Below the pieces are notes generated by a model. It was not told the DNA's origin and ran no database searches. It was given only the letters and a program-made list of their open reading frames with translations. The translations under genes were made by a program, and so were the position numbers. A stretch of 42,172 bases of DNA from Deltaproteobacteria bacterium (GTDB lineage: Bacteria; UBA10199; SPLOWO2-01-44-7), in contig JAHFSU010000016.1 of NCBI GenBank assembly GCA_023265595.1, forward strand, positions 1-42,172, given 5' to 3'. Numbering within the stretch: the first letter of the stretch is position 1; the number at the start of each line of letters is the position of its first letter. Positions 1-42,172 of the stretch are shown one piece after another.

Positions 1-189
1 TTAGACAACCCACAGACCCTTCTCTACATTACAGAATCTAAAGATTTTGAAGTGGCGCTCGATGCCCTGTTAAAAATAAATGGCAATCCCTATAGCTACA
101 GTAGTTACCAAAACTCCGGAAAAATTATTATCGATGGTGTCGAGAAAAATATAGAAACTCTTTTTACAGAGGGGCAAAGTTGCTCTTAA
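1..189 (+). CDS. C-terminal end of an unknown protein (partial)
   Basis: The first frame is open from base 1 to a TAA at 187-189 and gives about 62 residues with a protein-like composition (begins LDNPQTLLYITESKDFEVAL, ends TLFTEGQSCS). The start lies outside the window. It converges on rsmG and overlaps its end by 26 bases. I do not recognise a family. In many bacteria parA follows rsmG at this place; this fragment is on the opposite strand and does not look like ParA. It could be a chance open frame, because it is short. Confidence 0.4.
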   Translation, partial: LDNPQTLLYITESKDFEVALDALLKINGNPYSYSSYQNSGKIIIDGVEKNIETLFTEGQSCS

Positions 190-784
190 AAATGAGCAGA
201 CTTCTTCTTCCCAGATTTTCCGTTAATTCATAATCGAAAATTTTATCCAATTTCCATTCGGCATCATTCGGTTTTTCCTCTCTCATCCATTCCGGCCCTT
301 TCATCATGATCACTTTGGCATCTTTTTTTAAAAAGGGTTTTGCTAGTTTTAAAAATGTGGTGATGGAAAAGGTGGCCCTTGAAATCACCGCATCAAAACA
401 CCCAAGTTTTTTGATTATTTCAGAATCTTCAGCCCTCCCGCAAACGGCCAAGATATTTTGTAATTTCAATTCCCGAATGACCGCTTCACAAAAAGCAATT
501 TTCTTTTTCACTGAATCGAGCAGAATTACTTCAAGATCGGAATTTTCAATTTTCAACGGAATCCCCGGAAATCCGGCACCGCATCCCAAATCCAAAATCC
601 TTGCCTGTGACGGCAAAAAATGGAGGGGAGCAAGAGAGTCTTCAAAATGCTTGATGGCAATGGATTTGTCGTCTGTGATTGCGGTGAGGTTATAGGTTTT
701 ATTCCACTTTTTTAAAAGTTCCGAAAATTTTTGAAACTCAGGTTTCAAATGCGAAGGGTCAATCCTTCTTTGGCCAAAAGACAT
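164..784 (-). CDS. rsmG: 16S rRNA (guanine-N7) methyltransferase RsmG
   Basis: RsmG (GidB) uses S-adenosylmethionine to methylate N7 of G527 in 16S rRNA, in the decoding region of the small subunit. The 206-residue product has the usual family length. It shows the N-terminal KKWNKTYNLTAI segment, the SAM-binding loop DLGCGAGFPGIPLKI (about residues 65-79), an acidic residue at the end of the next strand (EVILLD) and the family motif SRATF near residue 137. It is the last gene of the minus-strand mnmE/mnmG group, and its start overlaps the preceding MBL-fold gene by 40 bases, so the two are probably translationally coupled. Identification rests on family motifs and on the origin-region context, and is firm. 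Confidence 0.96.
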   Translation of the reverse strand: MSFGQRRIDPSHLKPEFQKFSELLKKWNKTYNLTAITDDKSIAIKHFEDSLAPLHFLPSQARILDLGCGAGFPGIPLKIENSDLEVILLDSVKKKIAFCEAVIRELKLQNILAVCGRAEDSEIIKKLGCFDAVISRATFSITTFLKLAKPFLKKDAKVIMMKGPEWMREEKPNDAEWKLDKIFDYELTENLGRRSLLIFKSNFAPL

Positions 785-1593
785 TTTGTGGAACTCCTAT
801 TTTTTTTGAGAAATTTTTGGCACCAGTCAGCTCTCCTTTGGAGCAGGGGATCAGTCGAGTCCGGATCATGATGAAACAAAACCAGTTTTTTAACTTTCGC
901 TTTTATGGCCAATCTGAGGACATCCTCAAAAGAGCTGTGTCCCCATCCTTTATATTTGGCGTATTTTTTTGGATCATATTGGGCATCGTGAATCAGAAGA
1001 TCAGCACCCTGAATCCATTTTAAAAATTGGGGATCATTTTTTTTCAATTCCTGATCGGAAACATAAATAATTTTTTTGTCCGCCGAAAAAATAAATTTAT
1101 ACCCCAACGTCGGGTCGGTGTGTCTAACCCACCGACATTCGATTCTCACGTTACCCAATTTCATTTTCTTCGGTTTCAAATTCATCCAGTGGACATGCGA
1201 ATTCCATTCGACCGGACCGATCGGAAAAAAGGGGGGTCTCATAATGGTATTGAGCGCCTTTTTAAAAGTGAGTCCGCGGCTTTGAGGCCCGGCTAAAACG
1301 ATTTTTCTTTTTTTCTGGTAGAGCGGCTCAAAAAAGGGGAGTCCGAAAATATGGTCCCAATGAAGGTGTGAAAGAAAAAGAGCGATCGGATTTTTTTTAC
1401 GCAAAAGGCGTTGTCCTAAAAAACGGATGCCGGTGCCCGCATCGCAGACAAAATATTGCTCCCCATCAAAAATGGAGGCGCAGGCCGTGTGTCCCCCGTA
1501 GCGAGACCGGTCGAGCTTGTGCGTCGCTATCGAACCGCGGACCCCCCAAAATGTCACCTCAATTTTTTTCTTCATATCTTTTAGCCATGGCAT
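745..1593 (-). CDS. MBL-fold metallohydrolase
   Basis: A metallo-beta-lactamase-fold hydrolase of the cytoplasmic type. The N-terminus has the WGVRGSIATH / RYGGHTACASI pattern common in one branch of small MBL phosphodiesterase-like proteins. The metal-binding HxHxDH motif is present as SHLHWDHIFGLPFF (about residues 74-87), with later histidines in VRHTDPTLGY and LFHHDPDST and an aspartate in LLIHDAQYD. The substrate cannot be told from sequence; cyclic nucleotide or RNA phosphodiester cleavage are possible. Two starts are possible, ATG at 1593 or ATG at 1575 (MKKKIEV). Either overlaps the end of the preceding gene (stop at 1559), and the 3' end overlaps rsmG, so it lies inside a tightly packed operon. 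Confidence 0.8.
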   Translation of the reverse strand: MPWLKDMKKKIEVTFWGVRGSIATHKLDRSRYGGHTACASIFDGEQYFVCDAGTGIRFLGQRLLRKKNPIALFLSHLHWDHIFGLPFFEPLYQKKRKIVLAGPQSRGLTFKKALNTIMRPPFFPIGPVEWNSHVHWMNLKPKKMKLGNVRIECRWVRHTDPTLGYKFIFSADKKIIYVSDQELKKNDPQFLKWIQGADLLIHDAQYDPKKYAKYKGWGHSSFEDVLRLAIKAKVKKLVLFHHDPDSTDPLLQRRADWCQKFLKKNRSSTKCLLAKEGLTLRI

Positions 1594-2482
1594 ACCGCCC
1601 CAATCTCACATAACCCAAATAGAGAAGCCTCCTAAAACCCCTTGAAGTCCTTTTTTGATACATCGGTTTCAGCAGATTTATCATATCATCGAACATTTGA
1701 TAGTGATAAAAAAGGTTCGCCTTTAAGAAATTTTCTCCCTCTTTTGTAGAAAGTCCCAATGAAGCGATATTTTTGAGATCTTTGTTTAACTGTTTCTGAT
1801 CATTTTGCGATAAAATTTGAAAAGTAAAAACTTGTGATTGGGCCTTGGGCCACTTTTCAAGGCGCCCCAAAAACCAATGATATGTCTTTCCTTCTTGAAG
1901 ACCCAATTCTTGGGAAGCAATTGCTAAACTCTTCGTTTTTTTAGAAATGGGAAATGTTTTATACTTTGGCTCTTTTGCCTCTTCGAAAAAGAAAAAGGTA
2001 GGCTTTTTTCCTAAAACATCTTTTCCCGTCCATTGAAAATTAATTTGGGGAGAGGGGAGAATATTCCCATAGATCGGGTAGAGGCCTTCCATTCCCCCTT
2101 TCGGTGGATTTGCATTTAAAGGGGCCTTAATTCCGACCGGCCCCATTTTGGCTACGTTGATGGCGTCTTCCAAAGCAGTATACGGCGGCGGAAAATACGG
2201 TTTCGGTTTGACCGAATTTTTTTCCACCTGAAAATTTTGTCCGGTTTTTAACTCAATCAACTCGCCATAAAACAGAAGTAAAAATGCACGGTTCTTTGTA
2301 TTGTAGATTTGATAACCATCGTAAAATTCGTCGCCCATCTTTGGAATAATTTTTTGACCTTTCGGCGTGACAAAATAGAGCCCGCCACTTTGTTCCACCA
2401 CAACACCGGTGGCCGCAAAGGCGTGCAGGCAAATTGAGATTAAAATTGTCATCCCGGCGAAGGCCGGAATCCATCTTTTCAT
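1559..2482 (-). CDS. Exported FecR-like protein with repeat-derived N-terminus
   Basis: A 307-residue protein with an N-terminal hydrophobic signal sequence ([13 protein letters not shown], probable cleavage after AFAA near residue 24). The next 70 residues ([39 protein letters not shown]) resemble the FecR beta-domain, in which a repeated sheet presents a threshold value pattern. The C-terminal 70 residues are helical and recall tetratricopeptide-like helices ([19 protein letters not shown] onwards). Its ATG overlaps the mnmG stop in an ATGA junction. Oddly, residues 3-12 ([10 protein letters not shown]) are the translation of a dispersed palindromic repeat, so part of the signal peptide has been built from, or replaced by, a repeat. 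A role in the periplasm or cell envelope is inferred only. Confidence 0.6.
2448..2475. repeat. Palindromic repeat inside a signal-peptide region
   Basis: The sequence gtcatcccggcgaaggccgg and the following bases form a small hairpin (ccggc / gccgg). Read on the minus strand it gives [10 protein letters not shown], a peptide that I know as a frequent translation of a dispersed intergenic repeat in Proteobacteria. Here it occupies codons 3-12 of an exported protein directly after the mnmG stop. Confidence 0.6.
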
Positions 2483-4368
2483 GCGGCCTTATTTTTAGCT
2501 TTTTCGCGGCGCAAGTAAACCATCAAAATGGAGATGGCCGCGGGGGTTATTCCGGAAATACGGACGGCTTGTCCCAAATTTAAAGGTTTTATTCGTGTCA
2601 ATTTTTCAACCACCTCTTTGGAGAGGCCGGAAATCCCCTCAAAAATAAAATGGCTCGGGATTAAAACCGATTCGAGTTTTTTAAACCATGCAATATCTTC
2701 TTCTTGTGAAGCGATGTAACCTTCATATTTAATCTGGATTTCGGTCTGTTCGGATACTTTGGGTAGAAGGGTTTCAAAATCGGGATCGAACTGTTTCAAA
2801 ACCGTTGCCAGACTCAACTCGGGTCGTTTGATCAATTCAGCCAGAGAGGTCGGTTTTTTAATCGGAGTCGTGCCGATATCATTTAGCTTTTGATTTACAT
2901 GGGAATTCGGCGTCAACATTTTAACACTCAATCGCTCGAGCCATTTTTCAACCGATTGTTTTTTGGTTTGAAAATTTTTCCAATCTTCATCACCGACAAG
3001 ACCCAGCTCTCTTCCCATTTTGCGGAGTCTCAAATCGGCGTTATCTTCGCGAAGCAGCAATCGATACTCGGCGCGGGAGGTAAACATCCGGTAGGGCTCT
3101 TCAGTCCCCTTTGTGACTAAATCATCGATCATCACGCCAATATAGGCCTGCGAGCGATCCAACACCAAAGGATTTTCCCCTTTCACTTTGAGGGCGGCAT
3201 TAATGCCTGCCATCAACCCTTGCGCCGCCGCTTCTTCATAACCGGAGGTTCCATTAATTTGCCCCGCATGAAAAAGTCCCGCAATTTTTTTTGTCTCCAA
3301 AGTGGGATAAAGCTCTGTCGGCGGGATTGCATCATATTCAACCGCATAACCGGGGCGCATGATTTCGCAATGTTCAAGGCCGGGAAGCGTTCGCAGCATT
3401 GCCATCTGCACATCGACCGGAAGAGAAGTCGACATCCCATTCACATAGATCTCTTTTGTCTTTAATCCCTCGGGCTCCAAAAAAATCTGATGACGCTCTT
3501 TATCGGCAAAGCGGACGACCTTGTCTTCGATCGAGGGACAATAACGAGGACCGATTCCCTCAATCACGCCGCAATACATCGGTGAACGATGCAAATTGGC
3601 CTTGATGATCGCGTGCGTTTTTTCTGAAGTGTATGTGATGTGACAAGGACGTTGCGGCAGTTTGACTTCCGTCGCTGAAAAAGAAAAGAGGGGAGGGGGA
3701 TCATCGCCCCACTGGACTTCGAGAGAAGAAAAATCGACTGTCTTGGCGTCGAGTCTCGGAACCGTTCCCGTTTTGAGGCGCCGCAATTTAAAACCTTGTT
3801 CCACAAGAGATTGAGAAAGTCCTTTCGCCGCAAAATCTCCGGAACGCCCCCCTTCCGCATTCTTCAAACCAAAATGCATGAGACCGCCCAAAAAAGTCCC
3901 CGTCGTTAAAATAACCGTTTTCCCCAAAAAACATTCCTCAATTTTTGAGACAACCCCTTTGATCACCCCATTTTTGACAACCAGCTTTTCAATGAGGGCC
4001 TGTTTGATCGTAAGGTTGGGACTATTTTCCAAAACCTCCTTCATTTTGTCTTTGTAGAGATGCCGATCGCACTGGGCCCGCGTCGCCTGAACGGCCGGTC
4101 CTTTGCTGGCGTTGAGTCTTCGAAATTGAATGCCGGTGGCATCGGTCGTTTTGGCCATCTCACCACCCAAGGCATCGATCTCTTTGACGAGATGTCCTTT
4201 GGCCAAACCGCCGATGGCCGGATTGCAACTCATGTGGCCAATCGTATCGAGATTACCGGATAAAACAAGGGTGTCACACCCCATTCGGGCTGCGGCCAAA
4301 GCCGCTTCACAGCCGGCGTGGCCTGCCCCCACCACAATCACATCAAAAATTTTTGGATAAGCAAACAC
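2479..4368 (-). CDS. mnmG: tRNA uridine-5-carboxymethylaminomethyl modification enzyme MnmG
   Basis: MnmG (GidA) is the FAD- and NADH-dependent partner of MnmE. Together they add the carboxymethylaminomethyl (or aminomethyl) group to U34 of tRNAs that read two-codon boxes. The product is 629 residues, the normal length. The N-terminal dinucleotide-binding motif is [19 protein letters not shown] (residues 12-30), followed by the family signature [22 protein letters not shown]. Further family blocks are [26 protein letters not shown] and [21 protein letters not shown]. The C-terminal helical domain that contacts MnmE and tRNA is complete. It usually sits next to mnmE; here one unknown gene separates them. 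The ATG at 4368 is the only sensible start. Confidence 0.97.
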
Positions 4369-4391
4369 CGGGTTGACCTAACACAAGCCCC

Positions 4392-5108
4392 TTACTTAAA
4401 CAAGAAGTCAAGCCCTGATGAAGTTCTAGGAAACCGGCTGGCTAAGCGGGTCAGCCACTTGTCAAACCAAAGGCTCATTCTTAAAAATGCCAAATTGGGG
4501 GCCCTCTCCGCCGCTTCGCTCAATATATCTCTCACGGCAGGTTCCAGCTCTTCCGCGCACGCATGCAGATGAGCTAATGCCAGATGTAAAACATCGCGTG
4601 TCTCCTCCAAAGGGCAGGGTCCCACCGTTCCAAGCAATTCATGACGGACTGCAACTGTTGCTAAATGAATATCTTCGTACACCATTCTTCCAACGGATAG
4701 GGCGACCTCTGTTCTTGGATCAGAATGACCAGAATTAAAAAGAATACCCGAAGCAGCCATTGCAAGAAGTCCCAGCCTCTCTTCATTTACCCGCTCCCAT
4801 ACTCTCCTCGCCCCTTCTATCCTCTGATCTAATACAGCCAATGCTTTGCTTATGCTTTTACGATCTTTCTCGCCGGCAGTTCTAACTGCCCTGTGCAATC
4901 TTACGGCAAGCCACTTTGCGCTTGGGTCGGTATGTTCTGCATCAACCAACCATCCCAAATTGGCGAGCCTTGTGGCTGGATCTAGCTCAGCTGTGAAAAC
5001 TACATCCCGCATCACAGGCGCTCCGCTTAACGGTGCTGTCACTGCCATTGTATTTGTGGGCGCTATGCTCAAAGCAGCACTTACCACAGACATTCCTTCA
5101 CCCGACAT
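4392..5108 (-). CDS. Unknown helical protein between mnmG and mnmE
   Basis: I do not recognise this 238-residue protein. The first 35 residues are rich in Ala, Val, Thr and Ser (SVVSAALSIAPTNTMAVTAP) but contain no clear signal peptide. The rest is predicted largely helical, with charged repeats such as AVRLHRAVRTAGEKDRKSISKA and RRVWERVNEERLGLLAMAASG. It ends in a basic, Trp/Phe-containing tail. The ATG at 5108 has a strong ribosome binding site (ggaggtttct then ATG), so translation is credible. It splits the usual mnmE-mnmG pair, and its vocabulary (many Ala, Arg, Glu) differs from the Lys/Phe-rich neighbours, which hints at later arrival. No function is proposed. Confidence 0.6.
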   Translation of the reverse strand: MSGEGMSVVSAALSIAPTNTMAVTAPLSGAPVMRDVVFTAELDPATRLANLGWLVDAEHTDPSAKWLAVRLHRAVRTAGEKDRKSISKALAVLDQRIEGARRVWERVNEERLGLLAMAASGILFNSGHSDPRTEVALSVGRMVYEDIHLATVAVRHELLGTVGPCPLEETRDVLHLALAHLHACAEELEPAVRDILSEAAERAPNLAFLRMSLWFDKWLTRLASRFPRTSSGLDFLFK

Positions 5109-5219
5109 AGAAACCTCCGATTTGAAAAGGGCTAAAAATAAAGAAGTATTTGGAAATCTGTATACAACTTCAAAGCCGGGGACGTTCTACTCTTCTCAAC
5201 GTTTTTTGCAAGAAAAATG

Positions 5220-6593
5220 TTATTTGCCGATGCAAAATTCGGAAAAAATCTTATTCAATAGGTCTTCGCCGATGTCGGCCCCTGTAATAGCCCCCAAATA
5301 TTCATGAGATTTTTTTAAATGAAAGGCTACAAACTCTACCGGCGATGCCTCATTTAGGGCCCGATTGGCCCCTTGTAATTCTGAAAGGGCCGATTCAACA
5401 GCCTCTTTATGCCTCAGTTTTGCAATTCTGACACCTGAATTTTCTGTTTTTTGACCTTTTTTGGCAAAAACGACCATAAAATCTCGTAATTTTTCAATTC
5501 CAGTCCCCTGAATGGCCGAAAGAATAACAATATTCTCTTTATATTGAGGAATGACCAACGTCTCAAAATCCCAAGCCGGTTTCAAATCCATTTTATTGAG
5601 ACAAAAAATCGTTTTTGAAAGATTGAGGAGTGATAAAAAATCAATATCTTCAGCCAAAAGAGGTTCTGAGAGATCGAAAATAGACAAAATCAGATCTGCT
5701 TGAGTCAAAAGTTCCCTGCTTTTTGAAACACCGATCGCCTCTACCTCATTAGAGGTGATCCGAAGGCCCGCCGTATCTGACAATCGAAAAGAGATGCCGC
5801 CAAACTGGCAAAGTTCTTCGATAACATCCCTTGTCGTCCCCGGTTGAGCATGAACGATTGCCCTCTCTTTTCCGACCAAGGCATTCAAGAGACTCGATTT
5901 GCCGACATTCGGTCGCCCCACTAAAGCAACGGAAAGCCCTTCGCGATAGATTTTTCCTTCTTCATAAGTATTTAACAACTCTTGCAGTCCGATTTGAATC
6001 GGTTGGAGACGTTTTAAAATCCCTTCTTTTTGAATTAGCTCAATATCTTCTTCCGGAAAATCGATCGAGGCCTCGACGAAGGCCCGAAGTTTAACCAGTT
6101 CCGATTGGTACCCTTCAATTTTTTTGGAAAGGCTCCCTGATAAATGTTCTCTGGCCTGTATCAGCGCCATTTCACTCGATGCCGAAATAATATCGGAGAC
6201 CGCTTCGGCTTGGGCCAAATCGAGCTTGCCATTGAGGTAGGCCCTTTTTGTAAATTCACCCGGCTCCGCCAAATGGGCCCCGGCATCGAGACAAGAGTTC
6301 AAAATTTTTTCTAAGAGGAGGGGGCTTCCATGCCCCTGAAGCTCGACGACATCTTCGCCGGTATAAGAATGGGGGGCCTTCATCCAAACAGCAAGTCCTA
6401 AATCGATCCTTTCGCCGGATTGGGGATCAATAAAATTTCCATAATAAAGACGATGAGTTGCAAAATTATCCACACTTATTGCGGGACTTTTCCACACCTT
6501 TTTCAACACCTCTTTTGACCAAGGACCGGAAAGGCGTATCACTCCTATCCCACCTATCCCATGTGGAGTGGCTATGGCTGCAATTGTTTTCAT
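5220..6593 (-). CDS. mnmE: tRNA modification GTPase MnmE
   Basis: MnmE (TrmE) binds 5-formyltetrahydrofolate and GTP and works with MnmG to modify U34 of certain tRNAs. The N-terminal folate-binding domain begins TIAAIATPHGIGGIGVIRLSG. A Ras-like G domain is inserted in the helical domain: G1 GRPNVGKSSLLN (around residue 224), G2 GTTRDVIEE, G3 DTAGLR, G4 NKMDL. The protein ends in CIGK, the conserved C-terminal CxGK that takes part in catalysis. I chose ATG at 6593 (MKTIAAIATP), which has a GGTG eight bases upstream. A GTG three codons earlier (6602) is the alternative. It leads the minus-strand group that continues through mnmG to rsmG. Confidence 0.97.
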   Translation of the reverse strand: MKTIAAIATPHGIGGIGVIRLSGPWSKEVLKKVWKSPAISVDNFATHRLYYGNFIDPQSGERIDLGLAVWMKAPHSYTGEDVVELQGHGSPLLLEKILNSCLDAGAHLAEPGEFTKRAYLNGKLDLAQAEAVSDIISASSEMALIQAREHLSGSLSKKIEGYQSELVKLRAFVEASIDFPEEDIELIQKEGILKRLQPIQIGLQELLNTYEEGKIYREGLSVALVGRPNVGKSSLLNALVGKERAIVHAQPGTTRDVIEELCQFGGISFRLSDTAGLRITSNEVEAIGVSKSRELLTQADLILSIFDLSEPLLAEDIDFLSLLNLSKTIFCLNKMDLKPAWDFETLVIPQYKENIVILSAIQGTGIEKLRDFMVVFAKKGQKTENSGVRIAKLRHKEAVESALSELQGANRALNEASPVEFVAFHLKKSHEYLGAITGADIGEDLLNKIFSEFCIGK

Positions 6594-6727
6594 ATTATTC
6601 ACACCGGCACATCTAGTTTTTTCGACCCCCTCCTGTCAATAGAGGATGCAATGCGTTAAATGTCTGGCGCAGCGCGTATTGGCATTTCCTAAATCATCTC
6701 CTATGGTTCAGCTTGAATTAAGACATC

Positions 6728-7747
6728 ATGTTTTCTAAATATCTAAAAATTAAAAGTTTTGGGATTTTCGGGTTTGCATTGGGAATGTTGGCCTTGGCCG
6801 GTTGTTCTCAAAAAGGGGGGGCTCCGGAATTGCTGGGGGCCGATGCAACCCCCATTTCATCAAATTCTCCGGCCGCCACCACGAATAATGCCGAAAGTTT
6901 CCAACCAAAGGTCTCTGTACAAAAGCTGATCTATCACGTTGGTCCTGTCAATCTATTGGCAGGCGAAGATGCGGAAGAGATGGCAGAAAAACCGGTGAAG
7001 TTGAATTTTCAAGTCTCAGAGCCAGTGTGGGTAATTGCTTTCGAACCGAAAATTTTGGATGCCAACGGCAGGGAACTTCCGGGACGCCTCTTACACAAAG
7101 CGATTCTTTCGAACAAGCATGATGAAAATCCGGTCTGTGCCAGTAGCGCTGCCGGCAATCCCTTTGCTGTTGCCACTTCTACACTGACCAAGGTGGAACT
7201 TCCGGAAGGTTTTGGGTACCCGCTTCTCCCCGAAGACCCGCTGGAGGCCAAAGTGGTTTTTCAAAATAAGACGGGTCAAGATTATGTCGATGTCACTTTT
7301 GCCTTTGAATTGACCACGATCCCGATAGATAAAACCGTCGGTTACCATGATCTAAAAACTATTCTGATCGACACCGATCCTTGCGAATATAAACCGATCT
7401 CACTGGAGCCGGGGAAATTTCTCCCAAAAACAGAAACAGTCACCGTCGCAAAGGGGGGAAATTTGGTTGTAGCGAACGGTGTTTTGTCAGACTATGGGGT
7501 TTCCGTTGCCCTGACGCACCAAGCCGGCGGGCAAATAACACTGGTCCCATTTTGGCGCGCCGAAGCGGAGTTTGATGCGGAACACCAGATCATCAATCTC
7601 TCTCCAAATCCTTTCATCGATATTGCAGGGAAAAAAATTGCAAATGGCGATAAATTGACTCTCGATGTTGTCTTCGACAACTATTCAGATGAATGGAAAA
7701 ACGCCGCCACGGGCGCGGCTATGATCTACTTAGCGCCCGCCCCGTAA
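6728..7747 (+). CDS. Predicted lipoprotein of unknown function
   Basis: The 339-residue product begins with a typical lipoprotein signal: positively charged start, hydrophobic stretch and lipobox LALAGC with the lipidated Cys near residue 26. After it comes a low-complexity Ser/Thr/Asn/Ala linker (PISSNSPAATTNNAES). The remainder is beta-rich with alternating hydrophobic residues (KLIYHVGPVNLLAGEDAEEM, VKLNFQVSEPVWVIAFEPKI), and it has Cys residues in the mature part. I recognise no family. It is the only + strand gene in the minus-strand half of the origin region and converges with yidC, overlapping its 3' end by 29 bases. Likely anchored to the inner or outer membrane, facing the periplasm. 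Confidence 0.7.
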   Translation: MFSKYLKIKSFGIFGFALGMLALAGCSQKGGAPELLGADATPISSNSPAATTNNAESFQPKVSVQKLIYHVGPVNLLAGEDAEEMAEKPVKLNFQVSEPVWVIAFEPKILDANGRELPGRLLHKAILSNKHDENPVCASSAAGNPFAVATSTLTKVELPEGFGYPLLPEDPLEAKVVFQNKTGQDYVDVTFAFELTTIPIDKTVGYHDLKTILIDTDPCEYKPISLEPGKFLPKTETVTVAKGGNLVVANGVLSDYGVSVALTHQAGGQITLVPFWRAEAEFDAEHQIINLSPNPFIDIAGKKIANGDKLTLDVVFDNYSDEWKNAATGAAMIYLAPAP

Positions 7748-9338
7748 GCAGATCTCTGAATCGAATCCCCTTATTGTACATCCACTGTTGCGTGATGGTC
7801 ATCAGCGTATTGACAAAAATGTAGAGTCCGAGGCCGACCGGCAGAAAAACCATGAGCCCGCAAAACATCAGCGGCATAATCAACATCATCTTTTGCTGTG
7901 TCGGATCGGCGGAGGGGTTCGGCGTCATTTTCGTTTGAAAAAACATCGTTACCCCTAACAAAACGGGGACGATGAAGAAGGGGTCGGGTGATGAGAGATC
8001 TTTATAAAATCCGAAAAACGGGGCATGATAGAGTTCCACCGAATTCCACAGAACCTGATACAGTGCGATATAAATCGGAAATTGGAGCAACATCGGAAGA
8101 CAACCCCCCATCGGATTGACTTTATGAGCCTTGAACAGCTGCATCGTCTCCATGTTGAGACGCTGCTGGTCTTTTCCATATTTTGCCCGGAGCTCTTTAA
8201 TTTTTGGCTGCAACTCTTGCATCGCCTTCATTGATTTCAGCGATTTTTTATTAATCGGATTTAACAAAAGTTTGATGAAGAGGGTCAGTAAAATAATGGC
8301 AATGCCGTAGTTGTGAACAACCTTATAGAAAAGCTGCAAAAGGAAAAGGATCGGAACCGCAACCACCGTGATCCATCCATAGCCGATCGCCTTGTCAAAA
8401 TTAGAACCCAACGCCTTCAAATTATTTAAATCTTTCGGTCCTCCATAGACATTCAACTTTTGGCTCCATTTCTCGCCGGGCAACACCTGAACAGGAGAAA
8501 AAATCAGCTTTGTAAAAAAGAAGGGTTCATTGGAATGAAGGGCATATTGGCCCATTTCAACCTGACTCGCCTCTTTTCCAACCGGGACAATGCCTCCGAT
8601 AAAATAACGACTCTCCGCGCCAACCCAACCGACACTCCCTGCGACGGTTTCTGACATGGAAACTTTTTCATACGGAACAGAGACTAAAGAACCGTTAAGC
8701 GAATAGACCGGATGCCACTTGTCAGGCGGGCTTTTAAAAAATAAGACCCCCCTTTGAGGACTCTCCTCATAAGGAATTTTTCCCCAATTTAAGACCGGGG
8801 CAAAAGCCAGCGTCTCCCTGGAATGATTTGCGAATTCATACTCGACTTTAAGCTGGTAGGAGTTCGGTTCTAAAACGATCTTTTTGAAAACAGAAATATT
8901 CCCCTTTGTAAAAATAAGTGTGACGCTATTTTCCGTTTTTTGAGTCACTCGAAAGGGGAGGACCTTTGATATTTTAAAATTGGCATTCCGAAATTCGAGA
9001 TCGAGAATGCCCCCTTGCACCTCTGCCAACGTCACTGGCCTCGGATTTTTTCCATTTCTTGAGAATTTTTTCAGTTCCCAACCTTTAACAACGCCGCCGA
9101 GCGTATCGATCTGCAGAGCAACCGATTCATTAGAAAGCAAAACGGTTTCTCCCTCCTCCCGAATTTTTGTTTCAGGCAAGGCTGTTTGGGGAGCCGTTTT
9201 CTGCGGTTCTTGAATCGTTGTTGGGGAGACTTGTGGTGCCGGCATCTGCTTAGGAGACGGCGCTACAAAGGCATACCACAAAATCAAGACTCCGATGCTT
9301 AAACCGGCGGCCAACAGGCCTCTATATTCGCTCTTCAT
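7719..9338 (-). CDS. yidC: Membrane protein insertase YidC
   Basis: YidC inserts and folds inner-membrane proteins, alone or with SecYEG. The 539-residue length and the organisation (N-terminal transmembrane segment LLAAGLSIGVLILWYAFVA, a long beta-rich periplasmic P1 domain, then a five-helix core) are typical of Gram-negative YidC. The core shows IAIILLTLFIKLLLNPINKK and the conserved hydrophilic region MKAMQELQPKIKELRAKYG, which includes the Arg of the central groove. It also shows NPMGGCLPMLLQFPIYIALY and a final transmembrane pair ending QQWMYNKGIRF. The ATG at 9338 lies 20 bases after the yidD stop. It is the last gene of the rpmH-rnpA-yidD-yidC operon. Confidence 0.97.
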   Translation of the reverse strand: MKSEYRGLLAAGLSIGVLILWYAFVAPSPKQMPAPQVSPTTIQEPQKTAPQTALPETKIREEGETVLLSNESVALQIDTLGGVVKGWELKKFSRNGKNPRPVTLAEVQGGILDLEFRNANFKISKVLPFRVTQKTENSVTLIFTKGNISVFKKIVLEPNSYQLKVEYEFANHSRETLAFAPVLNWGKIPYEESPQRGVLFFKSPPDKWHPVYSLNGSLVSVPYEKVSMSETVAGSVGWVGAESRYFIGGIVPVGKEASQVEMGQYALHSNEPFFFTKLIFSPVQVLPGEKWSQKLNVYGGPKDLNNLKALGSNFDKAIGYGWITVVAVPILFLLQLFYKVVHNYGIAIILLTLFIKLLLNPINKKSLKSMKAMQELQPKIKELRAKYGKDQQRLNMETMQLFKAHKVNPMGGCLPMLLQFPIYIALYQVLWNSVELYHAPFFGFYKDLSSPDPFFIVPVLLGVTMFFQTKMTPNPSADPTQQKMMLIMPLMFCGLMVFLPVGLGLYIFVNTLMTITQQWMYNKGIRFRDLLTGRALSRS

Positions 9339-9357
9339 GCTTTAAACTCCTTCCATA

Positions 9358-9567
9358 TCATGGCAAATCAATTCCTCCCGGATGATAGGGATGACATTTC
9401 AAAATTCTTTTAAAGGATAAAAAAAAGGCCTCCCTCAAATGGTGTTTTTTGAGCGTCAGCCGGGCGTATTCCGAACAGGTCGGATGAAAACGGCAACAAC
9501 CCCCAAGCCATGGGGATAAAAAAATTTGATATAAACCGATTATTTTTTCAAACAGTCGCTCAAACAT
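9358..9567 (-). CDS. yidD: Membrane protein insertion efficiency factor YidD
   Basis: A 69-residue protein with the complete YidD signature: an amphipathic N-terminal helix (IIGLYQIFLSPWLGG), CCRFHPTCSEYA with the three conserved Cys, and LKRILKCHPYHPGG (here FKRILKCHPYHPGG). It is known to assist the insertion of membrane proteins together with YidC. Its start overlaps the end of rnpA by 28 bases, the usual arrangement. Confidence 0.95.
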   Translation of the reverse strand: MFERLFEKIIGLYQIFLSPWLGGCCRFHPTCSEYARLTLKKHHLREAFFLSFKRILKCHPYHPGGIDLP

Positions 9568-9860
9568 CTTCTGATCTCTTCCCTTTTTAAATTCCCGGCC
9601 ACAGGTTTTGCAATCACCAGAATATCCCCCTTGGGGAAGTCGTCGGGTGAGAGCCTAAATGCTTCACGAATAATTCTCTTAATCAGGTTTCTCTTATAGG
9701 CCTTGGCCACTTTTTTTGAAATAACAATCCCTAAGCGTCTTTTTTCCTTTGCCATCGAGCGGATCACAAAATAACGGTTTCCTTTCGACTGGGAGGCCCC
9801 ATAAAAGGCATCAAAATCCTTTTTTTTCAGAATTCTTGCCGATTTTGGAAATAAGGGCAT
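9540..9860 (-). CDS. rnpA: Ribonuclease P protein component
   Basis: RnpA is the protein subunit of RNase P and helps the catalytic RNA bind and process the 5' leader of tRNA precursors. The 106-residue product shows the family core: KSARILKKKDFDAFY near the N-terminus, then RLGIVISKKVAKAYKRN followed by LIKRIIREAFR. The last two carry the RNR-type basic motif (here KRNLIKRIIREAFR, residues about 60-73). The gene starts 10 bases after the rpmH stop and overlaps yidD at its 3' end, as in most bacteria. Confidence 0.96.
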   Translation of the reverse strand: MPLFPKSARILKKKDFDAFYGASQSKGNRYFVIRSMAKEKRRLGIVISKKVAKAYKRNLIKRIIREAFRLSPDDFPKGDILVIAKPVAGNLKREEIRRCLSDCLKK

Positions 9861-9869
9861 TGCCGAACT

Positions 9870-10013
9870 TTAGGAAACAGAAACAGCCAAACGCTTACGC
9901 CCTCTCTGGCGGCGGCGCTTCAAAACAACTCTCCCTCCCGCACTTTTCATCCTTCTGCGAAAGCCGTGAGTCCTTGCCCGATGCACTTTTGATGGTTGAT
10001 ATGTCCTCTTCAT
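9870..10013 (-). CDS. rpmH: 50S ribosomal protein L34
   Basis: A short reading frame of 47 codons that encodes L34 of the large ribosomal subunit. The translation starts [20 protein letters not shown] and continues [20 protein letters not shown] before a short LAVSVS tail, which matches the family very closely. It is the first gene of the rpmH-rnpA-yidD-yidC operon and diverges from dnaA, with the intervening 257 bases forming one of the two origin segments. Confidence 0.97.
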
Positions 10014-10270
10014 ATATAAATATAACGGTTAGCCCTTGTTTCTAAAGTGTCACCTTATTAAACGAGCTATTTCCCAAAAGTTTTCCACAGATTGCAATGA
10101 GGCTCGCTATAAAATCTTTTTGTCTCTTTTTGTCAAATAGTTTTTTTCCCTTCATTGACAAAGGTTTACCGATTTAAAAAAATTTTTTCTTGTGCTTAAG
10201 ATGCGACTTGCTAAAGAGCAGAGGGTTGGAGTTTTGAAAGAAACGAAGGACTTAAGCGAGCGCTCCGTTT
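10014..10270. promoter_or_regulatory. Intergenic rpmH-dnaA segment (divergent promoters, candidate origin part)
   Basis: This gene-free 257-base stretch separates divergent rpmH and dnaA. It contains a DnaA-box-like site ttttccaca at 10081-10089 (one mismatch to TTATCCACA) and an AT-rich, T-tract-dense portion at about 10117-10190. A TTGACA hexamer at 10155-10160 could be the -35 of a dnaA promoter, but no good -10 follows at 17 bases, so that is weak. The segment may be one part of a bipartite origin with dnaA in the middle; this is inferred from position and the boxes. Confidence 0.45.
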
Positions 10271-11680
10271 ATGGATTTATCCCCAGTTGTGGATAACATA
10301 GTGAATAACCTTTCTGATCCCCTTTGGGGGCCCCTTAAAGCACAGCTAAGGTCCAAAATAAGCCCTCTCAATTTCAATAATTGGTTTAAACCAATCTCCA
10401 CAGCCCAAAAAAAGGGGGGTCATTTTGTCATTTCCGTCCCAAATAGGTTCATCGCCGACTGGATCTCCGATTACTATCTCGATCTGATTGAAAAAGAGGT
10501 CTCCTCCCTTGCCAATGAACCCCTCAAAGTCCGCTTTGAGATCATGGAAGAAGAGATCAAAATTTCTGAATCAAATAATGGAAATGGAAACGGAAACCAT
10601 GAAAACGAGGTCCAAACTCCTGTTTCATCTCCATCGCCGCAACGGTTCCAAACACTCCCCCCTTTAAATCCCAAATATACCTTCGAAAGTTTCGTGCCGG
10701 GCGCCGGTAACCAGCTGGCTCACGCTGCCGCCAAATCGGTAGCGGAACTCCCGGGCGGACACTACAATCCCCTCTTTCTCTATGGCGGGGTAGGGCTCGG
10801 AAAAACACACCTTCTCAATGCGGTGGGGCTCGAGGTTTCTAAAAAGAACCCTTATTTCAGAATTGTTTATATCAGCTCCGAAAAATTCATGAATGAATTC
10901 ATCAATGGTATCCGTCATGAAAAGATGGGAGAATTTAGAAAAAAATATCGTGAAGCTTGTGACATGCTTTTGATCGATGACATTCAGTTTTTGGGAGGGA
11001 GGGAGTCGACCCAAGATGAATTTTTTCATACATTCAACGCCCTTTATGAAACACAAAGGCAAATTATCGTCACCAGTGATAAAATTCCGAAAGAAATTCC
11101 AGGGCTCGAAGAAAGGCTCCGTTCCCGTTTCGAGTGGGGGCTTATTGCCGATATCCAACCCCCTGATTTGGAAACAAGAATTGCTATCTTGCGTAAAAAA
11201 GCGGAGAGCGATCAGATCCTTCTATTAAATGAGGTTGCCCTGTTTTTGGCCAGTCACATCAAATCCAATGTAAGGGAGTTGGAGGGGGCTTTAATCCGCC
11301 TGAATGCCTTTGCTTCTCTTACAAAATCCCCAATCACACTCGATTTGACCAAAGAGGTCTTAAAAAATGTATTTCCGGCCAAGGAGCTGATCTCTTCTTG
11401 CACAATCGAGGGGATTCAACAGGTCGTGGCGAAGTATTATCAAATTAATATGACCGATCTCAAATCCTCGCGCCGGATGCGACACTTCGCCCACCCGCGA
11501 CAAGTGGCCATGTACCTTTGCAAAAAACATCTCAAGGTCTCTTTCCCAGAGATCGGTCACAAATTTGGAGGGAAAGATCACACGACGGTTATTCATGCTT
11601 GTCGTAAAATTGAACTGCTTCTTGAAAAAGACTCTTCCCTTCAAAGCGATATCGCCGTTTTGGAACAGAGTATCCGCTGA
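10271..11680 (+). CDS. dnaA: Chromosomal replication initiator protein DnaA
   Basis: DnaA is the ATP-dependent initiator that binds DnaA boxes, opens the origin and loads the helicase. All four domains are visible in 469 residues. Domain I is at the N-terminus (LWGPLKAQLRSKISPLNFNNW). Domain II is a variable linker with an Asn/Gly run (about residues 100-125). Domain III is the AAA+ part with Walker A GGVGLGKTHLL near 172 and Walker B LLIDDIQFLGG near 233. Domain IV is the DNA-binding part with the signature GGKDHTTVIHACRKIE near 433. The gene's own first codons hold a perfect DnaA box on the opposite strand (10288-10296), which suggests autoregulation. Confidence 0.98.
   Translation: MDLSPVVDNIVNNLSDPLWGPLKAQLRSKISPLNFNNWFKPISTAQKKGGHFVISVPNRFIADWISDYYLDLIEKEVSSLANEPLKVRFEIMEEEIKISESNNGNGNGNHENEVQTPVSSPSPQRFQTLPPLNPKYTFESFVPGAGNQLAHAAAKSVAELPGGHYNPLFLYGGVGLGKTHLLNAVGLEVSKKNPYFRIVYISSEKFMNEFINGIRHEKMGEFRKKYREACDMLLIDDIQFLGGRESTQDEFFHTFNALYETQRQIIVTSDKIPKEIPGLEERLRSRFEWGLIADIQPPDLETRIAILRKKAESDQILLLNEVALFLASHIKSNVRELEGALIRLNAFASLTKSPITLDLTKEVLKNVFPAKELISSCTIEGIQQVVAKYYQINMTDLKSSRRMRHFAHPRQVAMYLCKKHLKVSFPEIGHKFGGKDHTTVIHACRKIELLLEKDSSLQSDIAVLEQSIR
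10277..10296. promoter_or_regulatory. Pair of DnaA boxes in the first codons of dnaA
   Basis: Two head-to-head sites: ttatcccca at 10277-10285 (one mismatch to TTATCCACA) and tgtggataa at 10288-10296, an exact reverse complement of the consensus. They lie inside codons 3-9 of dnaA. Placed here, DnaA binding would sit just downstream of the transcription start and could repress dnaA or form part of the origin. Confidence 0.6.
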
Positions 11681-11920
11681 CCTTTTTATCCCCGCTCCAA
11701 TGTGGATAAAGCATGAATCTGCTGTTGACAAGAGTCTCAAAACTAAACTAGGGTTGATAACATCTGGAAAGAAAATTTTTATTCACAAACTTCAAAATGA
11801 ATTCTTTTGAATTATCACGAATAGATATCCCACTTATCCCTCAATCCACAGCCCCTATTACTACTACTACTTTTTTATTTATTAAGAATAATAAGAGAAA
11901 AACTTTTTGAGGAGAGTCTT
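11681..11920. other. Predicted replication origin (oriC) between dnaA and dnaN
   Basis: The 240-base dnaA-dnaN gap holds the expected parts of a bacterial origin. A perfect inverted DnaA box, tgtggataa, lies at 11701-11709. A weaker box, ttatccccg, lies at 11686-11694. AT-rich DNA with T and A tracts covers about 11765-11830, and a basal unwinding element lies at 11831-11905. The gene orientation on both sides diverges from here. Identification is by pattern and context; cumulative GC skew or marker-frequency sequencing would settle it. Confidence 0.75.
11831..11905 (+). promoter_or_regulatory. Basal origin unwinding element: DnaA boxes, GC cluster, DnaA-trios, AT-rich DUE
   Basis: In order on the + strand: imperfect boxes ttatccctc (11834-11842) and caatccaca (11842-11850), a GC cluster gcccc (11851-11855), and five consecutive trinucleotides cta-tta-cta-cta-cta (11855-11869). 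A T-rich and AT-only stretch follows to about 11900. This order equals the unwinding element described for Bacillus subtilis, where DnaA-trios load DnaA onto single strands next to the box. Strand separation would start in 11870-11900. Confidence 0.7.
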
Positions 11921-13033
11921 ATGGAAATAAAAATTGAAAGAAATATTTTGAATGACGGGTTGGCATGGGTTCAGTCGGTTGTTGATCGCAAAACAACCAT
12001 GCCTATTTTATCCAATGTACATCTCGAAGCAAAAGGGGGCACCATAACGCTCACCGCAACCGATTTAGAAGTCGGTGTAATCGGCACCATCAAAGCGGAA
12101 ATCATCCAACCCGGAAAAATTACAGTGCCGGCGCGCGGACTCTATGAAATTGTCAAAGAGCTCCCCAATCAAATTGTACAATTAAAAGCCGCTCCAAATC
12201 ATTGGCTTGAAATCAAATGCGCTAAATCGCAATTCAAATTGGTTGGATTGGATGCCAACGAATATCCGGCCCTTCCCAAAAAAAGCGGTGGGCAGGAGTT
12301 CAATCTGGAGGTCGATGTTTTGATGGAGATGATTCAGAAAGTCGATTTTGCCATTTCTACCGATGAAGCACGCTATAATTTAAACGGTATTTTTCTGGAA
12401 ACCGGGGCCAAAGAGGGGAAGACATGCCTTAAGCTGGTGGCTACTGATGGACACAGGCTCTCGTTGAGTGAGCGGGAACTCAAAACCAAGGTTCCGCTCA
12501 CTCAAGGGGTCATTTTTCCAAGAAAAGGGGTTGCGGAGCTAAAAAGACTTTTGGAGGATAAAGAGGGAGATATCCACTTTTGGGTTGGGGATAAACAGGC
12601 CATTGTAGAAAAAGAGGAGAGACAATTGATGGTTCGCCTGATCGACGGGCAGTTTCCACCTTACAATCATGTCATTCCCCAAAAACAGAAGAGAGTTTTA
12701 TCGGTTTCTAGGGAATCGTTAACACAATCCTTAAGAAGAGTCGCTGTGGTCACGACCGATCGCTCACGGGGTGTCAAATTTTCGGTGAGCCCCGGCCTTT
12801 TGGAAATCAGCGCTAATAACCCTGATTTAGGGGAGGCTAAAGAGGAATTGCCGATTCAATACAAGGGGGCCACATTTGCTGTCGGCTTTAATGCCGCCTA
12901 TTTTCTGGAGGCATTGGGCGTTTTGGAAGATGAACAGGTCGTTTTACAATTAAATGATGAGGTTTCTCCCTGTCTGATTCAGTCAGAATTTGACCGTGGC
13001 TTCACTCATGTCATTATGCCGATGAGACTCTAA
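11921..13033 (+). CDS. dnaN: DNA polymerase III beta subunit (sliding clamp)
   Basis: The beta clamp is a ring that tethers the replicative polymerase and many repair proteins to DNA. The 370-residue length and three-domain structure are normal. Family features include an N-terminal LAWVQSVVDRKTTMPILSNV, then LTATDLEVGV, RYNLNGIFLE and KLVATDGHRLSLSE. They also include the inter-domain FPRKGVAELKRLL, GQFPPYNHVIP and the C-terminal MPMRL that lines the protein-binding pocket. A strong ribosome binding site (gaggag) lies seven bases before ATG at 11921. It is followed by recF after three bases. Confidence 0.97.
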   Translation: MEIKIERNILNDGLAWVQSVVDRKTTMPILSNVHLEAKGGTITLTATDLEVGVIGTIKAEIIQPGKITVPARGLYEIVKELPNQIVQLKAAPNHWLEIKCAKSQFKLVGLDANEYPALPKKSGGQEFNLEVDVLMEMIQKVDFAISTDEARYNLNGIFLETGAKEGKTCLKLVATDGHRLSLSERELKTKVPLTQGVIFPRKGVAELKRLLEDKEGDIHFWVGDKQAIVEKEERQLMVRLIDGQFPPYNHVIPQKQKRVLSVSRESLTQSLRRVAVVTTDRSRGVKFSVSPGLLEISANNPDLGEAKEELPIQYKGATFAVGFNAAYFLEALGVLEDEQVVLQLNDEVSPCLIQSEFDRGFTHVIMPMRL

Positions 13034-13036
13034 AGA

Positions 13037-14128
13037 ATGCAGGCGCGCCGGTTAACTCTTAAACATTTTCGGAATATTTCTGAAATCGTGTTCGATTTTC
13101 ATCCCCGATTCAATATCCTTGTCGGTCAAAACGCCCAGGGCAAAACCAATATCATCGAATCGCTCTATTTTTTGGCTTTTGGCCGTTCCTTTCGAGTTTC
13201 CGATTTTCGGGGTCTCATCCAATGGTCTCAAAACGAAGCGATTGTCCGGTTGCATATAGAAACCCCGTTAGGTGAGGAGGAGCGATCGGCCCAATTAAAT
13301 AATGAAAAAAAGAGGATGTTTAAAAATGGGAAGGGGGCGAGTCCAAATCAGTTCGCCTCCATGCCCCTTGTTTTATTTGCCCCTGAAGAGATTTTATTGT
13401 TGAAAGATTCTCCGGAGACTAGGCGCGCTTACATCGATTCTCTTTTATCCAAATGGATACCCCATTATTCCAAAGTCTTGTCTGATTATAAACGGGCCCT
13501 CGTTCAGAGAAACAAACTTTTGAAAGAGGAAAATATATCGATTGCTCAAAAAAGAGATCAGATGGTTTTTTGGGAAAAACCGTTGTTGGATAATGGAACC
13601 ATTTTAATTCAGGAAAGAACCGAATGGGTAAAAAGGCTAAATAGATCGATAACCGCTTATTATAATACCATTGTCGGCACAGAGCAGAAAAAAGCGGAAT
13701 TTGTTTATAAACCGAATGTCACGCCGGAAGATTTTGCAACGCTTCAAGAGGAAAGGAGGGAAGAAGAACTAGAGAGGGCTTCAACACTGGTTGGACCTCA
13801 TCGTGACGATTTCAAGGGTGTTTTAAATGGAGATCCGATTGTTGCGTTCGGCTCCCAAGGAGAGATGCGGACATTTACACTTGCCATGAAACTATCCGAG
13901 ATCCAATTTTTTCAGGAGGTCTTGGGAAGAGACCCCATTTTTCTTTTGGACGATGTGGTCAGTGAGCTCGATGAAAACAGAAGTGCCTTCTTTTTCAGTT
14001 TTCTGAAAAAATATAAGGGTCAGATTTTTGCAACGGCGACCTCTCCAACCCTTTTTCCGAAAGGCGTTTTAGATTCTTTTTCTGCATGGCATATGGAGAA
14101 AGGATGCTCAAAACCCTTTACTTTTTAA
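13037..14128 (+). CDS. recF: DNA replication and repair protein RecF
   Basis: RecF is an SMC-like ATPase that helps RecO and RecR load RecA at single-strand gaps. The 363-residue protein has the N-terminal Walker A LVGQNAQGKTNIIESLY (residues about 31-47), the RecF-specific GRSFR just after it, an ABC-type signature near SQGEMRTFTLAMKL and Walker B PIFLLDDVVSELDENR. It starts three bases after the dnaN stop, so translation is probably coupled. Nothing looks damaged. Confidence 0.96.
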   Translation: MQARRLTLKHFRNISEIVFDFHPRFNILVGQNAQGKTNIIESLYFLAFGRSFRVSDFRGLIQWSQNEAIVRLHIETPLGEEERSAQLNNEKKRMFKNGKGASPNQFASMPLVLFAPEEILLLKDSPETRRAYIDSLLSKWIPHYSKVLSDYKRALVQRNKLLKEENISIAQKRDQMVFWEKPLLDNGTILIQERTEWVKRLNRSITAYYNTIVGTEQKKAEFVYKPNVTPEDFATLQEERREEELERASTLVGPHRDDFKGVLNGDPIVAFGSQGEMRTFTLAMKLSEIQFFQEVLGRDPIFLLDDVVSELDENRSAFFFSFLKKYKGQIFATATSPTLFPKGVLDSFSAWHMEKGCSKPFTF

Positions 14129-16801
<2,673 letters not shown>

Positions 16802-16804
16802 TAG

Positions 16805-16836
16805 AACTGATAAAAAGTCGTGACTTTTTATCAGTT
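16805..16836 (+). terminator. Hairpin after gyrB (probable terminator)
   Basis: Beginning four bases after the gyrB stop, a perfect 15-bp inverted repeat (aactgataaaaagtc, loop gt, and its complement) is followed by only three T. The stem itself carries a T5 tract. A second, shorter ctgataa copy comes at 16839. It probably ends gyrB transcription and also marks the left edge of the accessory block that follows. Confidence 0.55.
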
Positions 16837-16855
16837 TGCTGATAACGTAAAACAC

Positions 16856-18022
16856 ATGTCCGAACGCTATTTAGCGCCCATAATTCGCGATGACGCCCTA
16901 AAAGAGAGCAAAATGGCCTTTATTTCCGGGCCCCGTCAGGTGGGCAAAACCCATCTTGCTAAGAGGCTTTTGGCCTCCCCACAGAATTATTTTAACTGGG
17001 ACGAAACCCCGTTCAAAAAAAAGTGGATCCGGGATCCTCTCACCATTTTGCAAGAGACCGGTCCGGGTCCAATTGTTTTGGATGAACTCCACAAATACCG
17101 ATTTTGGAAACGCCCTCTCAAGGGATTGTACGACCGCGTTGGTAAAGATGTCCCCATCATTGTCACCGGCAGCGCGCGACTCGATTTGTTCAAAAAGGGG
17201 GGAGATAGTTTACTCGGCCGCTATCTCCCCTATCGCTTGCACCCATTCAGCGTAGCCGAAGATACCGCAACATCCCCGGACCCCGATCACATGGAACCTC
17301 GCACAATTCGTTTTCCTCTACAGGACTTGATGCAGCTTTCCGGATTTCCTGACCCGCTATTTTCCGGATCGGCAGAAAAGGCCGGGCGTTGGTCACGACT
17401 GCGGTTGGACCAGCTTGTGCGGGAAGACATCCGCGATTTCCGCAATATTCGTGATGTGGAATTAATAAAACTTCTGGTGGAACTCTTGCCGGACCGTGTG
17501 GCAAGTCCGCTATCCGTCAATAGCTTGCGAGAGGATTTGCAAGTGGCCTATGCCACTGTGCGCGACTGGATATCGGTGTTGCAAAGCCTCTTCATCTGTT
17601 TTGCCATCCCTCCCTATTCCAAAAAAATCGCGCGCAGTTTGCTCAAGGAGCCTAAGATATATCTCATGGATTGGACGGGCATTGCAGACAGCGGGGCACG
17701 GTTGGAAAACGTGGTGGCGGTTCACCTGCTTAAAACCTGCAACTACTGGACAGATATCGGGAAGGGATTGTTTGAGCTGCGCTACATCCGTACCAAAGAT
17801 AAACAGGAGGTCGATTTTTGTGTCTTGAGAGACCATAAACCATTTTGGCTAATCGAGTGTAAGTCAAATGAGACAACTATTTCTCCCACACTGCGCAATT
17901 TGATTGAACAGTTCCCAAAGGCCAGCGCTTTTCAACTGACCCTGCAAGACGTCGATCGCAAAATTCCCGCCCACCCTATCCGCCTGATTCAGGTAGAACG
18001 GTTTTTATCCATGTTGGTTTAG
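16856..18022 (+). CDS. AAA-family ATPase with DUF4143 domain
   Basis: A 388-residue P-loop protein of the widespread AAA_14/DUF4143 type. Walker A is SGPRQVGKTH (residues 24-33), Walker B is PIVLDELHK (72-80), and the sensor-like VTGSARLDLF is near 105-114. The C-terminal half has the DUF4143 pattern: SLREDLQVAYATVRDWISVLQ, a helix-turn-helix-like element, then EVDFCVLRD and LIECKSN, which resemble PD-(D/E)xK nuclease remnants. Cellular function of this family is unsettled; members often sit in mobile or defence-related islands. I chose ATG at 16856; an upstream GTG at 16820 lies inside the gyrB hairpin and is unlikely. It lies between gyrB and a nucleotidyltransferase/HEPN pair. Confidence 0.85.
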   Translation: MSERYLAPIIRDDALKESKMAFISGPRQVGKTHLAKRLLASPQNYFNWDETPFKKKWIRDPLTILQETGPGPIVLDELHKYRFWKRPLKGLYDRVGKDVPIIVTGSARLDLFKKGGDSLLGRYLPYRLHPFSVAEDTATSPDPDHMEPRTIRFPLQDLMQLSGFPDPLFSGSAEKAGRWSRLRLDQLVREDIRDFRNIRDVELIKLLVELLPDRVASPLSVNSLREDLQVAYATVRDWISVLQSLFICFAIPPYSKKIARSLLKEPKIYLMDWTGIADSGARLENVVAVHLLKTCNYWTDIGKGLFELRYIRTKDKQEVDFCVLRDHKPFWLIECKSNETTISPTLRNLIEQFPKASAFQLTLQDVDRKIPAHPIRLIQVERFLSMLV

Positions 18023-18180
18023 ACTATATCCCAAAAAATCTACTCGCTTAAGAAGCTTAATTTGTGCCATGGTCCTCGCCACTCACTATGGTCTCACCCC
18101 TTCAATTTTTTCTTGGGTTCATTGCCCCGATGTAAATTCAAAAAATCCCCTTCCCCTATTCCCCAAATCAGGTTGACAAC
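18023..18180. other. Spacer flanked by 13-base direct repeats
   Basis: The 13-mer actatatcccaaa occurs at 18023-18035 and again at 18179-18191. It thus borders 143 bases between the ATPase stop and the promoter of the next operon. I see no reading frame or stable structure in between. The repeats could be an insertion scar or a duplicated regulatory site. Confidence 0.35.
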
Positions 18181-18208
18181 TATATCCCAAAGGCATACAT
18201 TTGTATGC
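18173..18208 (+). promoter_or_regulatory. Promoter and palindromic operator of the HTH-nucleotidyltransferase/HEPN pair
   Basis: TTGACA (18173-18178), a 17-base spacer and TACATT (18196-18201) make a very good sigma-70-type promoter. The -10 lies inside a perfect 7-bp palindrome gcatacatttgtatgc (18193-18208). The first protein of the operon starts with a helix-turn-helix domain, so it may repress its own transcription at this operator. Transcription would start near 18208. Confidence 0.6.
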
Positions 18209-18225
18209 AACAAGGATATAAAACG

Positions 18226-18774
18226 ATGTTTTCCCCCAACCAACAAGCCTTGCTTGCGCTTTTTGTCTCCGGCCCCGCCGGAGAATACCACCTTCATGAA
18301 ATTGGCCGCATTTTGGACAAGAAGCCCGGTGTCTTTCAAAAGTCCCTAAACTCCCTCGAAAAGGAAGGAATTCTAAAAAGCCGGATGCGGGGAAACCAAA
18401 GACTCGTTTCTTTGAACAAACAATATCCACTTTTAAAGGAGATCATCAAGATCATACAAAAAACGGTTGGCGTCGAAGCATTGCTTAGAGAGTTGGTTCA
18501 AAAGGAATCCAGAGTGCAAACCGCCTATATTTTTGGCTCGTACGCCAAGGATAAAATGAGAAGTGATTCGGACATTGATCTACTCCTTGTAGGGGAGCAA
18601 GAGGCAGAAGATGGCATTTTAGAGGAACTGGAAAAAATAGAAAAAAAAATACAAAGAGAGATAAATCCCAAGTTTTATTCACCTCGAGGATATGTTAGGA
18701 AGAAAAAACAGAAGAACCCCTTTTTAAGGGAAATCTTGAATGCGGCCCTCCTTGTTTTAAAGGGTAAACCATGA
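18226..18774 (+). CDS. HTH-nucleotidyltransferase fusion (MNT-type antitoxin)
   Basis: Residues 1-75 look like a winged helix-turn-helix (NQQALLALFVSGPAGEYHLHEIGRIL, then FQKSLNSLEKEGILKSR). The following part is a minimal nucleotidyltransferase with GSYAKDKMRSDSDIDLLL (residues 104-121), where Asp116 and Asp118 would bind metal. MNT proteins commonly pair with HEPN toxins and inactivate them by adding AMP or by binding. Here an ATGA overlap with the next gene, a HEPN protein, supports such a pair. I chose ATG at 18226 because an AAGGA site lies nine bases upstream; an ATG at 18205 sits inside the operator. The DNA-binding domain fits the palindrome at 18193-18208. Confidence 0.8.
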   Translation: MFSPNQQALLALFVSGPAGEYHLHEIGRILDKKPGVFQKSLNSLEKEGILKSRMRGNQRLVSLNKQYPLLKEIIKIIQKTVGVEALLRELVQKESRVQTAYIFGSYAKDKMRSDSDIDLLLVGEQEAEDGILEELEKIEKKIQREINPKFYSPRGYVRKKKQKNPFLREILNAALLVLKGKP

Positions 18775-19226
18775 ATCCATTTCAACAGTATTTAGAGAAG
18801 GGTTATTTAAAAAAGCAACCCCAAAATTTTGAACAGATTTCGCAGCAACTAAAAAGGGCTTATAAGGATTTGAAAACGGCCAAACTTACCTTGGCGTACG
18901 ATCCGGAATGGGGGGCCGCCATTGCTTATCAGGCCATGTTAATAGGAGGGAGGGCTCTGTTATTTGCTCATGGTTTTTTGCCGGCTGACGGGGCACAGCA
19001 TCGGACGGTTGTAGAATTAACAGGAAAAATTCTAGGAGATGAATACGCCAACTTGATCAGACAGTTTAATAAATTTCGAAAAAAGAGGAATCTGTTTTTC
19101 TATGATTCGGAAGATACGGGTAATGAGGAAGAAGCAAAAAGAGCCTTGGAAATTTCAAAAGAGTTGTTGGATGAAATTAAGATTTTTATCAAAACCCTAA
19201 ATCCGCAAGTCCACTTTGAGTTTTAG
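18771..19226 (+). CDS. HEPN-domain protein (probable toxin of the pair)
   Basis: A 151-residue helical protein. The order of helices (QISQQLKRAYKDLKTAKLTL, WGAAIAYQAMLIGGRALLFAHG, HRTVVELTGKIL, LIRQFNKFRKKRNLFFYD) is that of HEPN domains. The active-site region is RKKRNLFFYD (residues 103-112), that is, R-N-x(3)-Y-D, instead of the commoner R-x(4-6)-H. HEPN proteins with this form are known, so RNase activity is plausible but not certain. Its ATG overlaps the stop of the nucleotidyltransferase, as expected for a toxin-antitoxin operon. The 3' end overlaps a damaged PAS gene. Confidence 0.75.
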   Translation: MNPFQQYLEKGYLKKQPQNFEQISQQLKRAYKDLKTAKLTLAYDPEWGAAIAYQAMLIGGRALLFAHGFLPADGAQHRTVVELTGKILGDEYANLIRQFNKFRKKRNLFFYDSEDTGNEEEAKRALEISKELLDEIKIFIKTLNPQVHFEF

Positions 19227-19653
19227 AGGCAGAGTTCAAACGATAGAAACGGTCTCAAAAAATCCACTCGCTGGCCAGAACCATAGAATTGTAAAATCAG
19301 GATTTCATCCGCCAGAATTTTATAAGGTCTTGTGGAATACGATTTCATCCGGCCAAGTCTGGCGCGGCCAGATCAAAAATAAAGCCAAGGACGGCTCTTA
19401 CTACTGGGTTGACACCAGTATCGCTCCTATTTTGGGACTTGACAAAAAACCAATGAAGTATGTCTCGGTCCGTTTTTTAATAACGGATCAGAAGAATGCG
19501 GAGGCAGAGATCACCAAACAGCGCTCCGTGGAGATGGAAAGATTGGCTGAACTGGAGAAATTTCAGAGAATTACGGTGGGTCGCGAATTAAAAATGGTTG
19601 AACTAAAAAAAGAAATCGCAGACTTGAAGAAAAGAATTGGAGAATCTGTATAG
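19216..19653 (+). pseudogene. N-terminally truncated PAS-domain sensor fragment
   Basis: The frame encodes the back half of a PAS domain plus its PAC motif (LAGQNHRIVKSGFHPPEFY, WRGQIKNKAKDGSYYWVDTS, PMKYVSVRFLITDQKNAE). A coiled coil (LKMVELKKEIADLKKRI) that normally leads into a further sensor or kinase domain follows. The first 35 or so residues of the PAS fold are missing, and the only start is a TTG inside the end of the HEPN gene. This looks like the remains of a sensor kinase whose 5' part was lost when the upstream block arrived. It stops two bases before the next kinase gene, to which it may once have been joined. It could still be translated as a small protein. Confidence 0.6.
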
Positions 19654-19655
19654 CC

Positions 19656-20510
19656 ATGGATCAAACAACCACCCTCGTGGAATCTCAACGAGCCATCCTC
19701 AATATTCTCGAGGACTTCAGCCTTGAGCAAGAGCGATTAAGCCAAACCCAGAGAGCGACGCTCAACATTTTGGAAGACATTGAGGAGGAAAAAAAGAAAA
19801 TGGAGTTGCTTAACATTGAGCTTGCGGAAGGGAAACAAAATTTGGAAAAGGCGTTCAAAGAGCTCGACAGCTTTGCCTACAGCGTTTCGCACGATTTAAA
19901 GGCGCCGCTTAGGGGGATCGGACAGGTGGCCGACTGGCTTTACAGCGATTTTCAAGATCTAGCGAGCGGGGAACAGAAAGAGAATTTAGAACTGATGAAA
20001 AACAGGGTCGGCCGAATGAATGATCTCATCGAGGGAATTTTAAAATACTCGCGGATCGGGCGCGCTGAAACTTTAAAAGAGCCGGTCGATTTAAGGAAGC
20101 TGGTGATGGACATCGTTGATTCGATCAATGTGCCGGCATCTATCGAAGTGCAAATTACTAAAACACTCCCAACCATCCGATGCGTTCATGTCCAAATTGA
20201 GCAGGTCTTTCAAAATCTGATCGGAAATGCCATCTGCTATTCAGATAAAGAAAAGGGATTGATAGAAGTTGGCTGTCGGGGTGAGGGGAGTGAGCGGGTA
20301 TTTTATGTAAAAGACAACGGTCCCGGTATTGCCGAAGAACATTTTGAACGGATCTTTAAAATTTTTCAAACGCTCGCCCCCAAGGATACGGTGGAGTCGA
20401 CCGGGATCGGTTTAAGCATCGTCAAAAAAATTGTGGAATTGCATGGAGGGAGGGTATGGCCCGAGTCCAAGGTGGGTGAAGGAACGACGTTTTATTTTAC
20501 ACTAACATGA
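19656..20510 (+). CDS. Sensor histidine kinase (phytochrome-type HisKA)
   Basis: A 284-residue histidine kinase without any membrane segment or recognisable sensor. The first 65 residues contain a duplicated coiled-coil unit (QRAILNILEDFSLEQERL and QRATLNILEDIEEEKKKM). The HisKA H-box is FAYSVSHDLKAPLRGI, the N-box NLIGNAICYSD, the G1 box VKDNGPGIAEEHF, the F-box IFKIFQTL and the G2 box STGIGLSIVKKIVELHGG. The H-box wording is typical of kinases related to bacteriophytochromes that partner with Rcp1-like receivers, and just such a receiver follows at 20624. The ATG at 19656 lies two bases after a truncated PAS frame, so the signal input was probably lost or is supplied by that fragment. Confidence 0.9.
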   Translation: MDQTTTLVESQRAILNILEDFSLEQERLSQTQRATLNILEDIEEEKKKMELLNIELAEGKQNLEKAFKELDSFAYSVSHDLKAPLRGIGQVADWLYSDFQDLASGEQKENLELMKNRVGRMNDLIEGILKYSRIGRAETLKEPVDLRKLVMDIVDSINVPASIEVQITKTLPTIRCVHVQIEQVFQNLIGNAICYSDKEKGLIEVGCRGEGSERVFYVKDNGPGIAEEHFERIFKIFQTLAPKDTVESTGIGLSIVKKIVELHGGRVWPESKVGEGTTFYFTLT

Positions 20511-20511
20511 T

Positions 20512-20606
20512 GTCATTGCGACCCCGAGCTTGTCGAGGTGGAAGCAATCCCGTTGCATCAGATGGATTGCCACGTCGTCCGCCTTTGGCGGACTCCTCGC
20601 AATGAC
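20512..20606. repeat. Terminal-inverted-repeat element GTCATTGCGA...TCGCAATGAC
   Basis: A 95-base element with perfect 10-bp terminal inverted repeats (20512-20521 and 20597-20606). It contains the inner words gagcttgtcgag and gaagcaatcc. It fills the gap between the kinase and the receiver gene; the receiver's ribosome binding site follows directly. The same ends occur at 40069-40137 and, with one end altered, at 24416-24460. It resembles the short non-autonomous palindromic repeats found in many bacteria; no transposase is present in the window. Confidence 0.8.
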
Positions 20607-20623
20607 AGCAAAAGGAGAAACAT

Positions 20624-21079
20624 ATGACACCCAATTGCCCCATCCTCTTCGCAGAAGATGACAAGCTGGACCAAAAATCGATGCAGCGAGCCTTCAAAGA
20701 TTTAAAAATCACCAATCCTCTGGTGATCGTAGAAAATGGGAAGGAGACTCTCGATTATTTAAAAAACTCCGGCAACAAGCCACCCTGCCTGATTCTCCTC
20801 GATCTCAACATGCCCGTCATGAATGGGATTGAGTTTTTGCGGGCGGCAAAAAAGGATCAAAACTTGAATGGAATTCCGGTGGTTGTTTTAACCACCTCCA
20901 AAGAGGAGCAAGATGAAACTGAAAGTTTTAAGCTTGGGGTAGCCGGTTATATGATCAAGCCGGTTGACTACAAACAATTTGTCGAGGTGATTAAAACTGT
21001 CCATCTTTATTGGACGCTTAGCATCACCCCCCCCCCCCCCCCCGCAGAGTGGGAGTTTGAAAAGGGAGACTTAAAATGA
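20624..21079 (+). CDS. Single-domain response regulator (Rcp1-like)
   Basis: A 151-residue receiver domain with no output domain. Acidic pocket residues are in FAEDDKLD (residues 9-16), the phospho-acceptor Asp60 in CLILLDLNMPVMNG, the switch Thr in VVVLTTSKEE and the conserved Lys112 in YMIKPVDY. It ends VIKTVHLYWTL followed by a proline run, as Rcp1-type partners of phytochrome-like kinases often do. It is most likely phosphorylated by the kinase just upstream. The proline run is encoded by a 17-base C homopolymer, so slippage would change the last residues. An aaaggag ribosome binding site precedes ATG at 20624. Confidence 0.9.
   Translation: MTPNCPILFAEDDKLDQKSMQRAFKDLKITNPLVIVENGKETLDYLKNSGNKPPCLILLDLNMPVMNGIEFLRAAKKDQNLNGIPVVVLTTSKEEQDETESFKLGVAGYMIKPVDYKQFVEVIKTVHLYWTLSITPPPPPAEWEFEKGDLK
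21027..21043 (+). repeat. 17-base C homopolymer in coding sequence
   Basis: An uninterrupted C17 tract within the last 18 codons of the receiver gene. It encodes the end of Thr and five Pro. Gain or loss of one C moves translation into frames that end within 20 codons, giving different tails (for example RRVGV or QSGSLKRET). It may be a slippage site or an assembly error in a homopolymer. Confidence 0.85.
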
Positions 21080-21099
21080 GTGACGAAAAATGTCCGATC

Positions 21100-21143
21100 G
21101 TGCTGAGCTTGTCGAAGCACCCTTCGACGAGCTCAGGGTGAAC
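21100..21143. repeat. Palindromic repeat before the hybrid kinase start
   Basis: Two 15-base arms, ctgagcttgtcgaag (21103-21117) and cttcgacgagctcag (21122-21136), form a hairpin with one mismatch and a 4-base loop. This is a second, different short repeat family. In the frame of the downstream gene it would read ELVEAPFDELRVNG, a peptide that I know from translations of this repeat elsewhere. The true gene start at 21165 lies after it. Confidence 0.75.
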
Positions 21144-21164
21144 GGAACAAAAGGAAACACACCC

Positions 21165-22619
21165 ATGAGTGACACAATCCGACTCCTCTATATCGAAGAT
21201 GACACGGTTGATCAAAAATCTTTTGTCAAATACATTCGGACGAATAAGCTCTCTTATGAGCTCTTCCTCGCTTCGAGTCTCGCGGAGGGGAGTCAAAAAA
21301 CAAAAGAAAATAAATTTGATCTGATCGTTGCCGACTACAATCTTCCGGACGGGACCGGCCTCGATATTGTTAAACAAGTTAATAAAATACCGATCATCAT
21401 TTTAACCGGCGAGGGGGAGGAGATAGTGGCCGGCAAGGCTTTGAAACATGGGATTGCCGACTATGTGATCAAAAACACGAAAGGGACGCATTGGGAAAGT
21501 TTAGTCTCAAGCATCAATGGCATTCTTCAGAGCAGGGTTGTGTCGAACGGGGAGATAAAAATCCTGATTGTTGAAGATGACAAGCTGGATCAAAAGGCGA
21601 TCGCTCGGGCGCTCGACGCCCATCCCCAGTATCGACAAACCTTTGCCGGCACCATTAAAGAGGCGAAAGAAAAACTGGAGGAGACCCAATTTAATCTTGC
21701 CTTTTTGGACGCCTCGCTCCCCGATGGAACGAGCGCGGAGTTGTTTCCTCTTTTTAAAAATATTCCCTTTATCGTGGTGACGGGGGCCGGGTCTGAGGAG
21801 TTCGCCATTCGGGCCTATCACGAAGGGGCCGCAGATTATCTGATCAAGGATGTCGATAATTTTTATCTAAAACTCATTCCTTGGACGATCGCAAAGACCA
21901 TGAAACAGCGGGAGATACAAAATTTAAAAGAGGGCTTTATTTCAACCGTCTCCCATGAAATGAGAACGCCGCTTGCCATTCTTGATGCTGGGCTTGCCAA
22001 CTTCAAAGATGGTCTCTATGGGAAGCTCACGGAGTTACAAAACAAAGCGATTCAAACCGTTTATAATAATTCAAAAAGACTCGCCCGGATTATCAATGAC
22101 ATCCTTGATCTCTCCCGACTGGAATCGGGAAGGGGGAGAACAAATCGGACGATGATCTCCATCCATGAGATTGTCCAAAAAATTATTAACGAATGTGTAG
22201 AGGCAAAAGCAAACAGGGTGTGCCTGCGAATGGAAGCCTTTAAGGATCTCCCAAAAATCTGGGGCGATGAAGAGATGATAGAGCGCCTGTTGACTAATCT
22301 CCTCAGTAATGCCTGTCGATTTGCAAAGAGAGAGGTGATTGTGAAAGGGGGCGTTTTAGGTGAGGGGATTCAAATCAGCGTTATCGACGACGGTGCCGGA
22401 ATTCCTGCCGAAGAGCAGTCACGGCTTTTTAATAAATTTGAGCAGCTGCACAGGCCCAAAGGGGGAGCCGGATATAAAGGGACAGGTTTGGGATTGGCCA
22501 TTTGCAAAGAAATTGTCAATCTGCATGAAGGCCAGATCGGGGTCGAATCATCAGAGGGAAGCGGCGCCCGATTTTGGTTTATTCTGCCGAAGGACTTGAG
22601 AAAAGAGTCGAAAGGCTAA
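21165..22619 (+). CDS. Hybrid histidine kinase with two N-terminal receiver domains
   Basis: A 484-residue protein with an unusual order: receiver 1 (LLYIEDDTVDQKS, acceptor Asp in IVADYNLPDG, then IIILTGEGEE), receiver 2 (ILIVEDDKLDQKA, LAFLDASLPDG, FIVVTGAGSEE), HisKA (FISTVSHEMRTPLAIL), and a HATPase domain (LLSNACRFAKRE, VIDDGAGIP, GTGLGLAICKEIVNLHEG). No membrane segment is seen, so it is cytoplasmic. Two receivers before the kinase suggest that it gathers phosphate signals from other kinases rather than sensing a ligand. I chose ATG at 21165, with aaaggaa upstream; an ATG at 21090 would add a repeat-derived leader. It closes the two-component cluster and overlaps the next gene tail-to-tail by four bases. 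Confidence 0.88.
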   Translation: MSDTIRLLYIEDDTVDQKSFVKYIRTNKLSYELFLASSLAEGSQKTKENKFDLIVADYNLPDGTGLDIVKQVNKIPIIILTGEGEEIVAGKALKHGIADYVIKNTKGTHWESLVSSINGILQSRVVSNGEIKILIVEDDKLDQKAIARALDAHPQYRQTFAGTIKEAKEKLEETQFNLAFLDASLPDGTSAELFPLFKNIPFIVVTGAGSEEFAIRAYHEGAADYLIKDVDNFYLKLIPWTIAKTMKQREIQNLKEGFISTVSHEMRTPLAILDAGLANFKDGLYGKLTELQNKAIQTVYNNSKRLARIINDILDLSRLESGRGRTNRTMISIHEIVQKIINECVEAKANRVCLRMEAFKDLPKIWGDEEMIERLLTNLLSNACRFAKREVIVKGGVLGEGIQISVIDDGAGIPAEEQSRLFNKFEQLHRPKGGAGYKGTGLGLAICKEIVNLHEGQIGVESSEGSGARFWFILPKDLRKESKG

Positions 22620-23098
22620 TCAATCTTCATCGACTTCAAGAATTCTTGAAAAGGCTTGTAGAAGGCCTCGAACTGATCGGCGGGGAAACTGGCGGTCATG
22701 TTGATCGCCATTTGCCCTTTCAAAAGGGTTACTTGAACCTGTTTGACAAATTGACCCTCTTTAATATGGGACATATCTTGTCCCTTTTGATTCCCCATCA
22801 TCTGGGCCATTTGGGCCACATCCCACTGGCAGACCATCATTTTGCCCCGAACACCGCTTACGACAAGGTCTTTTTCATTGGAAATTTTAAGATCTTTGAT
22901 TCCCCGTTTTTGGATCGATTCCTTGATTTTAGTGAAATACTCTGATAGCTCAACCGGCTTCGGAAGAAGCTCTTTGGTCAAAATGACATTCGGTTTGACC
23001 TTTTTGTCCGGAGAAGGGAGGGTTAATGTCAACATCCCTTGGCAACTCCAGTCCGATGGGATATCTGCGGACAGCCCTGCTATGTCGATTTTTGCCAT
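22616..23098 (-). CDS. DcrB/DUF1795-like protein
   Basis: A protein of about 160 residues with the pattern of the DcrB/DUF1795 family: IDIAGLSADIPSDWSCQGMLTLTLPSPDK at the start, KELLPKPVELSEYFTKIKES in the middle and MTASFPADQFEAFYKPFQEFLKSM at the end. Such proteins have a mixed alpha/beta fold related to the Mog1/PsbP type, often with no known activity. There is no signal peptide when the ATG at 23098 (MAKIDIAG) is used. An earlier GTG at 23131 adds an odd MVPWLCLYTSP leader and overlaps the divergent rluA-like gene, so I reject it. The function is unknown. Confidence 0.65.
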   Translation of the reverse strand: MAKIDIAGLSADIPSDWSCQGMLTLTLPSPDKKVKPNVILTKELLPKPVELSEYFTKIKESIQKRGIKDLKISNEKDLVVSGVRGKMMVCQWDVAQMAQMMGNQKGQDMSHIKEGQFVKQVQVTLLKGQMAINMTASFPADQFEAFYKPFQEFLKSMKID

Positions 23099-23121
23099 AG
23101 GCGAGGTATATAAACATAACC

Positions 23122-24096
23122 ATGGAACCACGTCAATTTATAGTTGGTTTGGGTGAAAACGGAAACCGGATCGACCGGTGGCTCAGCCAGAAAATGCCCG
23201 AGCTTTCTCGTGGACAGATCAAGCATCTCATCGATCAAGGAAAGGTGTTGGTCAATCATCGTCGTATCTTGATTGCCGGTTGGGAGTTAGAACCGCAAGA
23301 TAGCGTGGAGGTGCGCATTCCAGCTCAAGGTATGCCGGAGATCCATTCCGAGATGCGCGAGGAAACAACCTATCGTCGCGACCGAACAGAGCCAAAAGCC
23401 GACAAAGGGGGGCGCCGTTTTCTGGAAGTGATTTTTGAAGATCGCGACATCATCGTTGTCGACAAACCGGCCGGTGTCTTGACCGAGCCGAAAGAGGGCT
23501 CTCCTCATGACCATCTTTTGGGAATGATCAAAGGCTATCTCAAACGAAAGTTCAAAGATTCGCGCGGCTCCTATGTCAAATTATTGCATCGTCTCGATCG
23601 CGACACCTCGGGCGTTGTTGTTGCCGCAAAGTCAAAAGTTGGGGAACAGTTGGAGGGCCTGTTTCGGGCCCATCGCGTCGAGCGGCATTATGTTGCGATT
23701 GTGGAGGGGCGCATTGAAAAAGAAGAGGGGAAAATTAATCTCTCCATTGAGAAAGGGGATTTTGAGGGGGGAAAAAAGGCCCGCGTTGTCGCAAAAGGAG
23801 CCGGTATGGAGGCCATTACCTATTACCGCGTGAAAGAACGCTACACGAATGCCACCTTGGTTGATATTCGTGTTGAGACCGGAAGAACACATCAGGTTCG
23901 AATCCACTTTGCCGAACTGGGACACCCGCTGATTGGCGACAAAATTTATGGTGCCACACAGATTCGATTTCCAAGACACGCCCTTCATGCAAGCCTTTTA
24001 GGTTTTCATCATCCCCATACAAAAAAATTTGAGCGTTATGAAACCAAACTGCCGCAAGACATGGAAAATTTGATCGACCAGCTGAGAGGAAGTTGA
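23122..24096 (+). CDS. RluA-family RNA pseudouridine synthase
   Basis: A 324-residue enzyme that isomerises specific uridines in rRNA or tRNA. It has an N-terminal S4 RNA-binding domain (RIDRWLSQKMPELSRGQIKHLI and GKVLVNHRRI, residues 14-55). The catalytic domain follows with HRLDRDTSGVVVAAKS near 155-170, where the second Asp is the nucleophile, and GRTHQVRIHFAELGHPLIGD near 257. This arrangement fits RluC/RluD rather than the tRNA-only RluA, but the target nucleotide cannot be told. The start ATG at 23122 lies 23 bases from the divergent DcrB-like gene. Confidence 0.93.
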   Translation: MEPRQFIVGLGENGNRIDRWLSQKMPELSRGQIKHLIDQGKVLVNHRRILIAGWELEPQDSVEVRIPAQGMPEIHSEMREETTYRRDRTEPKADKGGRRFLEVIFEDRDIIVVDKPAGVLTEPKEGSPHDHLLGMIKGYLKRKFKDSRGSYVKLLHRLDRDTSGVVVAAKSKVGEQLEGLFRAHRVERHYVAIVEGRIEKEEGKINLSIEKGDFEGGKKARVVAKGAGMEAITYYRVKERYTNATLVDIRVETGRTHQVRIHFAELGHPLIGDKIYGATQIRFPRHALHASLLGFHHPHTKKFERYETKLPQDMENLIDQLRGS

Positions 24097-24196
24097 ACTG
24101 AGAGTCTGGCGCCGATTCAAAATTCCCAGCGAGTGATCAACGATCTTACATTCAAAGGAGGGCCGATCTCCGATCACAACGCTATTTCGGTCGATT

Positions 24197-25330
24197 TTAA
24201 AATTTCCTGAAAATTTCTATTTTATCCTGCTTTTCTATGCGTGATTGATTGGACCCCTCGATAATATCACCGCGGCGGATTTGATCAAAATTTTTATTCT
24301 GTTCGGACCGGTCTTTATTCAGCCGGTCGATTTTTTTCAAAAACCCGCAATCGCCGCAAAGAATGATCTCTTTTTTTCCTGCGGAGATCAGCGGAGAGCT
24401 GACCACGCGCCAAGTGTCATTGCAGAGAGATTGCTTTGCAACTTTGTTGCTCGCAATGACGAGATACGCCATCTTTAAATAATCGTGTTTGTTTCCGACC
24501 AGCTCATCGACTTGTCGGATGATGTAAGGGCATTTCCAGTCGATATAAAAATGGCACCAATCTCTGGGGTTGGCGGCCAACATCGGACAATTTTTTTGAT
24601 GAAGACAAGGGGCCAAAACAGTCCCCGCTTTTTTTTCGAGAAGGGCGTCCCTCAAACGCATTAACTGGCGTGTTGTGATGCGCAGGGCCGGCTCGATGAT
24701 AACAAAAGTGTTTGAGTGCTTAAGCGTTTGAGCGCTTAAGCTTAATTGTTCTTGAAAATTAAGCTCGCTTAAAAAATTGGCGGCAATCGCAATATCGACC
24801 TTTTCACGAGGAACCGCCTGCCCGCCGGCTGTATGGAGGGGATACCTCGTGAAGGTGAATCGGTGATGAGGAGGGGCCAGTTTTTGCCAAAGGGCCAGCG
24901 CATCTTTTCGGATCCCTTCATTTTGTTCAAAGGCAAAAACTGTTAAAGGATGGTCTTTGAAGAAAGCCGAACAGGCTAAAGCGGCTGTTCCGGGCCCGGA
25001 ACCGAGATCGAGTACCTTGAGCCCCTCACCCTTTCCCTCTTCCCCAAGGGGAGAGGGAAGTTGTTCCAGACATTTCCAGACTTTGACAAAATTTTGCAAA
25101 ACGAAATATAAAAGATAAGCTGAACGATATTCTTTTTTATTAAAATAATTTTTTGGCAAAACGCCGCGCTCTTCCGTAAAAGCGGTCGATAAAAGATCGG
25201 CCCCCTTCGCAAAAAATTTGAGGTCGTGATAGGTCCACTCCGGATTTTTGTGGCGATGCGGAGGAAGATAAGTCTCTTTGAGGTGTGTCTTGATCGCCTC
25301 TTCCAGTGTTTTTAAGCAATTTTGCATCAA
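24197..25330 (-). CDS. Rsm22-like SAM-dependent methyltransferase carrying three in-frame repeats
   Basis: A 377-residue protein of the Rsm22 family, relatives of mitochondrial small-subunit assembly factors, probably a ribosomal methyltransferase-like protein. The SAM loop is VLDLGSGPGTAALACS (about residues 106-121). A Cys-rich region, APCLHQKNCPML and DWCHFYIDW, with the later CGDCG (total five Cys), could bind an iron-sulfur cluster. Three stretches look inserted: residues about 90-104 (PSPLGEEGKGEGLK, a hairpin repeat), 197-207 (a 16-base tandem) and 291-305 (IASNKVAKQSLCNDT, the GTCATTGC repeat). All keep the frame and fall between conserved blocks. Its ATG overlaps the transaminase stop, so it is the third gene of that operon. 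It may still be functional. Confidence 0.75.
   Translation of the reverse strand: MMQNCLKTLEEAIKTHLKETYLPPHRHKNPEWTYHDLKFFAKGADLLSTAFTEERGVLPKNYFNKKEYRSAYLLYFVLQNFVKVWKCLEQLPSPLGEEGKGEGLKVLDLGSGPGTAALACSAFFKDHPLTVFAFEQNEGIRKDALALWQKLAPPHHRFTFTRYPLHTAGGQAVPREKVDIAIAANFLSELNFQEQLSLSAQTLKHSNTFVIIEPALRITTRQLMRLRDALLEKKAGTVLAPCLHQKNCPMLAANPRDWCHFYIDWKCPYIIRQVDELVGNKHDYLKMAYLVIASNKVAKQSLCNDTWRVVSSPLISAGKKEIILCGDCGFLKKIDRLNKDRSEQNKNFDQIRRGDIIEGSNQSRIEKQDKIEIFRKF
24416..24460. repeat. GTCATTGC palindromic repeat inserted in the Rsm22-like gene
   Basis: 45 bases starting gtcattgcag and ending tcgcaatgac. It belongs to the same family as 20512-20606 and 40069-40137. It encodes VIASNKVAKQSLCNDT in the host gene, in the gap between AYLV and WRVVSSPL, which are adjoining blocks in Rsm22 relatives. 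Confidence 0.75.
24710..24741. repeat. Tandem 16-base repeat in the Rsm22-like gene
   Basis: Two copies of gtttgag(t/c)gcttaagc (24710-24725 and 24726-24741) differing at one base. Encoded on the minus strand, they give a stretch within SLSAQTLKHSNTF. Tandem words of this type are known as short dispersed minisatellites in some bacteria. It keeps the host frame, since 32 bases plus flanks maintain an open reading frame. Confidence 0.65.
25021..25063. repeat. Hairpin repeat (cccttt..ccccaagggg..) in the Rsm22-like gene
   Basis: The sequence includes ttccctcttcccc aa ggggagagggaa (25033-25059), a strong hairpin with one extra base in an arm. On the minus strand it reads PSPLGEEGKGEG, which I know as a translation of a common intergenic repeat. 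It lies directly before the SAM-binding loop. Confidence 0.75.
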
Positions 25331-26673
25331 GGTCTGTCGATAAAGACCCGTTTCAGGGCCTTGTCAAGGCGGGTGAGGCCCTCATCAATCTCTTCTTTGG
25401 TAATCGAAAGGGTGGGGCGGAAACGGATTGTCCGTTTTCCGGAGGCCAAAAGGAGAACAAATTCTTTTTCAATCGCGGCTTGCAAAACTTTTTTCCGGAG
25501 CGCTTCGGTCGGAACATCAAATGCGAAAAGGGTTCCAAGGCCACGGATGTTGGTCAATGGGTAGCGATGTGAAAGGTTTTGGAAACCATCCAAAAACTGT
25601 TTTTCCCTCTCCCGCACATTTTTAAAAAGATCGTATTCTTCGATTATTTCAATATAGCGCGTGGCACGGACCATATCGGTCAAGTTGCCGCCAAATGTCG
25701 AATTGATTCGGCTCGATATTTTGAAACAGTTTTCTATTCCCTCTCGATCTATTCGGTCGGTTACGGCAATGCCACCCACCTGCACTTTTTTGGCAAAGGT
25801 CATGATATCGGGTTTGATGCCGAAATTTTCCCAACACCACCATTTTCCGGAGCCTCCCAAGCCGGTTTGCACTTCGTCAAAAATCAGCAAAATGTCATGT
25901 TCGTCAGCAATGTTTCTTAAAGCCGCTAAAAATTGTGGGCGAAAATGATTGTCACCCCCCTCGGATTGAATCGGCTCGATAATAATGGCCGCAATCTGCG
26001 GACCAAACTGTTTGATGACCGCATGGATCTGTGAAAGCGATTTGGCTTCCCGCTCTTCAATGGTTAACGGGTAACATTCTTCCTCATAAACATTGATCTT
26101 GGGATTTAAAACCCGCGGCCACGGGAACTTCGGAAAATACTCCGTTTTACGGGGATCGAAAGAATCGGTCATACTGATCGAATAACCGAGACGGCCGTGG
26201 AAACTTTGCCGAAAATGGATAATTTGGCCGGCTTCGATTGTCGACCCTCTTTTTTTGTTGAGCCGTGTTTTCCAGTCGAAGGCGACTTTGAGGGCGTTTT
26301 CCACGGCACAAGCCCCCCCCTCGATGAAAAAAAGATGCTTAAATTGTTTGCGGAGTGCGAGCGTATCGAAAACATCGACAAAACGCGAAAAATGGGGAGA
26401 ATAGACATCGCTTAAAGCGACTTTGGTCTGTGAGGCTTCGAGAAGGGCTTTTTGATACCCCTTGTTTTTTAAGCCGGGATGATGAAAACCGACCGGAAGC
26501 GAGCCGAAAAAGGCGTAAAAATCGAGATAGGTTTTTTTGTCGAGCTGGTTATAAATATGCGCCCCGCGGCTTTTTTTCAGATCGACAACAAGATGAAAGC
26601 CGTCAATCAGCAATCTTTTTTTGAGGAGATGGTAACCTTTCTGGCCGTCGTAATTTTTTGTAAAGGTTGTCAT
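25327..26673 (-). CDS. lat: L-lysine 6-transaminase
   Basis: A class III, PLP-dependent aminotransferase of 448 residues that moves the epsilon-amino group of lysine to 2-oxoglutarate, giving aminoadipate semialdehyde. Family features are the N-terminal GYHLLKKRLLIDGFHLVVDLKKS and FFGSLPVGFHHPGL. They also include FFIEGGACAVENALKVAFDWK, IIIEPIQSEGGDNHFRPQFL, the cofactor-holding DEVQTGLGGSGKWW and the catalytic Lys in TFAKKVQVGG (near residue 292). These match lysine 6-aminotransferases rather than ordinary ornithine or GABA enzymes. I chose ATG at 26673, in an ATGA overlap with the dehydrogenase stop; a longer frame to 26907 is only the shadow of that gene. The 3' end overlaps the Rsm22-like gene by four bases. 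Confidence 0.88.
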   Translation of the reverse strand: MTTFTKNYDGQKGYHLLKKRLLIDGFHLVVDLKKSRGAHIYNQLDKKTYLDFYAFFGSLPVGFHHPGLKNKGYQKALLEASQTKVALSDVYSPHFSRFVDVFDTLALRKQFKHLFFIEGGACAVENALKVAFDWKTRLNKKRGSTIEAGQIIHFRQSFHGRLGYSISMTDSFDPRKTEYFPKFPWPRVLNPKINVYEEECYPLTIEEREAKSLSQIHAVIKQFGPQIAAIIIEPIQSEGGDNHFRPQFLAALRNIADEHDILLIFDEVQTGLGGSGKWWCWENFGIKPDIMTFAKKVQVGGIAVTDRIDREGIENCFKISSRINSTFGGNLTDMVRATRYIEIIEEYDLFKNVREREKQFLDGFQNLSHRYPLTNIRGLGTLFAFDVPTEALRKKVLQAAIEKEFVLLLASGKRTIRFRPTLSITKEEIDEGLTRLDKALKRVFIDRP

Positions 26674-28223
26674 ATTGTGTATTGCAAGTCGGGCTCCACA
26701 TAACCGGTATCCATCTGAGCCAATTGCAATTTTCCGGAGAGGTCCCAATTGACTGCCTGCCATTTTGTGAATTGGTCTAAAACCCAAACACCCGACTGGC
26801 GCGAACCGTTGCCCGACTTGCCGTTGCCGCCAAAAGGCAAATGGGCTTCGGCGCCGGTTGTCGAATTGTTGATGGAGGTCATGCCGGCCGAAATCTCTTC
26901 TTTCCACTGATAAATAATTTTTGGCGTGTTGGTATAGATGGCCGAAGAGAGACCAAAACCGGTATTATTGGCCAAGGCGATTGCCTCGTCGATATTTTTG
27001 CAGGTCATGACATTGAAAAGAGGGCCAAATGTTTCAGTTGAATAAATTTTGTCGGAAGGTTTTACATTGGCAACAATAGTTGGAAAGGGATAAACGCCCC
27101 GATCGGCATCCCCCACAAAATTTTTCCATTTTTTCTTGCCTGTGACCTGCCCATTCGGTTCGGTCAATAATTTGTGGTGCGGTTCTATCAATGTCTCTAA
27201 ATTCCGAAGATGATTTTTTAGAAAGGTTTCTGAAATCATCGGCCCGTAGGTAATACTTTCATCGAAGGGATCGCCGATTTTTATCTCGGAAACTTTTTGA
27301 AGCAGTTGTTTCAAAAAGGGCTCTTGAATCGATTCGTGCAAAATGAGGTTGCCCAGACTGGTACAGCGCTGGCCGGCGGTGCCGAAACCGGCCCATAAAG
27401 CCCCATTCACGGCCAGATCGAGATCGGCATCTTCCATCACAACGAGTGGATTTTTTCCTCCGAGTTCCAAACAAGGGTTTTGAAGATGACGCCCGCACGT
27501 TTCACCGATTTTTTGTCCGACAGCAGTTGAACCGGTGAATCCAAATTTATCAATAAGCCCTTTACCAACCATTTCGATCAGCCATGCCCCCGTCGAATTT
27601 TCTCCTTTTCCAAAAACAACGTTGAAGACCCCTTCGGGGAGGCCCGCTTTATACAAAAGTTGCGCAAAATAATAAGAGGTTAGGGGGGTATCATGCGACG
27701 GTTTCCAAACACAGGTATTACCGGCGACCAACGCGGGGACAAAGTACCAAGAGGGGACTGCCACGGGAAAGTTGCCGGCGGTGATACAGGCGAAAACACC
27801 GATCGGTCTCCGATAGGTGTAGAGCTCTTTGTTAGGCATTTCGGAAGGGACGGTCATGCCGTAGAGTCTCCGTCCTTCACTCACGAAAAAATTGCAGGTG
27901 TCGATCGCCTCTTGCACATCGCCTCTTGCCTCTCGGATCGGCTTGCCCATTTCTCGTGTGACAATTTTTGAGAGGGCCTCTTTGTTTTTCTCTAAAAGTT
28001 TCCCGAGATTTTGGATGATACTGGCCCGAATCGGCGCCGGCGTTTTTTTCCAAACTTTGAAAGCCTCTTTGGCCCTTTGACAGGCCTTCTCAACTTGGGG
28101 TTTTGTTGCAGAGCCGAAAACAGCAATAATATCAGTTAGATTAGATGGATTTTGCGATTCAAAAAAATCGGAACTGGTCTCTTCGTTTTTTCCATCGAGA
28201 AAACTCAAACCCTTTTTAAGCAT
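26670..28223 (-). CDS. Aldehyde dehydrogenase (ALDH7-like, probable aminoadipate semialdehyde dehydrogenase)
   Basis: An NAD(P)-dependent aldehyde dehydrogenase of about 517 residues. The Rossmann part has GFTGSTAVGQKI. The catalytic Glu lies in CLELGGKNPLVV and the catalytic Cys in GTAGQRCTSLGN (near residue 290). Other blocks are ETFGPLFNV and the C-terminal FGGNGKSGNGSRQSG. The tail (QAVNWDLSGKLQLAQ) resembles the ALDH7 family. Coupled by ATGA to the lysine transaminase, it most likely oxidises the semialdehyde to 2-aminoadipate. Two starts are possible, ATG 28235 directly after a repeat and ATG 28223 (MLKKGLSF). I prefer the second, which has GGGGG five bases upstream. Confidence 0.88.
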   Translation of the reverse strand: MLKKGLSFLDGKNEETSSDFFESQNPSNLTDIIAVFGSATKPQVEKACQRAKEAFKVWKKTPAPIRASIIQNLGKLLEKNKEALSKIVTREMGKPIREARGDVQEAIDTCNFFVSEGRRLYGMTVPSEMPNKELYTYRRPIGVFACITAGNFPVAVPSWYFVPALVAGNTCVWKPSHDTPLTSYYFAQLLYKAGLPEGVFNVVFGKGENSTGAWLIEMVGKGLIDKFGFTGSTAVGQKIGETCGRHLQNPCLELGGKNPLVVMEDADLDLAVNGALWAGFGTAGQRCTSLGNLILHESIQEPFLKQLLQKVSEIKIGDPFDESITYGPMISETFLKNHLRNLETLIEPHHKLLTEPNGQVTGKKKWKNFVGDADRGVYPFPTIVANVKPSDKIYSTETFGPLFNVMTCKNIDEAIALANNTGFGLSSAIYTNTPKIIYQWKEEISAGMTSINNSTTGAEAHLPFGGNGKSGNGSRQSGVWVLDQFTKWQAVNWDLSGKLQLAQMDTGYVEPDLQYTI

Positions 28224-28235
28224 TTTAACCCCCAT

Positions 28236-28303
28236 AGGGGACGTTCCATCGGATTTTTGACGCTTTTAAGCACAACCGTCAAAATTTTGGTGGAACGTCC
28301 CCT
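28236..28303. repeat. 68-base inverted repeat upstream of the aldehyde dehydrogenase
   Basis: Arms of 27 bases (28236-28262 and 28277-28303). Each starts or ends with AGGGGACGTTCCA and its complement and has the inner word TTTTGACG, with mismatches in the middle seven bases. The left arm abuts the ATG at 28235. It resembles a mobile short palindrome (a MITE) and has replaced the normal leader of the operon. It could also act as a hairpin before the start codon. Confidence 0.75.
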
Positions 28304-28326
28304 GTTGCCGAAACGGGACAATAAAC

Positions 28327-28364
28327 AAAAAACCCCCGCTGGTCAAACCAGCAGAGGTTTTTTT
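28327..28364 (-). terminator. Rho-independent terminator
   Basis: On the minus strand the stem cctctgctgg / ccagcggggg with the loop tttga is followed by TTTTTTG. On the + strand it is also followed by T-runs, so it may work in both directions. It ends the gene at 28395-28946 and insulates it from the lysine operon. Confidence 0.85.
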
Positions 28365-28372
28365 AAAGCATT

Positions 28373-28387
28373 AAGGTGGCAGACACC
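28373..28387. repeat. Short palindrome ggtgtctgccacc
   Basis: A 13-base near-palindrome (ggtg / cacc arms) with flanking aa, between the terminator and the stop of the secreted protein gene. Similar words occur as dispersed repeats in Proteobacteria. Only one copy is seen here. Confidence 0.35.
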
Positions 28388-28394
28388 CTGTGCG

Positions 28395-28946
28395 TTAATT
28401 CCTGCCTGCGTATTGAAATTCGAAAACGTGGCGATCTCCAAGCGAGGCCGGGTCTTTCTTGTTTTTCAAGCCGTGCACAACATAGGTCAGCTTGTTTCCT
28501 TTGGCCTTGATGGTCCATGAGTTGTTCGGATCGATATTGTTGTCGCATTTTTTGGCCTGTTTATTGGCACAATGGATATCGTAGGTCAGCTCTTCCGATT
28601 TTATATTTCCTTTTTTGTTCAACCGATAGTCGGCTTTGTAGGTGGCATCTACTTTTCCGTTCGATTTATATTCGGTCTGGATCAGCTCTTTAGGGGTGAT
28701 GATCCACTCTTCTTTTGCATATCCTTTGGCCCCTTCGGTAACGACGGTGATTTTCACCTTGTTTTTTTCGACCACCTCTGAAGTGGCGGTGACCGTTTTA
28801 TTTTTAAGATTGACGTCAATACTATCAATCACGGTCCCCTTCCATTTTCCCTCTTTGAATTTGGGGAGATTTTGCTCCGCGGCGCTGGCATTGAATCCCA
28901 ATCCCAAAAGCACGGCGGCAATGCTTAAAATTTTCATGGATCTCAT
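28395..28946 (-). CDS. Secreted protein of unknown function
   Basis: A 183-residue protein with a clear signal peptide (MKILSIAAVLLGLGFNASAA, cleavage likely after ASA). The mature part is beta-rich with many Lys: FKEGKWKGTVIDSIDV, VTATSEVVEKNKVKITVV, TYKADYRLNKKGNIKSEE. It carries a Cys pair (DIHCANKQAKKCDN). The shape resembles a small lipocalin- or DUF-type beta-barrel, but I recognise no family. A very good aaaggagg site lies ten bases before ATG 28946. It has its own terminator and is probably a single-gene unit. Confidence 0.75.
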   Translation of the reverse strand: MRSMKILSIAAVLLGLGFNASAAEQNLPKFKEGKWKGTVIDSIDVNLKNKTVTATSEVVEKNKVKITVVTEGAKGYAKEEWIITPKELIQTEYKSNGKVDATYKADYRLNKKGNIKSEELTYDIHCANKQAKKCDNNIDPNNSWTIKAKGNKLTYVVHGLKNKKDPASLGDRHVFEFQYAGRN

Positions 28947-29005
28947 GGTGTTGGATCCTCCTTTCGATGGCTTTTTACTCTTAATTTCGAGGAGGTCAAG
29001 GAGGT

Positions 29006-30193
29006 TTATTTATAGGCCGCGATACCGGTGATTTCCTCCCCCAAAATCAGCGTGTGGATGTCGTGGGTTCCTTCATAAGTATAGACGCTTTCGATATTCA
29101 TCATGTGGCGGATGACCGGATAGTCATCCAAAATGCCGTTGGCCCCCAAAATTTCGCGGGCCACATGGGAAACCTTTCGTGCAATGGCGCAGTTATTCAT
29201 CTTTCCCATTGAAATTTGTGGCGGCGTTATTTTTTTTGCATCTTTGAGGCGCCCCAGTTGCAGTGCCAAGAGCTGGCCTTTTGTGATTTCAGTCAACATC
29301 TCAGCCAATTTTTTTTGTGTCAGTTGAAAACCGCCGATCGGTTTATCAAATTGGATACGCGTTTTGGAATATTCGACCGCGGCTTCGTAACAGGCCATCG
29401 CTAGTCCGAGCGATCCCCATGCAATGCCGTAACGGGCCTGTGAAAGACATCCTAAAGGGGCTTTTAACCCCTCCGCTTTTGGAAGCCTATTTTCTTCGGG
29501 GACTTCGACCTCCTCCAAAACCAATTCGGATGTGACTGATGCACGCAGACTGAATTTTCCTTTCATTTCGGGGGCGCTAAAACCTTTCATCCCTTTTTCA
29601 ACGAGAAATCCGTTGATTTTTCCCGCTTCATTTTTGGCCCAGACGACAGCGACATCGGCAATGGTCCCATTAGTGATCCACATTTTGGTTCCGTTTAAAA
29701 TCCATCCTGAGTTTGTCGAATGACTATTTTTCTTTTTGGCGCGGCTCAACATGCCGGCCGGATTGGAGCCGAAATCGGGCTCGGTCAGCCCGAAACAGCC
29801 GATTTTTTTCCCGGAGGCCAAAAGCGGCAACCACTTTTTTTTCTGTTCTTCAGAACCGTAGGCATAAATCGGATACATCACCAGCCCACCCTGCACCGAT
29901 GCGGCGGAGCGCATGGAGGAATCGCCTCGTTCCAGTTCTTGCATCAAAAGTCCGTAAGCCACGTTGTTTAACCCCGCACAACCGTACTCTTGGGGAAGCG
30001 TTGCCCCTAAAAACCCAAGCGCCCCCATTTTGGGAAAGAGTTCCTTCGGAAAAGTAGATTCACGCGTGTGTTTGGTGATGATCGGCAAAATTTCTTTTTC
30101 GGTAAAATCTCTAGCCATCCGCTGGACTTCGATCTCCTCTTCCGATAAGAGCTCGGAGATGTTTAAAAAGTCGGTACAGTTGAGTTGTGGCAT
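29006..30193 (-). CDS. Acyl-CoA dehydrogenase, probable glutaryl-CoA dehydrogenase
   Basis: A 395-residue FAD enzyme of the acyl-CoA dehydrogenase superfamily. The blocks LPQEYGCAGLNNVAYGLLMQELERGDSSMRS, VMYPIYAYGSEEQKKKWLP, IGCFGLTEPDFGSNPAGM and TKMWITNGTIADVAVVWAK match glutaryl-CoA dehydrogenases closely. So do ARYGIAWGSLGLAMACYEAAVEYSK, QLTQKKLAEMLTEI and VYTYEGTHDIHTLILG. The Glu in TYEGTHD is the catalytic base. It would convert glutaryl-CoA to crotonyl-CoA, the last specific step in lysine breakdown, which fits the transaminase and aldehyde dehydrogenase 3 kb away. Its start is 15 bases from the divergent VanZ-Wzi gene, so the two promoters overlap. Confidence 0.9.
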   Translation of the reverse strand: MPQLNCTDFLNISELLSEEEIEVQRMARDFTEKEILPIITKHTRESTFPKELFPKMGALGFLGATLPQEYGCAGLNNVAYGLLMQELERGDSSMRSAASVQGGLVMYPIYAYGSEEQKKKWLPLLASGKKIGCFGLTEPDFGSNPAGMLSRAKKKNSHSTNSGWILNGTKMWITNGTIADVAVVWAKNEAGKINGFLVEKGMKGFSAPEMKGKFSLRASVTSELVLEEVEVPEENRLPKAEGLKAPLGCLSQARYGIAWGSLGLAMACYEAAVEYSKTRIQFDKPIGGFQLTQKKLAEMLTEITKGQLLALQLGRLKDAKKITPPQISMGKMNNCAIARKVSHVAREILGANGILDDYPVIRHMMNIESVYTYEGTHDIHTLILGEEITGIAAYK

Positions 30194-30208
30194 GATGGTT
30201 TTAGTAAT

Positions 30209-32371
30209 ATGAAAAAAGCATTTTGGCTAGCCCTTTCCTATACGTTATTGATATTTGCTTCTCTTTATTTTGTCCCCTTTTTTACCGATTTTTTATTACA
30301 CCATAATTTATTGGAAAATTTTGTCGACACAACCCATCTGGCCTTTGGCATTCTTCTCGTGATGCTTTTTTTTCGAAAGTACAAAATTAAAAATTTAAGG
30401 GCCTATTTTCTCTTTTTTTTGGTCCTTATTGTTTTTCTTGGACTTTTTTTAAACGCCCGGTTTTTGCAGGAGCGGTTTCACTACATGGAATATACTCTCT
30501 TTTTTGTTCTCTGGTTTCGCGTGATCCGTTATCTTTGGCCGAACGGTTTTTGTTATCTTGCCACCTTTTTCTTGACATCCGCCATCGGCGTTCTCGATGA
30601 AACGGCACAAAAATTTTTGCCCAACCGATATTTTGATTGGAACGACATCGGCATCAATCTGCTAGGGGGCTTGATCGGTGTTGCGGTTGTCCTGATTTTG
30701 ATGCGTTATCGTCAGGATAAGAAAAATTCGAATAGTGTTGGGTTTGCAACGGCATTACTTTTTTTCTCTCTTCTTTGCGGCGCCCCCTCTTTGCAAGCGG
30801 CCCCTCTCAATGTCGATATGGTTGAGGAACAAGATGTGGCGGTCTACGACGGCATCAATCAGTTGGTCGCTTTGGGATTGATCGATACCATCAATTTGGG
30901 ACAGCGCCCATGGTCCCGCAATGAAATTGTCCGGATGGTGAAAGAGGCCGTCTCGAATTTGGGACGGCTTCGAAATGTCCCACAAGAAATTCAGGCAAAA
31001 CAGACGCTCAAATTTTTGAGCCGGCGCTACAAATTGGAGATGGAGGGTGTGTCTGAAATCGCCTTTTATCCTTTAAGAGAGATCCTATTTGAATATCTCT
31101 ATCTCGACAGCCCCAATCGAACGGTCCCCGTTACCGTCGGGACGACCGATGCCATTCAAGCCTTTATCAATCCATTGACCTCGTACAAAAAGGGGCGTGC
31201 CTATGAGGACACAAACAATGTTGGGATTCAGACGACCCATGAACTCGATGTGACAAAATATTTTTCTGTTTGGGCCGCCCCCAATTTTTTGTTTCGACAG
31301 AATAAAGGGCAAGAAGATTATGTTCAGGTCGGTTTTGATGAGCTTTACGGCCGCACCGAATTTGCAAATGTCGGAATCCAGACGGGGCGCGATGTATTGG
31401 GATGGGGACAGGGGCCTTACGGAGGCGTTTTTAATTCGACCAATGCAACACCCCTCGACATGCTCAAAATTTCAAACGTGAGCCCCTTTTATTATCCGGC
31501 ATTTTTAAAATATTTGGGCCCTTCTTCGATCGGCTTTTTTATAGGACTCATGGAGGCCAACCGTGTTTTTTCGAGAGATTATATTACCGGCATGAAACTG
31601 ACTTTCCAGCCGCTCAAAGTTTTTGAATTTGGACTCACAACGGAACTGATTTCCGGCGGCAGAGGGGCTCCTAAGGCCTCGGTCGGAAAAAGAATTGCCG
31701 ATTTTTTTGGAATTTTTACAGAGGCCTTTGGACAAGATCCCAATATTTCGGATCGCGTCGGCGGGTTTGATTTTCGAATCCGGATCCCACCGTGGCGCGG
31801 ACTGGAAATTTATTATGAAGTCCTGTTTGAAGATCTTCTCCCTCCCCCGCATTGGGCCACGATGTTTGTTGATGAAGCGATCCATCAAGCCGGCCTTTTT
31901 TTGCCGAGACTCAATGATATCGGCACCCAAAATTTGAGATTGGAATTTATCTACGCCGGATTCAGGGCGTATCGGCATCATCAGTTCCGTTCCGGGTGGA
32001 CTAGAAATTCGAGAATCATGGGGAGTGAAATGGGGCCCGAATCGATGGGGGCTGCGCTGATCTTTGAGGATCGGCCAACATATTATTTTGTGCAGACGCA
32101 CCAGTTTGCCGTTGAAAACCGGGGGAGTAATTTTTATCGTTTTTTGGGTGATGCGACATCCGTGGAAGTGACCCGACATAATCCTTCTGAAACCCGCTAT
32201 CGTTGGGTTAGCGCTTTTACGCTGGAGAGCAAACCGCAAGTCGATTGGACGCTGGCTTTTGGTTACGAACGGGTCCAACAATTTAATTTTGTGGTCGGCG
32301 ACAATCGCAATAACTTCCTTGTCAATTTGCGGATGAATGTTTATCCTAGGGGCAAGGTGGCAAAGAAATAA
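30209..32371 (+). CDS. VanZ-like membrane domain fused to a Wzi-type outer-membrane protein
   Basis: A 720-residue chimera. Residues 1-170 form a VanZ-like domain of four or five transmembrane helices (AFWLALSYTLLIFASLY, LAFGILLVMLFFRKY, YFLFFLVLIVFLGLFL), with the family motif FDWNDIGINLLGGLIG near 148-163. Residues 175-197 look like a second, internal signal peptide (VGFATALLFFSLLCGAPSLQA). The rest resembles capsule-assembly Wzi and related beta-barrels (IQTTHELDVTKYFSVWAAP, GWGQGPYGGVFNSTNATPLD, FTLESKPQVDWTLAFGYE). It ends in the Phe/Tyr-alternating strand NNFLVNLRMNVYPRG. Cleavage at the inner signal could release the barrel to the outer membrane. I chose ATG 30209 (MKKAFWLAL); an upstream TTG is a poor start. 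Confidence 0.75.
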   Translation: MKKAFWLALSYTLLIFASLYFVPFFTDFLLHHNLLENFVDTTHLAFGILLVMLFFRKYKIKNLRAYFLFFLVLIVFLGLFLNARFLQERFHYMEYTLFFVLWFRVIRYLWPNGFCYLATFFLTSAIGVLDETAQKFLPNRYFDWNDIGINLLGGLIGVAVVLILMRYRQDKKNSNSVGFATALLFFSLLCGAPSLQAAPLNVDMVEEQDVAVYDGINQLVALGLIDTINLGQRPWSRNEIVRMVKEAVSNLGRLRNVPQEIQAKQTLKFLSRRYKLEMEGVSEIAFYPLREILFEYLYLDSPNRTVPVTVGTTDAIQAFINPLTSYKKGRAYEDTNNVGIQTTHELDVTKYFSVWAAPNFLFRQNKGQEDYVQVGFDELYGRTEFANVGIQTGRDVLGWGQGPYGGVFNSTNATPLDMLKISNVSPFYYPAFLKYLGPSSIGFFIGLMEANRVFSRDYITGMKLTFQPLKVFEFGLTTELISGGRGAPKASVGKRIADFFGIFTEAFGQDPNISDRVGGFDFRIRIPPWRGLEIYYEVLFEDLLPPPHWATMFVDEAIHQAGLFLPRLNDIGTQNLRLEFIYAGFRAYRHHQFRSGWTRNSRIMGSEMGPESMGAALIFEDRPTYYFVQTHQFAVENRGSNFYRFLGDATSVEVTRHNPSETRYRWVSAFTLESKPQVDWTLAFGYERVQQFNFVVGDNRNNFLVNLRMNVYPRGKVAKK

Positions 32372-32387
32372 TTTTTGTGGATATCTT

Positions 32388-32400
32388 TCAGATTTTGGTG
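32388..32400. repeat. 13-base direct repeat, distal copy (att-like)
   Basis: The word tcagattttggtg here is repeated at 32527-32539, where it covers the 3' end (CACCA) of tRNA-Leu and the bases after it. The 139-base period of gene-free DNA between them could be a scar of integration at the tRNA. Confidence 0.4.
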
Positions 32401-32526
32401 TGTCTTTACAACACGGCTCGAACTCATTTTATCCGAGATTCCTGATGAAAACCAGACAAAGGGAGCCGCCCCGCCGCCCACATCGTTAGAGGCAGAAGCC
32501 AGCAAAAAAGTTTTCTTTTCCGAAAG
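32401..32526. other. Gene-free spacer downstream of tRNA-Leu
   Basis: This 126-base spacer lies between the 13-base repeats. I see no convincing reading frame, no RNA gene and no terminator in it. On the minus strand a GC-rich patch (ggcggggcggctccc) might stop or process the tRNA transcript. Confidence 0.35.
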
Positions 32527-32534
32527 TCAGATTT

Positions 32535-32619
32535 TGGTGCCCAGGGCGGGACTCGAACCCGCAAGGGTTTCCCCACAGGATCCTTAGTCCTGCGCGTGTA
32601 CCACTTTCGCCACCTGGGC
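32535..32619 (-). tRNA. tRNA-Leu, anticodon AAG, CCA encoded
   Basis: An 85-base class II tRNA. The acceptor stem is gcccagg/cctgggc, A73 is the discriminator and CCA is encoded at 32535-32537. The anticodon stem is cagga/tcctg with the loop ctaagga, so the anticodon is AAG. The variable arm is short and hairpin-like (gggg aaa ccc) and the T stem is gcggg/cccgc with the loop ttcgagt. A73 and the long variable arm fit leucine. The same place after secG is held by tRNA-Leu(GAG) in Escherichia coli. A34 in a leucine tRNA is rare in bacteria and would need deamination to inosine. The 5' third of the gene is also coding sequence for the upstream LAGLIDADG protein. Confidence 0.93.
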
Positions 32620-33297
32620 AATAGAACTATCCGAATGCCGAATCGGATTTTGGTCCGTAGAAAAAATTTTTTTCACTTTCACATATTTTCTTTCTAACCG
32701 CGGAGCATTATCAGAATAGTATATTTTTCGAAGCAAAGTACGCGAAGCTGTTTTTGCAAATTCCAAATCATAGCAGTTTTTACTGAATCTTATATTTCCA
32801 CAAACACCACTTAGGTTAAAAATGGTTTTTTGAAGCCATTGAAGGAAATGAATGCTGCCGGAGTAAAATTTTAGATAAAACATGTAACTGCTTTTCCAGC
32901 GTGGATCCCAATAGGCGTTGATAGATCCGTCACCGTCAAAACAGCCCCTTAAAAAATCGAAGAAAAACTTCTTGGGAATCTTCAGTGTTCCTATTGTTTT
33001 AGACTTGTTTGGAGTTAATCCCAGTTCCAACAGCCAACGATAAAAAATAACATCGCCAAATTGAACCCGATTACAAGAAGTCTTCTTATTTCCAAATCCT
33101 CCGTAATTTTTTCCGATGCTATTTTCAATTCCCAAACATTTCTTAAAAGTTTTTAGCAAATCAATGTCTTTTGATGTTAAACTGATGTGCCTTCCATCCG
33201 GCGAGAGATTTCCATCTGTTGCTAAAAGACCTAAAGCATAAGCGAATTCTGGTCTCCAAGTTTTATTGATTTTCTCTTTGGGTTTGATGCCGACCAT
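32584..33297 (-). CDS. LAGLIDADG homing endonuclease-like protein ending inside tRNA-Leu
   Basis: A 237-residue protein with two LAGLIDADG-type motifs, ALGLLATDG (residues 21-29) and FLRGCFDGDG (115-124), each keeping the acidic residue needed for cleavage. This is the layout of a single-chain (pseudo-dimeric) endonuclease. The core between the motifs (FKKCLGIENSIGKN, DVIFYRWLLELGLTPNKSK) fits such enzymes found beside tRNAs. It starts three bases after the secG stop, so it is probably translated from the glycolytic operon. The last 12 residues (IAQVAKVVHAQD) are encoded by the tRNA's own acceptor stem, D arm and anticodon stem, and the TAA stop is in the anticodon loop. The target site is probably the tRNA-Leu gene itself; that is inference. 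Confidence 0.82.
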   Translation of the reverse strand: MVGIKPKEKINKTWRPEFAYALGLLATDGNLSPDGRHISLTSKDIDLLKTFKKCLGIENSIGKNYGGFGNKKTSCNRVQFGDVIFYRWLLELGLTPNKSKTIGTLKIPKKFFFDFLRGCFDGDGSINAYWDPRWKSSYMFYLKFYSGSIHFLQWLQKTIFNLSGVCGNIRFSKNCYDLEFAKTASRTLLRKIYYSDNAPRLERKYVKVKKIFSTDQNPIRHSDSSIAQVAKVVHAQD

Positions 33298-33300
33298 ATA

Positions 33301-33633
33301 TTATTTTTTCTGCTCTTTTGGTGGTGTTGTGGATTCGGCCGGAACGTCTTTCGGCATGGGCGTTGTCTCCACCGGCATATTACCAATCACCGATTCGGTT
33401 CCTTTATTGTGACCGATTTTTACAAGCCAGACGGAAGTCAGCAAAAACAGAACCGAAACAATGATCGTCAGCTTGTTTAAAAATGTAGCCGGACCTCTGC
33501 CGCCAAACAAGGTCTGTGACATGCCGCCACCGAAGGTGGCTCCGATGTCAGCACCCTTTCCGGTCTGCAACATGATCACACCGATCAAAAAGAGACAGAC
33601 AAAAACGTGTAATCCGATAGCAATCGTATCCAT
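33301..33633 (-). CDS. secG: Preprotein translocase subunit SecG
   Basis: A small (110-residue) inner-membrane protein of the SecYEG translocon. It has the expected two transmembrane helices (IAIGLHVFVCLFLIGVIML and LNKLTIIVSVLFLLTSVWLV) joined by the conserved segment QTGKGADIGATFGGGMSQTLFGGRG. A Pro/Thr/Lys-rich tail of about 35 residues extends beyond the core, which is common in this family. The gene follows tpiA with a 9-base gap and normally precedes tRNA-Leu; here a LAGLIDADG gene sits in between. Confidence 0.93.
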   Translation of the reverse strand: MDTIAIGLHVFVCLFLIGVIMLQTGKGADIGATFGGGMSQTLFGGRGPATFLNKLTIIVSVLFLLTSVWLVKIGHNKGTESVIGNMPVETTPMPKDVPAESTTPPKEQKK

Positions 33634-33642
33634 AATGCTCCT

Positions 33643-34407
33643 TTATTGCGGCCGTTGTGTAGCCCGGATAATACCTGCAAATTTTTGAGGGTTCAAGCTC
33701 GCACCCCCGACGAGAAACCCATCGATATCGGGCTGTTTCAAAAATCCTTTTGCCTTTTCATCCGAAACACTTCCTCCATAAAGAATCCGCATCGTCTCTG
33801 CCGTTGGGGCATTGGTTGTTTTGGATAGCTCTTTTCGCATCGATTGGATCACTTCTTGGGCCTGTTCGGGTGTTGCATTCTTTCCGGTCCCGATCGCCCA
33901 GATCGGTTCATAAGCCCAAATGATATTGGGGAGATCCGTTTTGTTTTGACCCTCCAGTGCCTTCTTCATTTGTAAATTGACTAGGTCAAATGTTTTTCCC
34001 TCTTTGTGTTCCTTGTCGGTTTCACCAACACAGACGATGGGGATGATATTTTGGTGCAGCGCCGCCATTAATTTTTTATTGATCTCTCCATCGGTCTCCC
34101 CAAATAATTGCCGCCGCTCAGAATGCCCCAAAATCACGTATTGGACACCCATCTCTTTTAGAAAAAAGGGGGAAATTTCACCGGTAAAGGCCCCGGAGTC
34201 TTCCCAATGCATATTTTGGGCCCCGACTTTGAATGGGGTCCCCTCCAAGGTCTCCTCCATGGCATAGAGAGCCGTGAAGGGGGGACAAAAAACCACCTCG
34301 CAATTTTCAATTTCGTTTATTTCGCGGTGAAAGGCGGCCAAAAATTTGAGCGCCTCGGTAACCGAATAATTCATTTTCCAATTGGCAACAATCAGTTTTG
34401 TTCTCAT
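33643..34407 (-). CDS. tpiA: Triose-phosphate isomerase
   Basis: The glycolytic enzyme that interconverts dihydroxyacetone phosphate and glyceraldehyde 3-phosphate, 254 residues long as usual. Key motifs are NWKMN (residues 10-14, catalytic Lys), GAQNMHWEDSGAFTGEISP, ILGHSERRQLFGE with the catalytic His, WAYEPIWAIGTGKNATPEQ with the catalytic Glu and loop 6, and YGGSVSDEKAKGF. Its ATG overlaps the pgk stop by four bases, so the two are translationally coupled. It is followed by secG, a conserved pairing. Confidence 0.97.
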   Translation of the reverse strand: MRTKLIVANWKMNYSVTEALKFLAAFHREINEIENCEVVFCPPFTALYAMEETLEGTPFKVGAQNMHWEDSGAFTGEISPFFLKEMGVQYVILGHSERRQLFGETDGEINKKLMAALHQNIIPIVCVGETDKEHKEGKTFDLVNLQMKKALEGQNKTDLPNIIWAYEPIWAIGTGKNATPEQAQEVIQSMRKELSKTTNAPTAETMRILYGGSVSDEKAKGFLKQPDIDGFLVGGASLNPQKFAGIIRATQRPQ

Positions 34408-35600
34408 TGAATCCCCAGCGCCCTGAGCCCCGGCAATGTTTTCCCCTCGATGAATTCCAGCGAAGCCCCGCCACCCGTTGAAATATGGGTCACTTTATCA
34501 GCGAGCCCCATCTGCTGGATGGCCGCCGCCGAATCGCCGCCGCCGATAATGGTCGTCGCGTTTTTTAAGTTGGCAATGGTTGTAGCCATGGCCTTTGTCC
34601 CGCTTGCAAATTTTTCGAACTCATAAATTCCCAACGGACCGTTCCAAAAAAGGGTTTTGGCATTTTCCATCTCTTTAGAAAAAAGTGCAACTGTTTTAGG
34701 ACCAATATCGACCGTCATCCACCCCTCCGGCACATTCGCGTCTTCCGTGATTTTGGTCGGGGCGTTTTCGTCGGCCGATTGCGCAATGACATGATCAATC
34801 GGGAGCAGGATCGGCACCCCTTTTGTTTTGGCCCTCTCAAATGTTTTTTTGGCGATGTACATTTTTTCCGTTTCGACTTTGGAATGACCCATTTTAAATC
34901 CGAGCGCCGCCAAGAAGGTGTTGGCCATGGCCCCACCGAGGGTCAATCGGTCGACCCGATTCAGTAAATTTTCAATGACCGCAATTTTATCGGAAACTTT
35001 GGCCCCACCTAAAATCGCGACAAAAGGGTGCGCCGGTTTTTCCGTCACTTTCGAGAGAAACGTAATCTCTTTTTTTATCAAAAAGCCGGCCCCCTTTTCC
35101 TTGATCCATTTCACCATCCCGACCGTTGAAGCATGGGCCCTGTGGACCGTGCCAAATGCGTCGTTGATGTAAAGATCGCAAAGAGAGGCCAGTTTTTTGG
35201 AAAATTTCTCGTCGTTTTCCTCTTCTTCTTTGTGAAAGCGAAGATTTTCGAGAAGCATCACTTGCCCCGGTTTTATTTCGAGGGATAATTTACGGATGCC
35301 GTCGCCGACGCAATCTTCCGGAAAGATCACCTCATCCAATTTCAAAAGTTCCATCAACCGTTCTGCCACAGGGCTTAAAGAAAATTTCGGATCTTTTTCC
35401 CCTTTAGGTCTTCCCATATGGGAGGCTAAAATCACCATTGCCTTCATCTTCAAGGCGTACTGGATAGTCGGAAGCGAGGCCTGAATACGGGTGTCATCTG
35501 CAATTTTTCCGTCAACGGTGAGCGGCACGTTGAAATCGACACGGATAAAAACGCGCTTCCCCGCCAGTTGTAATGCATCAATCGTTTTGGAGGTTTCCAT
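34404..35600 (-). CDS. pgk: Phosphoglycerate kinase
   Basis: Transfers phosphate between 1,3-bisphosphoglycerate and ADP. The 398-residue protein shows the N-terminal substrate-binding blocks [12 protein letters not shown] and [11 protein letters not shown], the Arg in [21 protein letters not shown] and [11 protein letters not shown]. It also has [16 protein letters not shown], the hinge [10 protein letters not shown] and [14 protein letters not shown] near the C-terminus for nucleotide binding. It lies three bases from gap and overlaps tpiA, forming a glycolytic gap-pgk-tpiA operon. Confidence 0.97.
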
Positions 35601-35602
35601 AT

Positions 35603-36604
35603 TTAAAGCCGTTCGCCGATATAGCGGGTTAGGTCACACATGCGGCAACTGAATCCGACCTCGTTGTCATACCATGCAATCACTTTGACAAGATTCCCCA
35701 TCGCTTTGCAGACCGGTGCATCGACAATGGAGGAGCGTGTATCGCCTAAGAAATCAGAAGAGACGAGTTCTGCTGTTTCGACACCTAAAATATTTTTCAA
35801 TTCCGAATGGGCCGCCTCTTTTAAGGCATTGAGCAGGATTTCTGTTGTCACCTCTTTTTTGAGGATCGCCACAAGGTCGGTACAGCTGACGTTGGCTGTC
35901 GGAACCCGGATGGCCAGCCCGTCGAGTTTTCCTTTCAGTTCGGGGAGTACAAGACCGACCGCTTTGGCGGCTCCGGTCGATGTGGGAATCTGGTTAGCCG
36001 CGCCGGAGCGGGCCCGGCGGAGATCCTTGTGCGGGGCATCCAAAATCTGCTGGTCGTTGGTGTAGGAATGGATCGTTGTCATAAAACCTTTTTCGATCCC
36101 AAAATTTTTGTGCAAAACGAAAACCACCGGTGCGAGACAATTGGTGGTGCAACTGGCATTGGAGACGATCGACTCTTTTTCCGGATTATAGTTTTTATGG
36201 TTTACTCCATAGACAAACGTCGCGTCGGGGTCGGTGGCAGGGGCAGAAATAATCACCTTCTTGGCCCCCCCTTTAAGATGTTCCGAGGCGGTCTCTTTGG
36301 AAGTAAATCGTCCCGAACATTCCAAAACGATATCGGCGCCGATCTCTTTCCATGGAATTTTAGAAGGTTCTTTTGAATTAAAAATCGGGATATTTTTTTC
36401 GTCGATTTTTAAAGCGGTCTCTTTCGTCTCAACCGTCCCGTTATATCGCCCGTGGGTCGAGTCGTACTTAAAAAGGTGGGCCAAAGTGGCCAACGGAGCG
36501 ATATCGTTGATTCCCACGCACTCCAACTCTTTGTAATTTTTCAGCTGGCGCATCACGATGCGGCCGATTCGCCCGAAGCCGTTGATTCCAATTTTGATTG
36601 TCAT
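35603..36604 (-). CDS. gap: Glyceraldehyde-3-phosphate dehydrogenase
   Basis: An NAD-dependent enzyme of 333 residues. The dinucleotide motif is INGFGRIGRIVMRQ at the start, with the adenine-binding GIND (Asp near residue 34). The catalytic Cys is in SNASCTTNCLAPV, with His in IHSYTNDQQILDAPH. The RRARSGAANQIPTSTGAAKAV segment and the C-terminal WYDNEVGFSCRM are complete. It is the first glycolytic gene of the operon, 13 bases after a HAD phosphatase gene. The coenzyme preference for NAD follows from the Asp and remains inference. Confidence 0.97.
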   Translation of the reverse strand: MTIKIGINGFGRIGRIVMRQLKNYKELECVGINDIAPLATLAHLFKYDSTHGRYNGTVETKETALKIDEKNIPIFNSKEPSKIPWKEIGADIVLECSGRFTSKETASEHLKGGAKKVIISAPATDPDATFVYGVNHKNYNPEKESIVSNASCTTNCLAPVVFVLHKNFGIEKGFMTTIHSYTNDQQILDAPHKDLRRARSGAANQIPTSTGAAKAVGLVLPELKGKLDGLAIRVPTANVSCTDLVAILKKEVTTEILLNALKEAAHSELKNILGVETAELVSSDFLGDTRSSIVDAPVCKAMGNLVKVIAWYDNEVGFSCRMCDLTRYIGERL

Positions 36605-36616
36605 AATAGCGTGGGG

Positions 36617-37264
36617 CTACTTAACGCTCGAAAAGACTTTAGTCAATATGTCTTTAAAGTCCTTTTGGATGGCAAAATGGGGGATGCCGGCCTTTTTTGC
36701 GGCCTCGATGCCGTATTGGGAATCTTCCAAGATAAGGCAATCCGATTTTTTCAAAAGGGGATCCCATTTTTGGATTTTTTTGAGTTTTTCAAAGGCCTTT
36801 AAAAAACCTTCCGGATCGGGTTTTCCGTTTGTGACATCGGTTGCGGTGATGATGATCGGAAAATAATGTCGCCATTTTAATTGTTCTAAAACGAAATAGA
36901 CCTCCCCGGGGAGTCCGCCGGTTACAATGCTCATCGGCCCGTTTTGAAACGCCGTTTCGACAAACTCTTTTGCCCCGTTGATAAGAGGGGCCCCCTTCAA
37001 GAAGAGGGTTTTGGCATAAATCTCTTTTTGGCGAATCAGTTCTTGCAACATTTTATCACTCAGCGAATGTTTTTTGTCGGCAAAAACTTTTTTTGCAATA
37101 TCACGGTCGTTCAGCCCCAAATATTTTTGATCATACTCTTCCTTTGTGAAGATAATTCCCAAAGGCTTGAGTATCCCCTGCCATGCCTTGCAATGAAGCG
37201 GTTCCAAATCGACGAGGACACCGTCGAAGTCAAAAATAAATGCTCTGGAAATGGATTTTTTCAC
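36617..37264 (-). CDS. HAD-superfamily hydrolase (beta-phosphoglucomutase/phosphatase type)
   Basis: A 215-residue HAD enzyme with motif I FDFDGVLVD (nucleophile Asp near residue 11), motif II SIVTGG, motif III Lys in NGKPDPEGF and motif IV ILEDSQYGIEAAKKAG. The helical cap between motifs I and II is the type found in beta-phosphoglucomutases and small sugar-phosphate phosphatases. Its place before gap-pgk-tpiA suggests a sugar-phosphate or metabolite-repair substrate, which sequence alone cannot show. The start overlaps the flavoprotein gene by four bases. Confidence 0.88.
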   Translation of the reverse strand: MKKSISRAFIFDFDGVLVDLEPLHCKAWQGILKPLGIIFTKEEYDQKYLGLNDRDIAKKVFADKKHSLSDKMLQELIRQKEIYAKTLFLKGAPLINGAKEFVETAFQNGPMSIVTGGLPGEVYFVLEQLKWRHYFPIIITATDVTNGKPDPEGFLKAFEKLKKIQKWDPLLKKSDCLILEDSQYGIEAAKKAGIPHFAIQKDFKDILTKVFSSVK

Positions 37265-38172
37265 AAATCGAGATTGGCCAGATAACGGTCGGCATACATC
37301 GCCGCAACGAGGCCTTGTGCCGCAGAGACAAATTGGAGTTGTGGAACGCCGGCCAGCATATCGCCGCAGGCAAAAACGCCCGGGACCGAAGTCATGAATT
37401 GGTCATCGACCAATACCGCCCCCTCTTCGGAAATTTCGATCGTCCCCTTCAAAAAATCATATTTGGGTTTGCTGGTTCTTGCATAGAGAAACAGGGCCCG
37501 TGTTGGAATTGTTTTTTCTTCGCCTGCCACCAAAACGGAAACCGATTCGAGCTGATTGTCCCCATTGATTTTTTTGATACTCGCTGAAGTGAAAAACTCG
37601 ATTTTTGGATGATGGCTCAAGGCCGAAACGATTTTATCGTTTCCTTCGGGTTTTAGGGCCGGCACCACAAAGTAGATTTTTTTTGCAAACCGGGCCAGAT
37701 ACAAAGCCTCCCGCATGGCCGGTTCGGATTTTCCCTCAACGACGACCGTTTCTCCTTCGCAAAGAGGTCCGTCTTGATAGGCATTGTAAAAAACACCATG
37801 CCCCACAAATTTCGATTCTCCCTCAATAAATCCGTGGCGGTTATAACAGCCGGTGGCCAAAATAATGACGGGTGCCTCCAAAACTTTTCCGGAGGTGGTG
37901 TTGATCTGCTTGACAGAGGCGCCGAGGGCCGCTTGTGTCACCTCTTCCTCAATAATTTCGAAGCCGACCGTCCCGATTTGGGAGCGCATGTTGGCAAGCC
38001 ACTCGGCAGGCCCCACTCCGGCCGGAAATCCAGGGAGAAGCCAATGAAAAGAATGGATCAACGAGGTCATCCCTTTGTGAAGGATGGTCACCTTTCGTTT
38101 GGCTTGCGCGGCAAAAAGAGCCGAGGCACAACCGGCAGGACCGCCACCCACTATAATGAAATCGTTCGGCAT
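37261..38172 (-). CDS. Thioredoxin-reductase-like flavoprotein lacking the CxxC pair
   Basis: A 303-residue NAD(P)/FAD oxidoreductase with the thioredoxin-reductase fold. The FAD motif is DFIIVGGGPAGCASALFA (residues 4-21) and the second FAD block is GVFACGDMLAGVPQLQF. Where thioredoxin reductases have GxGVSYCATCDG this protein has GHGVFYNAYQDG (124-135), with Asn130 and Gln133 replacing both redox Cys. The NADPH motif GGGDSA is also altered (VEGKSE). It therefore cannot reduce thioredoxin by the usual dithiol route. It may be a ferredoxin-NADP reductase-like or another electron-transfer flavoprotein. It lies two bases from the next gene of the operon. Confidence 0.82.
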   Translation of the reverse strand: MPNDFIIVGGGPAGCASALFAAQAKRKVTILHKGMTSLIHSFHWLLPGFPAGVGPAEWLANMRSQIGTVGFEIIEEEVTQAALGASVKQINTTSGKVLEAPVIILATGCYNRHGFIEGESKFVGHGVFYNAYQDGPLCEGETVVVEGKSEPAMREALYLARFAKKIYFVVPALKPEGNDKIVSALSHHPKIEFFTSASIKKINGDNQLESVSVLVAGEEKTIPTRALFLYARTSKPKYDFLKGTIEISEEGAVLVDDQFMTSVPGVFACGDMLAGVPQLQFVSAAQGLVAAMYADRYLANLDL

Positions 38173-38173
38173 A

Positions 38174-38995
38174 TTAATAGTTAACCCAATCGAGATTTGC
38201 CCGATTTAAGATCAGTCCCTTCTCATAACCCAAATTAAGCAGAGTTTGCACCCCCTTTTTTCCAGCATCTCCCAAATGGAGAGTTCGCTCATTGACATAC
38301 ATCCCGACAAATTGATCCGCTTTTTTGTAAGGGAGGTCTCGAGCAAATTTTAAGGCATACTCCAGTGCTTTTTCCCGATGCTCCAATCCAAATTGGATCG
38401 AGGCATGAATCCAACGGGCCAATTTTTTTTGAAGGGCCGGCGCTAAATCTCTCCGCACGGCATTCCCCCCAAGCGGCAAGGGAAGCTTATACAACTCGTG
38501 CCACCAGCTCCCAAAATTTTGGACCATTTCCAAATCATATTGTTCCAACATCAGTTGGCCTTCGTGAATAATGAGTCCGGCATCGACCTCTTTTTCTAAG
38601 ACTGCATCGATAATTTGGTCGAAGGGGATCACTTTGTAATCGATATCGGGATTCCAAAGTTTCAAAAGCAAAAAAGCGGTTGTTTTGGTCCCGGGAACGG
38701 CAACGGTATTGATTTCCGCTGTTTCCGGGCGCTTCACGATCATCGGTCCGTAATCTTTCTCGCCGAAACTCCCGCCGGTTGTCATCATGGCGTATTTGTC
38801 CTGAACAGTCGGATAAGCATGGTACGAAATGGCGGTGACTTCGTATTTTCCGGTTTCTGCCGCTTCGTTTAACGTTTGAATGTCGCAAAGTTTGTGTTCG
38901 ACGGCAATGTCATCGGTATCGATTTTGCTGTTAGCCAACGCATAAAACATAAAGGCGTCATCCGCGTCGGGACTATGGGCAATCGTAATTTTCAT
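38174..38995 (-). CDS. MqnA/MqnD-like periplasmic-binding-fold enzyme
   Basis: A 273-residue protein with the type II substrate-binding fold and no signal peptide. The start KITIAHSPDADDAFMFYAL corresponds to the SPCPNDTF motif of MqnD (1,4-dihydroxy-6-naphthoate synthase) in the futalosine menaquinone pathway. Other matches are ISYHAYPTVQDKYAMMTTGG, TTAFLLLKLW and DAGLIIHEGQLM followed by LPLPLGGNAVRRDL. MqnD is the likeliest role. MqnA or a related enzyme of the DUF178 group is an alternative, since several residues of the signature differ. No other menaquinone genes are in the window. Confidence 0.7.
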   Translation of the reverse strand: MKITIAHSPDADDAFMFYALANSKIDTDDIAVEHKLCDIQTLNEAAETGKYEVTAISYHAYPTVQDKYAMMTTGGSFGEKDYGPMIVKRPETAEINTVAVPGTKTTAFLLLKLWNPDIDYKVIPFDQIIDAVLEKEVDAGLIIHEGQLMLEQYDLEMVQNFGSWWHELYKLPLPLGGNAVRRDLAPALQKKLARWIHASIQFGLEHREKALEYALKFARDLPYKKADQFVGMYVNERTLHLGDAGKKGVQTLLNLGYEKGLILNRANLDWVNY

Positions 38996-38998
38996 GAT

Positions 38999-39598
38999 TT
39001 AAAAGAGGGAAAATTGTTTTTCTTCTTCCTTTTTTTCTTCTTCCGTTTCCATTTTCCAGCTTACCGCCGCTTTCACTTTGCCGGTGCCGAATTTGTCCAT
39101 AAAAAAAAGTTCTTTTTTTAAGGCGCCATATTCATAAATTTCTTTGGTGATTCGGACATCATCGAGACAATATTTTTTTAAATTTTCGAGATCACCCGTG
39201 TTCCAATAGCGGATCGCATCGAGCCCATGCCCGCTTTTTTTGGTTCCGAGGGTTGCCTGAGCCACCGAGTCGAGAGAGACTCGGTGTCCCAGCGTTTTTG
39301 TCAGTTCTTCAAGAATATCCAAAATTTTGAGTTGTTTTAAATCGAAATCTTTGAAGTAAGGCTGCAATACCGGCAGATCAAAGCGGCGATGGTTGAAGCC
39401 GATCACAAACGGTTTTTCGGCCAAAATGCTCAATAATTTTGGAAAATCATTTTCAAAATAGGCTTGATATTCCTTATGATGATACGAATAAACCCCCACC
39501 ATAGAGACCCCCAAAGCTCCCAAATTATCGCGCCCGCCGACGTCTTCGAAGGTTCTTTTGGTCTCCAAGTCTAATACGATGGTGTTTTGCTTCTGCAC
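38999..39598 (-). CDS. RNase H-fold (DEDD-type) 3'-5' exonuclease-like protein
   Basis: A 199-residue protein with the three DEDD motifs: IVLDLETKR (residues 7-15), IGFNHRRFDLPVL (near 92) and YCLDDVRITKEIY (near 148). It resembles the stand-alone RNase H-like domains that occur in helicases and in DEDD exonucleases. A Lys/Glu-rich tail (EEKKEEEKQFSLF) closes it. It starts with GTG at 39598; an in-frame stop lies upstream, so the start is fixed. No ribosome binding site is seen, since a hairpin abuts the start. It leads the long minus-strand operon that runs to tRNA-Leu. The substrate is unknown. Confidence 0.72.
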   Translation of the reverse strand: MQKQNTIVLDLETKRTFEDVGGRDNLGALGVSMVGVYSYHHKEYQAYFENDFPKLLSILAEKPFVIGFNHRRFDLPVLQPYFKDFDLKQLKILDILEELTKTLGHRVSLDSVAQATLGTKKSGHGLDAIRYWNTGDLENLKKYCLDDVRITKEIYEYGALKKELFFMDKFGTGKVKAAVSWKMETEEEKKEEEKQFSLF

Positions 39599-39620
39599 GG
39601 GCCCTGATTATCAGGGGCCC
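39599..39620. other. Hairpin touching the GTG start of the exonuclease
   Basis: The sequence gggccctgattatcaggggc and the next two bases form an almost perfect stem (one bulged G) with a TTA loop, in the 65-base gap between divergent exonuclease and queF genes. It occupies the expected ribosome-binding position of the exonuclease and could be a translation-control element or a protein-binding palindrome. Confidence 0.5.
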
Positions 39621-39663
39621 AAGGATATTGCAATAAGGAAACCCTTTTGATAGGAGTGGGTCC

Positions 39664-40020
39664 ATGCAAAAAACGATCGAAGTCTTTCCCAACCCCAATC
39701 CAGAGCGGGATTATCTCGTCCATTGCGAATCGCCGGAGTTTACCTGTTTGTGCCCTAAAACCGGTCAGCCCGATTTTGCAACCCTTCATGTCCGCTATAC
39801 GCCCGACAAAAAATGTTTTGAGCTCAAAAGTTTTAAAAATTATTTATGGTCTTTTAGAAGCGAAGGGGCCTTTCACGAAAAAGTCACAAACCAGATTTTA
39901 AATGATCTGGTCTATTTTGTGGAGCCGCGCTGGATGGAGATAGAAGCCGTTTTCAATATTCGCGGGGGAATTATAACGACCGTGCGTGCAACGCATGGAG
40001 AAAAACCGAAAGGAGTTTAA
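39664..40020 (+). CDS. queF: NADPH-dependent 7-cyano-7-deazaguanine reductase QueF
   Basis: Reduces preQ0 to preQ1 with NADPH, a step of queuosine biosynthesis. The 118-residue product is of the short, unimodular type (like Bacillus YkvM). The active-site Cys30 and Asp37 lie in [10 protein letters not shown], and the QueF motif is [14 protein letters not shown] (near 57-70), followed by [14 protein letters not shown]. An aggag site lies eight bases before ATG. No preQ1 riboswitch pattern is evident in the 65 bases upstream. The next gene starts three bases after its stop. Confidence 0.95.
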
Positions 40021-40023
40021 AAA

Positions 40024-40818
40024 ATGGTGCGATGGTATCGAAATGTGTTATTGCGAGCCCCTGCGTCTGTCATTGCGACCCCGAGCTTGTCGAGGGGGAA
40101 GCAATCTCTCGACTCGGGGCAGGCTCTTCGCAATGACAACCAAGACCAATACATTCCCCCAGACAGACAGTCCCGACAGCAGTCCGTTCCGCGAGCGTGG
40201 GGATTTTTTTCCAAAAGAAAAGCATTGGAAGAAATAAAAGAAATCATCTCAAAAGCCTCAAGGCTTGCTGAGGCCCCCGATTCGGTTATCTGTTATTTTA
40301 TGGAAAATGATTTGGAACGGCTTATGCAATATGGCGAAGCCATGCTGATGCAAACACAGCAACTCTTGGCAGGAATGAAAAATAATTCCAAAACAGTCCC
40401 TTGGGTTTATCTTTTGCGTGTAGCGGTGGGGGACTCTAAAGCCATTTTACCGGCGATCGAGAGTGCCCCGACAGTTATCGCTCAGGGAAAAGCAGTTTCT
40501 TATCTTTATGGTTTGCAAAAATTGTCGGCCCGCTTTCCAAAAGAAGCGACACACTTGGCCAAACCGATTTTTGAAAGGGGGGATTTGAATGTTCGGCTCA
40601 CTGCATTTCGTGTGGCGGTTGTCTCCCCCACAATCGGCGACGGCAAAATGATTGGTGAATGGTTTGTCAAACTGATGGCGGCTACAACACACGAAGAACG
40701 CCGTGAAATCGTAGAGCCCTTTTTTCAAAATCTTCTTGCAAAGGGTGAGGGGCAAAACAAACTTGCATGGCTTTCTGCTTTATACCATGGGTGGTGTACC
40801 GAGAGAGAGGAGGCATGA
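40024..40818 (+). CDS. Unknown protein with repeat-derived N-terminus
   Basis: The 264-residue product has no family that I recognise. The last 200 residues look helical (EIKEIISKASRLAEAPDSVICYFMEN, EAMLMQTQQLLAGM, IAQGKAVSYLYGLQKLSARF) and could form HEAT- or ARM-like helices. An excellent aaaggag site lies seven bases before ATG 40024, and the gene starts three bases after queF, so it is likely coupled. Residues 16-38 (SVIATPSLSRGKQSLDSGQ and on) are the GTCATTGCGA repeat in frame, inserted between the start and the body. The repeat is 69 bases long and so keeps the frame. Confidence 0.6.
   Translation: MVRWYRNVLLRAPASVIATPSLSRGKQSLDSGQALRNDNQDQYIPPDRQSRQQSVPRAWGFFSKRKALEEIKEIISKASRLAEAPDSVICYFMENDLERLMQYGEAMLMQTQQLLAGMKNNSKTVPWVYLLRVAVGDSKAILPAIESAPTVIAQGKAVSYLYGLQKLSARFPKEATHLAKPIFERGDLNVRLTAFRVAVVSPTIGDGKMIGEWFVKLMAATTHEERREIVEPFFQNLLAKGEGQNKLAWLSALYHGWCTEREEA
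40069..40137. repeat. GTCATTGCGA element inside a coding region
   Basis: 69 bases with perfect ends gtcattgcga (40069-40078) and tcgcaatgac (40128-40137) and the inner words gagcttgtcgag and gaagcaatct. It shares both ends and inner words with 20512-20606 but is 26 bases shorter. It encodes 23 residues of the host gene in frame. Confidence 0.8.
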
Positions 40819-40838
40819 GGTATTGTGTTACATTTATT

Positions 40839-42172
40839 TCAGCCCCGCCTACGGCCTTTACCTCTTATTTTTGCAACTCGTGCGTTATAACCCCGGCTGG
40901 CTTCTGATACTAATTGGGGAGGGTGTCCTTCGGAAACAAAGAAAAAATCTTCCGGCAAAGAGGGTGCTTTAAAAGGGCCGAGAAATTTGCTTCTAGAAGG
41001 ATGTCGCAACCTCCTTAATGCCTTGATTTCTATCTGAAGTACTCGTTCACGAGAAACATCCCATTTAGTCCCTATTTCATCCAATGTAAGACCTTGTTCG
41101 AATCTCTGTCGCAACACATTCTCTTTGCGGGGAGAGAGTGTTTTAAGAAGACGGTTTGTTATTGCTGCAAGGTCTCGGCTAATCACGCTCCCCATGGGAC
41201 TTAAAGGAGCATCAACGAATTGAAGAAACTCCGCTTCTGTTGCTTCATCCAGACCGACACGATTGGGCATGTTCAAAACATCCTGATGTCTATGATCAAA
41301 CTCCGTCTCACGAAATTCGTCGACAGGGTTTCCAATTATTTTTCCCTTTTCCTTCATCTCTGCCACATACCGCCCGATAACATTTCGGATGTCACTCTCA
41401 TCGGCCGCACCCGAAACAAAAATGAAGTCAAAATACGCGAAAAGGGAGTTGGCCTGAACCGGAAAATTCCCATTAAAACCTTTTTTCAAAAGGACATATT
41501 TGGAAATGGCCCCTTTGTCACCTTTTCGAACACTTCCGGAGATGGAAATCATAGAGAGTCCTTCTGCCGTGTGAATAATTGCCAAACGCATCAGCCGCGT
41601 GAGACTTTTTTGCGCAGGTCCAAATTTGTCGGACAATGGGTGTTGGCCCTCCACTAAAACCATCATGTCTTTTACCCATGCGTCGGTCAGTTTGCGGTAA
41701 TCGACGCCTAATTTTAAAGCCAGCTCCATGGTTGAGCGAAAACTGGGTGGCAAAATGCCGAAGAGATAGGCATCCATAGTAGAGGTGGGTAGCATCGCCT
41801 TCTCCGCCATGAGGATCACATCCCCTTCAAAGCGATGGGTCAATATCCTCTGCATATATTTTCCAAAACGGTGTGCGTTAATTCTCAACACCGCCGCGCG
41901 TGCCTCATCAATCAACAGTTTGGGTCTTCCTTTGGCCCTTCCCCACCTCGTCACCTTATGGTGAACACCTGCCCTGTATTCCCTTGTTTTTGAAAGGCGC
42001 CGGGGCTGATAGATGTGCTCATTTTTCAATTGGTCATAGACGCCCATGAGGGTTGCGGCCGATTGGGCCCTGTCGAGCGGTTTTGCCTTTCCCTCCATGG
42101 TGATGATGAGGATAGTCCGCTGGGGCTCTCCCTCTTGTCTGGCCAATGGGCGGCCAGAGCGCTGGGCATAAA
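40839..42172 (-). CDS. Sigma-70 region 4 protein without recognisable region 2 (5' end outside window)
   Basis: The frame stays open to the window edge, so the start may lie outside; a TTG at 42146 is the first internal start. Near residues 328-389 it carries [19 protein letters not shown] and [31 protein letters not shown], a nearly full match to region 4 of primary sigma factors. That is the -35-recognising helix-turn-helix, lacking a short loop. The rest (residues 1-327) does not resemble sigma regions 1-3; in particular the region 2 block for the -10 element is absent. A basic tail GKGRRRG closes the protein. It may be an anti-sigma, an anchoring regulator or a phage-type transcription factor. 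Its true length is unknown. Confidence 0.62.

Follow-up and report, generated by a model that had tools for sequence, protein, structure and literature searches.

Within the window, by which we mean the whole analysed stretch of 42,172 nucleotides, secG, a LAGLIDADG homing-endonuclease-like open reading frame (ORF) and a tRNA-Leu(AAG) gene follow one another on the reverse strand (Table 1). The ORF opens with an ATG lying 3 nt past the stop codon of secG, which was itself identified by TIGR00810 and PF03840, and closes with a TAA (32586..32584) inside the tRNA gene, called by ARAGORN and in agreement with Rfam RF00005 (53.6 bits). The 3' end of the ORF, GCC CAG GTG GCG AAA GTG GTA CAC GCG CAG GAC TAA, is at the same time tRNA nt 1-36 and spans the 5' strand of the acceptor stem, the D arm, the 5' strand of the anticodon stem and part of the anticodon, with the TAA corresponding to U33-A34-A35 in standard numbering. 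An earlier sequence-only reading of this DNA had described the same arrangement, namely an ORF that enters the tRNA, a stop codon in the anticodon loop and a start just behind secG, and the ORF list, ARAGORN and Rfam all confirm it. No group I or group II intron was matched by Rfam at the locus, both the tRNA and secG are intact, and the ORF stands alone; a group I intron splitting the tRNA gene was thus ruled out, as the tRNA is complete and no Rfam intron family matched. The ORF is therefore a free-standing gene, outside any intron or intein. It starts where the preceding gene ends, as do four homologues (L018, L050, L074, L079), and its expression is therefore probably coupled to that of secG. 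Elsewhere in the window, a single forward-strand ORF (30185-32371) combines a VanZ-like membrane domain with a Wzi-type capsule assembly barrel (PF04892 + PF14052), a fusion that may be unusual.

Table 1 Features of the secG-tRNA-Leu(AAG) locus in the window.
Feature	Position	Strand	Evidence
LAGLIDADG homing-endonuclease-like ORF, 237 aa	32584..33297	-	ORF list; Pfam LAGLIDADG_3 (2e-7); AlphaFold2; Foldseek
tRNA-Leu(AAG), presumed target gene	32535..32619	-	ARAGORN; Rfam RF00005
Overlap: last 11 ORF codons + TAA = tRNA nt 1-36	32584..32619	-	ORF and tRNA coordinates
First LAGLIDADG motif, residues 19-29 (AYALGLLATDG)	33211..33243	-	Alignments A1 (11 rows) and A2 (30 rows)
Second LAGLIDADG motif, residues 114-124 (DFLRGCFDGDG)	32926..32958	-	Alignments A1 and A2
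Altered D-loop of tRNA-Leu(AAG)	32597..32607	-	Comparison with five gene-free relatives; motif test
secG, 5' neighbour in both empty and occupied sites	33301..33633	-	Pfam/NCBIfam

The LAGLIDADG assignment, likewise proposed from the sequence alone, was upheld by PF14528 (LAGLIDADG_3, 2e-7) and by the nearest solved structure, which is I-Tsp061I (2dch) both for the sequence profile of the family (1.9e-15) and for the fold of the window model in Foldseek (E 5e-11). In alignments A1 and A2 the residues Y20, G23, D28 and G29 are invariant in the first motif, as are F115, R117, G118, D121, G122, D123 and G124 in the second. An AlphaFold2 model built with 30 relatives reached a mean pLDDT of 89.9, whilst residues 225-237, the tRNA-encoded tail among them, scored below 50 and are predicted to be disordered. 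By its two motifs with their invariant acidic residues (D28 and D121/D123), its model and the Foldseek match, the protein belongs to the double-motif LAGLIDADG homing endonuclease family, folded as a saddle from one chain, and is a predicted nuclease. Its phage relatives are remote, at ~25-32% identity among the best matches listed.

The association with tRNA genes extends well beyond this locus. The source genome carries a second copy (L002, contig C8, 1441-2261), 51% identical, directly behind a complete tRNA-Leu(CAA) into which its open frame extends back; the same order, with the gene after the tRNA, was seen in genome G004 (L004) and in two distant Patescibacterial loci (L291, L292). A search of 60 related genomes gave 12 matches; 11 have a tRNA close by, which almost all of them directly abut, the tRNAs being Leu (AAG, CAG, CAA, UAA), Cys and Asp. 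A single-sequence search of genome contigs gave no homologues, and an alignment search of public genomes returned 80 loci at 45-57% identity, two of which run off their contig. In all of the 78 evaluable close homologues a same-strand tRNA-Leu follows directly downstream (70 GAG, 7 CAG and 1 UAG), the hosts being mainly Patescibacteria plus Chloroflexi and Omnitrophica. The nearest tRNA is on the gene's strand in 108/108 collected loci that have a tRNA nearby; the ranking of the public homologues followed their likeness to members already known to adjoin tRNAs, and the result accordingly concerns this clade and not LAGLIDADG genes at large. Five loci (L011, L103, L104, L110, L290) adjoin no tRNA. 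As a control, 80 viral LAGLIDADG relatives (~30% identity) had a tRNA within 1.5 kb in only one case, on the opposite strand. A prophage or phage origin was rejected, since the phage relatives are distant and those on viral contigs are without tRNA neighbours.

Related clades adjoin tRNA-Cys, -Asp or -Ser, the Ser members being more distant. Four such ORFs (L102, L107, L108, L109) stop at or within the first part of a tRNA-Ser, which indicates that the habit of flanking tRNAs reaches beyond the clade of the window. Some copies have tRNAs on both sides: L006 and L007 are sandwiched between tRNA-Cys and tRNA-Leu(UAA), and L062, L069 and L081 between tRNA-Leu(CAG) and tRNA-Leu(GAG). When the adjoining tRNA was mapped onto the protein tree, its label changed 14 times, against 25.6 after shuffling, and none of 200 shuffles gave a value as low. 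Because labels cluster in this way and a single Leu(CAG) clade covers the window family, Patescibacteria and Chloroflexi, the tree indicates that the gene has been transferred into the sites of distant hosts. One record (L083) is labelled Burkholderiales and carries a gene from deep within a Patescibacterial clade, in an rplS-tRNA-Leu(GAG) context; it is probably mislabelled or a mixed bin. Another locus (L277) has a homologue of the first half only, 5' of tRNA-Leu(GAG), a decaying copy.

The sequence-only reading had also held that the gene invaded an existing gap between secG and tRNA-Leu, and the uninterrupted junction was indeed found: secG followed by tRNA-Leu(AAG) at a distance of 3-229 nt, without the gene, is present in 5/5 other family genomes (G001-G005). 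For a wider view of empty sites, 118 genomes of one Patescibacterial order were screened with an anticodon-based pattern, yielding 83 readable tRNA-Leu(GAG) loci, of which 11 hold the gene (one truncated) and 72 do not. There the 5' neighbour in 63 of the 72 empty loci is rplS (ribosomal protein L19, PF01245), and the order rplS-gene-tRNA recurs in 61/80 occupied loci from the wider set. Insertion beside the tRNA leaves both neighbours intact. That the sites share the gene downstream, while those upstream (secG and rplS) are unrelated, suggests the tRNA as the target.

How far the reading frame enters the tRNA is variable. Among 96 full-length homologues upstream of a same-strand tRNA, 41 stop within it, which is more overlap than chance would give. 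All three frames are used for these stops (23:9:9), with the frame of tRNA nt 1 favoured at a p of 0.008 that is uncorrected for kinship, and in 14 of the 41 the stop falls precisely at tRNA nt 36, a position largely given by the tRNA itself, because U33 followed by GA(G) or AA(G) reads TGA or TAA. The members without a stop in the tRNA mostly end 0-34 nt short of it; among the close homologues the ORF ends before the tRNA in 47/78, and the overlap varies even between close relatives within one clade (L059-L085). At the other extreme, the ORF of L030 crosses an entire tRNA-Leu(CAG) and stops ~30 nt past it. In over half of the relatives the ORF ends ahead of the tRNA, and the tRNA-encoded tail is predicted to be disordered; it therefore appears incidental, most simply a by-product of a gene lying flush with the tRNA. 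That the tail matters for enzyme function seems very unlikely.

Comparison with relatives, the only means by which this alteration and the upstream piece described below can be detected, revealed that the tRNA beside the gene is itself altered. The D arm is identical in the five gene-free family members (GGCGGAATTGGTATACGCG) and differs in the window (GGCGAAAGTGGTACACGCG) by three changes, all in the loop, whose segment reads GAATTGGTATA in the former and AAAGTGGTACA in the latter. The changes fall at linear tRNA nt 13, 16 and 22 (32607, 32604 and 32598), each differing from all five relatives, and together they break a D-loop motif, YTGGYAKAC, that is canonical in 5/5 of them. In the Patescibacterial data, on which this motif was defined post hoc and where the count reversed an earlier by-eye impression of no difference, it was found in 24/77 tRNAs with the gene and in 62/72 without it (p 8e-12); thus 24 of the 77 occupied Leu(GAG) loci keep the canonical motif and 10 of the 72 gene-free tRNAs lack it. 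Since the gene-free set comes mostly from one order and kinship was handled by matching only, we note that the difference also holds within a single Patescibacterial order (3/10 with the gene against 62/72 without, p 4e-4) and between pairs matched on the 3' half of the tRNA (only the empty member canonical in 29 pairs, the reverse in 4, p 1e-5). The non-target Leu(CAG), by comparison, is canonical in 8/11 gene-bearing genomes, mostly picked for a non-canonical Leu(GAG), and in 5/7 gene-free genomes. The alteration is not a product of selection on the tail, because it is as common at loci whose ORF stays outside the tRNA (canonical motif in 16/50) as at those whose stop lies inside (8/27). Recoding is not universal, since the D arm of Leu(CAG) is the same with the gene (G005) as without it (G000). 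At tRNA-Asp, the three occupied members of the family likewise have odd D arms, a plain observation without statistics. On these grounds we regard it as fairly probable that the D-loop change gives resistance to the putative enzyme.

A further tRNA-derived element stands in front of the gene. When the 200 nt upstream were searched with a tRNA-Leu(GAG) consensus from empty loci at a score of at least 24, a partial tRNA-Leu copy was found in 52/77 occupied loci, against 0/77 in each of the reverse-complement, shuffled and ORF-internal controls and 2/71 in gene-free loci. When the tRNA of each locus was itself aligned locally to the upstream sequence, the piece emerged in only 21/100 loci, because the functional tRNA has diverged from it. 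The piece usually extends over tRNA nt 14-39, from the D-loop to the anticodon loop, and the spacing between its ACGC and TTGAG blocks is 7 nt in 37/38 measurable pieces compared with 6 nt in 45/45 measurable real tRNAs. Many loci have a TATAAT-like box starting 12 nt before the start codon (35 occurrences), which implies a nearly leaderless transcript, and a TAGACG-like (-35-like) hexamer lies 16-19 nt upstream of the -10 box in 24/52 pieces (shuffled mean 0.2). Similar pieces occur at the Leu(CAG)-type loci L090, where the piece has a CAG anticodon, and L288, and in the tRNA-Cys clade L008 has an apparent canonical tRNA-Cys nt 1-22 before the gene and an altered working tRNA-Cys. The piece was not found in the window, where the score was at background, nor in L003, the Leu(CAG) member of the window family, and in L002 and L004, where the gene comes after the tRNA, no tRNA 3' piece was found beyond the gene. 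Loci with a piece did not have significantly fewer overlapping stops (15/52 vs 12/25, p 0.13), and a paired score of the remnant against its own tRNA was not significant either, in part because the ungapped score fails on gapped pieces. From its sequence and placement, the piece is likely to be a promoter in Patescibacteria; that it also serves the enzyme as an operator is possible, and is suggested by analogy.

Taken together, we consider it probable that the window gene is a free-standing LAGLIDADG homing endonuclease that targets its neighbouring tRNA-Leu and is tolerated through a resistant D-loop, and within this proposal the tRNA gene as the target is very likely. What the DNA shows directly is that the genes adjoin tRNA genes with a strand bias, that empty sites exist, that D-loops are altered and that a tRNA piece lies upstream; from these observations we infer cutting, the exact site, immunity and autoregulation. 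The enzyme gene would move into an uninterrupted junction between a gene and tRNA-Leu and come to end flush with the 5' end of the tRNA, for which reason the reading frame would often first stop inside it. Transfer RNA genes are among the most conserved cellular DNA and are well-known landing sites for integrases. A target in the tRNA gene would explain where the ORF lies, why empty sites exist and how target-specific clades spread across phyla, and a target that includes the D-loop would explain the altered D-loop of the adjacent tRNA; the recognition region probably runs from the D-loop to the anticodon arm. The occupied allele would escape self-cutting by D-loop changes at positions that the tRNA tolerates, and the altered 5' half of the tRNA is probably carried along when the gene homes. 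In most Patescibacterial relatives the upstream piece (nt ~14-39, with one extra nt between the D-arm and anticodon blocks) would carry the promoter of the gene and may be an uncleavable operator that limits the enzyme's own expression, whereas in the window, where the piece is absent, the gene would be coupled to secG instead. The broadest form of the proposal, in which selfish endonucleases have spread through many phyla by cutting the D-arm-anticodon region of tRNAs, have forced a D-loop change in Leu (and in Cys, Asp and perhaps Ser) and regulate themselves by an uncleavable tRNA piece, is one we put forward tentatively, as something short of probable.

Other explanations can be given for each part of this pattern. 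The flank of a tRNA might be only a safe place to insert, with selection for harmless, transcribed sites producing the neighbourhood and the enzyme recognising the upstream gene, a promoter or a remote site; both neighbours do stay intact after insertion, and free-standing phage endonucleases can cut away from their own gene (PMC2988022). This is nevertheless improbable, given that the upstream neighbours vary (secG, rplS and others) while the tRNA isotype is constant within a clade, that the D-loop is altered in the adjacent tRNA and not in the sister isoacceptor, and that a copy of the D-loop-anticodon region of the tRNA stands before the gene. The sequence-only reading had proposed that the tail was captured from the tRNA, locking gene and tRNA together through the C-terminus, and that translation could be coupled to tRNA processing; in a strong form of this view the tail is part of the working protein. 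The preference for the frame of tRNA nt 1 fits such a tail, as does the fact that the three D-loop changes in the window all alter its amino acids (E>K, L>V, Y>H). However, conservation of the tail, the check that reading itself had named, fails in relatives, where stops inside the tRNA occur in all three frames; most close homologues end before the tRNA, the overlap differs within L059-L085, the tail is predicted to be disordered, and the D-loop change is no rarer where the ORF stays outside. The lock is thus unsupported, no sign of a link between translation and tRNA processing emerged, and of the alternatives weighed here a captured, functional tail is the most improbable.

The altered D-loops could also reflect lineage drift, with faster evolving tRNAs in tolerant genomes, or could be passengers of co-conversion and not a sign of immunity. 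Homing converts flanking DNA, and a foreign D arm could ride along unselected, a process that may be at work and that overlaps with the endonuclease model; the non-canonical motif in a minority of gene-free tRNAs would also be expected from drift. As the sister isoacceptor is unaltered in the same genomes and the difference persists after matching by the tRNA 3' half, we think this explanation unlikely. Rather less unlikely, though still disfavoured, is that the upstream piece is the decayed, functionless 5' half of an original tRNA broken by insertion. Two loci (L040, L041) keep tRNA nt 1-37 upstream of the gene at the position of the piece, and a gene-free tRNA-Leu(GAG), L216, has a perfect copy of nt 1-21 lying 81 nt upstream (L234 is similar), a scar that an endonuclease gene may have left when it was lost. 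Against decay stand the same nt 14-39 core and one-nt spacing change across phyla, often with a promoter at a fixed place, since pure decay would not preserve the core, the spacing or the promoter's place. We also disfavoured a related scheme in which insertion at the anticodon loop breaks the tRNA and a 5' half brought in by the gene repairs it; this would account for pieces ending at nt 37-39, but not for the extra nt that they share.

If the endonuclease model is true, it would supply a cause for unusual tRNA-Leu D-loops in uncultured bacteria, a natural experiment on how far a tRNA can change and still function, and enzymes with a possible specificity for cutting tRNA genes. The tRNA-flush position would also account for the tRNA-encoded residues at the end of many predicted LAGLIDADG proteins. 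In the literature searched, which was thin on subscription journals and preprints, we found neither a family of chromosomal homing endonucleases in bacteria that is dedicated to tRNA genes nor a description of the altered tRNAs or tRNA-derived control piece of such a family; free-standing homing endonucleases, the tRNA-associated SegB and LAGLIDADG genes in CPR rRNA are already known. Group I introns have reportedly been described in Patescibacterial tRNA genes in a 2025 preprint cited in PMC12641178. Those introns resemble the window family in being mobile elements that target tRNA genes of the same hosts, whereas the tRNA in the window is complete and without a group I intron by Rfam.

Among characterized systems, the archaeal I-Tsp061I (2dch) shares the double-motif monomer fold of the window protein; it is, however, intron-encoded according to its PDB title, whereas the window gene is intron-less, only ~19% identical and placed beside a complete tRNA. 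Within CPR bacteria, LAGLIDADG genes lie within rRNA insertions (PMC11270868), and are similar to the window family in host radiation and in their link to conserved RNA genes, but differ in being inside rRNA insertions, and the word "tRNA" is absent from the main text of that paper. Closer in lifestyle are the free-standing endonucleases of phage T4, SegA-G and MobE, which carry out intronless homing, with SegB located in the T4 tRNA cluster (PMC2988022). Like the window gene, these have no intron and sit next to their probable target, and SegB is also tied to tRNA genes; SegB, in contrast, is a GIY-YIG enzyme with an intergenic tRNA target in one phage group, whilst the window family is LAGLIDADG, chromosomal, distributed across phyla and probably directed at the tRNA gene itself. 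For the upstream piece the nearest parallel is the autorepression of I-TevI, in which a copy of the homing site without the correct cleavage spacing overlaps the endonuclease promoter and is bound uncut (PMC2988022). In its anatomy that operator matches the tRNA piece that precedes the gene in relatives, although I-TevI is GIY-YIG and intron-encoded, and binding and repression, demonstrated for I-TevI, are in these relatives suggested by the likeness.
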